A stretch of 64,000 bases of DNA from contig ONOE01000004.1 of assembly GCA_900319365.1 (NCBI GenBank), positions 1 to 64,000 on the forward strand, read 5' to 3'. This DNA comes from an uncultured bacterium (GTDB lineage: Bacteria > Cyanobacteriota > Vampirovibrionia > Gastranaerophilales > Gastranaerophilaceae). A program made the position numbers and the translations under genes. Positions 1 through 64,000 of the stretch are shown in pieces. The stretch's first letter is position 1. Every line of letters begins with the position of its first letter. The notes beneath the pieces were generated by a model. The model was not told the origin of the DNA. It did no database searches and saw only the letters and a list, made by a program, of their open reading frames with translations.

Positions 1-31
1 GAAATAATATTTTACAAAAAACCAACAAAAT

Positions 32-58
32 AAAGCCCGATTGAAAAATCGGACTTTA
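32..58. terminator. Rho-independent terminator-like hairpin
   Basis: Arms AAAGCCCGATT and AATCGGACTTT pair around a short A-rich loop with one mismatch. Read on the minus strand, the stem follows the transglycosylase stop codon and is followed by a T-rich run, so it probably ends that transcript. Confidence 0.6.
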
Positions 59-82
59 AATAAAAAGTATTTATCCAAAAAA

Positions 83-787
83 TTACATTTCAATTGAATT
101 AACTTTTAAGTTTTCTTCGAAAGGTTTGTCGAGTAAATCATACTGACCTACGCTACGAGCCTTTTCTATCGGAACAGGCGCATTGTGAGCAGAATTTGCT
201 ACAAAATGAGGCGTAATGTTAACCTTTGGCAAATCCGTTCTTTTTGCAATCTGCGTATTGTGATTAGTCGTAACTTTCGCAGGAACTTTCTTTGCATATT
301 TATTGTTGTATGCAAGGATTGCGGGATCTGTATGCGATTTCAAATAATAATAATGCGACATTATTGAAGAAACAAATTTTTTGGTTTCTCTAAACGGAGG
401 AACCGCCTTATATTTTTTTACGTTTGCGGGACCTGCATTATATGCTGCAATCGCAAGTTCCATAGATCCGAACATTTTGTACATAGATTTATAGTACATA
501 ATGCCGCCTTTAACGTTATCTTCCAAAGAATAAGGGTTTAAGCCCATTCTTCTTGCGGTTGACGGCAACAACTGAAATACTCCGACCGCTCCATGAGCAC
601 TTCTTGCTTCATGTTTAAAACCTGATTCCGTTCTTGCAATACTTAAAGTAATTGCGGGGTCAACGCCCATTTCAACAGAATATTTTACTATTGCCGCTTT
701 TACCGTATCTACACTCGCTGCATAAGATTGTGAAAACAGCATTAATACAAAAGCTACGGCAAAGAGTAATAATTTTTTTAAAGTCAA
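83..787 (-). CDS. Secreted lytic transglycosylase (SLT family)
   Basis: Predicted to cleave the MurNAc-GlcNAc bond of peptidoglycan in the periplasm. Residues 1-24 form a signal peptide (Lys pair, hydrophobic core, cleavage near SYAA). Residues about 28-150 match the SLT fold: catalytic Glu54 lies in IARTESGF, followed by GAVGVFQLLPSTA and the AAYNAGP motif near 115. The C-terminal 80 residues are basic and low in recognisable motifs. At 234 residues it is a short, single-domain member. It is monocistronic, with a terminator-like hairpin downstream. A role in pilus or secretion assembly is possible but not shown; the family call is firm. Confidence 0.9.
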   Translation of the reverse strand: MTLKKLLLFAVAFVLMLFSQSYAASVDTVKAAIVKYSVEMGVDPAITLSIARTESGFKHEARSAHGAVGVFQLLPSTARRMGLNPYSLEDNVKGGIMYYKSMYKMFGSMELAIAAYNAGPANVKKYKAVPPFRETKKFVSSIMSHYYYLKSHTDPAILAYNNKYAKKVPAKVTTNHNTQIAKRTDLPKVNITPHFVANSAHNAPVPIEKARSVGQYDLLDKPFEENLKVNSIEM

Positions 788-1031
788 AATAATATCCTCT
801 GGTTGTAAATTGAAAAAATTCTCGAAAAACTACTTTCAATGTCTAGTGTTAGTAAACTTTCGTCTCTCTTGAACGATTTGTTATATACATTATATTACAA
901 AATGTTTAAAATTTCAACCCCTAAATTTATTTTTAAAATTTTAGTTCTACAAAAGCCTTGTGCTGCAAGCTTTTTGCGGAGGACAATTAGTGTACAAAAT
1001 ACGTTAATTTTGTCAACATGTCACTTGATTT

Positions 1032-3428
1032 TTATTTTTTTGCATGGAGAGTTTCTTTAATTTTATATTTTTTATCCTGATTATCATAAGAATAAATTTT
1101 ATAAATATTACCGTCCGTTGAAATTTTGACGGAATTAAGCATATCCGTGCGCAAAATCAAGGTATTGCGCAATATATCAAGTGTTCCTTTATTCGGATGC
1201 CCGAAATAATTTATCCCCGTCGAAACGACGGAAACCTTTGTATCTAAATAGTCTGTCATACTTTTGCTGACAACATTCGGCCCGCCATGATGACCGACTT
1301 TTAAAACCTCAACATTATGCGGCAAATTATGTTTTATTCTGTTAAAAGTAACAACCCCCGCATCTGCCATAAAAAGCATATCGAAATTTTTATACGACAA
1401 TAACGTAACGGTAGAAGACGCATTTGAAGCATCTTTGCCGCCGATATTGACCTTGAAAGTTTTCATTGTTAGGTTAGGCTCTTTATAAATTATATTATCA
1501 TTTTTTACGAATTTTATCTTTTGATGAATTTCTTTTGAGGTCTTGAAAATATTTCGGGCTGTTTGAGTTTCGGGATTTGCGTTATTTAAATATAAAGCTG
1601 CGACTTTTTCATTTTTAATAATATCGCATGTGCCGCCCGAATGATCATTATCAAAATGCGTAACAATTACACCTTTTATATTTTTTATCCCTCTGTCTTT
1701 TAAATATTTAAGCATTATGATTTTTGCCTGAGAACTTCCGCTTCTATAAGGAGCTTTGCCCGTATCGATAAAGAAATATTTTTGCTGCGGAGTTTTTATT
1801 AAAAAGCTGTCGGCATTTTGGACATCAAATGCAATAACTTCCAAATCCTTTGAAACAGGAGCTAATGTAGTACAAAAAAGAACTAATGAAACCGACAATA
1901 AAGTAATTACGGCTTTTTTATATTTGCTTTCATTAATTAAACACGTAACGGCAATCAGCATTAAATAATATATTACAAGCTGAAAAATTTCAGGATGAGA
2001 AGATTGAACAATACAATGCGGAAGATTTCCGAAGAAATTTGATATCCAAACAAGAATTGTAAGAAGATAATTATTAATATAGTCAAAAATCATACAGGTG
2101 AAATTTGCAATCGGTTTTATTATGGCAAGTACCGAACTTACAAACCCCATAAAGCTTATGACACTTAACAAACTGACGGTTGAAATGTTTGCAAGAACAG
2201 AATAAATACTTATAGTATTAAAATAAAACATCTGTATCGGAGCAACCCAGAATTGCGCAACAAGCGGAATAAAGACAATACTTTTTATCCAATTCGGAAT
2301 TTTATCAAACTTTCGCACCAGAACATTTGCCGTGGTTAAAAGTCCGAATGTTACCATAAAAGAAAGTTGAAATCCGACATCATTAATATATGCGGGATTG
2401 TATAAAAGCATTAAAACAGCCACAAAAGACAACAAAGATACGCTGTGCGCATCACGATCTATCAATTTGCCCGCAAGTACAAACAAAAGCATTAAAGATG
2501 CCCTGATAACGGAAGCCCCGAGCCCCGTCATAAGTGTATAGAGAATTATAACAAGCATACCCGAAATTACTCTGGGCTTGTACGGGATTTTCAAAAATTG
2601 CAAAATATAAAACCAGAAAGTAAATATAAATGCAACGTTCATCCCCGATGCGGCAAGGATATGCAGCAAACCGGAATTAATAAAAGAGGCTTTTATATAA
2701 TCGGGAGGAGCAACAGCATCATCGCCAAACACAATTCCGCCGAGAATTTCCAAATTCGGACTTTTTAAATACTTTGAATGGGTTTTGAGTACGGAATTTC
2801 GAACATTATTTAAAGAGTTTAAGAATTTCCATTTCGGCGGCATTTTTTCATTGAGAATTTTAAATTCGCCTTTATCAGAATACAACACGGTAAAAGTGCC
2901 GAAATTTCGCAAATACTTACTGTAATCAAATTGCGACGGATTGGTTGAAATAAACGGCTTTCTCAAACTTCCTTTTATCAAGATTTTTTGTCCGATATTA
3001 AGCTTTTTAATCATATTTTCGGGCGCAGAAACAGTTACAAGAGATTTCCCGCTTACGTGATTCTTTCCTACTTTTTCAACTTCAAAGAAGAATTTTGATT
3101 TATCTGATTCCGCACTATTGGGGATAGACACAATCCGCCCGTAGAACTGCGCATTCAAAGGGGCGAATGAAACAAGTTCATCTGAAGTTTTGACCCTGAA
3201 CATTGTGAGCGCAAACCCTGTATAAAATACAAATGCGATAAATAAAGCTCTTTTTACTCCGATTAATGAAAACGCAAGTAACAGCACAAGAATTAACATT
3301 GAAACACACGCAATAAGGATTTCTTTTTGAGAAAAATATGCAAAAATTCCGAGCATAAAAAATAAAGATGTAACAAACATCACAACATTACGATTTTGCA
3401 AATAATCATTTATTTTTTCTTTATTCAT
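1032..3428 (-). CDS. comEC: ComEC/Rec2 DNA-uptake channel
   Basis: Inner-membrane channel that passes single-stranded DNA into the cytoplasm during natural transformation. At 798 residues it has the full three-part layout: N-terminal membrane segments and an OB-like region (about 1-200), a polytopic competence domain with the ILAASGMNVAF segment near 258-268, and a C-terminal metallo-beta-lactamase-like domain starting near 540 with THFDNDHSGG and GHHGG. The pilT gene lies 2.8 kb away and prepilins are present elsewhere in the window, which fits a pilus-driven uptake pathway. The gene is intact. It is separated from pilT by a restriction-modification operon. Confidence 0.92.
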   Translation of the reverse strand: MNKEKINDYLQNRNVVMFVTSLFFMLGIFAYFSQKEILIACVSMLILVLLLAFSLIGVKRALFIAFVFYTGFALTMFRVKTSDELVSFAPLNAQFYGRIVSIPNSAESDKSKFFFEVEKVGKNHVSGKSLVTVSAPENMIKKLNIGQKILIKGSLRKPFISTNPSQFDYSKYLRNFGTFTVLYSDKGEFKILNEKMPPKWKFLNSLNNVRNSVLKTHSKYLKSPNLEILGGIVFGDDAVAPPDYIKASFINSGLLHILAASGMNVAFIFTFWFYILQFLKIPYKPRVISGMLVIILYTLMTGLGASVIRASLMLLFVLAGKLIDRDAHSVSLLSFVAVLMLLYNPAYINDVGFQLSFMVTFGLLTTANVLVRKFDKIPNWIKSIVFIPLVAQFWVAPIQMFYFNTISIYSVLANISTVSLLSVISFMGFVSSVLAIIKPIANFTCMIFDYINNYLLTILVWISNFFGNLPHCIVQSSHPEIFQLVIYYLMLIAVTCLINESKYKKAVITLLSVSLVLFCTTLAPVSKDLEVIAFDVQNADSFLIKTPQQKYFFIDTGKAPYRSGSSQAKIIMLKYLKDRGIKNIKGVIVTHFDNDHSGGTCDIIKNEKVAALYLNNANPETQTARNIFKTSKEIHQKIKFVKNDNIIYKEPNLTMKTFKVNIGGKDASNASSTVTLLSYKNFDMLFMADAGVVTFNRIKHNLPHNVEVLKVGHHGGPNVVSKSMTDYLDTKVSVVSTGINYFGHPNKGTLDILRNTLILRTDMLNSVKISTDGNIYKIYSYDNQDKKYKIKETLHAKK

Positions 3429-3468
3429 AATATAGATATTTATAATAGGAAACTACACCCGAATAGAA

Positions 3469-4548
3469 TTATATAAACCTCACTTGCAAATTTAGCTTTA
3501 TATAATTTTTACCATCTTTCTCATAAATGTACCCAAAATCATAGCGACTTGTACTCGGAGTTTCAAAACGTGTATTTTTGAATAAATAATCTCTGAAAGC
3601 ATTACGATTATATATATGATAGCATAATACTTCGCCATCATCTCTTACAACTATATATCCGCCTGTTGCCTGAAATCTCCCGTTCCAAGGATTTGCCGCA
3701 GTCATACCTAATGCACAATCGGTTAAGAATGTCTTAACCTTATGCTCATAAAATTTTTGTTTTGAGGATATGTCAAATTTGCAGGGATTTATTTGTCGAA
3801 CAAGAGGTGTCAATTTAGAAATTTTGCTACCTTTACCGGAAAAATATAATAAAATATATTCTGCCAAGATTTCGGGTAACATGGTATCAACCATTTGAAA
3901 ATTTGCTTTGCAAGAAAGATGTTCCAACGCAAAAAATTTTATTTTACATCCTGCATCATAAATAGCGCTAATTTTGTCCTTTAATTTTGATTTTTTTGTC
4001 TCAATTGAATTTATTTTATTTATTTCATCTTTTGACAAATGTCCGACGATTTCATATGTAAAATTTGACGGCTTACCGGCATTAAATAATGTCGGGGACA
4101 TTCCCAAATCCGATTTTATACTAAAGCAAAAAGTTTCATTACGAAAAGTTTTACAATCATGAAGAATAAGAGTTATGTCGCTTTTATCCATTGAATCCGC
4201 TTTTACTTTCGTGCATTTGATTACTTTCATAAAATTTTCAATATCGGGAACAGAAAATGTACTTTTTGATTCCTTTATGGCATTTAGTAAAACTCTTGCC
4301 TTTGTTTCAAATTCGCCTGCAGGCAATTGCAATAATATGTTACCGTATTCATCAACAATTTTTATAATTGTATCATCATTTATGTAATGCTTTATTTGGT
4401 CATTTTCTTTTCTTAAAATCTCAATTAAAGGATAATATAAATCTTCAATCTTATTTAAATCTGCATCAGCCGCATACAAAACTCCATCTCCCAATAATTT
4501 TAGGAAAACATAAAGTTCACTCCATTCACCTTTATTTTGTGTAATCAT
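3469..4548 (-). CDS. HpaII-like type II restriction endonuclease
   Basis: Predicted type II endonuclease of the HpaII family, which cuts C^CGG. The assignment rests on length (359 residues, close to HpaII), the N-terminal block NKGEWSELYVFLKLLGDGVL, which I recognise as typical of the HpaII family, and position directly after a cytosine-5 methyltransferase with only two bases between stop and start. I cannot point to a certain PD-(D/E)XK catalytic triad by eye. The CCGG specificity is inferred from the family and has not been shown for this protein. Last gene of a vsr-methylase-endonuclease operon. Confidence 0.78.
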   Translation of the reverse strand: MITQNKGEWSELYVFLKLLGDGVLYAADADLNKIEDLYYPLIEILRKENDQIKHYINDDTIIKIVDEYGNILLQLPAGEFETKARVLLNAIKESKSTFSVPDIENFMKVIKCTKVKADSMDKSDITLILHDCKTFRNETFCFSIKSDLGMSPTLFNAGKPSNFTYEIVGHLSKDEINKINSIETKKSKLKDKISAIYDAGCKIKFFALEHLSCKANFQMVDTMLPEILAEYILLYFSGKGSKISKLTPLVRQINPCKFDISSKQKFYEHKVKTFLTDCALGMTAANPWNGRFQATGGYIVVRDDGEVLCYHIYNRNAFRDYLFKNTRFETPSTSRYDFGYIYEKDGKNYIKLNLQVRFI

Positions 4549-4550
4549 AT

Positions 4551-5654
4551 TTAATCCTTAATAATCTTCTCAACCAAATTCTTTGCTGTTGCCTGTACGG
4601 CAGGAATTGCAACAGAATTGCCAAATTGTTTATATGCACTTACATCTGCTACCTCTATTTTGAAAGTGTCCGGAAAACCTTGTAAACGAGCCCATTCCCT
4701 AGGAGTCATTCTTCTGATACCTTTCCTGTTAACTTTTCCTTTAATATGAGTAACTGGAGTAAAATCTTTCAAACGATTATCAATAATCAGATTTCTTTCT
4801 CTGCCCATTCCGCCTGTTACAATAGTATTTGAAATACCATCCAAATCTTTTATTTCGTACCCGAAACCGTTACCCTTTGCTTCATTTCTCGCTTTATGTC
4901 TTTCCAAACATTCAAGATATGTGGTTGACAGATAATATTTTGCCGATACGGTATCTTTCTCCATAATATCACGTATTGTTTTTGTTGTATCTGTCGGCTC
5001 AGGATATGAAAAATCTTCCTCCTTTATTCCTAAATCAGGTCTGAAACCGACTATAAAAATTCTTTCTCTGTTTTGCGGAACACCAAAATTTTTGGCATTC
5101 ATAATTTGAGGTTCGGGAACAATATAGCCTAAATCATTTCGCAATACATTTAATATTGTAGCAAGGGTCTTACCACCCCTATGATTGGTTAATCCTTTTA
5201 CATTTTCCAAGAAAAATGCTTTAGGCTGTTTTGCTTTTATAATTCTTGCAACATCAAAAAATAATGTACCTCTTGTATCATTAAATCCCCCTCTTTTCCC
5301 CGCAATAGAAAAAGCTTGACACGGGAATCCGCCGACTAAAATATCATGGTCCGGAATTTCATTCTCATTTATTTTTGTTATATCTCCGTCAGGAATATCC
5401 CCGAAATTTAAGGCGTATGTTTGACGGGCTTTATCATCTATTTCAGAACTGAACACGCATTTGCCGCCTAAATTCTGAAATGCAATGCGCATGCCCCCGA
5501 TGCCCGCAAACAGGTCAATAAACGTAAATTTTGTGTTTTTCTGTGCAGGGAACGGAATGTTATCGCTATGAAACATTTTTTTGAACAACAAGACTTGTCC
5601 CGTACTTAAATCTTTTTCTCGTTTTTTTTCTTTTTTTATATAATTTACACTCAT
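4551..5654 (-). CDS. DNA (cytosine-5) methyltransferase of an RM system
   Basis: Transfers a methyl group from S-adenosylmethionine to C5 of cytosine, protecting host DNA from the adjacent endonuclease. Motif I FIDLFAGIGG is at 45-54, motif IV GGFPCQAFS has catalytic Cys112, motif VI ENV is at 150-152, motif VIII QNRERIFIVGF follows, and motif X GNSVAIPAV is near the C-terminus. Its 367 residues match single-domain enzymes such as M.HpaII. The start overlaps the vsr stop as ATGA, supporting translational coupling and the long N-terminus; an internal Met27 is an alternative. Confidence 0.92.
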   Translation of the reverse strand: MSVNYIKKEKKREKDLSTGQVLLFKKMFHSDNIPFPAQKNTKFTFIDLFAGIGGMRIAFQNLGGKCVFSSEIDDKARQTYALNFGDIPDGDITKINENEIPDHDILVGGFPCQAFSIAGKRGGFNDTRGTLFFDVARIIKAKQPKAFFLENVKGLTNHRGGKTLATILNVLRNDLGYIVPEPQIMNAKNFGVPQNRERIFIVGFRPDLGIKEEDFSYPEPTDTTKTIRDIMEKDTVSAKYYLSTTYLECLERHKARNEAKGNGFGYEIKDLDGISNTIVTGGMGRERNLIIDNRLKDFTPVTHIKGKVNRKGIRRMTPREWARLQGFPDTFKIEVADVSAYKQFGNSVAIPAVQATAKNLVEKIIKD

Positions 5655-6064
5655 AAGATACCCGTTTCTTTTTCAATTTTATTTACGCATTCAGGTAAAT
5701 GTTTTTGAATATCTCTACCCCAAAATCGAAGAACTTTCCAGCCTTGTTTTTTGAGTATTTTATTTACAATTTTATCTCTTTGAATATTACTTTCTATCTT
5801 TTTTATCCAAAAGTCCTTATTTGATTTGATATCGTTTTTCCTTACTTCCCAGTTATACCCGTGCCAAAACTCGCTATCACAAAATATCGCAATCTTATAT
5901 TTTGGTAAAACTATATCGGGTTTTCCCTCAAGTCTTGTATAATTTTTCCTGTAACGATACCCCTTATTCCATAAGGCAGACCTTAACATAAGTTCTATTT
6001 TGCTGTCCTTATTTTTGACAGCTTGCATATTCTTGTGTCTTTGTTCTTTTGTAAGTCTGTCCAT
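5651..6064 (-). CDS. vsr: Very-short-patch repair endonuclease (Vsr)
   Basis: Nicks DNA beside T:G mismatches produced when 5-methylcytosine deaminates, so it offsets the mutagenic cost of the linked methylase. The N-terminus has the Vsr signature (LTKEQRHKNMQAVKNKDSKI), the catalytic Asp lies in KPDIVLPKYKIAIF, and the FWHG and GWKVLRFWGRDI blocks follow. The segment IFCDSEFWHGYN replaces the His-Gly-Cys and Cys-His residues of E. coli Vsr, so the structural zinc site may be lost, as in shorter homologues. First gene of the operon; its stop overlaps the methylase start by four bases. Confidence 0.88.
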   Translation of the reverse strand: MDRLTKEQRHKNMQAVKNKDSKIELMLRSALWNKGYRYRKNYTRLEGKPDIVLPKYKIAIFCDSEFWHGYNWEVRKNDIKSNKDFWIKKIESNIQRDKIVNKILKKQGWKVLRFWGRDIQKHLPECVNKIEKETGIL

Positions 6065-6190
6065 ATTAAAATTGTATACTAAATAATAAAATTTGGTCGA
6101 ATTATAAAGATATATTATAATAAAAAAATCTTGAATAAAATATAAAAAAGTGATATAAAATTATAATACAGGGTAGGCAGGTACAAAAAT

Positions 6191-7291
6191 ATGAGCAACA
6201 CTTTTTATATTGACGATTTTTTAAGACAGGCAGTAACCGTCGGAGCTTCAGATATACATTTGAGCGTTGGCGAACGCCCCGCAATCAGAGTTGCAGGACA
6301 AATTATGAGAATTAATCTTCCGCCGTTAACCGATGAAGATATTGATGCAACAATCCAAAGCATTGCGCCTGACAATTTAAAAGAGAGAATTTCAAGATTT
6401 TTTGATATTGATTTTGCGTATGAAATCCCTCATTTTTCAAGATTCAGGGTCAATATGAGCCACCAACTCGGAAAATGTGCACTCGTATTAAGGGTCATCC
6501 CTTACCACATCAAAGCTTTTGAAGAATTGAATCTGCCTAAAACCCTAGAGCATTTTGCCGAATTTAATAACGGTCTTGTACTTGTTACGGGTCCTACAGG
6601 TTCGGGGAAATCTACCACAATCGCATCTTTAATTGATTTTATAAATGAAAATTATGCAAAACATATTATTACAATTGAAGATCCCGTTGAATTTATATTT
6701 GAAAACAAAAAATCAATAATTTCACAAAGGCAGCTTTTAATTGATACTCCGTCATTTGCAGACGGTGTAAAATATGCCCTAAGACAGGATCCTGATGTTA
6801 TATTTATAGGTGAAATCAGGGACAGAGAAACCATTGAAGCAGCGTTGAATGCCGCAGAAACAGGGCACCTTGTAGTTTCTACCCTGCACACAAATAATGC
6901 CGTTCAAACGGTTTCACGTATAGTAAACATCTTTGAACCCGCAGAAAGAGGCTATATAAGACAGCAAGTCGCAAACACCTTGAGAGGTACAATTGCTCAA
7001 AAATTAGTTCCGACGGTCGACGAGGATTCAAGATTACCGGCTCCCGAAATTCTTGTTGTTACTCCGCCTGCTGTTGACTTTATCGGAAAAGAAGAACTTG
7101 ATAAGATATACGAACTTGTAAGGCAGGGCTCTTACGACAATATGACCACAATGAACATGTCTTTATACAAATTGTATGAAGACGGCAAAATCACTCAGGA
7201 AACCGCACTTTATTATTCTGATGCAAAACAGGAATTAGAGAAGATGATGAGAGGGGTTTACCACGGCACGGGCGTAAACAGAAAATATTAA
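6191..7291 (+). CDS. pilT: PilT type IV pilus retraction ATPase
   Basis: Hexameric cytoplasmic ATPase that depolymerises type IV pili, powering twitching and DNA uptake. The N-terminal PAS-like region carries the typical GASDIHLSVGERP segment. Walker A GPTGSGKST is at 134-142, the Asp box includes TIEDPVEF, Walker B is IFIGEIRD at 204-211, and the His box is GHLVVSTLHTNNA. At 366 residues it has PilT rather than PilB length, since PilB has a larger N-terminal domain. A TATAAT sequence lies about 30 bases upstream. It heads a plus-strand run with recO 38 bases downstream. Confidence 0.93.
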   Translation: MSNTFYIDDFLRQAVTVGASDIHLSVGERPAIRVAGQIMRINLPPLTDEDIDATIQSIAPDNLKERISRFFDIDFAYEIPHFSRFRVNMSHQLGKCALVLRVIPYHIKAFEELNLPKTLEHFAEFNNGLVLVTGPTGSGKSTTIASLIDFINENYAKHIITIEDPVEFIFENKKSIISQRQLLIDTPSFADGVKYALRQDPDVIFIGEIRDRETIEAALNAAETGHLVVSTLHTNNAVQTVSRIVNIFEPAERGYIRQQVANTLRGTIAQKLVPTVDEDSRLPAPEILVVTPPAVDFIGKEELDKIYELVRQGSYDNMTTMNMSLYKLYEDGKITQETALYYSDAKQELEKMMRGVYHGTGVNRKY

Positions 7292-7329
7292 TATAAAAAA
7301 TCCGAACAATAAAAAAGACTTGGGAAAAG

Positions 7330-8100
7330 ATGCAAAACAATTATGTAACGGATGCTATTAACCTTAAATCCTACAATTTAAGTGAATCTGACAAAATTAT
7401 AGTCATGTATTCAAAAAGCAACGGATTGATTAAAGGCATAGCAAAAGGAGTTAAAAAACCTAAAAGCAAACTGGGCGCAAGAATGGATTTACTTGTTGCC
7501 AATACCGTTATGCTGCATAAAGGAAAGACTTTTAATACAATTTGTCAGGCAGAAAGCCTTAATACATTTAAACAAACCCGAACCGATCTGGATAAAATCT
7601 TTTATTCAATGTATGTTGCAGAAATCGTGAATAACTTCGGACTCGAAAACGACCCCGGATCTGAAACGATTTATAACCTTTTATATAAAGCTTTGGAATA
7701 TATTTCATCTTCAAAAAATAAAGTTGAAATCTTGCTGAATGTTATTAAATTTCAACTTCAAATGATGAAGTTATCGGGATTTTCTCTTGAATGGGATAAT
7801 TGTTTAAGCTGCAGAAATAAAATCGGAGAAGAAACGATGTTTCTTGTGCCATATATCGGCGGGGTTATTTGCAAGAACTGTGCAGATAAAATTCCCTATG
7901 ATAAAAAACAAATACACGCAAAACTCAGAGATTTTTTCAAAGCAATGTCTAATAATGATTTCGGCGCTAACGGCTATTATGAACAAAACGCAAACGAAAA
8001 AGTTTGTACGGTTACTTATGAAGTTTTAAAACAATATATAGAACAAAAATGCCCCCAAAAATTTAAATCATCTGAAGTTTTAGAAACATTATGTAGCTAA
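7330..8100 (+). CDS. recO: DNA repair protein RecO
   Basis: Loads RecA onto SSB-coated single-stranded DNA together with RecR in gap repair. The N-terminal OB-fold begins with DAINLKSYNLSESDKIIVMYS, which is typical. A four-cysteine zinc finger is formed by Cys158, Cys161, Cys181 and Cys184 (CLSC and CKNC). The length of 256 residues is normal. GGGAAAAG before the ATG is a plausible ribosome binding site. It may be co-transcribed with pilT. RecO would also help process DNA taken up by transformation, but that link is inference. Confidence 0.9.
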   Translation: MQNNYVTDAINLKSYNLSESDKIIVMYSKSNGLIKGIAKGVKKPKSKLGARMDLLVANTVMLHKGKTFNTICQAESLNTFKQTRTDLDKIFYSMYVAEIVNNFGLENDPGSETIYNLLYKALEYISSSKNKVEILLNVIKFQLQMMKLSGFSLEWDNCLSCRNKIGEETMFLVPYIGGVICKNCADKIPYDKKQIHAKLRDFFKAMSNNDFGANGYYEQNANEKVCTVTYEVLKQYIEQKCPQKFKSSEVLETLCS

Positions 8101-8191
8101 AAGCAGAACATTGCAGACAAAATCAGATATTTTTATGTATTTATTCTCGTCTTTTATTTTTTTTGTTGCAATACGAATTTTATTTTAATAA

Positions 8192-8221
8192 TTGCCCATT
8201 TGGATATCTTTGTAATATAAT
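8192..8221 (+). promoter_or_regulatory. Candidate sigma70-type promoter for dapA
   Basis: TTGCCC (8192-8197) and a perfect TATAAT (8216-8221) are separated by 18 bases. The predicted start site near 8228 would give a 30-base leader containing GAGGG before the dapA ATG at 8260. Confidence 0.55.
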
Positions 8222-8259
8222 GAATTTGTATTATTTTATTAAAAGACGAGGGTATAGGA

Positions 8260-9159
8260 ATGGTTAATTATCCAGAAGTAATCACCGCTATGGCAACACC
8301 TATGAAAGCAAGAGGTGAAATAGATTATGAAAGAGTTGAAAAACTTACGCAGTATTTAATTGACAACGGTAGTGATGCTTTGCTTGTAGCAGGTACAACG
8401 GGGGAATCTCCGACTCTGACTAATGATGAAGAAAGAGAACTGTTAAGCACCGTAAAAACAGCAGCACAAACAAGAGCCAAAATAATTTTGAGTGCAGGCT
8501 CAAATTGCACAAAAACAGCCGTAGAATTTGCAAAAAATGCACAAAAAGAACAGGCTGATGCAATTTTATCCGTCGTTCCATACTATAACAAACCTAACCA
8601 GAAAGGGTTGGTTGAGCATTTTTCAGAAATCGCAAAGGCAACCGAATTGCCGATTATTTTATATAATATTCCGTCAAGAACAGGGATTACAATGGAACCC
8701 GCAACGGTTGCATATCTTGCTTCGACTTTTGATAACATCGTTGCGATTAAACAAAGCTGTCCCGATATGGATAAAATAACCGAAATGAAAAGACTTTGTC
8801 CCGAAGAATTTATTATTTATTCGGGCGATGACAGTTTGACCCTGCCTATGCTTTCTATCGGCGCACACGGAGTTATTTCGGTTGCATCTCATTTGTTTGG
8901 CAACGAAATTAAATCTATGATAAGAAACTTTAAAACAGGTAATGTTTTGGCTGCAAGAAATATGCACAAAAAACTTTATCCCGTATTCAAACAGTTATTT
9001 ATGGTACCTAATCCGGTTCCTGTTAAAGCGGCATTAGAATATAAAGGACTGGCAGAAGAATACGTAAGAAAACCTCTGGTAACTCTTACCGAAGATGAAA
9101 AAATCATCTTATTCAGAGTTATAGATCAGGTTAAACAAGAACTTGAGGACGGCGAATAA
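8260..9159 (+). CDS. dapA: 4-hydroxy-tetrahydrodipicolinate synthase
   Basis: Condenses pyruvate with aspartate semialdehyde, the committed step to diaminopimelate and lysine, and so supplies cell wall peptide stems. The TIM-barrel protein has GTTGESPTL (46-54), catalytic Tyr135 in LYNIPSRTG, and Schiff-base Lys164 in VAIKQ. The length of 299 residues is standard. GAGGG lies eight bases before the ATG. No other lysine-pathway genes are adjacent. Other members of the family act on sugar acids, but the LYNIPSRTG and GTTGE signatures favour DapA. Confidence 0.92.
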   Translation: MVNYPEVITAMATPMKARGEIDYERVEKLTQYLIDNGSDALLVAGTTGESPTLTNDEERELLSTVKTAAQTRAKIILSAGSNCTKTAVEFAKNAQKEQADAILSVVPYYNKPNQKGLVEHFSEIAKATELPIILYNIPSRTGITMEPATVAYLASTFDNIVAIKQSCPDMDKITEMKRLCPEEFIIYSGDDSLTLPMLSIGAHGVISVASHLFGNEIKSMIRNFKTGNVLAARNMHKKLYPVFKQLFMVPNPVPVKAALEYKGLAEEYVRKPLVTLTEDEKIILFRVIDQVKQELEDGE

Positions 9160-9242
9160 ATTTCCGACTACCGATTAAATGAGGGAATTTTCTCCGTAAA
9201 TAAAAAACATAAAAGTACACATATATATAAGAGGGTAGAAAA

Positions 9243-10580
9243 TTGAAAAACAAAATTATTATGTTCTGGGTAATTGTAGCAATAGTAATTGCATCAATAA
9301 TTACTATCTGCAAAATCCCTACAAAATTGGGACTTGATTTGGTCGGCGGTTCAAGAATCATCCTTGAAGCTCAAACAACAAAATCAATTACCAAAATTAC
9401 CCCTGATACAATGAACCGTTTACAAACGGCAATAGAAAAACGTGTAAACAAATTAGGGGTATCAGAAACTACTGTTGCTCAAGTCGGCGACAAAAGATTA
9501 TTAATTGAAATTCCCGGTGTTATGGATTCAAAAAAAGCGGAACAAATTTTGGGTAAAACCGCACAACTTGAATTTAAACAACCTGTACTCGACAAAAACG
9601 GAGTTCAACAAAGAGATCCCAAAACTCACCAACCTTTATGGGAAAGCGCAGGTTTAACAGGAGAAGATTTAAAAGATGCTAATATCGGAACAAATCAGGC
9701 GGGGCAATGGACTGTTTCACTTGATTTCAACGGCAAAGGAGCTCAAACATTCGGCGAATTGACCGAAAAACTTGTCGGCAAACCGATGGCAATATATTTT
9801 GACGGAGAAGAAATTTCCGCTCCCGTAATTAACGAACCTATTTATGGCGGCAAAGCCGAGATTTCGGGCGGCGGCGATTCAGGATTTACTCCCGAAGAAG
9901 CAAAAAATATGGTTGATTTGTTAAAAGCAGGTGCATTACCCGTTCCTTCAAAAATCATTCAAGAAAACACGGTAGGTCCGACATTGGGTGCTGTTAGTAT
10001 TGAGAAATCAAAAACGGCAAGTTTCATCGGTATCGGACTTGTAATGTTATTTATGCTTTTAATCTACAGATTACCGGGGTTGATTGCAGATATTGCGTTA
10101 GCCATTTACGGTATAATCTTATTCGCATTGTTTAAAGCTTTCGGCGTTGTATTAACGCTGGCAGGCATTGCGGGTTTCGTATTGAGTATAGGTATGGCGG
10201 TTGATGCCAACATTCTTATATTTGAAAGAACAAAAGAAGAATTAAGAGCCGGCAGAAATCTGTTTACCGCAATAAATTCCGGTTTTGACAGAGCATGGTC
10301 AAGTATTATCGATTCAAATATGACAACAATGATTACATGCGTTATCCTTTATTTCCTTGGTTCAACGGTTGTAAAAGGTTTTGCTCTTACATTGTTCATA
10401 GGTATTATCGTTTCGTTATTTACGGCAATTACCGTAACAAGAAACTTCATGCACTTAATCTTCGGTACGGGCGAATTGAAATACCCTGAATTATTCGGAC
10501 TGAAGAAAGAAGAAATAGGGACTGCTTCCGTATTTGAAGAAACAAAACGTGAAAAAGCACGTTTTGGAATTTTAGACTAA
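9243..10580 (+). CDS. secD: Protein translocase subunit SecD
   Basis: Membrane partner of SecYEG that uses the proton gradient to pull exported proteins out of the channel. TM1 lies at about 5-22, followed by GLDLVGGSRIILEA, the P1 periplasmic domain, then five C-terminal membrane segments with the GMAVDANILIFERTKEELR motif typical of SecD. At 445 residues the periplasmic domain is compact. The start is TTG: GAGGG sits seven bases upstream, whereas the next ATG (9261) is poorly spaced. secF follows 22 bases downstream. Confidence 0.94.
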   Translation: MKNKIIMFWVIVAIVIASIITICKIPTKLGLDLVGGSRIILEAQTTKSITKITPDTMNRLQTAIEKRVNKLGVSETTVAQVGDKRLLIEIPGVMDSKKAEQILGKTAQLEFKQPVLDKNGVQQRDPKTHQPLWESAGLTGEDLKDANIGTNQAGQWTVSLDFNGKGAQTFGELTEKLVGKPMAIYFDGEEISAPVINEPIYGGKAEISGGGDSGFTPEEAKNMVDLLKAGALPVPSKIIQENTVGPTLGAVSIEKSKTASFIGIGLVMLFMLLIYRLPGLIADIALAIYGIILFALFKAFGVVLTLAGIAGFVLSIGMAVDANILIFERTKEELRAGRNLFTAINSGFDRAWSSIIDSNMTTMITCVILYFLGSTVVKGFALTLFIGIIVSLFTAITVTRNFMHLIFGTGELKYPELFGLKKEEIGTASVFEETKREKARFGILD

Positions 10581-10602
10581 GGTAACAAGAGGTATATAGA
10601 AA

Positions 10603-11580
10603 ATGTTTAATTTTAATAAAAACGGAATACATGTTGTAAAATACAGAGTTCTGTGGATGTGTTTATCGGCCGTACTGCTTTTACCGGGAATTATTGCGAT
10701 GATATATTCAATGATTACATATCCTACGCACACTCCCCTTAAAGTCGGTATTGATTACACGGGCGGATCTATTTTGCAGTATGAAACAAAACAAAACGTA
10801 GATAATAAAGCCGTCGGAAAAATTCAAACACAATTATCCGATGCGGGCATAACAAGCGCATATATTCAGGTATTAAAAAATACATCTAAAACGGAAAAAG
10901 ATAATATGTCCATCATTTCCGTAAGAACCAAATTCATTGATGAAGGTTCCGAACAGGCAACAAAAATTGAAAAGACTATACAGAAAGATTACAAAGATGC
11001 TAAGCTTGTTCAATTCAATTCTGTCGGTCCGACATTGAGTTCAGATTTGTTCAAGATGTCATTTATCGCATTGTTGCTTGCAATTCTTGCAATGATTGCA
11101 TACATTTCATTCAGATTTGAATTTAAATACGGCATATCGGCAATTTTAGGTTTAATTCATGACGTTGTATTTGTAACCGGTGTATTTTCAATACTGGGAT
11201 TACTTTTCAATGTTGAAGTTGACGGTTTGTTCCTGACCGCAATATTAACGGTAATCGGTTATTCGGTTAACGATACGATTGTAACATTTGACCGTATCAG
11301 AGAAAACTTGAGATACAACGGCAAGAAATATTCTTACGGTGAAATCGTAGATGCATCAGTTCAACAAACAATTACAAGAAGTATCAACTCTTCAATGACA
11401 ACATTTTTGGCATTGGCTGCATTATATTTCTTCGGCGGATCATCAACAAAAGATTTCGTCTTGGCTATGATGTTAGGTGTAGTTATCGGTACTTATTCAA
11501 GTATATTCTTCTGCTCAATGCTTGTTGATTTCTGGACAGAAAAATCTCACGAACAAAAAAGACCTGCAATTGCAGAATAA
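10603..11580 (+). CDS. secF: Protein translocase subunit SecF
   Basis: Forms the SecDF complex with the product of the gene just upstream. It has one N-terminal membrane segment, the KVGIDYTGGSILQYE motif near 46-60, a short periplasmic domain, and five C-terminal membrane segments containing VIGYSVNDTIVTFDRIREN, the SecF counterpart of the SecD signature. The length of 325 residues is normal. The secDF operon ends at a strong hairpin at 11601-11637. Confidence 0.95.
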   Translation: MFNFNKNGIHVVKYRVLWMCLSAVLLLPGIIAMIYSMITYPTHTPLKVGIDYTGGSILQYETKQNVDNKAVGKIQTQLSDAGITSAYIQVLKNTSKTEKDNMSIISVRTKFIDEGSEQATKIEKTIQKDYKDAKLVQFNSVGPTLSSDLFKMSFIALLLAILAMIAYISFRFEFKYGISAILGLIHDVVFVTGVFSILGLLFNVEVDGLFLTAILTVIGYSVNDTIVTFDRIRENLRYNGKKYSYGEIVDASVQQTITRSINSSMTTFLALAALYFFGGSSTKDFVLAMMLGVVIGTYSSIFFCSMLVDFWTEKSHEQKRPAIAE

Positions 11581-11600
11581 GAAAATTACAAAATCATATA

Positions 11601-11637
11601 AAAAAACAGACTGCCTAATTTAAGACAGTCTGTTTTT
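11601..11637. terminator. Bidirectional rho-independent terminator
   Basis: AAAACAGACTG pairs with CAGTCTGTTTT around an AT-rich loop, with an A run on the left and a T run on the right. It separates the convergent secF and coiled-coil genes and can serve both. Confidence 0.85.
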
Positions 11638-11657
11638 TATTTCTTAGAGTTACATGT

Positions 11658-13442
11658 TTATGAAGTATATTCGTTCCAACCACCAATTGCCATTGAGCTC
11701 CAATCAACGCCTGCGGCATTTTTACGTCCATAACCGTCTTGAATTTTAACACCACGTCTTGTTAATTCTGCAGTAATTGCATCTTTTTGATCAGCGTTAT
11801 CAGGATTATTTAACATTTTTAATAAAGCCTGATCACTTACATTTGTTAATGAGCCTTTAACAACAACTTCAGGTAACGTACTGCCATCTATTGGAGTATC
11901 ATTACTTTTATTATTTTGTACTCCGATATTTATTCCTTGAGGTTTGGGCTGTGTTTTAGGGTTGGTTTTTGAAATACCGTCTTTTACCATTTGCTGCAAA
12001 CGTGATTTTTGAGTTGTGATTGCAGATTGCAAACTTGAAATATTGTTTTTTGTATCTTCAAACAATTTTGTTGCAGAAGTCAAAGATTCCATTTTTTCTT
12101 GATGAGCATCTAATGCCTCACTTGCTGCCATAAATTTCTCATTTGCAGCTTCCTGCTTACCCTTAGCACTATCTAATTTAGCTTGTTCTTTATCAAGTTT
12201 AGCTTCAAAATCTTTAAGTTTATCTTTGTTTTGAGTTACATTTTTAGCTGCTGATTTCTTGGCTTTTTCTGCTACTTTTTCTGCATCAGCTGCTTTACTG
12301 TACTGTTCTTTTGCTTTTGTAAGTTGATTATTCGCATCTGTTCTGCAAGTTTCTGCATTCTGCTTAGCCTTTTGAGCTTCTCTCAATTTAGCTTGAGCCA
12401 AATTCATTTTTGCTTTCAATTGAGATTTTTGAGGTTCATTCGGAATAGTATTTCCGCTTGCATCAACTTTTGTATCAGGACAACTGTCATAAGCGGCTTT
12501 TGCATCTGCATAATCAGTTTTAGCGGATGTTACCTGCTTATCAGCACTATCAACAGCGGCATCCGCTCTATCTAATTTTGTTTTGGCACTATCAACTGTT
12601 GCCTGAGCATTTACAGTTGCATCATGTGCTTTTGTATAATTTTCAGTTGCCTGACTGTATTCTTTTCCAAATTGATCTGATTGAGCTTGAACCTGATCTC
12701 TGCCTTGCTCTGCCGCCTTAACTGATTGTTCTTGCGTACCGAGAGCCTGGCTTGCATCAGATTGAGCTTTTTCCAACGTTTTAGTTTGTCCTTGAAGGTT
12801 TGTTAATTGAGATTGTTCTTCAGATTTTGCAGTTTCGTATATTCCCTGTTCTGCAGATATTGAAGTCATTTTTGCATCAGCATCAGAAATAGCTGAAGTC
12901 AAAGTAGGAACATCGGTTGCATTTTCCATTGCTGATATTGTTGCCGAAACATCCGTACTTACGGGAACTGAAACGGCAGTCATAGAACCGAATGCATTAT
13001 TAAAGCTGTCATTTAATTTTGTACTGTTAGAAACAGCACCTTGAGATTTTGCACCGCCGATGATACCCAAATCTCCGAGTGCTTTTAATACCGTCAAACC
13101 GACAGATGCAATAGCCATACCTTTTTCAAAGCTGCTCATACCTTGAGTAACATTTTGAGTATATGAAACACCTGAATATGACGGAACAGATCCACGATAT
13201 CTTACGTTTGTACCGTTCAAAGCACGGCTCAATTGAGATGCGCTTGCGTATCTCGGAGTGCCGCCGCCTACACGGTTTGCGGGAGTAAAGAACAAATTGG
13301 TTCCATAAGTAGAATAGCCGTTTTTAACCATAGTTGCTGCAGAGCTCTTGTTTGCGCTTATATTTGCAGCAAGCTTAGCGGTACTAAAGTTGCTCTTTAG
13401 TTTTAATCCGCCAATATTCGGTTTTATCGGACTGAATCCCAT
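11658..13442 (-). CDS. Large Ala/Lys-rich coiled-coil protein of unknown function
   Basis: No family recognised. The start is placed at 13442, giving 594 residues beginning MGFSPIKPNIGG; an upstream ATG at 13505 is in frame but adds an atypical 21-residue leader. Residues about 30-150 are Ser/Asn/Gly-rich with a weak hydrophobic segment (MSSFEKGMAIASVGLTVLKA). From about 190 to 490 there is nearly continuous heptad-rich helix of Ala, Lys, Gln, Asp and Glu (AKAAYDSC, KAKKSAAKNV and similar blocks). The C-terminus is polar and ends YGRKNAAGVDWSSMAIGGW. No signal peptide. It could be a structural or surface-associated filament. The N-terminal style recalls other unknown proteins in this window. 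Confidence 0.75.
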   Translation of the reverse strand: MGFSPIKPNIGGLKLKSNFSTAKLAANISANKSSAATMVKNGYSTYGTNLFFTPANRVGGGTPRYASASQLSRALNGTNVRYRGSVPSYSGVSYTQNVTQGMSSFEKGMAIASVGLTVLKALGDLGIIGGAKSQGAVSNSTKLNDSFNNAFGSMTAVSVPVSTDVSATISAMENATDVPTLTSAISDADAKMTSISAEQGIYETAKSEEQSQLTNLQGQTKTLEKAQSDASQALGTQEQSVKAAEQGRDQVQAQSDQFGKEYSQATENYTKAHDATVNAQATVDSAKTKLDRADAAVDSADKQVTSAKTDYADAKAAYDSCPDTKVDASGNTIPNEPQKSQLKAKMNLAQAKLREAQKAKQNAETCRTDANNQLTKAKEQYSKAADAEKVAEKAKKSAAKNVTQNKDKLKDFEAKLDKEQAKLDSAKGKQEAANEKFMAASEALDAHQEKMESLTSATKLFEDTKNNISSLQSAITTQKSRLQQMVKDGISKTNPKTQPKPQGINIGVQNNKSNDTPIDGSTLPEVVVKGSLTNVSDQALLKMLNNPDNADQKDAITAELTRRGVKIQDGYGRKNAAGVDWSSMAIGGWNEYTS

Positions 13443-13598
13443 AACTTTTGCTCTCTTATTTTTGCTCTCATATATATAAAAACAATCCAAAACCCTTAAT
13501 TTCACATGCTTTTAGGTTTGTTACAAAAGTTAACAATAGGTATTTTTTAATTAATATTTCATTTTTGTAAAATATTTGTCCGAAAAGTTTAAATAATA

Positions 13599-13604
13599 TA
13601 TGAT
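13599..13604 (+). promoter_or_regulatory. -10 box of a leaderless-type promoter
   Basis: TATGAT ends seven bases before the histidine kinase ATG at 13611, and TTGTCC (13576-13581) lies 17 bases upstream of it. No Shine-Dalgarno sequence fits between, so the mRNA probably starts at or beside the ATG. Confidence 0.5.
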
Positions 13605-13610
13605 ATAGGT

Positions 13611-15182
13611 ATGAGTTTAGGGAAAATATTATATGTCGATGATGATAAATTGTTGACTTCAACTTTTGCAACCTTGATGAAAGTTGAAGGGTTTAATGAC
13701 GTTGTGATTTACAACGACCCTAAAGAAGCGCTTGAATATTTGAAAATCGAGCAGCCTGATTTGATTATTTCAGACTTTTTAATGCCTGAAATGAACGGAT
13801 TAGAATTTTTAAAAGAGGCGAAAAAATTATACCCCGAAACAAGCATGATTTTATTAACTGCCTATGCTGATAAAGAAAACGCCATAAAAACGATTAATGA
13901 AATCGGGGTTTATAAATATATTGAAAAACCCTGGGACAATGACGATTTGATAATAAATATCAAAAACGGCATTGAAAGAAGTCATTTACTTGCAGATTTA
14001 AGAGATAAAATTGAAAAACTTGAAGCCGCACAAAAAGAATTAAAAAAATATTCCGAGAAATTAGAGGACCTTGTAACAGAACGCACAAAAGAACTTAGCG
14101 TTGCTAACGATAAATTATCGGGAATTATAAATTACTGCGCAGACGGAATTATAATAATTGATTCAAAAGGTGTCATAGAGCAGGTAAACCCTGCAACAGA
14201 AAATATGACGGGACTTTGCGCCGACGCTCTTATCGGCAAATCTATTCAAGAAATTGCATACACCGATAATCCTTTGATGAACAAAGCTCCAAAGTCAGAC
14301 ATTGAAACTTCAATTTTAGGTCTTGCGCAAGATCAATCGGAATTTTTATTAAGAGATTTGTATATAAGAAATTCTTTAAGCGGAGAGTATATTCCTGCGG
14401 AAATCAATTTTGCTGCGCTGTCTGAGGGCAACAAATTTGTCGGAGTAATCAGAAATTTCACCGCACAAAAAGAGGCGGAAAGATTAAGAGATGATTTTAT
14501 AGCAACCTTAACTCATGACCTTAGAACCCCGTTACTTGCGGCAATTCAAACTCTTAAATTTTTCTTGGATGGTTCGCTGGGTGAAATTAACGATCAACAA
14601 AGAGTCATGCTCACAACAATGGTTAAAAGCAACGAAGATCTGTTAGGGCTTGTTAATGCATTGCTTGAGGTTTACCGATTTGAAGGCGGGAAATTGAAAC
14701 TTTGCAAGACCGTATTTGATGTTAATTCATTATTGAAACAATGCCATAAAGAACTTGCACCGCTTGCAGAAAAGAAAAATATTTTATTTAATACACATTG
14801 CGAACCTGACGGAGAAATTTTAATAGATGCCGACAGATCGGAAATTAAACGTGTAATGATGAATTTGTGCGGGAATGCAATTAACTATACAAATAAAGAC
14901 GGAACAATCGATGTTTATTTAAAAATGCACGGAAAAGATTTGATGTTCTCCGTTGCCGATAACGGAAACGGTATTCCTAAAGAAGATATTCCGAATTTAT
15001 TTAAAAGATTTTCACAGGGGACACACAAGAAACGCTCAACAGGAACTGGTCTGGGCTTGTATTTGTCAAGACAAATTATTGAAGCTCACGGCGGGAAAAT
15101 TTGGGTAGAAAGTAAAGTTAACAAAGGCAGCGAATTTTCGTTTATTTTAACTGATGTTGCTGCTGCTTCAAGAGTAGGATAA
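13611..15182 (+). CDS. Receiver-PAS-histidine kinase (hybrid signalling protein)
   Basis: Cytosolic two-component sensor. Residues 1-120 are a receiver domain with phospho-acceptor Asp55 (SDFLMPEMNG), Thr84 region LLTAYAD and Lys106. A coiled coil follows (about 125-168), then a PAS domain (about 170-285). The HisKA segment carries phospho-acceptor His302 in LTHDLRTPLLA. The HATPase domain has NLCGNAINYT, DNGNGIP and GTGLGLYLSRQI. With no membrane segment, input must come by phosphotransfer to the receiver or by a PAS ligand. A NarL-type regulator gene starts seven bases after the stop, its likely partner. Confidence 0.9.
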   Translation: MSLGKILYVDDDKLLTSTFATLMKVEGFNDVVIYNDPKEALEYLKIEQPDLIISDFLMPEMNGLEFLKEAKKLYPETSMILLTAYADKENAIKTINEIGVYKYIEKPWDNDDLIINIKNGIERSHLLADLRDKIEKLEAAQKELKKYSEKLEDLVTERTKELSVANDKLSGIINYCADGIIIIDSKGVIEQVNPATENMTGLCADALIGKSIQEIAYTDNPLMNKAPKSDIETSILGLAQDQSEFLLRDLYIRNSLSGEYIPAEINFAALSEGNKFVGVIRNFTAQKEAERLRDDFIATLTHDLRTPLLAAIQTLKFFLDGSLGEINDQQRVMLTTMVKSNEDLLGLVNALLEVYRFEGGKLKLCKTVFDVNSLLKQCHKELAPLAEKKNILFNTHCEPDGEILIDADRSEIKRVMMNLCGNAINYTNKDGTIDVYLKMHGKDLMFSVADNGNGIPKEDIPNLFKRFSQGTHKKRSTGTGLGLYLSRQIIEAHGGKIWVESKVNKGSEFSFILTDVAAASRVG

Positions 15183-15189
15183 AAATAAA

Positions 15190-15867
15190 ATGGCTGATAA
15201 AAAAATTACGGTAACAATAGTAGAAGATCATGATATGACAAGAATGGGTTTGTCTTTTGCGCTCTCAAACAGCGGAATTATTGACGTTATCGGAACTTCT
15301 TCAGACGGTCTTGAAGGAGTTGAACAGGCTTTGAAATTGAACCCTGATTTAGTCATTATGGATATCGGCGTACCGACAATCGACGGGATTGAAGCAACCA
15401 GAAAAATTAAAAATGCCAATCCCGATATAAAAGTTTTGATGAACACTTCAAGAGATGATGAAAATGATATTTTGGATTCATTCTCTGCAGGAGCTGACGG
15501 ATATATTACAAAAGGTGCAACGTCCCAACAAACAATTGATGCGGTCAAAGCCGTATCTGAAGGAGTAGGTTGGCTTGACCCCGCAATTGCAAGGATTGTT
15601 CTTTCAAATATAAGAAGAAATACCCCCGCACAAAATTCAAACCCTGAAATAAATTACCAAAAAGGTAAAAATTTATACGGCTTAACAGAGCGTGAAATGG
15701 AGGTTCTTGCACTTCTTGTCGAGGGTTTAAATAACCCGCAGATTTCAGAGAGGCTCGTCATTACTCTTGCGACAACAAAAACGCATGTACATAACATTTT
15801 GCAAAAACTTTACGTAAAAACCCGTGCAAAAGCCGTTGCGACCGCAATGAAAGACGGTTTGGTATAA
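15190..15867 (+). CDS. NarL/FixJ-family response regulator
   Basis: DNA-binding response regulator. The receiver domain has the acidic pair in VEDHD and phospho-acceptor Asp58 (VIMDIGVP); a linker leads to a LuxR-type helix-turn-helix at about 160-222 (LTEREMEVLALLVEGLNNPQ, then TTKTHVHNILQKL). The length of 225 residues is typical. It is translationally close to the upstream hybrid kinase and probably takes phosphate from it. Target genes cannot be read from the sequence. Confidence 0.93.
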   Translation: MADKKITVTIVEDHDMTRMGLSFALSNSGIIDVIGTSSDGLEGVEQALKLNPDLVIMDIGVPTIDGIEATRKIKNANPDIKVLMNTSRDDENDILDSFSAGADGYITKGATSQQTIDAVKAVSEGVGWLDPAIARIVLSNIRRNTPAQNSNPEINYQKGKNLYGLTEREMEVLALLVEGLNNPQISERLVITLATTKTHVHNILQKLYVKTRAKAVATAMKDGLV

Positions 15868-15891
15868 GATTTTAAAAGATTTTAGAGAGCT

Positions 15892-16989
15892 TTATATATT
15901 TCTTTGAGCAACTTTATCTCTTACGGCAATTCCTGCTTTTACAGCACCCGTAAGAAGTAATGCGCTCAATAAATACGAACCCCATGCCAGAGCATTACCT
16001 TTATTTACCTTTTTAAGAAGTTCCGGAGTTAAGACTTTCTTTGCAAGTTTGCCGCCTCTTATGCTTGCCAATCCTTCTTCTGCCATAACGGGAACCATTG
16101 CGCCAAAGGTTATAACACCAGCATTATTTTTAATAAATGTCGTTGCTTTATCAAAGAATCCGTGAACCTTTTCACCCTCGGCTTTTTTATTTTTAAATAG
16201 CCCGACACCAAGAATAAGCGGAACTAATTGAGGAGTAAAATATCTTACTTTAAGAGCTTTTATAAGTTTAGACGAACCCGTAGAATTTAGTGCATGCCCC
16301 ATTTCATGGAATGCCGAACCTGCAAGTTTGTTCATATTTACCATAATATCTCTTGTCATGGGATGGAAGAATGCATTTCTTCCTTCAACTACGGCATTAA
16401 AAATTTTGTCCAATTTTTTGTCCGGCGGATTTAAGATTTTTAAAAGTTTTTTAATTTTATAAAGTAACGGCATTTTCAAACCGTTTTTCATCATAGGTTT
16501 AAGTGCTTTAGGATTAAGCTTTTGAGGTTCTAATTTAGTATTTATATCAGTTATTGCAGCGAAATGAGCAGGTGATGCGGGTTTATTTTTGAATATCTTT
16601 TTGTATTCCTGCCATGCTTTTTTATATTCTTTCTTTTTTAATAATTCGCTGATATCTTGAATTGATTTTGCAGCTGAAGCATCTTTTTTTAAACGCCCCG
16701 CAACATAAGCAAGAGCTTTTTTATCAAACAATCTTCTGATTTGTTGTGCATTTTGTTCATTAACATCATGCAGATAAATTTTCTTTCCTTTTAATCCCGA
16801 ATCAACCAGCGCTTTTTGTGCGGCTTTTTTAAGAAGTTTTTGTTCTTCGGGGGTAGTTGACTGCATTTTTGCTAAAAACAGTTTGCCATATGGCCGTGAA
16901 ACTTTTGATGCGACCTTTTTAGCTCCTTTATAGGATAAGTATCCTGCGCCTGCGCCTAATGTGTAATTCTGAATGCTGCTATTGTCCAT
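15892..16989 (-). CDS. Membrane-associated HExxH putative metalloprotease
   Basis: Not assigned to a known family. The 365-residue protein is strongly basic in its first 200 residues. A zincin motif AFHEMGHALN places His228, Glu229 and His232 as likely zinc ligands and base, and EEGLASIRGGK (about 305-315) could supply a third glutamate ligand as in gluzincins. Hydrophobic stretches near 255-270, 292-305 and 335-355 suggest membrane association of the C-terminal third. The order (HExxH, membrane segments, downstream Glu) recalls membrane-embedded peptidases. It is convergent with the response regulator gene. Activity is inferred only from motifs. Confidence 0.7.
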   Translation of the reverse strand: MDNSSIQNYTLGAGAGYLSYKGAKKVASKVSRPYGKLFLAKMQSTTPEEQKLLKKAAQKALVDSGLKGKKIYLHDVNEQNAQQIRRLFDKKALAYVAGRLKKDASAAKSIQDISELLKKKEYKKAWQEYKKIFKNKPASPAHFAAITDINTKLEPQKLNPKALKPMMKNGLKMPLLYKIKKLLKILNPPDKKLDKIFNAVVEGRNAFFHPMTRDIMVNMNKLAGSAFHEMGHALNSTGSSKLIKALKVRYFTPQLVPLILGVGLFKNKKAEGEKVHGFFDKATTFIKNNAGVITFGAMVPVMAEEGLASIRGGKLAKKVLTPELLKKVNKGNALAWGSYLLSALLLTGAVKAGIAVRDKVAQRNI

Positions 16990-17103
16990 TTTTAATCCTT
17001 ATATTTTGTTTTGTTGTATTTATTTAAGTCGGGACATGAAAAATTTTGCACTGTTTTGCTTGAATTTCTTAACATTCTTAAAAATCAATCGACCTACTTA
17101 AAA

Positions 17104-17132
17104 TTGTTTTTTCTTAAAAAATAATATATAAT
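17104..17132 (+). promoter_or_regulatory. Promoter with leaderless start
   Basis: TTGTTT (17104-17109) and TATAAT (17127-17132) are 17 bases apart, and the ATG of the next gene follows nine bases after the -10 box with no Shine-Dalgarno sequence. Confidence 0.6.
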
Positions 17133-17141
17133 ATTTCTGTA

Positions 17142-18623
17142 ATGAAAAAGATTTTTATAACAGCTGCCATATTAACTCTCGGGGTTTGCACATTTGCAGA
17201 TACCCCCAAAACGAAAGCACTTAAATTTACAAATCCTTTTGGCAAAAGCGATTACAAGTCACAGCAGATAAAATATGAGTATCAGGTTCAAAAAGATGAT
17301 TTGGAATATAAAAAAGATAACAAAATCATTAATCGTATTCCGTCAGGATATATGACAGAAGAAGAATACCAAAAACAATCCGAATACAAAGACCCTGCAT
17401 CAATTGAATATCAGGTACCAAAAATTGAAGCTCAAGCAGATTTTAAATATGTTCCAAAGCCGTTATACAAAGTCGTAAAATACAATGATCCCCCCGGAGG
17501 AACAGAATTAGCTCTCGGCAAAAGATTGTTTTTAAAAAGACAAATAAACGGTCAGGGAATTGTTGATCCGCAGTTTATGCGAATGGTTTATCCCGCAATT
17601 TACTATTATAATGACTCTGCATCGGTAGCTTCAGATTTGTTTGTAATCCCACTAAATCAGCAGGATAATAATTTAACGAGAATTTTAAAAGCAAACGTCG
17701 GGCAAAGAAACCCCGAACCTATCTTATCAACCGACAAAGCAATAGATAATTATGCGGCTTTTCGAACCTTAACCCCCGTAGACTTTTCGGCTGACGGTTC
17801 TAAACTTCTTGCAAAAGAAAAACTCGGAAGTTCCGAAGACGGTATCTGGGCTACAAAAATTTATGTTTATGATTTCAAAACCGGTAAAAGCTATGACCTT
17901 TCCGCCGTACGTGATGCAATAATGTATTATTGGAAAGAGTATAAAGGTTTAAATTTAATCGAAAAAAGATGGGACATCTATCCTCTTGGCTTTGATGCGG
18001 GTTATCCCGACAGAGTAGTTGTTCAAGCTTACGCCTACACGGGTGCTGTTCCCGTATTTTTAGGAACTTGGAGCGTTGATTGTTACGGAGAGCAATCAAG
18101 AGTGGTATCATTGAATAAAAATTTTGCACCCAAAGTTAGCTCTAACGGCTATAAAATCGTAAAAGACGGCGTTGAAGAATATCAAACCGTCGTAAACGAA
18201 GAAAAAAATATGAAAAAACAGGATAAAGTAGCCGAAAAACAATACAAAGCCCAAGACAAAGAAAACGTAAAACAAATCAAACAGGATTATAAATATCAAC
18301 TGCGAGAACTTAAAGCAGATTACAAAGACGAATACAGAGATAATAAAAAACTCCAGACATTTGCAGGTTCAACCGAAGGCACGGAACTTGAAAAAATGTA
18401 CCATGATTATCAGGTTGAACAAACCCAAAAAGATATTGAAAAACTTCAAAAACAAATCGATAAAACCCAAAAACGAATTGATAAACAGGAACAAAAAATT
18501 CAAAAAGAAACAGATAAAACTCAGCAAATTATGGATTTACTTGTTCCGCAGCAGGACAATACTCAAACCCAAACAGACGGCGAAGAAGAATTTCATATCG
18601 ATATTCCCGAGGACGGGGAATAA
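17142..18623 (+). CDS. Secreted protein with propeller-like region and coiled-coil tail
   Basis: Function unknown. A signal peptide occupies residues 1-19 (MKKIFITAAILTLGVCTFA). The middle region contains DFSADGSKLLAKE followed by KIYVYDFKTGKSYDLS, the strand-turn pattern of a TolB-like beta-propeller blade, though only one blade is clear. From about 345 onward the chain is a Lys/Gln/Asp/Glu-rich coiled coil ending in an acidic tail (DGEEEFHIDIPEDGE). The 493-residue protein is probably periplasmic or surface-exposed. The promoter suggests a leaderless, monocistronic gene. Confidence 0.75.
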   Translation: MKKIFITAAILTLGVCTFADTPKTKALKFTNPFGKSDYKSQQIKYEYQVQKDDLEYKKDNKIINRIPSGYMTEEEYQKQSEYKDPASIEYQVPKIEAQADFKYVPKPLYKVVKYNDPPGGTELALGKRLFLKRQINGQGIVDPQFMRMVYPAIYYYNDSASVASDLFVIPLNQQDNNLTRILKANVGQRNPEPILSTDKAIDNYAAFRTLTPVDFSADGSKLLAKEKLGSSEDGIWATKIYVYDFKTGKSYDLSAVRDAIMYYWKEYKGLNLIEKRWDIYPLGFDAGYPDRVVVQAYAYTGAVPVFLGTWSVDCYGEQSRVVSLNKNFAPKVSSNGYKIVKDGVEEYQTVVNEEKNMKKQDKVAEKQYKAQDKENVKQIKQDYKYQLRELKADYKDEYRDNKKLQTFAGSTEGTELEKMYHDYQVEQTQKDIEKLQKQIDKTQKRIDKQEQKIQKETDKTQQIMDLLVPQQDNTQTQTDGEEEFHIDIPEDGE

Positions 18624-18677
18624 CTTCTTGAAAAGATAGTGCGCTTGTGGTAGTATTTTTATGCTCATTTATTGCAG

Positions 18678-18765
18678 GTTGGGCATACTTGCCCAACAAA
18701 AAAACAGGTCAGGATTGATATCCCGACAAAAAATAAAGTGTGTAGGTTGGGCATATCTGCCCAAC
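18678..18765. repeat. Cluster of three REP-like palindromes
   Basis: Two 20-base palindromes of the form GTTGGGCA-N4-TGCCCAAC lie at 18678-18697 and 18746-18765. A diverged GTCGGGAT/ATCCCGAC palindrome lies between them at 18708-18727. The last GTTGGGCA palindrome is preceded directly by GTAG (18742-18745), the tetranucleotide that heads REP elements. It lies upstream of gltX. Confidence 0.75.
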
Positions 18766-18791
18766 AGTAATAAACCAGAAAGAAGGACAAA

Positions 18792-20258
18792 ATGTCAGAA
18801 GTCAGAGTAAGAATAGCACCGTCGCCAAGCGGAAACTTACATATAGGAACAGCAAGAACAGCTTTGTTCAATTATTTGTTTGCTAAAAAAAATAACGGAA
18901 AATTCATTTTAAGAATTGAGGATACCGATGCTTTAAGAACTCAACAAGCTTATGTTGATAATATTTTCGACAGTTTGAAAGCATTGGGCTTAAACTGGGA
19001 TGAAGGTCCCGATATCGGAGGTCCGTACGGTCCTTATACTCAGTCTAAAAGATTTGATATTTATCCTAAATATATTCAAACACTTTTAGATAAAGGTTTC
19101 GCTTACGAATGCTTCTGCACCCCCGAAGAACTTGAAGCGGAAAAAGAAGAAGCCGCTAAAAATAAAAAAGCTTATGTTTATACAAGAAAATGCGTAAATT
19201 TAACTGAAGAAGAAAAAGAAAAATTAAGAGCTGAAGGCAGAAAACCCGCAATCAGATTTAATGTTCAAAAAGCTCAGGCGGCTTTCCATGATTCTTCAAT
19301 TTTATCTTTTGAAGATTTGGTTAAAGGTCATCTTCACATGGACACAAACTTAATCGGTGATTTCGTTATTATGAAATCAAACGGTGCACCGACTTATAAC
19401 TATGCTGTTGTAATTGATGATGCTCTGATGCATATAACACACGTTATAAGAGGGGAGGATCACATTTCAAATACCTATAAACAAATTTTAATTTATGAAG
19501 CATTAGGTTTTGAAGTTCCGAAATTCGGACATTTGGGAATGATTTTGGCTCCCGACAGAAGTAAATTATCAAAAAGACACGGTGCAACAGCTGTTTCAGA
19601 TTTTGTTAAAGAAGGTTATTTGACGGAAGCTTTAGTAAACTTTGTCGCACTTTTAGGCTGGTCGCCGTCAGACGGTCAGGAAATCAAATCAATCGATGAA
19701 ATCGCAAAAGATTTCAGAATTGAAGATTTATCTTCATCAAACTCAATCTTTGAATATGACAAATTGAAATGGATGAACAGCCATTATATCAAGATGTTAC
19801 CGATTGAAGATTTGAAAGAAAGATTGAAACCGTATTTGACAATGTATCCGTTAGACGAATTAACCGATGCTCAATATACAAAAATGGTTGAAATTACCCG
19901 TGAACCGTTAACATTGTTATCAGATATCACGGATGCGGTTCCGTATTTCTTCGGTAAAGACGTTAAAATTGAACCAGATGCTCAAGCAAAAACTCTTGAT
20001 ACCGAAGTTTCTCAATCTGTTTTGAAAGATTTTGTTTCAAAAGCTCAAGATTGGGAATGGACTGAAGAAAATCTTGAAGAAAAATTGGCACAATTCAGAG
20101 CCGATTGGAAAGCAAATGAAGGCATCAAACCTAAAGTTACAATGTGGGCGATCAGAGCGGCTGTTACAGGCAGAACATGCGGCGCTGATATGGTTGGTAT
20201 ACTTGAAATCTTAGGCAAAGATACAAGCTTATACAGAGCTAAAAAAGCAATAAAATAA
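18792..20258 (+). CDS. gltX: Glutamyl-tRNA synthetase
   Basis: Charges tRNA(Glu), or tRNA(Glu) and tRNA(Gln) where a GatCAB amidotransferase is used. The class I signature HIGT follows PSPSGNL at about 11-20, and the second motif KLSKRHGA is present near 258-265. Its 488 residues are typical of bacterial discriminating or non-discriminating enzymes. AGAAGGA precedes the ATG. It is monocistronic behind a cluster of palindromic repeats. Confidence 0.95.
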   Translation: MSEVRVRIAPSPSGNLHIGTARTALFNYLFAKKNNGKFILRIEDTDALRTQQAYVDNIFDSLKALGLNWDEGPDIGGPYGPYTQSKRFDIYPKYIQTLLDKGFAYECFCTPEELEAEKEEAAKNKKAYVYTRKCVNLTEEEKEKLRAEGRKPAIRFNVQKAQAAFHDSSILSFEDLVKGHLHMDTNLIGDFVIMKSNGAPTYNYAVVIDDALMHITHVIRGEDHISNTYKQILIYEALGFEVPKFGHLGMILAPDRSKLSKRHGATAVSDFVKEGYLTEALVNFVALLGWSPSDGQEIKSIDEIAKDFRIEDLSSSNSIFEYDKLKWMNSHYIKMLPIEDLKERLKPYLTMYPLDELTDAQYTKMVEITREPLTLLSDITDAVPYFFGKDVKIEPDAQAKTLDTEVSQSVLKDFVSKAQDWEWTEENLEEKLAQFRADWKANEGIKPKVTMWAIRAAVTGRTCGADMVGILEILGKDTSLYRAKKAIK

Positions 20259-20302
20259 TAATTACAATAAATAAAATTTAGGAACTTATATGCAAAGTTA
20301 CA

Positions 20303-20661
20303 GTACAATAAGAATTACCGCCATAGCAAAATTCGGAAATAACTTGTTAGCGAAATAACAACAAAAACGGTCATTGTTTGAGCGTTAGCGAGTTTGGCCG
20401 TTTTAAGGTTGAGCTTAGAAGTTATAAGAGAATTTTGCGTGCGGGGGCTTTTGTGAAACTTTTTGCCTAAAAAGTTTCCGCCGTCTGCGTAAGACAATAA
20501 TAATAAAATACTTATTTTGTTTGGCGTTGACTTTAAAGGCCGGATTGTTGCCTTGGAATTGCTTTTTCTCGGGCAAGTTGTTCGCTGCGGGCTTTTGCAT
20601 GCTCGCAAAGGCATAACTTGCAAAAATTTACTGTAATTTAGTATATAGTTACGTACAATAA
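20303..20661. mobile_element. Non-coding insert bounded by 9-bp direct repeats
   Basis: GTACAATAA occurs at 20303-20311 and 20653-20661, flanking about 340 bases with no credible gene. The interior has a perfect 10-bp stem GAAACTTTTT/AAAAAGTTTC (20455-20478) and an AAAACGGTC/GGCCGTTTT pair (20364-20404) that may terminate gltX. Its G-rich tracts differ from nearby intergenic DNA. Its right-hand 60 bases (20593-20652) recur at 62113-62172 with about 85% identity by eye. This may be a decayed mobile element; no transposase is visible. Confidence 0.45.
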
Positions 20662-20730
20662 AAGAGCCGTTTGTTGTTATTTAAAAACCTTTTTCAAGGG
20701 CAAACAACAGACGGCTCTTTTATTGTATAC
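20653..20730. terminator. Strong bidirectional terminator
   Basis: GTACAATAAAAGAGCCGT pairs almost perfectly with ACGGCTCTTTTATTGTA. An inner TGTTGTT/AACAACA extension closes the loop. It lies just past the stop of the minus-strand EmrB-like gene and can also stop transcription arriving from gltX. Confidence 0.85.
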
Positions 20731-20731
20731 G

Positions 20732-22276
20732 TTAATCTCTTTTAGGTTTTTCCGTTTTTAACAGAACAACAAGCGGAATCATCAAGAATGTTAGCAATGC
20801 GCACAAGGCGAATAAATCAGATATTGCCATAAGTTTTGATTGGGTAATCAACTGATGATAAAGCGCAATATTTGCTTTTTTAGATGCGATAACTATTTCG
20901 CCGTGTCTTAAAAATGCCGTTTTTAATGCGTTAAAATGTTTTACAAAATTGTATGAATAAATGCTCATATTTTTTACAAGATAAGTTTGATGAACCTGCC
21001 CGAGGCTAATTATCCAGCTTGAAGCAAGCGACGTTGCCATAGACCCCGTTACGCATTTACTTAAACTGTGAATCCCTGCGCCCGACGGTATTTGGTCTTT
21101 TGGCAAAGACCCTAAGGCAATACCTGAAACGGGAACTAATGCCGTTGCAGATCCTAACCCGAATAAAATGTTAGATAAAACAATCCAATTCGGATCAACT
21201 TGCAAGTTCAAATCCGTACAAAGAGAAATTGAAATTCCTAATACAAAAAATCCTGTTGCAATGACATACCTGACATCATACAAATTGCAAATTCTGCCGA
21301 TGAAAAACAGTATTACTACGGCAAAACCTCTGGTTGAAAGCGCTAATCCCGTATCAGATGCCGTATAATTCATCAAACTTTGGTAAAATTGCGGCAGCAA
21401 AATCATCGTGGCGCAAACCATCATGTTAATTAATACACCCAAAATTGTACCTATAACAAAGTTTGAATCTTTAAATACTCTCAAATTGACAATAGGTTCT
21501 TTATTTTCAAGTTCCCATACAATGAAACTAACCATCATGCCAAGAGAAAATACCGAAAGCCAGTAAATCCATCTGCAATCAAACCAGCCGTATTGCTGAC
21601 CTTTGTCTAACACTACCTGCATTGAAAATAGCCACAAGATTAAAAATATAACGCCAATAAAGTCGACATGTTCTTTTTTCTTGGAATGCGTTGTATCTTG
21701 GACAACCATCGGAATTAAAATTAATGACAATATGCCGATAGGGATATTTATTATAAAAATCCACTGCCATGAAAGGTTATCGACTAAAAGTCCGCCGACT
21801 GTCGGTCCCATAATTGACGATACCATAATTGAAAATATAAATACCGCCATAGCATCTCCCCTGCGATTTGCGGGGTATTCCTGTAATAAAATCGACTGCG
21901 ATAGAGGCATCAAAATTCCGCCCCCGACACCTTGAATAATTCTTCCTAAAATCAGGATTAAAAGGCTTGGCGCTAACGTACAAACAATTGACCCGATTGT
22001 AAAAATTGCAATAAATATTTCCAAAAACTTTAAACGTCCGAGTTTTCTCTCAAGCCACCCTGTCAACGGTAAGAATATACCGTTTGCTATCATATAGCTT
22101 GTAACAACCCATTTTGCCTCATCAGTTGTAGAACCGAATGCGCCCGCAATATGTGGCAGCGCAACGTTAGTCGCACTTGTTGCAAGAAATGCGAAAAATG
22201 TCGGCATAACTACAACGAGTGATAACAGCCACAACGGGGCTTTTTTAGGATTTACTTGTTCGTTTAACAGTTCCAT
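20732..22276 (-). CDS. emrB: EmrB-like MFS multidrug exporter (DHA2, 14 TM)
   Basis: Inner-membrane drug/proton antiporter of a tripartite efflux pump. Its 514 residues give about 14 membrane segments, the DHA2 pattern. Motif C-like GPTVGGLLVDNLSWQWIFII near 148-168 and GRIIQGVGGGILMPLSQSI near 110-128 are typical of EmrB. The emrA-like partner lies upstream on the same strand, separated by about 290 bases of palindromic repeats, and a MarR regulator precedes that. A divergent TolC gene completes the pump. Confidence 0.9.
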   Translation of the reverse strand: MELLNEQVNPKKAPLWLLSLVVVMPTFFAFLATSATNVALPHIAGAFGSTTDEAKWVVTSYMIANGIFLPLTGWLERKLGRLKFLEIFIAIFTIGSIVCTLAPSLLILILGRIIQGVGGGILMPLSQSILLQEYPANRRGDAMAVFIFSIMVSSIMGPTVGGLLVDNLSWQWIFIINIPIGILSLILIPMVVQDTTHSKKKEHVDFIGVIFLILWLFSMQVVLDKGQQYGWFDCRWIYWLSVFSLGMMVSFIVWELENKEPIVNLRVFKDSNFVIGTILGVLINMMVCATMILLPQFYQSLMNYTASDTGLALSTRGFAVVILFFIGRICNLYDVRYVIATGFFVLGISISLCTDLNLQVDPNWIVLSNILFGLGSATALVPVSGIALGSLPKDQIPSGAGIHSLSKCVTGSMATSLASSWIISLGQVHQTYLVKNMSIYSYNFVKHFNALKTAFLRHGEIVIASKKANIALYHQLITQSKLMAISDLFALCALLTFLMIPLVVLLKTEKPKRD

Positions 22277-22300
22277 ATTATGCTTTCTTATTTTTTTTGC

Positions 22301-22547
22301 GGTGCGTTGACAAACGCACCCTACATTTTGTCATTCAGAGCTCCGACGAAGCGAAGAATCTTTTTGTCGGGAAAGTATGCCCAACCTGCTTTTGCATTTA
22401 TTGTGGAGATAGCTATCCCGACCTACATTATTTACCCTCGCCACTTGAGGGAGAGAGTAGAAATTCAATCAGAGTGCGAAGCACAATGATTAGAATTTCG
22501 GGTGAGGGGTATAGCCCCAATTTTTACGGTGCGCCGGCTAGCGCACC
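22301..22547. repeat. Mosaic of REP-like palindromes between emrA and emrB
   Basis: Modules in order: GGTGCGTT/AACGCACC with CTAC at its right edge (22301-22324); a degenerate TCATTC to GAAGAATC unit (22331-22360); a chimera joining half of a GTCGGGA palindrome to half of a TGCCCAAC palindrome (22366-22385); a GTCGGGAT-type palindrome with CTAC after it (22403-22426); a large hairpin (22434-22510); and GGTGCGCC/GCGCACC (22528-22547). Read on the minus strand, CTAC becomes GTAG directly before the hairpin. The block lies inside the efflux operon and could affect emrB expression. Confidence 0.75.
22434..22510. repeat. Large GC-armed imperfect hairpin, copy 1
   Basis: Outer arms ACCCTCGCC and GGGTGAGGGGT enclose an inner stem at 22460-22499 in which GAAATTC pairs with GAATTTC, ATCA with TGAT, and GTGC with GCAC around GAA. 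A related hairpin with the same architecture lies at 48389-48463. Confidence 0.7.
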
Positions 22548-22566
22548 CGACCTATAGACTTTAATC

Positions 22567-23625
22567 TTATCTGATTTTTACTTTCGGTACTACTGACATT
22601 CCGGGAGCAATTGCATATTTAGAAATATCTTCTTTAAATACAATTTTAACGGGGATTCTCTGTACGACCTTGATATAACTGCCTACGGCGTTTTCAGGCG
22701 GGAACAAACTCGATTTTGCGCCTGATGCCAATTGCAAACTGTCTACTTCACCTTTGAATTTCTTCCCCGGATAAGTATCAATCTTAATTGTTACGGGCTG
22801 CCCTTTTCTCATTTTGCCGACCTGAGTTTCTTTAAAGTTAGCAACAACCCAGATTTTGGGCGATACAACAGCCATCAAAGGTTGTGCTTTGTTTACGTAA
22901 TTGCCTTTTTCAACCGCACGGGACGATACGTAACCGTCTTGCGGAGCATATATTTTTGTATAAGATAAATCTAATTTTGCTTGTGCAAGCTGTGCTTCAA
23001 TTTTATCTATATTAGCACTTGATGCCTTATCTTTAGACTGCGTTGATTTTAACATTGCAGCCGTTGCATTTTTCTTTTCAAGAGCCTGTTTGTAAGCGGT
23101 CTCGGCTTCATCATATTCTTGCTTTGTACACAAGCCATTCGCTTTCAATTTTTTATAGCGGATATAATCTTTTTGGGTAAATTCCAAATTTTTGTTTACA
23201 TCTGCCAAATCGGCACTTGATTTACTTATATCACTTGTTGATACATCTTTATTTGCTTTTGCCTCATTCAAAGCTCCCTGAAGTTCGTGAACTTTATTTT
23301 GATAATCTCGAGGATCAATTTCTAACAAAACATCACCCTTATGAACAAAATCGTTATCGTCAACATTCAAGGCTATAACCTGTCCTGCGACCTTCGGAGC
23401 AATTTGAATAAGCCTGCCTTCTACAAAGGCATCATCCGTACTTTGATAACTCAAAGAATTAATAAATGAATAAAGACCTAAAACAATGAAAAATATTACA
23501 ATCCCGAAAGGAATTAATACTCTTTTTTTCATATATTTTTTAATCTTCTTTTTTCTTCTTTTCTTTAATACAAGTTCGGCTTCTTTTTCAAATAAATCTT
23601 TTTCATTCTTAGTTTTCTTTACCAT
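22567..23625 (-). CDS. emrA: EmrA-like HlyD-family membrane fusion protein
   Basis: Periplasmic adaptor linking the EmrB-like transporter to a TolC-type outer membrane channel. A Lys-rich N-terminus precedes one membrane anchor (VLIPFGIVIFFIVLGLYSFI, about 35-54). A biotinyl-lipoyl half (DNDFVHKGDVLLEIDP), an alpha-helical hairpin (about 115-215) and the second lipoyl half (YAPQDGYVSSRAVEKGNYV) follow, then a beta-barrel domain. Its 352 residues are typical. The start overlaps the marR stop by 17 bases, so the genes are co-transcribed. Confidence 0.92.
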   Translation of the reverse strand: MVKKTKNEKDLFEKEAELVLKKRRKKKIKKYMKKRVLIPFGIVIFFIVLGLYSFINSLSYQSTDDAFVEGRLIQIAPKVAGQVIALNVDDNDFVHKGDVLLEIDPRDYQNKVHELQGALNEAKANKDVSTSDISKSSADLADVNKNLEFTQKDYIRYKKLKANGLCTKQEYDEAETAYKQALEKKNATAAMLKSTQSKDKASSANIDKIEAQLAQAKLDLSYTKIYAPQDGYVSSRAVEKGNYVNKAQPLMAVVSPKIWVVANFKETQVGKMRKGQPVTIKIDTYPGKKFKGEVDSLQLASGAKSSLFPPENAVGSYIKVVQRIPVKIVFKEDISKYAIAPGMSVVPKVKIR

Positions 23626-24088
23626 ATTTACCTTCTGATTCTCCTCTTTTTGGGGTTAAATTTTCTTTAATTTTTGATAAAACTTTTATGCATGTATACA
23701 TATCGTCCTGCGAAATCCCTTTTAAATAATTCTTGCGGGATTCCAACATTACGGGGGTAATTTTATTTCTTACATCTTTTCCTTTTTCCGTAATAGTGAT
23801 TATATTGGCCTGCTTGCCGTTTTCATTTGTCGGGGTTTTTACAATAAGACCTTTGTCCTCCAATACGGAAATTATTCTTGCCATGTTGGATTTATCTTTA
23901 TATAACAATTCACACAGCTTATTCTGGTTTAAATTTTCATCATCTTTTATCATGTTTAAAACAAGATATTGCTCTGGGGTAACTTCAAAATCATGCTTTG
24001 AATACAAATCCAGATTATGAACTTTTATTGCTCTGCCTGAAGCTACGATTGCATTACCTATTAAATTTGAAAAAATTTCTTTTAACAT
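23609..24088 (-). CDS. MarR-family transcriptional repressor of the efflux operon
   Basis: Winged-helix dimeric regulator, predicted to repress the efflux genes until a ligand binds. The fold is clear: helix-turn-helix NQNKLCELLYKDKSNMARIISVLEDKGL (read in parts near 75-100), a basic wing TPTNENGKQANIITITEKG, and a long C-terminal helix. Its 159 residues are typical. The gene leads the marR-emrA-emrB operon. Two near-identical palindromes in the divergent region fit autoregulation and co-regulation of tolC. AAGGAAG before the ATG is a good ribosome binding site. Confidence 0.92.
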   Translation of the reverse strand: MLKEIFSNLIGNAIVASGRAIKVHNLDLYSKHDFEVTPEQYLVLNMIKDDENLNQNKLCELLYKDKSNMARIISVLEDKGLIVKTPTNENGKQANIITITEKGKDVRNKITPVMLESRKNYLKGISQDDMYTCIKVLSKIKENLTPKRGESEGKYGKEN

Positions 24089-24102
24089 AATACTTCCTTA
24101 CA

Positions 24103-24116
24103 GTTATTATGATAAC
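24103..24116. promoter_or_regulatory. Candidate MarR operator at the marR-emrAB promoter
   Basis: GTTATTATGATAAC is a 14-bp near-perfect palindrome 15 bases upstream of the marR ATG. On the minus strand it contains CATAAT, and TTGCAA lies 19 bases further upstream, so the site would overlap the -10 box. Its twin is at 24202-24215. Confidence 0.75.
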
Positions 24117-24201
24117 CAATAAAAATATTTTTGCAAGTGGTAAACCATAATACAGACACAGCCTTTATTTTAGTGTAAAATTTTACATTTAATTATTTTA
24201 T

Positions 24202-24215
24202 GTTATTATAATAAC
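24202..24215. promoter_or_regulatory. Candidate MarR operator at the tolC promoter
   Basis: GTTATTATAATAAC is a perfect 14-bp palindrome 17 bases upstream of the tolC ATG. It contains TATAAT, with TTTACA 19 bases upstream, so a bound repressor would cover the -10 box. It differs from the site at 24103-24116 by a single base. Confidence 0.75.
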
Positions 24216-24232
24216 AAAGGAGTACCCCTAAA

Positions 24233-25573
24233 ATGAAAAAATTATTATTTATATTATTATCTTTTACCCTGATAATTTTACCCGCAAACGCAGATAATAC
24301 GGGTTATTTAAATCTTCCGTTCTGGAATAAATTTAACGACGAAACATTAATAAATAATTTGATGAATGTTTATCAAAATAACCATGATTTAAAAGCAGCA
24401 GTAATCAAAGTAAACGAAGCTAACAGAGTAGTCAAAATGGCATTTGCAAACGAACTGCCGCATATCGGTTTCGACGGTTACGTCGGTGAGATATTTAATT
24501 CATCAGATGAAGTTTTCGGCGACATAAGAATCCCCGATTACACAGAAATGCATTACTTATTGCCTTTGACAATGAATTATGAAATAGATATCTGGGGCGA
24601 AAACAGATTAAAAACAAAATCAAAACAAAAACAATTTGAAGCGGTTAAAGAAGACGAAAGAGCCGCATATATCTATATAACCTCGGCTTTTGCAGCTGAT
24701 TATTTTAATTTAATAAGAACGGATAAATTAATACAGTATCAAAAACAGCAAATAGATTTGCAAAATCAAATAATCAAAGCTTATGAAACCCGTTACAAAT
24801 TAGGAACCGCAACATTATCAGACATTGAAAATGCTCAAAAGAATTTAACCTATGCAAAAGAAGAATTACAAAAACTTCTCGAGCATCAGGACACTTTAAA
24901 AAATCAAATGTCGGTACTTTTATCGGACAAGTCATTCGGAGATATTCAAAGAACAGATTTTGACAAATTGAATATCCTTATTACAATTCCTGATTCAATA
25001 AAATTTGAAGTATTGGACAACCGTCCTGACAGAGTAAAATCCGAACTTGATTTGGAGCGCATAGGAATTGACGTTAAGGTTGCACGCAGAGATTTGCTGC
25101 CGAAATTTATAATTTCGGGCAACATCGGGTTTAACATGTACTCAATTTCAAGTCCGCACAATTTCCTTGCAGATTTAGGTATCGTTCCTACTTGGGATTT
25201 ATTTATGGGCGGAAGAAAAATTCAGATGTTGAAATTGCAGAAAGATAAATATGATGTTGCTATTGAACATTATGAAAAAACGATTTTAACTTCAATTCAG
25301 GAATCTAACGATGCTCTTTATTCACTAAAAACGGCAGGAAAAATAAATTCAATCACAAATGACAGGTTAAAAACCGATGAAAGAGAATTATTAAGAACCG
25401 AAATAAGACAGGATGCAGGTACCGCAGATAATTTGGATTTACTTTTACACAAACAAAGATTGCTGACTTCTAAAATGCAAACGGTATCAGCCAAAACAAA
25501 CGAAATTATTTCGGGAATAAATTTGTATCAGGCACTTGGCGGAGCTGATTTTACATCAGCGGAAAATCTTTAG
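24233..25573 (+). CDS. tolC: TolC-family outer membrane efflux channel
   Basis: Outer membrane/periplasmic tunnel, likely partner of the divergent EmrAB pump. Signal peptide at 1-21 (cleavage near PANA-D). The helical repeats of the OEP family are visible: the block YETRYKLGTATLSDIENAQK near 185-205 and a second copy around ERELLRTEIRQDAGTADNLD. The length of 446 residues is typical. AAGGAG lies 11 bases before the ATG. Its operator-like palindrome matches that of marR, supporting joint control. Its 3' end overlaps the convergent transporter gene by four bases. Confidence 0.9.
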   Translation: MKKLLFILLSFTLIILPANADNTGYLNLPFWNKFNDETLINNLMNVYQNNHDLKAAVIKVNEANRVVKMAFANELPHIGFDGYVGEIFNSSDEVFGDIRIPDYTEMHYLLPLTMNYEIDIWGENRLKTKSKQKQFEAVKEDERAAYIYITSAFAADYFNLIRTDKLIQYQKQQIDLQNQIIKAYETRYKLGTATLSDIENAQKNLTYAKEELQKLLEHQDTLKNQMSVLLSDKSFGDIQRTDFDKLNILITIPDSIKFEVLDNRPDRVKSELDLERIGIDVKVARRDLLPKFIISGNIGFNMYSISSPHNFLADLGIVPTWDLFMGGRKIQMLKLQKDKYDVAIEHYEKTILTSIQESNDALYSLKTAGKINSITNDRLKTDERELLRTEIRQDAGTADNLDLLLHKQRLLTSKMQTVSAKTNEIISGINLYQALGGADFTSAENL

Positions 25574-26928
25574 AAATCTCTGGGTTTAACACCGTTAACC
25601 CAGTTTTCTTCGATTTTTTCCAAAGAAATTCCTTTAGTTTCGGGCACACAGAAGTATACAAAAATTATACATAATATTGAAACTAAGCCAAACATTGAAA
25701 ATGTCCAAGCACCGCCCAATCTGTTAAGCAAAATCGGGAAACTTGCAACAACAAAGAAGTTGAAAGCAAAGTTTGAAACCGTACAAATGCTCATTGACAT
25801 TCCTCTTATTTTCAGAGGGAAAACTTCTGATACGATAATCCAACCGACAGGTCCCAGACTCATTGCGAAAAATACAATATAAGAGATTAAACTTCCGACA
25901 GCTACCCATTTTTGAGTATCGCCGAGCATTCCCGCAAAATGATAAGATAACCCAAGAGCAAACAAACTCAATGTAATACCTGTCAAACCGAAATACAACA
26001 AAGGTTTTCTGCCCAGTCTGTCGGTAAAATATATTGCAACAATCGTCATAAAGAAGTTAACAAGTCCTATACCCGTTGTTGCATAAATTGCCGTAATATT
26101 GCTGTCAAATCCCGCAGATTTAAATATAGTCGGAGCATAGTAAATAATTGTATTTATACCCGTACAAATCTGTGCAAACATAATTCCTATACCGACAATA
26201 AACGGCATAATCATGTATTTTTTAAATTCAAATTTTTTGCTGCCCGCATTACTTTTCCTGATGGTAGATTTAATTTCATTAATTTCTTTATCGGGATCAT
26301 CATCGGGCTCGATTTTTTTGAAAACCTGCTTTGCTTCTTCATCTTTTTTCTTGCTGACAAGCCAACGGGGAGTATCTTTCATAAAGCACATTCCGACAAA
26401 TAATATCGTTGCGGGAACAACCCCTGCAAATAACATTAAACGCCAATTAAGCGCAGTATTTGCAAATGCCGCATTTATAAAGTACGAGAATAAAATTCCC
26501 GCCGTAATCGCCCATTGATACAAAGAAACCAGAGTTCCTCTCATTTGTTTGGGAGAAATTTCAGATAAATACAACGGAACAACGAAATTAACTATTCCGA
26601 CAGCCAGTCCTACAAAGACTCTTGATACAATTAAAACTATAACATTCGGTGCAAAAGCGCACATTACAGAGCCCAATATAAATATAACAGCCGTCGACAT
26701 AATGATTTTTTTACGTCCGAAAACATCAGCAAGTATTCCGTTTGTAGCAGCCCCGATAACTGCACCTATTAAAACGGCACTGACAACAAGCCCCTGCAAT
26801 GTATCGGTTAAATTCCACGATTCATTTATATATAACAATGCGCCTGATATTACCCCCGTATCATACCCCGAGAGCAATCCGCCCAGAGATGCCATTATAG
26901 AAATAATATACAGCCACAAATGTTTCAT
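25570..26928 (-). CDS. Sugar-porter family MFS transporter
   Basis: Predicted proton-coupled or facilitative hexose/pentose importer with 12 membrane segments. Signatures include GGLLSGYDTGVISGAL near the N-terminus, DVFGRKK and DRLGRKPLL in the two cytoplasmic loops, and PETKGISLEKIEENW at the C-terminus, the classic PETKG end motif. The start is placed at 26928 because AAGGAGT lies six bases upstream; an in-frame upstream ATG (27006) would add 26 atypical residues. The substrate cannot be told from sequence alone. Convergent with tolC. Confidence 0.92.
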   Translation of the reverse strand: MKHLWLYIISIMASLGGLLSGYDTGVISGALLYINESWNLTDTLQGLVVSAVLIGAVIGAATNGILADVFGRKKIIMSTAVIFILGSVMCAFAPNVIVLIVSRVFVGLAVGIVNFVVPLYLSEISPKQMRGTLVSLYQWAITAGILFSYFINAAFANTALNWRLMLFAGVVPATILFVGMCFMKDTPRWLVSKKKDEEAKQVFKKIEPDDDPDKEINEIKSTIRKSNAGSKKFEFKKYMIMPFIVGIGIMFAQICTGINTIIYYAPTIFKSAGFDSNITAIYATTGIGLVNFFMTIVAIYFTDRLGRKPLLYFGLTGITLSLFALGLSYHFAGMLGDTQKWVAVGSLISYIVFFAMSLGPVGWIIVSEVFPLKIRGMSMSICTVSNFAFNFFVVASFPILLNRLGGAWTFSMFGLVSILCIIFVYFCVPETKGISLEKIEENWVNGVKPRDF

Positions 26929-27073
26929 ACCCGACTCCTTTAATTTAAATGATGCATAGGTACAGTATAACATATATTGATAAGTCTTTGCAATATAAGC
27001 ACTCAAAAAAAAATAAGAATTTGTTTTGCCAAATCAGTATGCTTATCATATATTATAAAAGAGAGGTATGAAT

Positions 27074-28318
27074 ATGAATAGCAAAGAAATTATTAAACAG
27101 GCAGAAAAAGCCATTTCAAAACAGTTTGAAATAATAGACGAAATAAGAGATTACAATCAGGAAAAAGTTTTGCAGGCGTTTTGCGATAACAAAGTTGCAC
27201 CCGAACATTTTTATACGGTTTCGGGGTACGGACACGACGATTTGGGCAGATTTGTTCTTGATAAAGTATTTGCTCAAGTGTTTAAAGCAGAAAAAGCAAT
27301 CGTGCGTATTCATTTTGTATCGGGCACACACACTCTTGCCTGTGCTCTTTTCGGAAATTTAAAGCACGGCGACAAACTGTTATCCGTTGCGGGAACTCCT
27401 TATGACACAATGCAGGAAGTTATCGGAACAATGGGTGATGAAGAAACAAAAAATTCTTCCCTAATCGGTAACGGAGTTTTGTATGACGAAGTTCCTCTTA
27501 TAAATAATTCCGAAATTGATTTTGAGGGGATAAAAAATAAAGTAGACGATTCTACCACAATGGTCTTAATCCAAAGGTCAAAAGGCTATTCAACAAGGAA
27601 ATCTTTAACAATAGATGTTATAGAAAAAATTTGCAAAATCGTAAAATCAAAAAATCCGAACTGCATTTGCTTTGTAGATAACTGCTACGGAGAATTTGTG
27701 GAAGAAAAAGAACCGTTGGAAGTCGGCGCAGATTTAATCGGCGGTTCATTAATCAAAAACCCCGGCGGCGGAATAGTAGAAGCAGGCGGATATATTGCAG
27801 GAAAAGAAATTTATGTAAACAGAGCCGCAAATCGCTTGACAGCTCCGGGGATAGGAGATGAAGGCGGTGCGATGTTTAATCAGCACAGACTGATTTTTCA
27901 GGGTTTATTTATGGCTCCGTCGGTTGTATCGGATGCGGTTAAAGGCGCAGTTTTGGCTGCAAAAATATTTGACGAAATCGGATACAATTCACTCCCCAAA
28001 TATGACGAAAAAAGAACCGATATTATTCAAAATATAACTTTTGGCAAAGCAGTATTGTTAGAACAATTTTGCAGAACAATTCAATCCTTGTCGCCCGTAA
28101 ATTCTTACGTTACACCAATTCCCGAATATGTTCCCGGTTATGAAGATAAAATTATTATGGCAGGCGGAACATTTATCGAAGGTTCTACAATCGAATTATC
28201 GGCAGATGGCCCGTTAAGACCGCCTTATGTAGCGTATATGCAGGGCGGGTTAACTTATGCGCATGTAAAAATTGCGCTTAAAAAATTCTTAGACAAAATA
28301 AACGAAACAAAAGACTAA
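27074..28318 (+). CDS. Methionine gamma-lyase/aluminium-resistance family PLP enzyme
   Basis: Cys/Met-metabolism-type PLP-dependent enzyme of the YnbB/aluminium-resistance-protein family; real substrates in this family are poorly known. Visible features are the N-terminal block VAPEHFYTVSGYGHDDLGR, FVSGTHTLACALFGNLKHGD, and the probable PLP lysine in GGSLIKNPGGGIVEAGGYIAG near 228-236. Its 414 residues match the family. Two ATGs lie six bases apart; the second (27074) is preferred because GAGAGG sits seven bases before it. Nothing adjacent suggests a pathway. Confidence 0.85.
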   Translation: MNSKEIIKQAEKAISKQFEIIDEIRDYNQEKVLQAFCDNKVAPEHFYTVSGYGHDDLGRFVLDKVFAQVFKAEKAIVRIHFVSGTHTLACALFGNLKHGDKLLSVAGTPYDTMQEVIGTMGDEETKNSSLIGNGVLYDEVPLINNSEIDFEGIKNKVDDSTTMVLIQRSKGYSTRKSLTIDVIEKICKIVKSKNPNCICFVDNCYGEFVEEKEPLEVGADLIGGSLIKNPGGGIVEAGGYIAGKEIYVNRAANRLTAPGIGDEGGAMFNQHRLIFQGLFMAPSVVSDAVKGAVLAAKIFDEIGYNSLPKYDEKRTDIIQNITFGKAVLLEQFCRTIQSLSPVNSYVTPIPEYVPGYEDKIIMAGGTFIEGSTIELSADGPLRPPYVAYMQGGLTYAHVKIALKKFLDKINETKD

Positions 28319-28336
28319 AACTTTTAAATATATTGC

Positions 28337-29041
28337 CTAATCAAATTTCAAACCGTTATTTCTGATGTATTCTTCATACAAATCAAAACGGCGTAATTTG
28401 GTTCTTGTTATTTGCTGCTGCAAACGAAACTGCGCAATCTCTTTATGATTGCCGTTTAGCAATACATCAGGAACTTTAAGCCCTCTGTATTCACGAGGTT
28501 TTGTGTACTGCGGATATTCAAGAAGTCCGTTGGAAAAACTATCTTCCTGCGCAGATTCTATTTTCCCCAAAGTTCCGTCTAATTTTCTGCTCACGGCATC
28601 AATCAGGCACAATGCAGGCAATTCCCCGCCCGTTAAAACAAAATCTCCGATTGAAATTTCTTTGGGCTTTATTATATCTCTTATTCTTTCGTCAAACCCT
28701 TCATAATGCCCGCAAAGCATAATGATTTGTTCATTTTTTGCCAAATCACACACAAGAGTTTCATCAAGCGGTTCACCCTGCGGAGAAAGCATTACCGTAA
28801 CGGATTTTTCTTTCTTTTCTATGCTTTCATACGCATCGACATAAGGCTGAGGCGCAAGAACCATCCCCGCTCCGCCGCCGTATGGAGTATCATCGACCTT
28901 TTTATGCTTATCGAGCGTAAAATCTCTCGGGTTTACCGTATGCAATTCAAAAACGCCCGCATCTTTTGCACGTTTCATAATGCTGTATTCGCAATAATCT
29001 TCAATAATATCAGGGAAAAGTGTCAATACATCAAAAATCAT
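28337..29041 (-). CDS. trmD: tRNA (guanine-N1)-methyltransferase
   Basis: Methylates G37 of tRNAs reading CNN codons, preventing +1 frameshifting. SPOUT-fold motifs are clear: PYGGGAGMVLAPQP near 51-64, LCGHYEGFDERI near 109-120 and EISIGDFVLTGGELPALCLI near 128-147, which form the trefoil-knot SAM site. The length of 234 residues is typical. The start overlaps the rimM stop as ATGA, a common rimM-trmD arrangement. Confidence 0.96.
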   Translation of the reverse strand: MIFDVLTLFPDIIEDYCEYSIMKRAKDAGVFELHTVNPRDFTLDKHKKVDDTPYGGGAGMVLAPQPYVDAYESIEKKEKSVTVMLSPQGEPLDETLVCDLAKNEQIIMLCGHYEGFDERIRDIIKPKEISIGDFVLTGGELPALCLIDAVSRKLDGTLGKIESAQEDSFSNGLLEYPQYTKPREYRGLKVPDVLLNGNHKEIAQFRLQQQITRTKLRRFDLYEEYIRNNGLKFD

Positions 29042-29553
29042 TCCAACAAGCCCTCAATATTATTTATGTATATTTTTTTATTCTTAATATCCACATCAGG
29101 AACAATTGCTTTTACAAAAGGTATAAGGCAAATATGCTTTGTATGGGTTTTAACGGAGAGCAAATCCGTTGCTCCGTTATTTGAAACCCCAATGACAAAC
29201 CCGAGGCTTTCACCGGTTTCTTTATTAATAACACCCATCCCGACAAGTTCATCGATTAAAAACTCATCTTCATCAAGATTGTCCCTTATTGTAGATTCTT
29301 CCACAAAAAGTATTTGACCCTTTAACGGGATAATATCATTAATAGAATTAATGCCTTTGAATTTCACAATAAGAAAGTTTTTATTTGGTCTGACGGAAGA
29401 AATTTCAAATTCATTATATCGGTTGTCGTCTTTTATAAAGACCTTTTCCAAAGACATGAAAAAATCCTGTCGATTTTTAGAAAAACCGACTTTTGCTTCG
29501 CCTTTAATTCCATGAAAATTTAAAATCTTGCCGACAGAAACATATTTACTCAT
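29038..29553 (-). CDS. rimM: 16S rRNA-processing factor RimM
   Basis: Assembly factor that binds S19 and helps mature the 30S head. The N-terminal domain starts VSVGKILNFHGIKGEAKVGF, close to the family consensus GKI-x-GxHGxxGE. The C-terminal PRC-barrel has DELVGMGVINKETGESLG and a hydrophobic end. Its 171 residues are typical. It is translationally coupled to trmD downstream and lies two bases after the stop of the zinc-ribbon gene, so the three probably form one operon. Confidence 0.93.
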   Translation of the reverse strand: MSKYVSVGKILNFHGIKGEAKVGFSKNRQDFFMSLEKVFIKDDNRYNEFEISSVRPNKNFLIVKFKGINSINDIIPLKGQILFVEESTIRDNLDEDEFLIDELVGMGVINKETGESLGFVIGVSNNGATDLLSVKTHTKHICLIPFVKAIVPDVDIKNKKIYINNIEGLLE

Positions 29554-29555
29554 AA

Positions 29556-30662
29556 CTAAGCTTCTGACTCAGACTTTTTAGGTCTTCCTCTTTTCTTTTT
29601 AGGTTCTTCTGTCGGAGCCTCAGCAGCTTTTGCATCATCTGTTTCAGCAGGCTGCGGCGACGGTTTTTCTTCCGCTTTTGACTCTGCAGCTTTTTGAGCA
29701 TCTTTTTCAGCTTTTTGCTTTTTAAATTCTTCGGGAGCATCAGGTCTGTCTTGGTTCCATCTGTCAAGTCCCATTTGTTTTCTGACTAAACCGATACCGA
29801 CGTGAACCCTCCATTCATCCATTTTCAATTGAGCCGCAATAATTTTATGGCAACCTATCGGAGGCAGCGGCAACAACGGTTCATAAAGAGTTTTAATAGC
29901 ATTTAACTGATCCGGAGTAATTGCCAATTTACGTTTCGGGTACGGCAACTTCGGCAACATCATCTTTTGTCTGATTAAATTAATACCGAAAAATACTTTT
30001 CGCGGCTCCAAACCTATTTTTTCACCGATTACTTCATGAGCATCAGGGTTAGGCAGCGGCAACATTAATTTATAGAGCAATTCAATTTGTTCAAGCTGCT
30101 CTTTGCTGACTAACAACGGCTTAGGAGCTTTGTTCCTGTTATTCGGACGTCTGTTATTAAATCTGTTGTTTTGAGGACGTCTGTTATTGTAGCCGCCTTG
30201 TGTTCTGTTATTGTTATAAGGTCTGTTATTATTGTAACCGCCTTGAGTTCGATTGTTGTTATAAGATCTGTTATTGTTGTAACCGCCCTGACGATTATCC
30301 CTGTTGTATCCGCCTTGTCTGTTATCTCTTTGATAACCGCCCTGACGGTTGTTGTAATTATTCTGACGGGGTCTGTAATAACCTTGGTTATTGTTATTAT
30401 AGTTGTTATACTGTCTTGGCGGACGGGGTCTCTCGTCATCTCCGCCGGCAGAATAACTGCTGTAGAATTGAGGAGCACTCCCTGTTGAATAATTTCCCGT
30501 AGAAGAATGCTGCTGTTCGGAAGATTGCGCAGGTTTATTTTCGCCCTCCGGACTATCAATCATCATTTTCTTATCAGGATACAAACAATCGGGACAAATA
30601 ACTCTTTTGGGATTCTTAGTTTCAAACTCACGACCGCACTTAATGCATTTGTTTACATACAT
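29556..30662 (-). CDS. Zinc-ribbon, Asn/Arg/Gly-rich repeat and AT-hook protein
   Basis: No named family recognised. The 368 residues divide into: a zinc ribbon with Cys6, Cys9, Cys23 and Cys26; a low-complexity region at about 81-178 built from QGGYNNNR-type repeats rich in Asn, Arg, Gly, Tyr and Gln; two tandem approximately 56-residue helical repeats at about 182-238 and 244-299, sharing LPLP, a His-(E/K)-(V/I)-I segment and GI-x-L-(I/V)-R-(Q/K)-(Q/K)-M; an Ala/Glu/Lys region; and a C-terminal AT-hook KKRGRPKK. Such parts suggest nucleic-acid binding and possibly condensate formation. The operon position before rimM-trmD hints at an RNA or ribosome link. Function is unproven. Confidence 0.82.
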   Translation of the reverse strand: MYVNKCIKCGREFETKNPKRVICPDCLYPDKKMMIDSPEGENKPAQSSEQQHSSTGNYSTGSAPQFYSSYSAGGDDERPRPPRQYNNYNNNNQGYYRPRQNNYNNRQGGYQRDNRQGGYNRDNRQGGYNNNRSYNNNRTQGGYNNNRPYNNNRTQGGYNNRRPQNNRFNNRRPNNRNKAPKPLLVSKEQLEQIELLYKLMLPLPNPDAHEVIGEKIGLEPRKVFFGINLIRQKMMLPKLPYPKRKLAITPDQLNAIKTLYEPLLPLPPIGCHKIIAAQLKMDEWRVHVGIGLVRKQMGLDRWNQDRPDAPEEFKKQKAEKDAQKAAESKAEEKPSPQPAETDDAKAAEAPTEEPKKKRGRPKKSESEA

Positions 30663-30831
30663 AATAAAAGCCTCTTAATTAAAAAATAAAAATTCTAATA
30701 TTTCAAAAATACTAAATAAAATTCCTCTCAGTATAAATCAATTCAAAACAAAAATTCAAACTTATATGTAAATTATAACATGTTTTTAAATAAATGTAAA
30801 GCCCCCGACACAAAAACTGTTAACATTTATA

Positions 30832-31536
30832 TCAATCATTGGAGATTTTCCAGCCGTTGTTTACGGTTTTTGTAAAGCAGCCTGCCGCATAATCTACTAC
30901 TGTTTTGCCTTTTTCCCTGTGCATATTGCAATGTGAAGTTTCGTCATCCAAATCTTTTAAAAAACCGTCATTCGTAATATACATAACAAAAGTATCAACA
31001 CCTGTTATGTTAGGACTTTTTGCGCCGTTTGCATCGACTATGACTTCGGTAACTTTTGCTGTCGGATCATAATACATACAGATAGCAGCATCATTGTTCG
31101 TTTTTATGCAATAGAATTTTGACGGAATTGTACCCAAATTAACTTTTTTAGGAGTTCTGTATTTTTCTCCGACACAGGCTTTTGTTCCGCCCGTACCGCA
31201 GTTAACTTTTGAATGCCTGAAATAATTATTCAAAAAATATTGAGCGCCTTGTTTTTCGTTAGATGTTTTAACTCCCGCCGAAGTGTAATAAAAACCTCTT
31301 TCGGTATCGGTTGCTTCTTCACTAAAATCCGTAGTAATCGTATCGTTGGATCTTTCATCGGTAATAATGGATTGAACGGCATCGGTAATCAAAGAACAGG
31401 TCTTTTTCAACTGTGTTCCGTAAACTTTATTTCCGACTGTATTAAATAATATGGGTATTACAAGTACGCTTATCAACCCTACGACTGCAAGAGCACACAA
31501 AACCTCAAACAGCGTAAAGCCTTTTTTTAAAGTCAT
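30832..31536 (-). CDS. Type IV prepilin-like protein
   Basis: Pseudopilin or minor pilin. The N-terminus KKGFTLFEVLCALAVVGLIS has the class III leader: Gly before the cleavage site, N-methyl Phe, Glu5 and a 20-residue hydrophobic helix. The globular domain holds several cysteines and the segment DANGAKSPNITGVDTFVMYI, whose D-x-NG, PN, G-x-D-x-F pattern recurs in the upstream prepilin. It is 234 residues long and lies two bases after the upstream prepilin gene. It probably assembles into the pilus served by PilT. Confidence 0.88.
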   Translation of the reverse strand: MTLKKGFTLFEVLCALAVVGLISVLVIPILFNTVGNKVYGTQLKKTCSLITDAVQSIITDERSNDTITTDFSEEATDTERGFYYTSAGVKTSNEKQGAQYFLNNYFRHSKVNCGTGGTKACVGEKYRTPKKVNLGTIPSKFYCIKTNNDAAICMYYDPTAKVTEVIVDANGAKSPNITGVDTFVMYITNDGFLKDLDDETSHCNMHREKGKTVVDYAAGCFTKTVNNGWKISND

Positions 31537-31538
31537 TT

Positions 31539-32111
31539 TTAGCCTCCATTTGCAGCCGAACCGCAGCTGTTAGGAATTTTCCAATCATTTTCGGCGGTAG
31601 CTTTAAAACATTTAGCCTCATTTGTAGCAGAATCTCCAATATCCGTAACATAAGAGCAATCTTTATCAAGACTAAATTCAAACAAATCTTTGCCCGCCAT
31701 ATTCGGTCTTGTTTCGGTTCCGTTTACGTCGGTAATAAATTTAAAGCCGTCATCTGTTGTTGAAATGTATAAAACAGCACTATCGGGAAGCTGCATTGAA
31801 TAGCCTTTACCCGAAACTTCTTTACCCTCTTTCATCAATTTGAAATATTTTTTCAACGTATCATCGCTGATTGATTCATATACAGATGTTTCGTTTACGC
31901 TTGAAACATTTTCTTCTACAAGCATACGTTCACAACCGTTTGTAGCGATACCGTAAACTTTTTTAAGTTTTGCTTCCCATACATTCCTTTGATAGTTCAT
32001 CATAAGTGTAGGGATAGTCATAGCAGCAACCGTGCCGATAATTCCCAACGTGATAAGAACTTCGGCAAGAGTGAATGCACGTCTTTTATTATAACCTCTA
32101 TAACCAAACAT
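31539..32111 (-). CDS. Type IV prepilin-like protein
   Basis: First gene of a two-prepilin operon. KRRAFTLAEVLITLGIIGTV gives a short basic leader, an Ala at the position before the cleaved bond instead of the usual Gly, Glu5, and a long hydrophobic helix. The C-terminal part has DVNGTETRPNMAGKDLFEF and ends with a WKIPNSCG segment; the partner protein ends similarly with NGWKISND. Its 190 residues suit a minor pilin or pseudopilin. The -1 Ala is tolerated by some prepilin peptidases. Confidence 0.88.
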   Translation of the reverse strand: MFGYRGYNKRRAFTLAEVLITLGIIGTVAAMTIPTLMMNYQRNVWEAKLKKVYGIATNGCERMLVEENVSSVNETSVYESISDDTLKKYFKLMKEGKEVSGKGYSMQLPDSAVLYISTTDDGFKFITDVNGTETRPNMAGKDLFEFSLDKDCSYVTDIGDSATNEAKCFKATAENDWKIPNSCGSAANGG

Positions 32112-32243
32112 ATTAATCCTCCGATTTTTATTAATTATACAATATTTTCAAAAGATATGCAATATTATGAAAATTTATTGTATAAATTTTTTGTTTAATA
32201 TAAAATGACCTTGTATAAAAAGGTAAAAAGAAGGAGTGTTATT

Positions 32244-33041
32244 ATGTCAAGAAAACCTATTATTGCAGGAAACTGGAAAATGAACCTTTTGCAAAGCGAT
32301 GCTAAAGCTTTATTTGACGGCATAAGTTCATTTGTATCAAATTATACTGCAACTCAATTGCCTACGGTTATTATCGCACCTGTATTTACTTCATTAAATC
32401 AGGTTCACGCAATTCCTTGTGATTGCGGCTGCGGTGGCAACAAATTATCAATCGCAGGTCAAAATTGCCATTGGGAAAAATCAGGCGCTTATACAGGCGA
32501 AGTTTCCGTTGAAATGTTAAAAGATGCAGGTTGCTCTTATGTTATCATCGGTCATTCCGAAAGAAGACAATATTTCTCTGAAACAGATGAAATGATTAAC
32601 AAAAAAGCAAAAGCAATTTTAGCAAACGGTTTAATCCCGATTATCTGCTGCGGTGAAACTTTAGAACAAAGAGAATCCGGTGTAACCGATACTTGGCTTG
32701 CATCTCAAATAAGAGCAGCTTTAAAAGATATTTCATCAGAAGATGTTGCAAAATCAGTTATCGCTTATGAACCTATCTGGGCTATCGGAACAGGAAAATC
32801 ATGCGATGCTCAAGAAGCAAACAGAACAATCAAAATGATTAGAAAAACCGTTGCCGATGTTGCAGGTCAAAGTGCTGCAGATTCAATCAGAATTTTATAC
32901 GGCGGTTCTGTTAAACCCGCAACGATTGAAGAACAAATGTCTATGTCAGATATAGACGGAGCTTTAATCGGCGGCGCATCATTAAAAGCTGACAGTTTTA
33001 ACGAAATTATTGAAAAAACAATGAAAGTTGCTGCTGTTTAA
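32244..33041 (+). CDS. tpiA: Triosephosphate isomerase
   Basis: Interconverts dihydroxyacetone phosphate and glyceraldehyde 3-phosphate in glycolysis. Catalytic Lys lies in AGNWKMN, catalytic His in IIGHSERRQYF, catalytic Glu in AYEPIWAIGTGKS, and the phosphate-binding loop in ILYGGSVKP. From the ATG at 32244 it has 265 residues; AAGGAG at 32231 fixes this start rather than the in-frame ATG at 32205. A short insert with CDCGCGGNK near residue 58 is unusual for the family. A strong terminator follows. Confidence 0.95.
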   Translation: MSRKPIIAGNWKMNLLQSDAKALFDGISSFVSNYTATQLPTVIIAPVFTSLNQVHAIPCDCGCGGNKLSIAGQNCHWEKSGAYTGEVSVEMLKDAGCSYVIIGHSERRQYFSETDEMINKKAKAILANGLIPIICCGETLEQRESGVTDTWLASQIRAALKDISSEDVAKSVIAYEPIWAIGTGKSCDAQEANRTIKMIRKTVADVAGQSAADSIRILYGGSVKPATIEEQMSMSDIDGALIGGASLKADSFNEIIEKTMKVAAV

Positions 33042-33065
33042 GTTTTTAAATAAAATATACTTTTT

Positions 33066-33102
33066 AAAAAGCCTGTTGATAAATTTTGTCAACAGGCTTT
33101 TT
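33066..33102 (+). terminator. tpiA terminator
   Basis: AAAAAGCCTGTTGA pairs with TCAACAGGCTTTTT around a nine-base loop, 24 bases after the tpiA stop. Confidence 0.88.
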
Positions 33103-33111
33103 ATTCAGCAT

Positions 33112-33150
33112 AAAAGAGAGGCGCTTAAAAAATATTTAAGCGCCTCTTTT
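33112..33150 (-). terminator. rpsT terminator
   Basis: AGGCGCTTAAA pairs with TTTAAGCGCCT, extended by an A run on the left that becomes the T tail on the minus strand. It sits about 45 bases past the rpsT stop, back-to-back with the tpiA terminator. Confidence 0.82.
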
Positions 33151-33195
33151 AATTTTTTAAATTGACTTGTTTTTCAATACCTTTCTAAAAGATAT

Positions 33196-33462
33196 CTACT
33201 TAGCAAGTTTTTTAACGGCAAGTGTTAATCTTGATTTCTTTCTTGCAGCGGTATTTTTGTGCAAAATACCTTTAACAACAGCTTTATCGCATAATTGATA
33301 AACTTTAGACAATGCTGAATTTAAAGCTTCTTTATCTTCGCCTTGAGCCAATTCTAAAACTTTTTTAACGGCTGTTTTAATTGAAGATTTCCAAGCTACG
33401 TTCTTTTGCCTGTTTGCTTCTGCAATTAACACTCTTTTTTTAGCAGATTTAATATTTGCCAT
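33196..33462 (-). CDS. rpsT: 30S ribosomal protein S20
   Basis: Small, basic, three-helix primary binder of 16S rRNA. The 88-residue sequence begins MANIKSAKKRVLIAEANRQK and contains the typical GILHKNTAARKKSRLT segment. GAAAGGT lies just before the ATG. It is monocistronic with its own terminator, as usual for rpsT. Confidence 0.96.
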   Translation of the reverse strand: MANIKSAKKRVLIAEANRQKNVAWKSSIKTAVKKVLELAQGEDKEALNSALSKVYQLCDKAVVKGILHKNTAARKKSRLTLAVKKLAK

Positions 33463-33570
33463 TTTATTTTACCTTTCATCTTGCTGCGGTTAATGACTCC
33501 GCAAAATACTCAAAACTATTGAGGACGTGAGCAAACTTATTAAAACTCAAAAAAAACTTTTTTGCAAGCC

Positions 33571-33597
33571 GGTTTATAAACTTATGAACTTTTATAA
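33571..33597. repeat. Short degenerate 8-bp repeat run upstream of rpsB
   Basis: GGTTTATA is followed by AACTTATG and AACTTTTA, matching the octamer style of the array between rpsB and tsf. No conserved core is seen here, so it may be a half-element, or chance in AT-rich DNA. Confidence 0.35.
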
Positions 33598-33745
33598 CAA
33601 GTCCATTTGCATTAAGTCATGTTTATAGTATATTATTAGTGGTTACACTTGCTTGATAGGTTTTGCCCTAGTCAGAAATATAAATTTTTGATGGAGCGGT
33701 GTTTCCCGTAGTACAATACATTTTAAACAAAAAAGGAGAAAAAAG

Positions 33746-34540
33746 ATGCCAACAGCTTCTATGATTGAACTTTTGGAATCAGGTGTACATTTCGGACACC
33801 AAACACAAAGATGGAACCCCAAAATGAAACCGTATATCTACGGTGCAAGAAACGGGATTTATGTTATTGATTTAAGAAAAACCTCTGTATTGCTTGATGA
33901 AGCATACGAAATGGTTAGAGATTACGCAGCAAAAGGAAAGAATATTCTTTTTGTAGGTACAAAAAAACAAGCTGCCGAAGTAGTTGAAACCGAAGCAAAA
34001 AGATGCGGTGCTTACTTCATCAACAGACGTTGGTTAGGCGGCATGCTTACTAACTTTGAAACCATCAGAGGCAGAGTAAATAAATTAAAAGAATTAGAAG
34101 AATTTATTGAAAACGGCTATACCGAAAAACTTCCCAAAAAAGAAGTTGCTCAAATCAACAGACAAGTTGCAAAATTGTCTAAGACTTTGGGCGGTATTAA
34201 AGAAATGAGAGGATTGCCTGAATTAATCTTCATTATCGATCAGGAAAAAGAAGATATCGCTATTAAAGAAGCAAACAAATTAGGTATCCCCGTTATCTGC
34301 TTAGCTGATACTGATGCAAATCCTGACGGAATCGATAAAATTATCCCGGGCAACGATGATGCTATTCGTTCAATCCAATTGATTACTTCAAAACTTGCAG
34401 ATGCAGTATTAGAAGGCAAACAATTGAGAGAAAACAAAGCTAACGAAGCTAAAAAACTTCAAAAAATCTCGGCTGAAGATGCAGGCGTAAGCGCTGAAGA
34501 AGTAAAGGCTGAAGAAACAAAAGAAGAAGCAAAAGCATAG
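33746..34540 (+). CDS. rpsB: 30S ribosomal protein S2
   Basis: Joins the 30S subunit late and is needed for S1 binding. Family blocks are [19 protein letters not shown] near the N-terminus, [21 protein letters not shown] and the [15 protein letters not shown] segment. An acidic Lys/Glu/Ala tail extends the 264-residue protein. AAAGGAG precedes the ATG. It pairs with tsf in the usual order, but with an unusual 120-bp repeat element in the gap. Confidence 0.96.
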
Positions 34541-34545
34541 TTAAA

Positions 34546-34665
34546 AGTTTATAAGTTTATAAGGTAATAAGTTTATAAGTTATCATCAAGTCTTTAGAAA
34601 TTTCTAAAATGCGTGTAAGCGCTGAAACAAACTTATGGACTTATAAACCTATAAACTTATGAACT
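34546..34665. repeat. Inverted octamer-array element with conserved core, copy 1
   Basis: Left array (34546-34582) repeats 8-bp units such as AGTTTATA, and the right array (about 34629-34665) has the same units inverted. Between them lies a perfect 16-bp palindrome (TTTAGAAATTTCTAAA, 34593-34608) running into TTCTAAAATGCGTGTAAGC (34602-34620). The core recurs in inverted orientation at 56495-56515. The element occupies nearly the whole rpsB-tsf gap and could fold into a long hairpin in the mRNA. Confidence 0.7.
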
Positions 34666-34692
34666 CCAAAATAAATAAGGAGAATTAAAAAA

Positions 34693-35559
34693 ATGAATAT
34701 TACGGCACAAATGGTAAAAGAACTCCGTGACAAAACAGGCGCAGGTATGATGAATGCTAAAAAAGCACTTGTTGAAGCTGACGGAGATATGGAAAAAGCA
34801 ACTGAAATTTTGCGCCAAAAAGGTATTGCATCTGCTGAAAAGAAAATGGGCAGAATTGCAGCCGAAGGTCGTATTGAATCTTACGTTGATGAAAACGGCG
34901 GTGCTATGATTGAAGTAAACTGCGAAACAGACTTCGTAGCTAAAAACGAGGAATTTAAAGCATTGGCCTCAGGTCTTGCAAAGCATGTTGAAGTTGACAA
35001 ACCCGCTGATGTTGATGCATTACTTGCAATCAACTGCAAAGAATGCGGCAAAGTTATCGCTGATGCTTTGAAAGAAAAAATCGCATCAATCGGTGAAAAA
35101 ATTACCGTAAGAAGATTTGTAAGATACGACGGCAACGTTGCAACATATATTCACAACGGCAAAATCGGCGTTTTATTACAAACAGATAAAAAAGACGACG
35201 TTTTGACAAACGATTTATGCTTGCACATAGCATCTTGCGCTCCTCAATACATTTCAGAAGATGAAATTCCTCAAGCGGTTATCGATGAAGAAACAAGAAT
35301 CGAAATGGGCAAAGAAGATTTGCTTAAAAAACCTGAAGCAATCAGAGGTAAAATTGTTGCAGGACGTATTCACAAATTGATGGCTGAAAGATGTCTTTTA
35401 GACCAAAACTTTGTTAAAGATCCTTCTCAAACAGTTGCACAACTTATTGAAGGCAAGTTAAAAATCTTAGCTTTCACAAGATATCAATTGGGTGAAGGCC
35501 TTGAAAAAAGACAAGACAACTTCGCACAAGAAGTTCAAAGCCAATTAGCAGGTAAGTAA
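34693..35559 (+). CDS. tsf: Elongation factor Ts
   Basis: Guanine-nucleotide exchange factor for EF-Tu. The N-terminal UBA-like domain has VKELRDKTGAGMMNAKKAL, and the TDFV signature lies in EVNCETDFVAKNEEF. The C-terminal coiled region with ILAFTRYQLGEG follows. Its 288 residues are typical. AAGGAG precedes the ATG. A hairpin with a T tail at 35587-35616 ends the rpsB-tsf operon. Confidence 0.96.
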   Translation: MNITAQMVKELRDKTGAGMMNAKKALVEADGDMEKATEILRQKGIASAEKKMGRIAAEGRIESYVDENGGAMIEVNCETDFVAKNEEFKALASGLAKHVEVDKPADVDALLAINCKECGKVIADALKEKIASIGEKITVRRFVRYDGNVATYIHNGKIGVLLQTDKKDDVLTNDLCLHIASCAPQYISEDEIPQAVIDEETRIEMGKEDLLKKPEAIRGKIVAGRIHKLMAERCLLDQNFVKDPSQTVAQLIEGKLKILAFTRYQLGEGLEKRQDNFAQEVQSQLAGK

Positions 35560-35586
35560 ATTATCTGATATTGATTAAACAAACCA

Positions 35587-35616
35587 AAACAACAGGGCTT
35601 ATATACCCTGTTGTTT
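35587..35616 (+). terminator. tsf terminator
   Basis: AAACAACAGGG pairs with CCCTGTTGTTT around an eight-base loop and is followed by a T-rich run. Confidence 0.88.
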
Positions 35617-35750
35617 CTTTATTTATTATTTAAATTTAACCAAAAATTAACAAATTTTTCGCTTATTTTTTGGTATATTATGATTGACAAAAGTTATTCA
35701 CTTTGCTACATTAATAGTAAGTTGAAATTTTAAAAAGGTGTGTGTGTATT

Positions 35751-36110
35751 ATGTATAATAATAACGGACTGTCAAAACAAGAATTAATTGCAAAAAATTA
35801 CAATCATATTTATCAGCATGAAGTTGCACACAAAGCCGCAGGCGGTCAATATGCAGGCGCTATATCAATTGAAAAAGATGCAAACGGGATTCCCGTATCA
35901 GGACATGTTCCCATTCAAATGCCTGTTTTAGATAAAAACAATCCGCAAAAAACCATTGATCATGCAAACACTGTTATAAATGCGGCAATGGCACCGTCTG
36001 ATCCGTCGGGTCAGGATTTTAAAGTTGCTAATTCGGCACAGCAGATTAAAATGCAGGCACAAGCCGTAAAAAATAAAAATGTCGGCAATAAATTAGATGT
36101 TGTTGCCTAA
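35751..36110 (+). CDS. Small HExxH protein resembling SprA-type metalloproteases
   Basis: Short protein (119 residues from the ATG at 35751; an in-frame GTG at 35742 is an alternative start). HEVAHKAAGGQYAGA at 23-37 contains an HExxH zinc-binding motif, and the rest (GIPVSGHVPI, then AAMAPSDPSGQDFKVA) follows the pattern I know from the putative SprA-related metalloprotease family: H-E-x-x-H, a G-x-V segment and AP-x-(E/D)-PS-x-QD. Most members are much longer, so this would be a minimal form. No signal peptide. Monocistronic, between tsf and ftsZ. Confidence 0.7.
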   Translation: MYNNNGLSKQELIAKNYNHIYQHEVAHKAAGGQYAGAISIEKDANGIPVSGHVPIQMPVLDKNNPQKTIDHANTVINAAMAPSDPSGQDFKVANSAQQIKMQAQAVKNKNVGNKLDVVA

Positions 36111-36209
36111 ATTATTAAATTTATCCGCATTGTCCGTTGTATTCGTGCATTTTTGATTAAGATATATTATGAAAAAAATTTACAAATGTAATATTTATTA
36201 ATTTTAGTA

Positions 36210-36215
36210 TATAAT
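36210..36215 (+). promoter_or_regulatory. -10 box upstream of ftsZ
   Basis: A perfect TATAAT lies 30 bases before the ftsZ ATG, with GCAGGAGG as the ribosome binding site just before the start. No convincing -35 hexamer is seen at normal spacing. Confidence 0.45.
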
Positions 36216-36245
36216 GTAATTAATTGAAATTACGCAGGAGGTACA

Positions 36246-37379
36246 ATGGAAAATATTATATCGAATTACGAAAGTTCTAACAATAAACCGAATATAAACC
36301 CGACAAAAATTAAAGTTATAGGTGTTGGCGGCGGCGGCGGGAATGCCGTAAACAGAATGATGCAAGCCAAACTTGCGGGGGTTGAATTTTGGTTAATGAA
36401 TACTGACTTGCAGGATTTAAGCTGCAGCAGTGTTCCGAATAAACTTCAATTAGGTGCTGAAACTACAGGCGGTCTTGGTTGCGGCGCAGATCCTGCGACA
36501 GGAGAAAAAGCAGCTTTAGAAACAAAGGATCAAATTACCAAAGCTCTTGATAATACGGATATGTTGTTTATTACAGCAGGTATGGGCGGCGGAACAGGTA
36601 CGGGAGCTGCTCCGGTGGTTGCTCAAATCGCTCAGGATTTGGGAATTTTGACCATTGCTTTCGTTACAAAACCTTTCTTCTGGGAAGGCAATAAGAGAAT
36701 GAAACAGGCAGAAGACGGCATAGAAAAGTTGAAAAAATACGTTGATGCCATTCTGGTTGTTCCTAACGATAAGTTATTGCAGGTTGTTGAAAGACAAATC
36801 GGCGTAAGAGAAGCATTCTGTGTAACCGATGAAGTATTATACAGAGGTATTCAAGGTCTTTCAGACATTATCACAATCCCCGGTATGATAAATATCGACT
36901 TTGCAGATGTTAAGAAAGTCGTTAAAAATTCAGGTACGGCTTTGATGGGTATAGGCAGAGCTTCAGGCGAAGGCAGAGCTGTTAAAGCTGCTGAAATGGC
37001 TATTAACTCTCAATTGTTAGAATCATCAATTGACGGTGCAAGCGGAATTATCGTAAATATTACGGGAAGTCCTCAAAGTATGACATTATACGAATTTAAC
37101 GATGCGGCTAATGTTATCAACAACGTTGTAAAAGATGATGCAGATGTAATTATCGGTACATCGTTTAATGATGCAATGCAAAATGAAATCCAAATTACGG
37201 TTATTGCAACAGGATTTGCTGAAAAGACTTCAAGAATGTCTGCTGCGGATTATTTCAAGGATAAAACTCCTTTGACAGGCAGCACAACAACAACTTCAAC
37301 AACATCAGGTTCTTCAACTCCGGCATTCGAATTTCCGAAGTTAAATCTCGATGTACCTGATTTCTTAAAGAAAAATTAA
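36246..37379 (+). CDS. ftsZ: Cell division GTPase FtsZ
   Basis: Tubulin homologue that forms the division ring. The nucleotide site includes VGGGGGNAVNRM and the tubulin signature GMGGGTGTGAAPVVA; the T7 loop NIDFADVKKV follows. After a short Thr/Ser linker, the C-terminus ends LDVPDFLKKN, the conserved tail peptide that binds FtsA, SepF or ZipA-like partners. Its 377 residues are normal. No other division genes are adjacent; the neighbouring genes encode an HExxH protein and a structural RNA. Confidence 0.96.
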   Translation: MENIISNYESSNNKPNINPTKIKVIGVGGGGGNAVNRMMQAKLAGVEFWLMNTDLQDLSCSSVPNKLQLGAETTGGLGCGADPATGEKAALETKDQITKALDNTDMLFITAGMGGGTGTGAAPVVAQIAQDLGILTIAFVTKPFFWEGNKRMKQAEDGIEKLKKYVDAILVVPNDKLLQVVERQIGVREAFCVTDEVLYRGIQGLSDIITIPGMINIDFADVKKVVKNSGTALMGIGRASGEGRAVKAAEMAINSQLLESSIDGASGIIVNITGSPQSMTLYEFNDAANVINNVVKDDADVIIGTSFNDAMQNEIQITVIATGFAEKTSRMSAADYFKDKTPLTGSTTTTSTTSGSSTPAFEFPKLNLDVPDFLKKN

Positions 37380-37414
37380 ATAGCTTTAGCGCACAATTGC
37401 CAAAGTTAAAAATA

Positions 37415-37420
37415 TATGAT
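37415..37420 (+). promoter_or_regulatory. -10 box of the candidate 6S RNA
   Basis: TATGAT ends eight bases before the first base of the predicted closing stem, the right distance for transcription to start at the stem. A -35 box is not clear. Confidence 0.45.
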
Positions 37421-37428
37421 AGAATATT

Positions 37429-37614
37429 AAAAGTTCCATACAGGTGTTAATTTTGTTCCTACATTTACATAAATAGGGAGAGTTGACTCCGATTTTGAGA
37501 TTGAAGTAGACCCGCAGATATTTACTTATCTCCGGCGGGAAACGGATTACTCAGGGCGCTCACCCACCTGCAGGAGATCGGCAGGTAACAAAATCCTCCT
37601 GTTATGGGACTTTT
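37429..37614 (+). ncRNA. ssrS: Probable 6S RNA
   Basis: A 186-base non-coding segment folds by eye into the 6S layout. The closing stem pairs AAAAGTTCCATACAGG with CCTGTTATGGGACTTTT, and ATTTTGTT pairs with AACAAAAT. The central bubble contains a small 3'-side hairpin, ACCTGC/GCAGGT, in the place where 6S RNAs carry one. The terminal stem is formed by CCCGC/GCGGG and AGATA/TATCT. A T-rich tail follows (37611-37628). 6S RNA mimics open promoter DNA and sequesters RNA polymerase. Primary sequence is too variable to be sure, so the call rests on structure, size and context. Confidence 0.68.
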
Positions 37615-37705
37615 ATTTTTCTATTTTTTTAATCTCATTTTTATGGTAATCACTTTTTTATTTGTGATAAAATTTATTTAGTGTACAGAATATAGGCGGG
37701 AAATT

Positions 37706-38947
37706 ATGGGGCAGACTTTAGTAGAAAAAATTATATCTTCTCATGCCAACCACAATGTCAGAGCAGGAGAACTTGTTATAACAAATGTTGATGTATGTGC
37801 GGTTCAAGACGGAACGGGACCTTTGACAGTTGAAGAATTTAAAAAACTCGGCAAAGACAAATTGTTTAACCCTAAAAGAACAATTCTTTTTATAGACCAT
37901 GCATCGCCAAGCCCCAGAAAAGAATTATCAAACATGCATACCGTTTTGAGGGATTTTGCAAGAGATTACGGGGCGGTATTATCAGAAGTAGGCTCGGGTG
38001 TTTGCCATCAAAGACTTGTTGAGAGCTTTGTTAACCCCGGAGAAGTCTTAATCGGAGCGGATTCTCACACTTGCACTTCAGGAGCTTTGGGAGCTTTTGC
38101 AACAGGTATGGGCTCAACAGATATCGCAGTCGGTATGGCGTTAGGTAAAACATGGTTAAAAGTTCCTCAAACATTTAAAGTTGTCGTAAACGGCAAATTC
38201 AAAGAAGGAATTTGTGCGAAAGATTTGATTTTGCACCTTATCGGAATGATCGGGGCAGACGGTGCTACATACAAAGCTCTTGAATTTCACGGTGATACAA
38301 TAGACAATATGCCGATGTCAGAAAGATTTACCATCGCAAATATGGCAGTAGAAGCAGGTGCAAAATGCGGTTTGTTTAAAACTGACGAAAAGACTAAAGC
38401 ATACTTAAAAGAAAAAGGGCGTGAAGATAAATTCAAAATTATGGAGCCTGATAGTGATGCGGTTTATGAAAGAGTAATTGAAATAGATGCAGCACAAATC
38501 GAGCATACCGTATCATGCCCGCACACGGTTGATAATACAAAACTTGCAAAAGATTTGAACGACGTAAAAGTTAATCAGGTTTATGTCGGAACTTGCACAA
38601 ACGGCAGAATTGAAGATATGCGTACCGTTGCAAAAATTTTAAAAGGCAAAAAAGTTCACGATGGAGTAAGAATGCTTATTTGTCCCGCATCAAAAACGGT
38701 TTACAAACAAGCGCTGCAAGAAGGGCTGTTTGAAACATTTTTAGATGCCAATGCAACAATTTTACCCCCGGGATGCGGACCGTGCGTAGGTATTCACGCA
38801 GGGATTTTGGCAGACGGCGAAGTTTGCCTCTCGACCCAAAACAGAAACTTCATTGGCAGAATGGGTAATACAAAAGGTTTTATCTACCTTTCGTCGCCTT
38901 ATGTTGCGGCATACTCTGCTATTAACGGTTACATAAGCGATAAATAG
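37706..38947 (+). CDS. leuC: 3-isopropylmalate dehydratase large subunit (LeuC-like)
   Basis: Aconitase-family [4Fe-4S] enzyme of leucine biosynthesis. Substrate-site block GADSHTCTSGALGAFATGMG is near 112-131, cluster cysteines lie in YVGTCTNGRIEDM and PPGCGPCVG, and HASPSPRKE is near the N-terminus. The 413-residue length marks the short, archaeal-type LeuC/homoaconitase group, whose small subunit is separate. No leuD or leuB is adjacent, so homoaconitase or methylmalate activity cannot be excluded. A terminator follows directly. Confidence 0.88.
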   Translation: MGQTLVEKIISSHANHNVRAGELVITNVDVCAVQDGTGPLTVEEFKKLGKDKLFNPKRTILFIDHASPSPRKELSNMHTVLRDFARDYGAVLSEVGSGVCHQRLVESFVNPGEVLIGADSHTCTSGALGAFATGMGSTDIAVGMALGKTWLKVPQTFKVVVNGKFKEGICAKDLILHLIGMIGADGATYKALEFHGDTIDNMPMSERFTIANMAVEAGAKCGLFKTDEKTKAYLKEKGREDKFKIMEPDSDAVYERVIEIDAAQIEHTVSCPHTVDNTKLAKDLNDVKVNQVYVGTCTNGRIEDMRTVAKILKGKKVHDGVRMLICPASKTVYKQALQEGLFETFLDANATILPPGCGPCVGIHAGILADGEVCLSTQNRNFIGRMGNTKGFIYLSSPYVAAYSAINGYISDK

Positions 38948-38957
38948 ATTTTTACAC

Positions 38958-38987
38958 ATCCCCTCTCTCTCAAAGATAGAGGGGTAT
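38958..38987 (+). terminator. leuC terminator
   Basis: ATCCCCTCT pairs with AGAGGGGTAT around a CT-rich loop and is followed by TTTTTT. Confidence 0.85.
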
Positions 38988-39009
38988 TTTTTATATTACA
39001 TAAATCGAA

Positions 39010-40746
39010 TTATTTTTGTTTATAAACCTGATTAGAATACATTTCTATATTCGGGGTATCAATTTCAAATACATGGATTCTTCCGGGTCCTAAATCAACA
39101 GAAATACTTCCGTCATTAACCTGGAATTTCGAATCTTCACCGTATTTGGGAAGCAAATTGTTTAATTTTTGATCAGCCTTTAAAGTCGGAACAATAACTT
39201 TTCCGGCAACAGGTCTGTTAACATCTTTATTTGCAAGAACTAAAAGAGTTTTACCGTTTTTATGACGTGCGAACGCTATTATTTGATCTCTTTTATCTTT
39301 TTCTTTATCAAGAACGATATATGAACCTCTTGTTATGATATCGGAATATTTATCTCTGAATTTAAAGCATTCTGTCATAAATTGTCCGATTTGCGGCTTA
39401 TCACCGCCCGGTCTTCTTGTGTAATTGAAGATATCAAGTTTACCCTTGTGAACTTTCATTATATTTGAATCGGTATCAGATACGGGGTTATATTGACCGT
39501 CATATTTGTATAAATATTTATCACCCGATTGGAAACCGTCTACAATGTAGGGGTTCATCATAGGTAAAGTAGCCTGCAAACCTGAAGTTAAATCACAATA
39601 AACTTTACCGCCGTGATACATAGGCGAAACATCGTCATGAGTTGCGAATGAACCGATTAATGATTTGCCTTTGTCTAATCTGTATGACATATTCAAATTA
39701 TCAATTACATATTTATGCAAATCAGATGCCGTAGGCCATTCATAGAAAATGTGATATTGACCGTAATATGAGTCAAAACCTGCTCTTAAAGAATCTTCAG
39801 GTCTGTCATAAGGCATGTTCGCTTGAGGAGATGCATCTTCATAGGTATAAGATTCTGCAAGCCATGCAAATTGAGGATCTCTTTTTCTTGAATATGGGAT
39901 TAAGATGTCCCAAAATTCAACTGGTTTTGTTCTTGCAACATCTGCTCTGATACCGTCAACACCGGCATCAATAAGCATATCTACAAATTGCCTGTGATAT
40001 TCCAACAATTTAGGATTTAAAGTTCTTTTGCCTTCATCATCCCAAGGTTGAAACATTCTGATATCTTCCCAGCCGCCCGGAGTTTTTGCAATTCCGTTTT
40101 CTATAGCCATCAATTCGGGTTTTTCCAAATACAGGTCATAAGATGCGCAGCTCGGCATATCAATCATAACCCTCAAGCCTCTTTTGTGGCATTCATCAAC
40201 AAAAGCTTTTAACTGTTCTCTGTCTGATCTGGGGTCGTTTTTATCAATTAACACGGGATCTATTTTTAATAAATCCTCTGGTGAATAAACCGATCCTGCA
40301 GTACCCATTGCATTATTTTTCCCGGGTGGGTTGATAGGAAGTACGTGCAGGGTATTAAATCCCTCTGCCTTAATTTCATCCAATCTTGATACGGCACCGA
40401 GCAAAGTTCCTTTTTGTTCATTACCGTCTATATAATCATTTCCGTTTTTATCAACCGCAGTAAATGCTCTTGGCATAATAGCAAGAATTTTTGCACGGTT
40501 GGTATTAAATAAAGTTCTTAAATCGTTTTTATAAGGTTGGCTTGGCTGAACATTATTATCAACCGCAACGGCTTTATTAACAATCGGAGCATTCATTACA
40601 GCCTGTGCATTCAAATATTGCTCAAGCAAATTCGTTGATGCGGGTTGATTTTGGGTAAATGACGGAACAGTAACCGCACCGTTATTTTGAACGTTGGGAG
40701 AATTTAATTTTCTTATTAATAAATTTGAAGAAATTCCTAAAATCAT
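39010..40746 (-). CDS. Cytosolic GH13-like protein with EF-hand-like loop
   Basis: Alpha-amylase superfamily protein, 578 residues, with no signal peptide. GH13 landmarks: nucleophile Asp269 in DGIRADVART, acid/base Glu298 in FAWLAESYTY, and His370/Asp371 in GSFATHDD. Region I (LRVMIDMPSCASYD) lacks the usual Asn-His. Residues 99-110 (DKNGNDYIDGNE) fit an EF-hand calcium loop. The N-terminal 75 residues are Asn/Gln/Pro-rich. It ends an operon with two membrane proteins; its start shares one base with the upstream stop. The substrate is unknown, possibly glycogen-like polymers. Confidence 0.82.
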   Translation of the reverse strand: MILGISSNLLIRKLNSPNVQNNGAVTVPSFTQNQPASTNLLEQYLNAQAVMNAPIVNKAVAVDNNVQPSQPYKNDLRTLFNTNRAKILAIMPRAFTAVDKNGNDYIDGNEQKGTLLGAVSRLDEIKAEGFNTLHVLPINPPGKNNAMGTAGSVYSPEDLLKIDPVLIDKNDPRSDREQLKAFVDECHKRGLRVMIDMPSCASYDLYLEKPELMAIENGIAKTPGGWEDIRMFQPWDDEGKRTLNPKLLEYHRQFVDMLIDAGVDGIRADVARTKPVEFWDILIPYSRKRDPQFAWLAESYTYEDASPQANMPYDRPEDSLRAGFDSYYGQYHIFYEWPTASDLHKYVIDNLNMSYRLDKGKSLIGSFATHDDVSPMYHGGKVYCDLTSGLQATLPMMNPYIVDGFQSGDKYLYKYDGQYNPVSDTDSNIMKVHKGKLDIFNYTRRPGGDKPQIGQFMTECFKFRDKYSDIITRGSYIVLDKEKDKRDQIIAFARHKNGKTLLVLANKDVNRPVAGKVIVPTLKADQKLNNLLPKYGEDSKFQVNDGSISVDLGPGRIHVFEIDTPNIEMYSNQVYKQK

Positions 40747-43391
40747 TATTTATTCTCCTTTGGTACTTTATCTGAATTTATATGACCCATAAAGAACTGT
40801 GATATTACGGTTATGCCGAGTAATACGGCTCCGAATCCGCCAAACATGTTGAGCCATTTTTTACTGTTGTATTTGGTTGATAAGAATTTTGAGAACATAT
40901 CATCAACGGCGCTGCCGAGCAAATTAAATCTGAATTCTGTTGTTGATGTAACTTTCTTACCGTTTACCTTGTGGTTTTTCTTAACGAAGTATTCATCCCC
41001 GCCAAGGTAGCTCAATAATTCTTGTCTGTATGTTTCGAAATTGCTCTTAAACATTGAATTTGAAATTTTTGCATTCGTTTTTTCGCTTAAAGGATCGCCA
41101 TACATCAATCTCATTGCGGCATCATAGAAAATTCTGTCGTGAGGATTGTCTGCCAATTCCTGCGCAGTTGTTTTGCCTAAATATTTATAATCTTTAGGAG
41201 TAACACCCGCAACACTTGAAAAATCAGTCATCCTCTGTCTGTCTGCCGCAACGTTGGGATTTTTTGACGGGTCAAAACTCGGGTTGAGGTTCGGATCTCT
41301 CAAGAAGAAGAATTTAACAGCATAATCTGAAGATCTGCCGCCCATCAAGAGTTGTTTGCACATCTCAACCATTTCTTCCTGCATTTCTCTTGTGAATTTG
41401 GTTTCTTTAATAAAATCTTTGCCTTTAAAGAATTTATATCCGCCAAGAGAATCAAGATGCTCGCCGTCATGCTGACGTTTGAAGAAATCCAAAGTATTTA
41501 ATAAACGATAGAATGATGTTTTTACGCCCAATACTCTGTCTTTTACATAAGATAACTGTAAATCTTTAAGAGTATGAACATCACCAGCAACATCATAACC
41601 CGTTAATCTTTGAACGGTATATTTCATTTTGCGGTTTCTTAATCCGTCTGATGCTTCGTTAAATGTAGTATCAACAAGTGTTTTATAAGGATCGGTTTCA
41701 GCCGCATCATATTTTTTGTAATCAGCAAATTGGGTTCTTTCTTCCAATGAATTTAATTTTTCAATGATTTTATCCATTAAAGCATTGTATTTCGTATCAT
41801 CGGCAACGATATCTTCCAATTTGTTGCGAATCATTTCATTTACAAGATTTGAATCCATTCTTGTTCTTTTTATATCTTTACTTGTAATTCCGAGAGCCTT
41901 AATCATATCGTCAGACATAATTTGGTTCCAGGTATTTGCAAGAGAAGTTTCGGGAGCTTGTGCAGCTTTAAGATATGCATACTTATTCAAAATGGTTTCT
42001 CTGGCATTGAATTTATCCAAAATCTTATTAACTTCTTTTAAATCATTTGCTTTGCCCGCATCTAAAACGGTCGATTGAGTTTTCCCAAGAATCTTGCCTA
42101 ATTTTGAAACCCCGGCACCGCTCATATCTTCAAGCATTTCATCTACCGCAAATCTGATTTTTGCGACTTTTTTGCTATCGGGATTTTCTTGAGCGAATTT
42201 ATTTATTTTATCTTCAATTGCATCTGTAAATGCTTTTACATAGTTTGAAAAATCTTTTACGTTGTGCAATGATTCCGAATTTCTAAGAGTTTCTTTGCTG
42301 TTATTCGGGAGTTTTTCAATAATTTCAGCACCGCTCGGGACAATAGCTTTAAGGTCGTTTTCAGATAAACCCTTTAATGATTTTGAAGCAAAATCAGATA
42401 AATCATCAAATGTTTTAGCCGTAATGTCAGAACCCTCGGGGATTAAAATGTTTTTCAAATCACGTCTTACAGCTTTTGCCGTGATTGCATCCAATCCGCC
42501 CGTTAAAACTTTTGCGATTTGTTCATACAATTCATCCGTTACATTTTTACCGACATTATTTTCTAAAATTGAATTTAACTTACCCGATTTTTGAGAGAAA
42601 TCCATTTTTTCAATTTCTGTATTGAAGTTATTTAAAAGTTTGTCGGCTTTTTTATTAACCATACTGTCTTGATATTTTGAAATAGGTTTTTCCAAAGCAT
42701 TGCAAATCAAAGCACTCATAATAGGAGTTGCAAAACCTGAAGTAAGCATCCACATTGTATTATTTTGGAGTGCAATTTTTCTCATTTTTTCCTGAATGAA
42801 ATCACGACGATTTTTCATATCTTTAGGAACACGCATTCTGTCGCCGATTTTGTTTATTTCTTCGTCAGAATACAAATCCCAAGGTATGAATTGGTGATCT
42901 TGGAATACAGGTTTTTTCGTTCCGTAATTATCCCTGTAATTTTGTCTTATATTAAATCCGTGGATTAAATACGCAGGAAGCTGCAGTGCCAATTTAGGCC
43001 AAATGTCCATTGCGGCAAAGAATGATGCCAAGCCTACAAATTCCATAACTTTTGCAACCGGAGCTGATTTTCTTGAGAATAAATAAGTTGCAATCGAAAT
43101 TCCGCCTAATTTCATACCCAAATCATTTAACGTTCCGAGTTCATGGTCGTTTGCATTTCCTTTAAGCGAATGAGTGAAAGCTTTCGCAACGTATTTAACG
43201 TCTTTGAAAAATTCAGACGGCATATCAAATAAAGAATTTCTTACAAGATGACCGTTGCTTGGCAAAGGTTTGATAAAAGTTCTGTTTGATAATTCTTTAT
43301 TTACGTCGAAATTTTTCTTTGCATTATCAGCTCTGTACTGCTGCATGTTTTGGTTATTTTGAATGTATGATTGAATTAAATTAGTTCTCAT
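40746..43391 (-). CDS. Large membrane protein of unknown function
   Basis: No known family seen. The 881-residue protein has hydrophobic segments near 105-155 (including VGLASFFAAMDIWPKLALQL), near 225-245 and a C-terminal one near 850-870 (GFGAVLLGITVISQFFMGH), with a long soluble, helix-rich region between. The segment HQFIPWDLYSDEEINKIGDR resembles EFTRWDLLYGDPNDKKDLN in the gene upstream, so the two are probably distant paralogues. N-terminus is Asn/Gln-rich without a signal peptide. It overlaps both neighbours by one base, implying a tightly coupled operon. Confidence 0.78.
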   Translation of the reverse strand: MRTNLIQSYIQNNQNMQQYRADNAKKNFDVNKELSNRTFIKPLPSNGHLVRNSLFDMPSEFFKDVKYVAKAFTHSLKGNANDHELGTLNDLGMKLGGISIATYLFSRKSAPVAKVMEFVGLASFFAAMDIWPKLALQLPAYLIHGFNIRQNYRDNYGTKKPVFQDHQFIPWDLYSDEEINKIGDRMRVPKDMKNRRDFIQEKMRKIALQNNTMWMLTSGFATPIMSALICNALEKPISKYQDSMVNKKADKLLNNFNTEIEKMDFSQKSGKLNSILENNVGKNVTDELYEQIAKVLTGGLDAITAKAVRRDLKNILIPEGSDITAKTFDDLSDFASKSLKGLSENDLKAIVPSGAEIIEKLPNNSKETLRNSESLHNVKDFSNYVKAFTDAIEDKINKFAQENPDSKKVAKIRFAVDEMLEDMSGAGVSKLGKILGKTQSTVLDAGKANDLKEVNKILDKFNARETILNKYAYLKAAQAPETSLANTWNQIMSDDMIKALGITSKDIKRTRMDSNLVNEMIRNKLEDIVADDTKYNALMDKIIEKLNSLEERTQFADYKKYDAAETDPYKTLVDTTFNEASDGLRNRKMKYTVQRLTGYDVAGDVHTLKDLQLSYVKDRVLGVKTSFYRLLNTLDFFKRQHDGEHLDSLGGYKFFKGKDFIKETKFTREMQEEMVEMCKQLLMGGRSSDYAVKFFFLRDPNLNPSFDPSKNPNVAADRQRMTDFSSVAGVTPKDYKYLGKTTAQELADNPHDRIFYDAAMRLMYGDPLSEKTNAKISNSMFKSNFETYRQELLSYLGGDEYFVKKNHKVNGKKVTSTTEFRFNLLGSAVDDMFSKFLSTKYNSKKWLNMFGGFGAVLLGITVISQFFMGHINSDKVPKENK

Positions 43392-44455
43392 TATCCAACC
43401 ACACTTTCTTTATTTTTATCCATAACGTCTTTATCAGAAACTTTCGACGGCTTTTTGGTAATATGCAAAGTATTCAAAACCCCGAGTATGGTAGATAAAG
43501 TAGCTACAACGACAACGCCTTTACCGACGTATTTTTCAAATTTATTTGCGGGATTTTTGGGAGTCCACAATTCTTTTGCACTTCTTACAAAACTTTGACC
43601 CAAAATTTTCAATGAATGACCAAAGTCTTTAGGTTTCCAGAATTTTGCGGTTGCAACATGGAAATAATCTTCCCAAGGTTTTTGGAACGCCAAAGCAACT
43701 CCGACTGCTGCCCACAGATAAGAAGAAATACTTCTTGCAAGACCTGATTTCACAAGAACTTCTTTATAAATAGGCTTAACTTCCTGATCGGAATCATTTA
43801 AATCCGTGCCAAGACCATTTTTCTTTGCGATTTTATCGTATCTTTTATTTAAATCTTTTTTATCGTTAGGATCTCCGTATAATAAATCCCAACGGGTAAA
43901 TTCAACACTTTCGCCGACTTTGTGGTATTCATAGCTTGTTAAATCGGTATCATCTTCGCTTACGGGAAGTTGATGATTAACTTTCATATAAGGAAGTTGA
44001 GTATCAACACCCGTTGCATATTTTACGGGAATGTTGACCAGAGATTTTGAAAGGGATTTTGCAAGAGCGTACATTACAACCCCTAATGCCATTTTGTTGC
44101 CCAACTTGTAAGCGGAAGACTGATCAAATGCAGGAAAATGTTTTGCTGCGGAGTTAAAAATTGACATCAATGTCAAACTTCCTACAATATATGGCACGGT
44201 ACCCATTGTCAAAAATTCATAAAAATCAGAGTTGATGCTCCCTGTCATTCCTCTTGCCGGATAAACGGTAAACGCTTTAACCAATTTATCCATGCCTATT
44301 CTTGCTCTCGTTGAAAGGTTATTATTCATTAAAACGTCATTATCGGGCATGCCTTTATCATTAACCGCTTTTTTAGTTTCGACAGCTTTTTTATCATCTT
44401 GATTAGCCGCCCTGAATGAATAATTCTGTATACTTTTGCCTACCGGTAAAATCAT
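43391..44455 (-). CDS. Membrane protein of unknown function, operon leader
   Basis: The start is set at 44455 (MILPVGKSIQNYSF) because GGAG lies six bases upstream; the in-frame ATG at 44491 would add 12 residues. The 354-residue protein has hydrophobic stretches near 75-95, 118-140, 250-265 and 315-335. It shares a WDL(L)Y motif, a C-terminal membrane segment and a short charged tail with the 881-residue protein downstream. The N-terminal SIQNYSFRAAN resembles SIQNYTLGAG in the HExxH protein at 15892. No function can be assigned. Confidence 0.76.
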   Translation of the reverse strand: MILPVGKSIQNYSFRAANQDDKKAVETKKAVNDKGMPDNDVLMNNNLSTRARIGMDKLVKAFTVYPARGMTGSINSDFYEFLTMGTVPYIVGSLTLMSIFNSAAKHFPAFDQSSAYKLGNKMALGVVMYALAKSLSKSLVNIPVKYATGVDTQLPYMKVNHQLPVSEDDTDLTSYEYHKVGESVEFTRWDLLYGDPNDKKDLNKRYDKIAKKNGLGTDLNDSDQEVKPIYKEVLVKSGLARSISSYLWAAVGVALAFQKPWEDYFHVATAKFWKPKDFGHSLKILGQSFVRSAKELWTPKNPANKFEKYVGKGVVVVATLSTILGVLNTLHITKKPSKVSDKDVMDKNKESVVG

Positions 44456-44544
44456 GTCAACTCCGCTTACTATTATTAGAATGCCCCTCAAAAAAAAATT
44501 TTGTTATTTTATTGTGTGAAATTTACAATTTTTAATAATATTTT

Positions 44545-45390
44545 TTACTTAAAAATATTGAAAAATACCATGGTGAAAAGACCCATCAAAACACAATACC
44601 AGCCGAAAATATTTAATGAGAATTTTGAAATAAATTTCATAAAATATTTTATGCATAAATAACCCACTATTGCAGAAACTATTGTGCCGATAATAATTGA
44701 TCCCCAATCATATTGAACGATTTCTGATGCATCGATTTTAATCAAAGGATAAACCATTGAAGCTCCCAATATTATGGGGATACTTAACAAAAACGAATAT
44801 CTTGCCGCAGCAGGTCTTGTTAATCCGCAAAATAAACCCGTTGCAATTGTCCACCCCGAACGTGAAAACCCCGGAAGAACAGCAACACCTTGAGCAAGAC
44901 CAATCATAACAGATTGTTTCCAGTCTATATTTTCATTTCTTTGATCTTTCTTTTTGGATAAATATTCACTAAAGAATAAAACACCGCCCGTTATAACAAG
45001 CAATCCGCCAACCAATGCGGGATGGAATACAAGATGTTCCGCAAAACCGTTAAACGGCAACGCAAGAGCAATTGTAATTATCGTACCTAAAATTATATAC
45101 AAGCCTGATTTTGCCTTATGATCTGTCCAATCTTTTTTAACGATTGCAAAATACATAGCCTTGCAAATTTCCCAAATATCTTTTCTGAAAAATATTACAA
45201 CCGCTATCAAAGTACCCAAATGCAGCATAATATCAAAAAATACTTCCTGACTTGATTGCTCTGTTATAGGGATATTTTTAAATACCTTATAAAAATTAGA
45301 CGTAAAAACAAGATGGGCAGAACTTGAAATCGGTAAAAATTCACTAAGTCCCTGCACTAATCCCATTAATATTGATTGTATAATCGGCAT
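44545..45390 (-). CDS. uppP: Undecaprenyl-diphosphatase (UppP/BacA)
   Basis: Dephosphorylates undecaprenyl pyrophosphate to recycle the lipid carrier for peptidoglycan and surface polymers; over-expression confers bacitracin resistance. Motif GLSEFLPISSSAHLV near 14-28 and VLPGFSRSGWTIATG near 168-182 form the catalytic site with conserved Glu, Ser and Arg. About eight membrane segments in 281 residues. Monocistronic. Confidence 0.95.
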   Translation of the reverse strand: MPIIQSILMGLVQGLSEFLPISSSAHLVFTSNFYKVFKNIPITEQSSQEVFFDIMLHLGTLIAVVIFFRKDIWEICKAMYFAIVKKDWTDHKAKSGLYIILGTIITIALALPFNGFAEHLVFHPALVGGLLVITGGVLFFSEYLSKKKDQRNENIDWKQSVMIGLAQGVAVLPGFSRSGWTIATGLFCGLTRPAAARYSFLLSIPIILGASMVYPLIKIDASEIVQYDWGSIIIGTIVSAIVGYLCIKYFMKFISKFSLNIFGWYCVLMGLFTMVFFNIFK

Positions 45391-45484
45391 ATTCCTCTCC
45401 CGTTAAATAATATTTTTAAAGCTAAAACTATAACTATACTACATTTAACAAGGTGCAATGTCAATTTCAAAGATTTGTTCAAGC

Positions 45485-46792
45485 TTATTTCTTATCCGAA
45501 TCAGATTTGAGCTTTGCAAATTTTTCTTGCATTGTAGGATTATTTCTGGTTAATTTTTTTATGGTCAAATCTTCTGCTTTATTATTTGCAAGGCGCAAAT
45601 TGTTTTCTGAAGATAACAATGCCTCTTTTGTTTTTTGAAGATGATCAATCGTTTTATCAATTTCCTCAATAGCTGTTTTAAATTTTCTGCTTGCAAGCTC
45701 GTAATTTTTAGAAAATTTATCTTTAAAATCATTCATAGCAGCTTCAAAATTTGAAACATCAACATTTTGAGCTTTTACAAGCGCAAGTTCTTTTCTATAC
45801 TCCATAGAATTTAGTGCGGCATTTCTCAAAATCGTAATTATCGGGATAAAAAATTGCGGACGAATAACATACATCTTTTCATAATAATGCGAAACATCGA
45901 CTATTCCGCCGTTATAGAGCTCGCTTTCGGGTTCAAGCATTGAAACCAGAACCGCATATTCGCATTTCTTTTCTCTGCGGTCTTTATCAAGCTCTTTCAA
46001 GAAGTCCGCATTTTTTTTCTTGGTTGAAGTTGTATCGGATTCGTTTTTCATTTCAAACATTATCGAAATAAGTTCATTTCCGTCAGAATCGTAATCTCTG
46101 TAGATATAATCACCCTTGCTGCCTGTTCTGGCATCATTATCTTTTTCAAAATACGCATTCTGAAAACCCGTTGCACGAAGCTGATTAAACGAAATTTCGC
46201 AATGCTGTTCAAGGCTTTCACCAAGCATTTTGGTTGACAAACGGGTTTTAAAATCCTTATAGCGCTCAATTTCTTCATCTTTAAATCTTAATTCCGTTTC
46301 ATATCTGTCTTTTACGGATTGTTCTTTTAACAAATATTCTTTTTCCGATAAAGCCTGCTCATTTTTCAAATTGTTTATATCATTTTCTTTTTGAGAAAGT
46401 TTTTCATTCATTTCGCTTTTAAGTTTTGCAATTTCAAGCTCTTTATCTTTATCAAAAGATGAAAGTTTATTTTTTAAATCGGCGATTTCCTGATTTTTCT
46501 TTGCCTCGGTTTCAGAAATTGCGGCATCTTTCTCAATTTTATTTGCAGAAATTTCGGATTTTAATTTAGAAATTTCGTTTTCTTTATCGTTTAATTTTTT
46601 GTCATAGTCTTTTTCAAGTTCAAGTTTTGCAAGAGTCAGAGCATTTTCTTTATCTGTTTCAAATTGCTGTTTGCGGGTTTCTATTTCTTTTGAAAACTCT
46701 TTATCTCTGACCTGTTTTACGATTGCCGCATACCCCGAATCTTCAAGTTTAAAAACTTCTCCGCATTTCGGGCATTTTATCTCATTTCCCAT
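45485..46792 (-). CDS. DUF2130-like coiled-coil protein with N-terminal zinc ribbon
   Basis: Family of uncharacterised proteins. Residues 1-20 form a zinc-ribbon start ([17 protein letters not shown]) with two visible cysteines. A coiled coil runs from about 25 to 185. The C-terminal domain, with [19 protein letters not shown], a [12 protein letters not shown] block and [20 protein letters not shown], is the part I recognise as DUF2130; it may be nuclease-like, with acidic residues in [10 protein letters not shown] second coiled coil ends the 435-residue protein. Function unknown. Confidence 0.82.
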
Positions 46793-46928
46793 ATACCTGC
46801 TCCAATATTTTATTTACTGTTATTATAAAATAGATTGACGATAATCGTCAATATTAAACGAGCCGAAAACTTGATTTTTTACCGTGTAAATATTATAATT
46901 AAGACCAAAAGGATTAAAAGAAAGAGAT

Positions 46929-48275
46929 ATGGACGGATCAGGTAGTTCTATTGTTATAAATTGCGTTATAGTATTTTTACTTTTGTTAGTTAATGCATTT
47001 TTTGTTTCAGCCGAATTTTCAATAGTCAGAGCAAGAAAAGAGAAAATCGAGCAGCTTAATAAAGACGGCGATGTGAATGCAAAACTTGCACTAAAAGCAT
47101 TGGATGATGTAAACGTATTTATTGCAGCCGTTCAGGTCGGTGTTACTATTGCAAGTATCGGTATAGGTTGGTTCGGATCACCTACGGTTGAAAAAATTCT
47201 TGAACCGTTATTAAAAAATGTACCATCAGGCAGCGCTTATATTGCGCAAATCGTAACAGCTGTAATTGCATTTTTGGTAATCACATTTTTGCATGTTTTA
47301 ATCGGTGAACAGGTTCCTAAATGCATTTCACTTCAATATCCCGAAGAAATGGCGTTGCATATTGCAAAACCAATGCACGCATTTATGACAATTTCAAAAC
47401 CGTTTGTATGCTTATTAAATGCATCTTGCAACGGAATTTTGAGAATTTTACATATCCCTATCAACCCGTCATTAAAAACCGTTCACACGGTTGACGATTT
47501 GGATATGTACGTTGACAGCAGTTATGACGAAGGCGTTTTGAACGAAACCGAAAAAGATATGTTCCATAACGTTTTGCAATTCTCTGACTTGACGGCACAT
47601 GAAGTTATGACCCCCAGAACCGATATGATTTGTGTTCCGCTTAATATGCCGTTAGACGAATTAAATAAAGTTGCATCAGAAAATCAATATACAAGATACC
47701 CTGTCTATGATGAAGATATGGATCATATTACGGGTATGGTTCACGTTAAAGATTTGTTTGTTTTATCACTCAAACACGAAACCTGCCCTATATCTAAAAT
47801 TCAGAGAAAAATTCCGTTTGTACCCGAAACCATCACACTTGATAAACTTCTTGTAATGTTTAAAAAGCAAAGAGTTCAAATGGCTGTTGTTGTTGATGAA
47901 TTTGGCGGAACATCAGGAATTATCACATTGGAAGATGTTTTGGAAGAAATCTTTGGTGATGTTCAAGATGAATTTGATACAGACGAAGAAAGAGACATAA
48001 AAGAAATCAGACCGAATGTTTATGAAGCAAACGGAACAATGAGGCTTGATGAACTTGCGAAATTCTTTGATATGCCCGAGGACAGCTTAGATGTTGAAGA
48101 TGTTGATACCATTGCGGGACTTGTAGTTAAACAGCTTGAAAGAATAGCAAAAGTCGGCGATAAGGTTGATTACGGTTGCTTTACTTTTAGAGTTCTTGAA
48201 ATCGACGGAGCAAGAATTACTAAAATTTTACTTATTAAACACAAAGAACAGCCCAAAGTCCAAACAGAAGAATAG
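46929..48275 (+). CDS. CorC/CNNM-family transporter-associated protein
   Basis: Membrane protein of the CNNM/CorC (hemolysin C-like) family, linked to magnesium or cobalt efflux. An N-terminal DUF21 domain with about four membrane segments (VNAFFVSAEFSIVRARK is typical) is followed by two CBS domains (VMTPRTDMICVP and FVPETITLDKLLVMFKKQ) and a C-terminal CorC_HlyC domain. The segment VVDEFGGTSGIITLEDVLEE is characteristic. The length of 448 residues is typical. TATAAT lies about 35 bases before the start. Confidence 0.92.
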   Translation: MDGSGSSIVINCVIVFLLLLVNAFFVSAEFSIVRARKEKIEQLNKDGDVNAKLALKALDDVNVFIAAVQVGVTIASIGIGWFGSPTVEKILEPLLKNVPSGSAYIAQIVTAVIAFLVITFLHVLIGEQVPKCISLQYPEEMALHIAKPMHAFMTISKPFVCLLNASCNGILRILHIPINPSLKTVHTVDDLDMYVDSSYDEGVLNETEKDMFHNVLQFSDLTAHEVMTPRTDMICVPLNMPLDELNKVASENQYTRYPVYDEDMDHITGMVHVKDLFVLSLKHETCPISKIQRKIPFVPETITLDKLLVMFKKQRVQMAVVVDEFGGTSGIITLEDVLEEIFGDVQDEFDTDEERDIKEIRPNVYEANGTMRLDELAKFFDMPEDSLDVEDVDTIAGLVVKQLERIAKVGDKVDYGCFTFRVLEIDGARITKILLIKHKEQPKVQTEE

Positions 48276-48298
48276 ATGAAAACCTATATAAAATCATG

Positions 48299-48528
48299 TC
48301 ATTCTGCGGACGAAGTCCGAAGAATCGCCTTGTCATGCGAATTAAATGGTGCGAAGTGCAAGCGTACCCTACTTACTACAAAAGATTAATCCCCACCCCT
48401 TGAGGGCGGGGATGCAATTCACCTTGAGCTAATTGCGAAAGGTAGAATTGCAGGGGCGGGGTATAAAGCCAAGCAAATACAATACCTCTCCTCGAAATCA
48501 TAGGTCGTAAGTTGGGCATACTTGCCAA
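48299..48528. repeat. Mosaic of REP-like palindromes downstream of the CNNM gene
   Basis: Modules in order: GTCATTCTG to GAAGAATC (48299-48326); a diverged GGTGCG to GCGTACC unit followed by CTAC (48347-48372); a large GC-armed hairpin (48389-48463); and a decayed GTTGGGCATACTTGCC unit (48511-48526). The same module types occur between emrA and emrB. No coding capacity is credible in this 330-base gap. Confidence 0.7.
48389..48463. repeat. Large GC-armed imperfect hairpin, copy 2
   Basis: Outer arms CCCCACCCC and GGGGCGGGG enclose an inner stem in which TGCAATTC pairs with GAATTGCA and ACCTT with AAGGT (48413-48452). It shares a CTTGAGGG segment and inner GAATT arms with the hairpin at 22434-22510. 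Confidence 0.7.
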
Positions 48529-48608
48529 AGAGCAATGCCGAGCTACTTTTAATTCACACAAAATTGTCTTTCAGAGGCTTAAAACCGAAGAATCGTCTGT
48601 TGAACTAT

Positions 48609-50123
48609 TTACTTTCTTTTCTTTTTATTATTTTTATTAACTTCTTTTTGATTGCATTCAAGAGCTTTATTCAAGTGTTCAATCAGTTCTGCCGAGTGAT
48701 AGTGCATTGCGTGTTCTGATTTGTGGTGAATATCAATAAGATGATAATGCATTGCCATTTCAACCTGAATCAACGCAATATTATAGTTATAAACGCTTTC
48801 AATATAGCTGTCCAAAGCTCTTATATAATCTTTTCTTGCATCTTGGAGCGCCACATAATCAAGCTCGTTCGATTTATATTTATTCTCAACCGTCGTAAGA
48901 TTTTCAAGCGATTGTTCAACTTCCGTTTTAGCTGTCGGAACCTGCTTTTTTGCCCTGTCAACGTTATTAAAAGCCCGTCTGACTTCATAATACAAATCTC
49001 TTTTGAACAAATCTATTTCATTATCCGCAAGATTTAATTGAGCCTGTGCACCTTTAATAGAATGTTTCAATTCCATTAAATTGGTCGAAGATTGAAGATT
49101 TACCCCGACGGATAAGCCGTTATTATGAGTAAAATTCGTATTGTTATAATTATATCCGACACCTGCATTTAAAGACGGCATATAACTTCTTTGAATGTAT
49201 TTTAATGCCTGTTCCATTGCATTTTTTGTACTGATTAAAACCTGTAAATCAGGGCTATTTTTATACGCAATATCAAGTGCATCTTCCGTTTTAAACGGAT
49301 AGGCATAAGGTTCAAACGGCTTTGTTTCTACATAAGCAGGTTTGCCGTATGCGTAATCATCGTTATAAGTAAATGTCGGGGTGTTTTCTATATCATAATT
49401 CGGCTGGGATTCAATATACATTGCGTTGCTTAAATCAAATCTCGCATTGTTTACGGTGTTTTCGGCCTCAATATATTTAATTTTTGATTCGCTGTAATTC
49501 AATTGAGCGGTTGTTAAATCGGCTTTGTTATTTTTCTTCTTGGCAAGTTCGACAAAATTTTTATTTATTTCCATATTATTTTTGGCAACATTTAAAAGCG
49601 CTTTTGCTTTTAATAAACTGTAGTATTTCGCCTTAATATCAAACAAAGTATTGCAAAGGCTGTCCATAAATTCATATTCGGCACCGATTTTGTAAAATTC
49701 TTCCATTTTAATATTAGCAGTCGTTCTGCCAAAATCCCACACGAGCTTATTTACGCTGACTCCGACAACGGGCAAATCTCTATAGCGTTTATCATAATAA
49801 ATACTGTCGGAATTTCTTTGATAATTAAATCCGACACCCGCACCTATTACAGGGAAATATGCGGACTTTGCAACACCTAAATTGCTTTTTGCAACATCAA
49901 GATTATATTTTTGCCGTCTGATTTTTGGGCTGTTTTGAAATGCATAAGCAACACAATCAATAATATTTAATACCGAACCGTCTTGAATTTTTACGACATG
50001 GTTTAGTATCAAATCTTCTTCTTCCGAGCCGTGGGAATGAGTTTCCTCAATGGCATTTGCTATATCTCCGGTTAGTGTAAATGCTGCAATTAATAATATG
50101 CACACCGTTTTTTTAATTCTCAT
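48609..50123 (-). CDS. TolC-family outer membrane protein with His-rich tail
   Basis: Second OEP-family protein in the window, 504 residues. Signal peptide at about 1-24 (ending DIANA). Mature N-terminus carries THSHGSEEED. The two helical hairpin repeats are visible, including TVENKYKSNELDYVALQDAR. The C-terminal tail is His-rich (AMHYHLIDIHHKSEHAMHYH), with AMHYH repeated, which is unusual for TolC proteins and suggests metal binding. No pump genes are adjacent. It is probably part of a type I secretion or metal-efflux system encoded elsewhere. Confidence 0.88.
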   Translation of the reverse strand: MRIKKTVCILLIAAFTLTGDIANAIEETHSHGSEEEDLILNHVVKIQDGSVLNIIDCVAYAFQNSPKIRRQKYNLDVAKSNLGVAKSAYFPVIGAGVGFNYQRNSDSIYYDKRYRDLPVVGVSVNKLVWDFGRTTANIKMEEFYKIGAEYEFMDSLCNTLFDIKAKYYSLLKAKALLNVAKNNMEINKNFVELAKKKNNKADLTTAQLNYSESKIKYIEAENTVNNARFDLSNAMYIESQPNYDIENTPTFTYNDDYAYGKPAYVETKPFEPYAYPFKTEDALDIAYKNSPDLQVLISTKNAMEQALKYIQRSYMPSLNAGVGYNYNNTNFTHNNGLSVGVNLQSSTNLMELKHSIKGAQAQLNLADNEIDLFKRDLYYEVRRAFNNVDRAKKQVPTAKTEVEQSLENLTTVENKYKSNELDYVALQDARKDYIRALDSYIESVYNYNIALIQVEMAMHYHLIDIHHKSEHAMHYHSAELIEHLNKALECNQKEVNKNNKKKRK

Positions 50124-50161
50124 AATATTAATTATATCATGAATGTCAAGCAGATATTACA

Positions 50162-50206
50162 AAAAACGTCTAAAACCAATGCTAATTAACGGCTTCAGAC
50201 GTTTTT
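50162..50206 (-). terminator. lpxA terminator
   Basis: AAAAACGTCT pairs with AGACGTTTTT, with a partly paired inner stem. On the minus strand it follows the lpxA stop and ends in a T run. Confidence 0.8.
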
Positions 50207-50229
50207 GTTTAAAGATTTTTATTTTATTT

Positions 50230-51039
50230 TTAGTCTTTGCTTTCTAAAGTATGATGACCTGATTTATGATTTTTTAACAGAACACCTCTTTTTGAAGTTT
50301 GGACAAAATCAATCATCTTTTCAATATATTTGTTTGTCGGGATTTCTGCCTTAATTTTTTCAATTGCCTGAGTTGTATTGTATTCGGGAGAAATCAACAA
50401 TTTGAAAGCTTCGTGAATATGTGTACGTGTTTCCAAATCAACCCTGCGGCGTTTCAAAGCAACAACGTTAATTGAAACGGGAACGGGAGGTCTGCCGTCG
50501 CCTTTAGAGTATGGCAAGATATCCTGTCTTGAAGCAGAAAAACCGCTTACGATAGACATTGTACCGATTCTTATATTCTGGTGGAATACGCTCATGCCTC
50601 CGACGAATGCGCCAAATTCAACATGAACATGCCCGCCTAAAGTTACAAGGTTTGCCAAAATAACTTCATCTTCCAAAACGCAGTTATGAGCAACATGAGA
50701 ACCGACCATAAGTAAGCATTTGTTACCGATTCTTGTTGCATAATCTCCGCATGCAGCAGCTCTGTGAACGGTTACGTTTTCTTTGATTATGGTGCCGTCG
50801 CCGATTACGACTTTTGTTTCTTCCCCTTTATAACCCAAATCCTGCGGTTCTGTTCCGATTGTTGCAAACGGTGAAATTGTACAATTTTTACCGATTTCGG
50901 CATATTCAATATGAGCATTTGAAATTACCCTTGTCCCGCTGCCGATTTTTACGTTTTTACCTATGGTTACATAAGGTCCGATTATTGCATCATCTGCGAT
51001 TTGCGCCGTCGGATCAATTATTGCGGTTTTGTCTATCAT
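50230..51039 (-). CDS. lpxA: UDP-N-acetylglucosamine acyltransferase
   Basis: Catalyses the first step of lipid A synthesis, adding a hydroxy fatty acid to UDP-GlcNAc. A left-handed beta-helix of hexapeptide repeats (AIIGPYVTIGKNVKIG and onward) fills the first 190 residues. The catalytic His is His118 in SHVAHNC, followed by TLGGHVHVEFGAFVGGMSV, matching LpxA. A C-terminal helical domain follows. At 269 residues it is slightly longer than the usual 262. This gene is strong evidence for a lipid-A-containing outer membrane. Confidence 0.94.
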   Translation of the reverse strand: MIDKTAIIDPTAQIADDAIIGPYVTIGKNVKIGSGTRVISNAHIEYAEIGKNCTISPFATIGTEPQDLGYKGEETKVVIGDGTIIKENVTVHRAAACGDYATRIGNKCLLMVGSHVAHNCVLEDEVILANLVTLGGHVHVEFGAFVGGMSVFHQNIRIGTMSIVSGFSASRQDILPYSKGDGRPPVPVSINVVALKRRRVDLETRTHIHEAFKLLISPEYNTTQAIEKIKAEIPTNKYIEKMIDFVQTSKRGVLLKNHKSGHHTLESKD

Positions 51040-51143
51040 AATATAAAATCCTCTCTGTTATTGTCCCCTGTATAAAGTTAATTATATTACAAAACATGGG
51101 ATTTTAAGAAAACTTTATATTATTTTAATATGAAAAATATAAA

Positions 51144-51740
51144 TTATTGCTGCAAATCAACGATTGCATAGGCATTGAAATCAAGAGAACCGTAAATAAT
51201 TTTTATACTTTTATCATTTTCAGGCTGCCAGCCTGCAAATAATATTTCTTCTTTATCATAATCATCATTTGTTTCAACTGCGGGTATACGGGCAATTAAT
51301 TCACCTGCCTGATAAAGACTCAAAATAACATTTCCGTCTTTTTTCTCGCCTTTAACCTGATAATGTCCGACAGGAATTACACCATCGCCGATTTTAATTT
51401 CTGCGGGAGTCGAAAGGATAGGCAATGATGCATCTTCGCCTTCATTTTTACTTATTTCTTCGGTTTCATTGGATTGATAACGGACCTCGCCACGAGGTTT
51501 TCCGCCTCTATCAAGCAGGATATTTTTCCATTTATCAATTCTTTTGTTCTTCTTTTTTATAGCCTGTTCAAATTCATCATCGCTGACAAATTTTGAATCT
51601 TTGGGAGCTTGAATGTCGGTATTAAAATTGTCCCACATGTCGCCGTCTGCTGCAAATGCAGGCGCAAGTTTGCAATTTATTCCGCAAATAAAAGAACAAA
51701 TAACAAGTAGAGTTATGAAAATTCCAAACAACTGTTTCAT
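51144..51740 (-). CDS. Secreted protein of unknown function
   Basis: The signal peptide (MKQLFGIFITLLVICSFICG, cleavage near PAFA-A at about residue 30) directs the 198-residue protein to the periplasm or surface. A charged linker (residues 45-100) precedes a beta-rich C-terminal domain containing IKIGDGVIPVGHYQVKGEK and VILSLYQAGELIARIPAVE. No family recognised. It lies between lpxA and the envelope cluster, so an envelope role is plausible but unproven. Confidence 0.72.
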   Translation of the reverse strand: MKQLFGIFITLLVICSFICGINCKLAPAFAADGDMWDNFNTDIQAPKDSKFVSDDEFEQAIKKKNKRIDKWKNILLDRGGKPRGEVRYQSNETEEISKNEGEDASLPILSTPAEIKIGDGVIPVGHYQVKGEKKDGNVILSLYQAGELIARIPAVETNDDYDKEEILFAGWQPENDKSIKIIYGSLDFNAYAIVDLQQ

Positions 51741-51792
51741 ACCAACATCTTAATGTTATTTTTTCAAAAGTAAACCCCATATTTATATGATT

Positions 51793-53577
51793 TTAAGCAA
51801 ATTGCATATCATACAATTTTTTGTACTGACCGTCAGGAATTTGCAAGAGTTGTTCATGCGTTCCTTCTTCTGTTAAGTATCCGTTATTTATAACACAAAT
51901 TTTATCGGCATTTTGAATGGTTGAAAGCCTGTGAGCGATTACAAAAACAGTTCTGTCTTTCATTAAATTATCTATTGCCTGTTGAACGATATGTTCCGAT
52001 TCATTGTCTAATGCAGACGTTGCTTCATCAAGAACCAGAATGGGCGCATTCTTTAAAAATGCTCTTGCAATCCCAATTCTTTGTTTTTGACCGCCCGATA
52101 AAAGCATTCCGCATTCACCTATCGGGGTATCTATACCTTTAGGCAATGTTTTAATAAAATCTTCAAGATAAGATGCTTCGATGGCAAGTTTTAATTCATC
52201 ATCCGTTGCGTTAAGGTTGCCCAACATTATATTATCTCTTATCGTTCCGTCAAACAAGAAATTATCCTGAAAAACAACCGCAATATTTTTTCTCAAAGAA
52301 TCGACTTTTATTTTGTTAACGGAGATTCCGTCAAAAGTCAGGTCGCCATTCTTAACATTATAAAACCTCGGTAAAAGATTGACTAAAGTAGTTTTTCCGC
52401 CGCCCGAATTTCCGACAAAAGCAACAGTTTCGCCTTTATTTACAACAAGGCTTATACCGTTTAATACACGCTTACCTTTTACATAAGAAAATTTTATATT
52501 TTTAAATTCAATTTTGTCTTTGAAATCAGGGAAATCAACAGCATCGGGAGCATCTGCAATTCCAGGTTTCTTTTCAAGTTTTGACACAACACGCTCCATT
52601 GCACACATACAGGTTGCAATATTTTTAGCATTATTGCCAAGCCCTTTAATCGGAGTATAGAGCATAATTAACGCAGTAATAAATGACACAAACTGCCCCG
52701 CACTCATTCTGCCGCTTGCGATAAGCGAACTGCCAAGCCAAATTACAAGCGCTATACCTATTGAAACAATTATATGCATCAAAGGAGATAACCATGCCAC
52801 ATGCTGGGTAATTTTTAACCTCAATCCGAAAACTATATCGACAAGTTTTTTAAATTGTTTTTGCTTTAAATCATAAAGGTTATACCCTGATATAACTTTA
52901 TTACCTGCAAAAGCTTCATTGTATGTGGTTATAACTTTTGCATTTTCACCTTCGGAACGATTGTATATACTTTTGATTGCGGATTTAATTTTCATTAACG
53001 GAATCATTGCGCACGTCAAAACTATTACCGCAATAATTGCAAGTTCCCATGAGTTGTAAAATAACACACCAACAAGGGATATGGATGAAAACAATCTTGA
53101 AATGCATGTTTTCATATTTGTCAGTAACCCGCTGCAAGATTTTTCGGCATCATTATTATATGCTTTTATGATTTTGCCTGACGTTTGTTTATTGAAAAAT
53201 CCGGGGGTCTGGCGCATCAATTTTGAATACAAACTTATTTTCAAATCGCTTGTAACTTTTCCGCCGACCCAGTCATTCATATAACTTGCCAGATAGTTTA
53301 AAGTTCCCTGAACCGTCGTAAAAAGAACAATCAAAACAGGCAGATACCACGCAGCACCCATCTGCTTTTTCATCATTACAATATCCATATAAGGTTTCAG
53401 CGCAAGCGCAATAACGGCATCAAGCGCACCTATCGGAATTGCAAGTCCTAAAGCAAGAAATGTTCTGAATAAATACGGTTTAAAATATGGCAAAATAACG
53501 GATAAGCAATGATAATTTTCATTATCTGCAAATCTCTCGTCTAATTTTGCTTTTATTTTTTGAAATATATTCTTCAT
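51793..53577 (-). CDS. MsbA-like ABC exporter (lipid A/LPS flippase candidate)
   Basis: Half-transporter with six membrane segments (about 25-330) and an ATPase domain: Walker A GNSGGGKTT, signature LSGGQKQR, Walker B LVLDEATSALD and the H-loop IAHRLSTI. Its 594 residues match MsbA. The window also encodes LpxA and surface-polymer enzymes, and this gene ends their operon, so lipid A-core or another lipid-linked glycan is the likely cargo. Drug export is an alternative. Its start overlaps the acyltransferase stop as ATGA. Confidence 0.88.
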   Translation of the reverse strand: MKNIFQKIKAKLDERFADNENYHCLSVILPYFKPYLFRTFLALGLAIPIGALDAVIALALKPYMDIVMMKKQMGAAWYLPVLIVLFTTVQGTLNYLASYMNDWVGGKVTSDLKISLYSKLMRQTPGFFNKQTSGKIIKAYNNDAEKSCSGLLTNMKTCISRLFSSISLVGVLFYNSWELAIIAVIVLTCAMIPLMKIKSAIKSIYNRSEGENAKVITTYNEAFAGNKVISGYNLYDLKQKQFKKLVDIVFGLRLKITQHVAWLSPLMHIIVSIGIALVIWLGSSLIASGRMSAGQFVSFITALIMLYTPIKGLGNNAKNIATCMCAMERVVSKLEKKPGIADAPDAVDFPDFKDKIEFKNIKFSYVKGKRVLNGISLVVNKGETVAFVGNSGGGKTTLVNLLPRFYNVKNGDLTFDGISVNKIKVDSLRKNIAVVFQDNFLFDGTIRDNIMLGNLNATDDELKLAIEASYLEDFIKTLPKGIDTPIGECGMLLSGGQKQRIGIARAFLKNAPILVLDEATSALDNESEHIVQQAIDNLMKDRTVFVIAHRLSTIQNADKICVINNGYLTEEGTHEQLLQIPDGQYKKLYDMQFA

Positions 53578-54665
53578 TTTATAAATTTCTCTTTTAAATA
53601 CTCAGCACAGGGCTTTTCGACGCAATGATATGAAAAAGCCGTTACCGTCATAATTGTTAATAACATGATTATAACAGGTAAAACAGGATGATAAAGCACC
53701 CAAACTAAATTTTTTTGCCACAATACGATTCCGAAAATTTTAATTATGACATAATGCACAACATACATTGAATACTGGTACTTCCCTAAAAATACCCATA
53801 TATCTTTATCCAAAAGTTTTGAGATATAACCTTTTTTTATTATAAACAGCCCGAATAAAATCGTAAACCAAAATACAAAAAGTATATTATTATATTTTAT
53901 ATGAGGAAAACATAACCACCATACAACTACCCCGAGCGTAACGGCTTCCAGAACGGTCAGCATAATTTCTTGTGCTGCGGGAGGTTCAAAAGAATTAAAT
54001 TTATCCTGCCTTGATTTGAAAAACTCTCCTATAAGGCAGCCAAGACCTATTCCGCCCATGCCTCTTAAAAATCCGATATTCAAAATGAAATCATAATTTT
54101 TTAAAGGCTTGTTAAATCCGCCATGCTGCAAAATTTCTAACAGCGCATAACTCATAATAAATAAAAAAGTTATCAACGGTTTTTGAAAATCTTTCGGTGC
54201 GAATTTTAAAATACAAAAATAAATCAACAATGCCGCAAATAAAACCGACGTAAACCACAAAATCGGGTTTTGCCCGATTGCAATATCTGCCACAAATTGA
54301 TTTAACAAAAGCGCCGTTAATAAGTTCGCAATAATATTAAAATGAAACGCCCCGAGTATCGTGCCGATTAAACAAATTATCAAACTGAAAATTATAACGG
54401 GCGATAATCTTATATATTTTTTGATAATAAAATTCTTTACGCTTAATGAGTTTTTGAATGTCCAAACAAGCAAAAATCCCGCAATTATAAAAAATCCTTC
54501 AACAGCATTATAAGAAAATGCAATATGAGATTTCATAAAAGCATAAAAGGCGTTGTTTGGCACAATTTGACACAAGCACCAGCTTCTATTAATAAACATG
54601 TGATGAAAAACAATGGCAATAATCAAAAAAGTTCTCAAAAACTCTATATTTTTAATCTTTGTCAT
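53574..54665 (-). CDS. Acyltransferase-3 family membrane protein
   Basis: Polytopic membrane acyltransferase that modifies surface glycans, typically by O-acetylation. It has about ten hydrophobic segments in 363 residues. Catalytic His motif lies in IAIVFHHMFINR (about 17-28), and a conserved GFLLVW segment follows. The C-terminal YSMYVVHYVIIKIFG segment is typical of the family. Coupled to the MsbA-like exporter by an ATGA overlap and to the SDR gene by a one-base overlap. Confidence 0.88.
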   Translation of the reverse strand: MTKIKNIEFLRTFLIIAIVFHHMFINRSWCLCQIVPNNAFYAFMKSHIAFSYNAVEGFFIIAGFLLVWTFKNSLSVKNFIIKKYIRLSPVIIFSLIICLIGTILGAFHFNIIANLLTALLLNQFVADIAIGQNPILWFTSVLFAALLIYFCILKFAPKDFQKPLITFLFIMSYALLEILQHGGFNKPLKNYDFILNIGFLRGMGGIGLGCLIGEFFKSRQDKFNSFEPPAAQEIMLTVLEAVTLGVVVWWLCFPHIKYNNILFVFWFTILFGLFIIKKGYISKLLDKDIWVFLGKYQYSMYVVHYVIIKIFGIVLWQKNLVWVLYHPVLPVIIMLLTIMTVTAFSYHCVEKPCAEYLKEKFIK

Positions 54666-55666
54666 CAGTTCAATTCCTGCAGCGATTTTATTGTACGTTC
54701 AAACATTTCGGGTAAATCGATTTTTGCGCTCCATCCGAGTTTTTCAAGCTTTTGAGTATTTAAACAAATTTTAACCGTCGGATTGTAGCCTCGATTTTTG
54801 TTATCAATTTCATAAACAACTTTTGTACTGTCATTTTCAAGCAAATGCGCCATATCAGCAATTGAAATATATGTATTTTTATTGGCAACGTTATATGCGT
54901 TGTTATTTTCACCTTTTGTTAAAACCGTCAAAATCCCGCAAACAGCATCAGAGGTATAACAATAATTACGCTTAGTTTCACCTTTTGTGTGCAAAATAAT
55001 ATTTTCTTTATTTATAACGCTTTTTGCAAATTGCGCAAAAACTCTTGTATCATTTTTTAAAACCCCTGCTCCGAAAGTTTGAGAAAGTCTTGCAATTTTC
55101 ACGGGGATTTTATATTCCGTACCATAAGAAATGCACATTGTTTCGACAACTTTTTTACTTTCCGAATAACTTGAGCGGGGATTTAAAATATCAATATATC
55201 CGTAATCATTTTCTTTGACATCTTCTTTATCCTGAGCACCGTAAACTTCAAGTGATGAAAGATAAACCATGCCTGAGATTTTTTGATTTTTCGCAAATTC
55301 CAAAACGTTTTTTGTGCCGTTTATTGCGGTTTGAATTGTTTCAACGGGTTTATTTATAAAATCGCCCGAAGAAGTAACACTAGCCGTATGGATTATATAA
55401 TCAACCTTTTCTTTTGCACTAATCGGAGAATTAATATCCTGCACAATAAATTTTAAATTTTTATTTTCTCCAAAAATTTGCTCGGATTTTTGCCTGTTTC
55501 TTACAAGCGCAAGAACTTTTATATTATAAGGAGCATTTAGGAAACACTTTGTACAGAGTTTTCCTATCAAACCCGTTGCGCCCGTAATCAAAACACTTTT
55601 ATTATCAAAAACCGAAAAATCAAATTCTTCTATTACACTTTTGATATCTTCATCAAGTACCGTCAT
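54665..55666 (-). CDS. NAD-dependent epimerase/dehydratase (extended SDR)
   Basis: Rossmann-fold nucleotide-sugar enzyme. NAD-binding motif is VLITGATGLIG near 25-35; the catalytic pair appears as SSYSESKKVVE (Tyr-x3-Lys, about 170-180). The length of 333 residues fits epimerases or dehydratases acting on NDP-sugars or polyols. It directly follows the cytidylyltransferase gene, as in CDP-activated sugar or polyol pathways, so a CDP-linked substrate is plausible. Confidence 0.85.
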   Translation of the reverse strand: MTVLDEDIKSVIEEFDFSVFDNKSVLITGATGLIGKLCTKCFLNAPYNIKVLALVRNRQKSEQIFGENKNLKFIVQDINSPISAKEKVDYIIHTASVTSSGDFINKPVETIQTAINGTKNVLEFAKNQKISGMVYLSSLEVYGAQDKEDVKENDYGYIDILNPRSSYSESKKVVETMCISYGTEYKIPVKIARLSQTFGAGVLKNDTRVFAQFAKSVINKENIILHTKGETKRNYCYTSDAVCGILTVLTKGENNNAYNVANKNTYISIADMAHLLENDSTKVVYEIDNKNRGYNPTVKICLNTQKLEKLGWSAKIDLPEMFERTIKSLQELN

Positions 55667-55669
55667 TTT

Positions 55670-56413
55670 CTATTCCTTTGAATCAATTCCGAGAGCTTCC
55701 AAATCTTCTCTGAATCTTATTAAAGCCCTTAAAATATACAAATCTTCAATCGTTGTAATTTTAATATTACCCTGATTGCCGTTTACCATATATGTTTGTT
55801 TATGCAAGCTCTTAAACAATGTGCATGAATCCACGATATTTTCATATTTGGGATTAGTTTTGCGAGTTTTTTCATGAGCTTTTACGATTTCGCAGAGCTT
55901 GAAAGTCTGAGGCGCCTGCGCTTTGTAGGTATTTTTTCTATAGGGAACCTGTTTGGGGTTAATACCGTTTTCGCTAATTAAAATTGTTTCATAGCAAGGA
56001 GTTGCCGTAACCGCATTGCCATGTTCTTTTGCGCATTTGATATTTGCATCAATGACTTCAGGTGCAACATTAGGTCTGACACCGTCATGAATCAACACAA
56101 GCGAATCATCGGGGTTCTGGCTTTGCGCCAGTTTTAAAGCGTTATAAATGGAATCCTGTCCCGTTGCACCGCCTGCAACAATACCCGCTGTTTTTGTAAT
56201 GTAATAATGCTGAACAAGTTCCTGCATATAATCATAATAGTCGGGATGGATTGCAATATAAATTTTATCAATCAGCGGATGCTGTTGAAAAATATCAAGA
56301 GTATGGACAATAATAGGCTTATTGTGGATTTTTAAAAATTGTTTAGGCAGGGAATCTTGGCCGCTTTTGAGTCTTTGACCCGTCCCACCTGCAAAAATTA
56401 TAGCTATATTCAT
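55670..56413 (-). CDS. TarI/IspD-family cytidylyltransferase
   Basis: Makes a CDP-linked polyol phosphate. Nucleotide motif AGGTGQRL at 8-15 is followed by LPKQFLKIHNKPIIVHTLDI, which is closer to ribitol-5-phosphate cytidylyltransferase (TarI) than to typical IspD. VLIHDGVRPNV and VTATPCYETI follow. The length of 247 residues suits both. Neighbours (SDR enzyme, CDP-glycerol-type transferase, LicD) also point to surface-polymer synthesis. It could nonetheless serve as IspD in isoprenoid synthesis if no other copy exists. Confidence 0.82.
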   Translation of the reverse strand: MNIAIIFAGGTGQRLKSGQDSLPKQFLKIHNKPIIVHTLDIFQQHPLIDKIYIAIHPDYYDYMQELVQHYYITKTAGIVAGGATGQDSIYNALKLAQSQNPDDSLVLIHDGVRPNVAPEVIDANIKCAKEHGNAVTATPCYETILISENGINPKQVPYRKNTYKAQAPQTFKLCEIVKAHEKTRKTNPKYENIVDSCTLFKSLHKQTYMVNGNQGNIKITTIEDLYILRALIRFREDLEALGIDSKE

Positions 56414-56453
56414 TTTTTATACCTCTATATTGTAATTTATTAACTCTCAGACA

Positions 56454-56577
56454 GATACTAGGATACTGAGACACTAAGGCTCTAAGAATTTTTGGTGCTT
56501 ACACACATTTTAGAATATTCAAATTTGCCCGTAGTGCTAAAGTTCTTAGTATCTTAGTGCCCTAGTGCCTTAGTATC
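56454..56577. repeat. Inverted octamer-array element with conserved core, copy 2
   Basis: The right array, read on the minus strand (56577 to about 56531), is a run of 8-bp units such as ACTAAGGC and ACTAAGAT. The left array (56454-56488) holds units such as GATACTAG and GACACTAA in inverted sense. The core (minus strand, 56515-56495) matches the core at 34602-34622 at 19 of 21 positions. The right array overlaps the 3' end of the glycerophosphotransferase gene and encodes its last seven residues and stop codon. Confidence 0.7.
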
Positions 56578-57825
56578 TTTTTGCATAATTTCCTCTACTA
56601 AATCTGCCGTTCTTTGCGCCGCATGCCCATCTTCTATGCAGCCCTTATTTTTTATAAATTCTGCGGTTTCTTTATTATACTTGTCAATATCAAAATTTTC
56701 TATATTTTTTATCAATGTATCATTATCCGATGCAATGGGGAAAGGAGTGTCCTCCAGCGGATAATAAAATCCACGATCGGTATTAAATTTTTCAATATCA
56801 GTCGCAAAAATAAATCCGGGTTTATATGAAAGCATAAAATCAAATATACAGCTTGAATAATCCGTTATTGCGCAATTTGCGGCTGCAAGCAGCTCTTGGA
56901 TATCAGGATAAAAAGTTCCGTCAATAATATGCGGATTATTTTCCGGGATAATATCAGAATCAAACTTCTTTGCTCTGGGGTGAAGTCTTGTAATACAAAC
57001 CCATTTCCCGCCGATTTTATCTTCAAGAGTTTTTAAAATCCTGTCATAATCAAGCTTGTAGCATTCAATGTCATTGTCATCTCTAAATGACGGCACATAC
57101 AATAAAATTTTTTTATCTTCATCTATATCATAATATTTTTTAACTTTGTCCGTTACGGCTTTTGTATCTTTGAAGAAAATATCGTTTCTGGGGTGTCCGA
57201 ATTGCTTTATTTCGTTATTAAACCAAAGAGCATGACGGAAAATTTTGTTTTCAAATTCGCTGTTTGTTAAAAGATAATCCCACATTGAAGAATCAAACTT
57301 TGCCCGTTCTACCCATTCTTGTTTAAATTCATTTGTGAACGCATCGACATCGGCATCAAGCCTTTTTATCCCGAGAGATCCGTGCCATGTTTGAATAAAA
57401 TACTGCCCCTCTTTTTTTCTTAAACCTTTTTTTATGAAATAATTCTTCCTTTGATTATCAATCCATAATTTTGCGCTTGCCAGTTCTTTCAATCCCTGCT
57501 TTGTACCGTAACCGACCAAACGAACCTGCGGAGGGAAAACGTTAAGTTCCTGCGCATTTTTTACACTTTTTACAAGCCATACGATATCGTAATTTTTGTT
57601 ACGTTTTAACAGTTCTTCAACTACATATTTCGGGTTGCAGCCATAACTTCCGCCGTTGAAATTATCTACTACAATTTTATTTTCATCAATCGGCAATTGT
57701 GCACAGAATTTTCTGTAATAACCGGATCTGTCAATTCTTATGGGGATACCAAGGAACATAATCAATTTATCCGTTCCCGAATTGGTCAAAGAAAACAAAT
57801 ATTCCCATGGACGAAGTTTAGGCAT
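56554..57825 (-). CDS. CDP-glycerol glycerophosphotransferase-family protein
   Basis: TagB/TagF-like transferase that adds polyol phosphate from a CDP donor to a surface glycan or lipid. Motifs: FIQTWHGSLGIKRL with the conserved His, GHPRNDIF, ITRLHPR, and ITDYSSCIFDF near the C-terminus. The start is placed at 57825 because GGAGGA lies five bases upstream, giving 423 residues; an ATG at 57840 adds five. The last residues (DTKALGH and stop) are encoded by an intergenic octamer-repeat element, so the natural C-terminus was probably altered. Confidence 0.88.
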   Translation of the reverse strand: MPKLRPWEYLFSLTNSGTDKLIMFLGIPIRIDRSGYYRKFCAQLPIDENKIVVDNFNGGSYGCNPKYVVEELLKRNKNYDIVWLVKSVKNAQELNVFPPQVRLVGYGTKQGLKELASAKLWIDNQRKNYFIKKGLRKKEGQYFIQTWHGSLGIKRLDADVDAFTNEFKQEWVERAKFDSSMWDYLLTNSEFENKIFRHALWFNNEIKQFGHPRNDIFFKDTKAVTDKVKKYYDIDEDKKILLYVPSFRDDNDIECYKLDYDRILKTLEDKIGGKWVCITRLHPRAKKFDSDIIPENNPHIIDGTFYPDIQELLAAANCAITDYSSCIFDFMLSYKPGFIFATDIEKFNTDRGFYYPLEDTPFPIASDNDTLIKNIENFDIDKYNKETAEFIKNKGCIEDGHAAQRTADLVEEIMQKDTKALGH

Positions 57826-57946
57826 TTTCGTCCTCCGCATACAAAAAACTCATTTTACTTTTAATATTTTTCATAATCCCTCTTGTGAGATAATTTTATC
57901 AAAAAAATAAAACTCCGTCAAAATTTGCCCGAAATCAAATATGCAC

Positions 57947-58903
57947 CTATTTTTGTTTATTAGATATCAATTTGTGAATTTCGGCTTTTTCAGCATCGGT
58001 AAAACTGTTTTCATCCGTATGATGCGGACAGATGCTTTTAGGAAACTTCATATAATCGCCGTAAATATTTCTCAGCATAAAATCAGTATCGGCGGGACAA
58101 TTAAACATTTGTCCCTCAAACTCGATTTTTTTGAGCGGGAATATTTGAGAATAATCGTAAATCCAATTACTCCAGCGATGAGGGAAATCTATCCCCCAAT
58201 GAATTGACGGTTGGATTCTTTCATCTACTTCAATTTTTTCATTAATAACATCAAGTGTAAGGTGTTTGAGTTTCTTTAATAATTTATCCGTATCTTTTAT
58301 CCTGAAAGGATTTAAACTGAGCCACTTTCTTATTCTGCGGATTTTTTTATTTACTCTTTTTTTCTCCTTGCCGAGTAATTTTGTATAATAAAAATCGTGC
58401 GGGAAAATATCAATAAACGCCTGCTTGATTTTTTTGTGATGAATTTTCAAAATGCAAGTTGCGGGGGCATTTTCATCTCTCCACAATTCGCAGTACAAAT
58501 CAGGGTTAGTTGTGCAAGCATTGAAAGTTACTTTTACCTTTTCATAATCTTCTCTAATCATATCCACATCTACATCATCATCCCACGGAATAAATCCTTT
58601 GTGTCTTTTTGCACCGAGCAAAGTTCCGCCGCTCAACCAGTAGCGAAGATTATGATTTGTACAAATTCTGTCAAACTCTTTTAAAATTTCAAGCAATGCA
58701 AGTTGATAATCTCTCAAAAAGCCCGTTGCGGGAGGAATTTGAGTGATATCTTTGTATTTTTTGTAATTTATTTTTATTCTTTTTTTATTACCGGGCTTTA
58801 ATATACGAAAGCGTATACCGCAAAGCCTGATTAACTTATGGCTTGCATCGGCATTAGTAACCGAAAATATATTTTTCAATATACTTTTAATTATATTACT
58901 CAT
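57947..58903 (-). CDS. LicD-family phosphotransferase
   Basis: Nucleotidyltransferase-fold protein that attaches phosphocholine or another phosphorylated group to surface glycans. The defining block LSGGTLLGAKRHKGFIPWDD followed by DVDVDM lies near 88-114, with the metal-binding Asp residues intact. Its 318 residues are typical. The gene follows the second GH13-like gene with a one-base overlap (TAATG). The choline or polyol donor is not encoded in view. Confidence 0.9.
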   Translation of the reverse strand: MSNIIKSILKNIFSVTNADASHKLIRLCGIRFRILKPGNKKRIKINYKKYKDITQIPPATGFLRDYQLALLEILKEFDRICTNHNLRYWLSGGTLLGAKRHKGFIPWDDDVDVDMIREDYEKVKVTFNACTTNPDLYCELWRDENAPATCILKIHHKKIKQAFIDIFPHDFYYTKLLGKEKKRVNKKIRRIRKWLSLNPFRIKDTDKLLKKLKHLTLDVINEKIEVDERIQPSIHWGIDFPHRWSNWIYDYSQIFPLKKIEFEGQMFNCPADTDFMLRNIYGDYMKFPKSICPHHTDENSFTDAEKAEIHKLISNKQK

Positions 58904-61191
58904 TATTTTCTTTCAAGTTCAAATATTCTAAATTCTCCGGGTTCAAGTTTCTCGAAATGAATAGTTTCCGAATTTTCAAATTCCTGTTTTTCGTAATCTT
59001 TTTCATTCAAAACATATTCATATTTCAAATCATAATCGCCGGGAATAAATATATCTTTGTCAAATATCGCATAATTTTGGGTAAATTCTTTGTATTCGAC
59101 TCCGTCAGGCGACATCTTCAAAACTTTTTCAGTCGGATATTTGTAGTTTGAAACAATAAGATAAGCCGTATTTAAAGGTTCTCTTGTAATTAACCATGCA
59201 CAGTATCCGTCCTCATCTTCAAGGATAATTTGAGATTCACCGCCTGAAATTATCGCATTATTTTTAACTAATCTGTCTATGCCGTCAAATTTTCTGTAGA
59301 AATCCTCATCATCATTACGGCTCATTGCGACTTCTTCACCTATGGTATGTTCAAGTCCGCCCCGGGTAAAACTTTCATCGCCGTCTGCATACATAACGGG
59401 ACGCTGTGCATATTTTCCTCCGGGAAGCAATTTATATTTTGCCCATTTGTATAATGCGCCCGTTTCGCCCAATTGTGCGGGATACTGATCTATTACGTGA
59501 AATTCTCCGTCCTGATTGTTATAAGTTTTCAAAATAGAAAGCATACTGCCGTTTTTGAATTTTGTATTATAGTTTGCCAAATTCTGGTTATCTTCAACAA
59601 TTTTTTCGGGAGTTTTGTCAAACTGAGAAATAATATCATTTCCCCACAAAACATCAAACTTCATATCTTCGTGATATTCTTTCAAATAATTATCCCACAG
59701 CATATATTCTGCTAAAGTTGCAAAATACGGGATTTTTTTCTTCATTGTGGTATTTATTTTATTTAAAACATATCTCGGAGCCCTGTAGCTGATGGGTCTG
59801 CCGTTTTGCTCTGACACCTCATCTACGATATGATCGACGTGATCAACCCTGAAGCCGTCAAAATTGAAATCATTTTGAAGCGTTTCAAGACTTTTTATAA
59901 ACAAATCTATGACGTTTTCGTTATATTTGCCGTTTTCTAAATTTACAAAATAATACGGAGTCTGGCAATCAAGATTTGCAAGAGGGGTAACATCTTCTCC
60001 CTTAAAATCAAAATGTTTAAATAACGGGTATCCGCCGCATTCGCTCATTCCGTCAAATACGGGAACACCTGCGCTGCACCATGCACCGCCCGGAGCAGGC
60101 CACAAACCTTGTTCGATAAGCAATTTTATGGCATCTATCTGCTTGGTAATATCCTTTTCTTCCGGCTTCTTTTTGTTTTTAAATCCGTGAACCTTAGCAA
60201 CCAAATCTCTTACTCTTTTATGGATTGAAGATTGATTATTTTTTTCAAGCATAGTATTAGAAAATTTCTTTTTATGTTCAATCATTACGGATTCGAATTT
60301 ATCATAAAGGTCTTGATATGCAGGACTTAATTCTCCATGATTACCTTTTATTCTTTGAACATAAACCTCTTTGATAATTTTGATATCATCTTCATCGTTA
60401 TCTTTAGACAACAATTCCGCTGTTTCGTTGACTTTTTCCTCAAGTTGTTTTTGAAGTTTTACAACATCATACCACCTTGCAACGTTAGGGTTTGCAAGTA
60501 CAAATTTTGAAAATCTGCCCGTTTGAGGCAAAACATCATAAATAACGGGATGCCCTGCAAGCTGAGCCATTTCAATAAATGTTTGCAGCTGTTGTTTTAC
60601 ATTCATACCCGTAATTTCTTCAATATATTCATCATTTAAAGCTTCGCTTACCTCATTACTTTTAGGTAAATAAGCGCACCCGAATTCTCTGGGGTGGAAA
60701 GGAATCAAATATATTGTCGTAGCGTAAATATTATTTTCCAAATTGCCGCTCGGCAGGATTAATAACTGTTTCAACCAATCAAAGAATTTCCCCGGTTCAT
60801 CGGATTTGTTTCCGTTGCCTAGAGCTGCAAGGTTGATTAATTTAATGTCATGCCCTTCTTTTTTTATCCAATCGGAATTTTTTTGATGGTTTCTTGCAAG
60901 AACACTTATTTGATTATTTTTAAACGAAAATTTTCCGTCTTTAAAAATTCCGTTTTGAATCCATTTTTGTTCAAGAGCATAAAGAACTTCTTCGTTAGTC
61001 AATTCTTCCTGCGCATGCGCAAAAGAATATGTCAGATATCCGTATTTTTGAATATGCATTTCAAGATATTTTTTCCTTATTTCAGGAATAACATCAGGCG
61101 GATAAGCTTTTTTCAGAATTTCGTAAATTCTGTTCAATTCCTTGTCTGATGCAGTTTCTTTTTCTTTTTTTGCGAATAAAAAATCTAACAT
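58903..61191 (-). CDS. Large GH13-superfamily protein
   Basis: Alpha-amylase superfamily protein, 762 residues, no signal peptide. Region I is HPVIYDVLPQTG (about 214-225), nucleophile Asp450 lies in FDGFRVDHVDH, and acid/base Glu495 in ATLAEYMLWDN. A 130-residue insert (about 240-370), rich in charged residues, separates region I from the rest of the barrel, and a beta-sandwich domain ends the chain (FEKLEPGEFRIFELERK). It heads the minus-strand envelope cluster, coupled to licD. The substrate is unknown. Confidence 0.82.
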   Translation of the reverse strand: MLDFLFAKKEKETASDKELNRIYEILKKAYPPDVIPEIRKKYLEMHIQKYGYLTYSFAHAQEELTNEEVLYALEQKWIQNGIFKDGKFSFKNNQISVLARNHQKNSDWIKKEGHDIKLINLAALGNGNKSDEPGKFFDWLKQLLILPSGNLENNIYATTIYLIPFHPREFGCAYLPKSNEVSEALNDEYIEEITGMNVKQQLQTFIEMAQLAGHPVIYDVLPQTGRFSKFVLANPNVARWYDVVKLQKQLEEKVNETAELLSKDNDEDDIKIIKEVYVQRIKGNHGELSPAYQDLYDKFESVMIEHKKKFSNTMLEKNNQSSIHKRVRDLVAKVHGFKNKKKPEEKDITKQIDAIKLLIEQGLWPAPGGAWCSAGVPVFDGMSECGGYPLFKHFDFKGEDVTPLANLDCQTPYYFVNLENGKYNENVIDLFIKSLETLQNDFNFDGFRVDHVDHIVDEVSEQNGRPISYRAPRYVLNKINTTMKKKIPYFATLAEYMLWDNYLKEYHEDMKFDVLWGNDIISQFDKTPEKIVEDNQNLANYNTKFKNGSMLSILKTYNNQDGEFHVIDQYPAQLGETGALYKWAKYKLLPGGKYAQRPVMYADGDESFTRGGLEHTIGEEVAMSRNDDEDFYRKFDGIDRLVKNNAIISGGESQIILEDEDGYCAWLITREPLNTAYLIVSNYKYPTEKVLKMSPDGVEYKEFTQNYAIFDKDIFIPGDYDLKYEYVLNEKDYEKQEFENSETIHFEKLEPGEFRIFELERK

Positions 61192-61340
61192 ATTAATCTC
61201 CCTTTAAACATATAAGAATTATATCATAACAATATAATCGGAAGCACTTATAATTTCCGAACCAAATAACTTGTTACAAAAATTATCATTTTAAAAGCCT
61301 TTTCATATATTTATATGACGAAAAATCATACAAATGCACA

Positions 61341-61346
61341 TATAAT
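61341..61346 (+). promoter_or_regulatory. -10 box of a leaderless-type promoter
   Basis: A perfect TATAAT ends six bases before the ATG at 61353, and there is no Shine-Dalgarno sequence between. Confidence 0.5.
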
Positions 61347-61352
61347 TTACTT

Positions 61353-62060
61353 ATGAATATCATAAAAAAAATCAGAAGAATACTTTCTTTATATGAAAGA
61401 CAGCGCAGATTAAGAAAAGCCAGAAAAATTTATTCGCAAACAAACGTAAGCGATGACCTTTCAAAAACCATTGTTTCAGACGGTGCTAATGTCGAACTTA
61501 ATTCAAAATCAAAAGAGCTTATAAATAAAGTCAGAACAAACGTTGAAACAATAGTCAATCAGGTTCAATGCGATTCTGAAAAACTTTTAAATTATGTAAA
61601 ACAAAAAAATACACACGTTTACTATATTGCGGGAGCTAAAAATTTGCTCAAATATTTTGGAGAAGAAGAAGGATTTATCCCCGAAAAAGACGGCATAGAA
61701 GGACTTTATCTGTCAGTTTTAACAATGAACGGGGCAAAATTTCACTCTGAAGATATGTTCGTTTTCGGCAAAAATAAGCCGGAAAAATACACCGTTTTAT
61801 ACAATTTTTACAAATGGTTTTCTAAAAAATCAGGATTGAAAGGTTTTGAAGAAAAGACTCAAAATTTACTAAAAAAATATTATAAAAATTCTACAAAATT
61901 AGACACCTCAGGCTTGAACCTTGAACAGATTGTTAACCTGCAGGAGGCAATTTCGAGGGAAAACGAAGCGATAGATTTTTCATTAACTTACGAAAAAGAA
62001 CATGAAGTTTCAAAAAAATTATCCGAAAAAATTTCCAAAGATAACGGTGCAAATATCTAG
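61353..62060 (+). CDS. Hypothetical protein, basic N-terminus and helical
   Basis: No family recognised. The 235-residue protein starts with a strongly basic amphipathic segment (KKIRRILSLYERQRRLRKAR), followed by a mostly helical polar chain. One mixed region (YIAGAKNLLKYFGEEEGFIP) may be a small globular core. No signal peptide or membrane segment. The basic N-terminus could bind nucleic acid or membrane lipids. Probably leaderless and monocistronic. A repeat-containing insert lies just downstream. Confidence 0.68.
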   Translation: MNIIKKIRRILSLYERQRRLRKARKIYSQTNVSDDLSKTIVSDGANVELNSKSKELINKVRTNVETIVNQVQCDSEKLLNYVKQKNTHVYYIAGAKNLLKYFGEEEGFIPEKDGIEGLYLSVLTMNGAKFHSEDMFVFGKNKPEKYTVLYNFYKWFSKKSGLKGFEEKTQNLLKKYYKNSTKLDTSGLNLEQIVNLQEAISRENEAIDFSLTYEKEHEVSKKLSEKISKDNGANI

Positions 62061-62069
62061 AAATTTATC

Positions 62070-62188
62070 AATTTATATAAGCAGGTCGGAATTGCCATCC
62101 CGACAATTAAAATTTTGCGTGCTCGCAAAGACATGATGTGCAAAAATTTGATGTACTTTTGTATATAGTTACTTAATTTATATAAGCA
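62070..62188. mobile_element. Small insert bounded by 14-bp direct repeats
   Basis: AATTTATATAAGCA occurs at 62070-62083 and 62175-62188, the second copy lying in the last codons of the minus-strand gene. The 91 bases between contain a GTCGGAAT to ATCCCGAC palindrome (62085-62104) and a 60-bp repeat (62113-62172) shared with the right end of the insert at 20303-20661. The direct repeats look like a target-site duplication; mechanism unknown. Confidence 0.5.
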
Positions 62189-63039
62189 TCTTGAGTTAAT
62201 TTAATTTCATACATTGTTCCTGACGGTAGCGAAACATTTTTGCCTTTTTGAACCAATCCCGTAACAGGAGAAGTCAAAGTACAAACGGCAGACCCCGCCC
62301 ACCCCGTAACGGTAGGAATGATGGATAAAATTGTTCCTACAGGATTGGACGACATTTTTGATGATATATTTCTGGCTTTTTTATAGAAATTTACGCCCTG
62401 ATTAATTTTCCTGTCAACCCCTGCAAGATATTGCCTTTGCCCTTTGATATTATTGAAAAATACAAGTTTTGAATTTGCCTTTATAATTTTACCCTCAACA
62501 GGAATTGTTTTCCCGTTTAAAGTCATACTTTTTACGGTAATTTCAAGCAGCGCACCGTTACCCGTAATTTGAGGAGCTCTTGTTGCGGTAATATATCCTT
62601 TGAAAACAGTTCCTACGGGAATTGTTATATAGGTTTTATAAACGGGTGCAACCGTTGTAAAAGTCAAATAGTTATTAATTTTTGTCCAATTAGAAACCGA
62701 TGCGTTTGACCGAACCTTAAATGTCGTACCTGACGGAATTTTTATCCCGCTATTGCGAACGACTTTTGTCGTAATTTTAGGATTATTTTTTGAAATATTC
62801 GGAGTCGAATTATCAAAAACGGGGGTAGATTTCGGCGCAGTTTTTGAACCCGAAGATGATGATGAAACCGTTTTTGTCTGCACGGGCTGCATCTTGCTCA
62901 TATCTTCATTAAGTTTATTTGAATTGTATTTTTTTTCAATCACAGTATCTACGGAAGTATCCAGATCATAGGAATATGCAATATTTCCGCAAACAAGGGT
63001 TAATATAAAAAATATTATAAAAATTCTGATTTTGCGCAT
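62173..63039 (-). CDS. Secreted protein with repeated P-x-GT beta segments
   Basis: Function unknown. The start is taken at ATG 63039 (288 residues); an in-frame TTG at 63063 is possible. Signal peptide at about 1-20 (ILTLVCGNIAYS). A Ser/Pro/Lys-rich linker (about 50-95) precedes a beta-rich domain with three similar segments: IPSGTTFKV, IPVGTVFKGYI and LPSGTMYEI. Segments of this kind recall the outer beta-barrel of VirB10/TrbI proteins, but the match is weak. The last codons coincide with a direct repeat flanking a small insert. Divergent from the acetyltransferase gene. Confidence 0.72.
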   Translation of the reverse strand: MRKIRIFIIFFILTLVCGNIAYSYDLDTSVDTVIEKKYNSNKLNEDMSKMQPVQTKTVSSSSSGSKTAPKSTPVFDNSTPNISKNNPKITTKVVRNSGIKIPSGTTFKVRSNASVSNWTKINNYLTFTTVAPVYKTYITIPVGTVFKGYITATRAPQITGNGALLEITVKSMTLNGKTIPVEGKIIKANSKLVFFNNIKGQRQYLAGVDRKINQGVNFYKKARNISSKMSSNPVGTILSIIPTVTGWAGSAVCTLTSPVTGLVQKGKNVSLPSGTMYEIKLTQDAYIN

Positions 63040-63116
63040 AATACACAAATTATTGTATAGCAATTTAAGTTAAGGGGCAAGATTAAAAAATAATTTTATA
63101 ATATAATAAAACCATT

Positions 63117-63689
63117 ATGAAAAATATTGATATAGAAAATTTTAGAAAAGTAATGAAGTCAGGCAAACTTATTGAAGGCGAAATGTTACTCGTTTTAAAC
63201 GAACTCAGTCAGCAGGCGCTAAAAATCACAATGGAAATTAATAACAAATATCATACCCCCGAAGAAATTGTAGAGTTGTTTTCAAAACTAACAGCTCAAA
63301 AGATTGACCCCTCATTCAGGCTTTTCCCTCCGTTCCATACCGATTGCGGGAAAAATATTAAAGTCGGCAAAAACGTTTTTATAAATGCATGCTGCAAATT
63401 TCAGGATCAGGGCGGAATTACAATAGGCGACGGAGTTTTAATCGGGCATGATGTAACACTTGCAACTTTAAACCACGATGAGCGCCCCGAACACAGGCAA
63501 AATATAATACCGAAACCCATAAAAATCGGAAATAATGTTTGGGTCGGTTCAAACGCAACGATATTGCAGGGAATTACAATTGGCGACGGTGCAATAATCG
63601 GTGCAAATGCGGTTGTTACACATGATGTACCTGAAAATACAATCGTTGCAGGCGTTCCCGCAAAAGTTATAAGAAAAGTTCAATTATAA
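63117..63689 (+). CDS. Hexapeptide-repeat O-acetyltransferase (Maa/LacA-like)
   Basis: Transfers acetyl from acetyl-CoA to a sugar hydroxyl. Left-handed beta-helix repeats run from about 80 to 185 (VGKNVFINACCKFQDQGG, then TIGDGVLIGHDVTLATLNHD with the catalytic His of the NHD motif). The C-terminus NTIVAGVPAKVIRK is typical of maltose and galactoside acetyltransferases. It is 190 residues long. TATAAT lies 9 bases before the ATG without a Shine-Dalgarno sequence. The physiological sugar is unknown. Confidence 0.9.
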   Translation: MKNIDIENFRKVMKSGKLIEGEMLLVLNELSQQALKITMEINNKYHTPEEIVELFSKLTAQKIDPSFRLFPPFHTDCGKNIKVGKNVFINACCKFQDQGGITIGDGVLIGHDVTLATLNHDERPEHRQNIIPKPIKIGNNVWVGSNATILQGITIGDGAIIGANAVVTHDVPENTIVAGVPAKVIRKVQL

Positions 63690-63724
63690 ATTTCGTGTTG
63701 GAATAAAATTTGTACGGTTATAAG

Positions 63725-63796
63725 ATGCTGAAACGAGTTCAGCATGACATAAATCTGTTTAACTTCGAGATTCTTCGGCTAAAGCCTCAGAATGAC
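63725..63796. repeat. Two intergenic palindromes
   Basis: ATGCTGAA pairs with TTCAGCAT at 63725-63745, and a GATTCTTCGGC to GCCTCAGAATGAC unit lies at 63769-63796. The latter is the reverse complement form of the GTCATTCTG to GAAGAATC module at 48299-48326. Confidence 0.65.
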
Positions 63797-63836
63797 GATA
63801 TATTCATAAACCCGCAAGGGGCGAGGGATTTATTTC

Positions 63837-64000
63837 CTATTTTGCAAGCAGTTCGTTAATTGCTTTTGCGGCTTTTTTGCCTGCGCCCATAGCGTTAATA
63901 GCGGTTGAGGATCCTACGGGTGCAACGTCCCCGCCTGCATATATGCAAGGAATATTTGTTGCTCTTGAATCCTCATCAACAACGATATAACCTTTTCTGT
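63837..64000 (-). CDS. Glutamate synthase small subunit-like oxidoreductase (3' end only)
   Basis: The last 54 codons of a gene that continues beyond the window. The translated end, KGYIVVDEDSRATNIP followed by CIYAGGDVAP and STAINAMGAGKKAAKAI, is the FAD-binding C-terminal segment of glutamate synthase small-chain and related pyridine nucleotide-disulphide oxidoreductases, including the GD motif contacting FAD. GltD or a sulphide dehydrogenase/dihydropyrimidine dehydrogenase-type subunit are the alternatives. Confidence 0.75.
   Translation of the reverse strand, partial: RKGYIVVDEDSRATNIPCIYAGGDVAPVGSSTAINAMGAGKKAAKAINELLAK

Follow-up and report, generated by a model that had tools for sequence, protein, structure and literature searches.

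In many bacteria the gene of KhpA, a KH-domain RNA-binding protein, lies between rpsP and rimM, Lsr2-like proteins are bacterial xenogeneic silencers, and tails rich in Arg, Gly and Tyr are typical of RNA-binding proteins. In prion-like domains, Tyr and Arg stickers combined with variable spacers represent an established architecture (PMC9748015), while Cbp1 and Cbp2 of Crenarchaea are CRISPR-repeat binders built of tandem helix-turn-helix (HTH) units that coat DNA into chromatin-like structures (PMC10883916).

The protein described here shares features with each of these systems. Its two tandem three-helix units of about 60 residues with a short basic arm between them, R53 being kept in both, recall DUX4, which was the top Foldseek hit, and the homeodomain family PF00046, the only family matched by most members. 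It is, however, bacterial, has G in place of W48 and L in place of N51, carries an additional zinc ribbon and a prion-like region, and most members score at or below the Pfam cut-off. Like Cbp1/Cbp2, it is a prokaryotic protein of duplicated HTH units (2lvs was Foldseek rank 7), but Cbp1 contains three such units and Cbp2 two, the likeness is structural with no sequence relation in this analysis, and to our knowledge Cbp1 has neither a ribbon nor a prion-like region. In one family the gene occupies the KhpA slot directly before rimM-trmD, although the protein is not homologous to KhpA, lacks a KH domain (no Pfam match to PF13083 in the protein), and is encoded elsewhere in other families. The RGR core in its basic tail and its AT-rich genome are reminiscent of AT-hook proteins and Lsr2-like silencers, yet the motif falls below the Pfam cut-off and is missing from many orthologs. 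Its low-complexity region shares with FUS/hnRNPA1-type domains (PMC9748015) the Tyr/Arg stickers, the polar N/Q/G spacers, a scarcity of acidic residues and the position adjacent to nucleic-acid-binding domains, whereas the protein itself is bacterial, has no RRM and is a putative condensate former.

The gene, its operon and its distribution

In the window, that is, the whole analysed stretch of 64,000 nucleotides, the gene of a 368-aa protein is read on the minus strand from 30662 down to 29556, the coordinates given correctly by the initial annotation, and ends with a stop codon at 29556-29558. Only 2 nt separate this stop codon from the start of rimM (16S rRNA maturation factor, 29038..29553, minus strand, assigned by sequence and by its place before trmD), which overlaps by 4 bp with trmD (tRNA m1G37 methyltransferase, 28337..29041, minus strand, assigned from sequence). 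A likely promoter, TTTACA-17-TATAAT with an extended −10 (TG), lies at 30772..30800 on the minus strand and matches at 11 of 12 positions. Since this promoter-like site is located just upstream and the extended −10 is kept in most orthologs of the family, the gene is probably the first of a three-gene operon with rimM and trmD. Further upstream on the same strand there are two pilin-like genes (30832-31536 and 31539-32111; type IV prepilin, GFTL/AFTLAEVLI), which are not kept as neighbours in relatives. In codon bias the gene takes rank 31 of 53 ORFs, an average value that gives no indication of very high abundance, and the assumption of a high-abundance structural protein found no support.

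Linkage to rimM-trmD was detected at 134 of the 154 loci tested, which are partly redundant, while 19 of the 20 unlinked loci came from other families and one (L125) from an unplaced family. The linkage is a trait of one family and not of the protein as such, thus the operon context proposed in the initial annotation was confirmed at the window locus but did not hold as a general trait. The neighbourhood differs from family to family; in the unlinked loci, the adjacent genes include, with names presumed from sequence, infC-rplT, dtd, yebC, ffh, gatB, gyrB and the serine dehydratase genes sdaAB/sdaAA, and several orthologs adjoin the latter metabolic genes. One ortholog lies next to the gene of a small protein that contains two CxxC pairs and whose tail is of RGGGGS type (L160:2932-3240, plus strand), and collagen-like (GPQGPQG) repeat proteins were seen near the ortholog of a distant genome of the class (L148).

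Of 40 relatives, 38 had a single copy of the gene, the genomes in which it was missed being less complete, and phylum-wide searches found one copy in every family-f1 genome among those listed. The species-level genome collection yielded 341 loci. By profile search, further families of the class (f43, f47 and f48) were positive with E values of 1e-56 to 1e-70, and no ortholog was found in families f8, f42 and f44-f46. The phylum-wide profile search detected no relatives in photosynthetic cyanobacteria or elsewhere in the phylum outside the class; a marginal first hit there (G043, E 0.008) vanished with the profile. Plasmids and viral contigs contained no relative in the respective searches, giving no support for a mobile or phage origin. 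The ribbon searched alone showed the same distribution as the repeats, indicating that the two travel as one protein. The composite architecture claimed initially recurs in several hundred genomes, which excludes chance as its source. The protein is unnamed and, at the curated cut-off, falls into no Pfam or NCBIfam family; in the literature searched, a limited library, neither it nor any bacterial homeodomain was described. We concluded that it represents a real, conserved, unnamed family combining known parts; new to the resources searched are the combination of parts, the near-universality across the order, and a disordered region that conserves its stickers.

Zinc ribbon, tandem HTH units and tail

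The N-terminal zinc ribbon (residues 1-34; 30561..30662, minus strand) reads MYVNKC-IKC-GREFETKNPKRVI-CPDC-LYPD and follows the pattern C-x2-C-x13-C-x2-C. The four cysteines, already recognized in the initial annotation, are at positions 6, 9, 23 and 26 and are invariant in 104 of 104 distinct orthologs, all of which also contain the motif FETKNP[KQ]R with K/Q as the sole change. The pLDDT of the ribbon was about 90 in the structure prediction, and two conserved CxxC knuckles are present, by which zinc binding is predicted. Families f42 and f46, both of which are without the present protein, encode another protein at L165, L166 and L167. Its ribbon is of a related type (CQTCxKxFEHxNPxLRDCLDC), its C-terminus is helical and conserved, and it includes low-complexity sequence, which in L167 consists of DRxER repeats. 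This ribbon was discarded because it proved part of a different protein, which is possibly a functional counterpart of the Gastranaerophilales protein. The ribbon is followed by an acidic Ser/Glu-rich linker (residues 35-77; 30432..30560, minus strand) with a pI of 4.1 and pLDDT under 50.

The helical region (pI 9.6) consists of unit 1 (residues 178-242; 29937..30131, minus strand; helices 187-200, 208-216 and 220-233) and the basic arm PKRKLA with unit 2 (residues 243-305; 29748..29936, minus strand; helices 250-263, 271-279 and 283-297). The two units are identical at 19 of 58 positions (33%). Their raw score was 99, compared with a mean of 23 (SD 4.5) for shuffled sequences (z about 17), and between their profiles hhalign gave 98.5%. 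The duplication first read as two tandem repeats of approximately 56 residues is therefore real, but its period is about 63 residues. A domain-only AlphaFold2 model built from 25 sequences (mean pLDDT 81.6) showed two three-helix HTH units, with helices at 10-23/31-39/43-56 and 73-86/94-102/106-119 in domain numbering. Structure prediction had been proposed in the initial annotation as a check on the helical unit, and in the resulting model its fold class is clear, a compact three-helix HTH of about 60 residues.

The profile search, also proposed there, pointed to homeodomains. In a scan with 24,736 Pfam families, Homeodomain (PF00046) alone matched the majority of members, namely 21 of 25 with a best E of 8.4e-7, and no other HTH family showed up among these 25. 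The window domain scored 20.9 bits against the cut-off of 22.9; L125 reached 26.3 bits, the others scored lower, and none exceeded the cut-off in the genome scan. A profile search of the PDB gave five hits, all homeodomains (E 0.05 to 1.2), while a PDB sequence search with the full-length protein returned nothing useful. The best Foldseek hits were the DUX4 double homeodomain (E 0.12, prob 0.82), Oct-1 POU and archaeal Cbp1. A second structural aligner matched homeodomains over about 57 residues (Z 5.0-5.4, rmsd 2.1-4.0) and did not separate them from other HTH or winged-helix folds. Against 12 manually entered homeodomains, hhalign scored 18.5 versus a null of 1.5 (SD 1.2, max 6.3), with a pairwise E value of 0.0015 and a probability of only 6.8%. 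The third helices read FFGINLIRQK in unit 1 and HVGIGLVRKQ in unit 2, and in the homeodomain alignment the signature W48-F49-x-N51-x-R53 is not preserved, only R53 being kept in both units. Because W48 and N51 are gone and the matches are weak, we call the repeat homeodomain-like HTH and not a proven homeodomain; full membership was weighed and is not claimed. The exact HTH family is less certain than the fold class, the homeodomain being the nearest kind by three routes, all with weak matches. Thus, the suggestion of a new or unnamed domain was right in that the family is unnamed, but the fold itself is known.

The HTH region is under strong constraint, as dN was about 0.03-0.09 where dS exceeded 1.2 or was saturated. 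Variation within it is lowest in the basic PKRK-LA arm, in the third helix of either unit and in two loops, LPLPN and LPLPPIG; mean entropy was 0.53 and 0.39 in the H3 segments and 0.64 in arm 2, compared with 1.30 in H1 of unit 1. Judged from the alignment, this pattern would fit a recognition surface for DNA, RNA or protein alike.

The charged C-terminal tail (residues 306-368; 29559..29747, minus strand) is variable among orthologs and includes the AT-hook-like KKRGRPKK (residues 356-363; 29574..29597, minus strand). The motif singled out initially is present, but it scored 14.3 bits against Pfam AT_hook, below the cut-off of 17.4, and is lost in many relatives. Among near relatives, a fetched set in which the best matches are over-represented, 85 of 89 had an RGR-type motif, compared with 2 of 15 among distant relatives, and several ORFs of about 256 aa, some of them from close relatives, stop directly after the HTH domain. 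The AT-hook-like motif is lineage-specific and is neither a defining nor an essential part of the protein.

The disordered region and the leader

Residues 78-177 (30132..30431, minus strand) comprise 34 Asn, 20 Arg, 12 Tyr, 11 Gly and 10 Gln, have a pI of 11.6, and are predicted to be disordered by low pLDDT. They form a low-complexity, N/Q/G/Y/R-rich disordered stretch and are prion-like in this sense, in agreement with the Asn/Arg/Gly/Tyr stretch of about 100 residues described initially. Codons are mixed along most of the region, although TRF still found short DNA repeats of 45 bp and 27 bp. Composition was compared over 104 distinct orthologs with a regional GC of 30-56%. The disordered region was present in all 104, with a length of 87-237 residues, even at 56% GC, and its Arg (12.4%, SD 1.6) and Tyr (8.7%, SD 1.4) contents were kept, while Asn, with a mean of 19% in near relatives, was down to 4% in the distant ones and Gly and Pro increased. 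Correlations with GC were −0.67 for Asn, +0.80 for Gly, +0.71 for Pro, −0.33 for Arg and −0.25 for Tyr. In the f43, f47 and f48 orthologs the region is a GYGPPRQQ-type sequence and the rest of the architecture is kept. Conserved stickers among drifting spacers are the pattern that would be expected of a condensate-forming prion-like domain. The predicted condensation is now better supported by this mode of evolution, in which Arg and Tyr are kept and the spacers drift with GC.

The leader contains two conserved elements. Between the promoter and the ribosome-binding site (RBS) lies the box TTTTGAATTGATTTATA (30732..30748, minus strand), a candidate operator, which is AAATCGATTT in most relatives and palindromic there; the AAATCGATTT-type core was found in 54 of 101 leaders, about 37 nt past the extended −10. 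Near-matches of TTTTGAATTGATTTATA in the genome numbered 61+47 versus 23+31 for the reversed control, and a genome-wide operator was not adopted, since AT-rich sequence could explain so mild an excess. The second element, the hyperconserved RBS-spanning motif AATTAAGAGGCTTTT (30666..30680, minus strand), is a candidate translational control site, and AATTAAGAGGCTT across the RBS was near-invariant in 61 aligned leaders. GAGGCT occurred at 84 of 808 starts with a Shine-Dalgarno-like element, 76 of the 84 belonging to this gene, a count made on loci all fetched for this gene, so that it expresses specificity among its neighbours. The genome contains exactly one exact copy of the full motif, with near-matches elsewhere only at chance level. 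GRGGC stretches related to AATTAAGAGGCTTTT were noticed upstream of the distant orthologs L026 and L143. RNAalifold found no leader RNA structure in the 61 aligned leaders, and no Rfam families were found in the window. From the conserved boxes, autoregulation at the DNA or mRNA level may reasonably be suggested.

Possible function of the protein

The explanation that we prefer, though with slightly less than even confidence, is an order-wide, single-copy, multivalent nucleic-acid-binding scaffold, directed to DNA, that would cluster bound molecules via its Arg/Tyr region. It starts from established features: a conserved architecture, an HTH fold seen in a model, and a disordered region that keeps its stickers. 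From these we infer a DNA ligand, clustering and regulation. The tandem homeodomain-like units would dock on DNA, which would be read or gripped by their third helices and by the basic PKRKLA arm that precedes unit 2, assisted in some lineages by the AT-hook-like tail. The ribbon may additionally contact nucleic acid or RNA polymerase, and the sticker region between ribbon and units would cluster the bound molecules. The resulting condensate-like nucleoprotein body would tune the transcription of probably many genes and probably of its own operon. The nearness to homeodomains by three routes, the conserved helix 3 and arm 2, the pI of 9.6 of the HTH region, its low dN relative to dS, the stable R/Y fractions and the conserved leader boxes argue for this scaffold. 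The weak homeodomain match (20.9 vs. 22.9 bits; Foldseek E 0.12) and the missing W48 and N51 argue against it, as do the translation genes common where neighbours are recognizable, which RNA fits equally. Conservation in the loops LPLPN and LPLPPIG equals that in helix 3, so that protein contacts may be the function of the conserved face. HU occurs in all 13 genomes checked and in four copies in the own genome, so there is no gap in nucleoid proteins to fill, and a gap-filling role was rejected.

DNA seems likelier than RNA as ligand of the scaffold, and we consider it possible but rather doubtful that the protein is instead an RNA-binding, RNP-body or ribosome-biogenesis factor. Here the HTH units and the ribbon would bind rRNA, tRNA or mRNA, the R/Y/G region would act as RNA chaperone or condensate former, the absent RRM and KhpA proteins would be replaced, and the RBS motif would be a site of translational autoregulation. 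No RRM protein was found in 13 Gastranaerophilales genomes (Synechococcus elongatus gave a positive match), nor was KhpA above cut-off, where only RNase-Y-sized ORFs appeared, and these absences leave room for an RNA role. The operon with rimM-trmD in one family, the proximity to infC-rplT, dtd, yebC, ffh or gatB elsewhere (names presumed from sequence), the R/G/Y-rich region and the hyperconserved RBS motif point the same way. Nevertheless, the fold is typical of DNA binding, even if some HTH/WH units, such as those of SelB (weak Foldseek hits), are able to bind RNA, the neighbourhood varies between families, with several orthologs beside sdaAB/sdaAA, and the leader has no conserved RNA structure.

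It appears unlikely that the protein is a sequence-specific transcription factor dedicated to a small number of targets, perhaps chiefly its own operon, and with the disordered region as a flexible charge-bearing linker that does not condense. Such a factor would be consistent with the tandem HTH units, with codon bias being average, with the conserved box in the leader close to the promoter and with the chance-level near-matches of the RBS motif, but a mere linker would not need a length and sticker composition held over large sequence turnover, and the gene position varies by family. As the position differs between families, rimM-trmD control cannot be the ancestral role. We regard as similarly improbable the boldest version of the scaffold, a true divergent double homeodomain joined to a FUS-like condensate region and a zinc ribbon in a bacterial core gene, that is, a counterpart of eukaryotic prion-like transcription factors which would build DNA condensates and control itself via leader DNA/RNA boxes. 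That the low-complexity region is a functionless product of AT bias or replication slippage, carried along by a useful HTH protein, is very improbable. Asn does track low GC (r = −0.67) and TRF detected short tandem DNA repeats, but the region is found in 104 of 104 distinct orthologs (87-237 residues), also at 56% GC, with Arg and Tyr kept and with mixed codons within. Slippage by itself would not preserve these two residues.

The family is not covered by Pfam or NCBIfam at cut-off, yet it is near-universal and single-copy across an order of gut bacteria, the Gastranaerophilales, which are non-photosynthetic cyanobacterial inhabitants of the gut. If the protein condensed nucleic acid, several hundred natural orthologs, in which stickers are kept while spacers drift with GC, would allow the evolution of such regions to be tested cleanly. 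A bacterial tandem homeodomain-like protein, if true, would bear on the origin of the homeodomain and on how the little-studied Gastranaerophilales organise their transcription or RNA.
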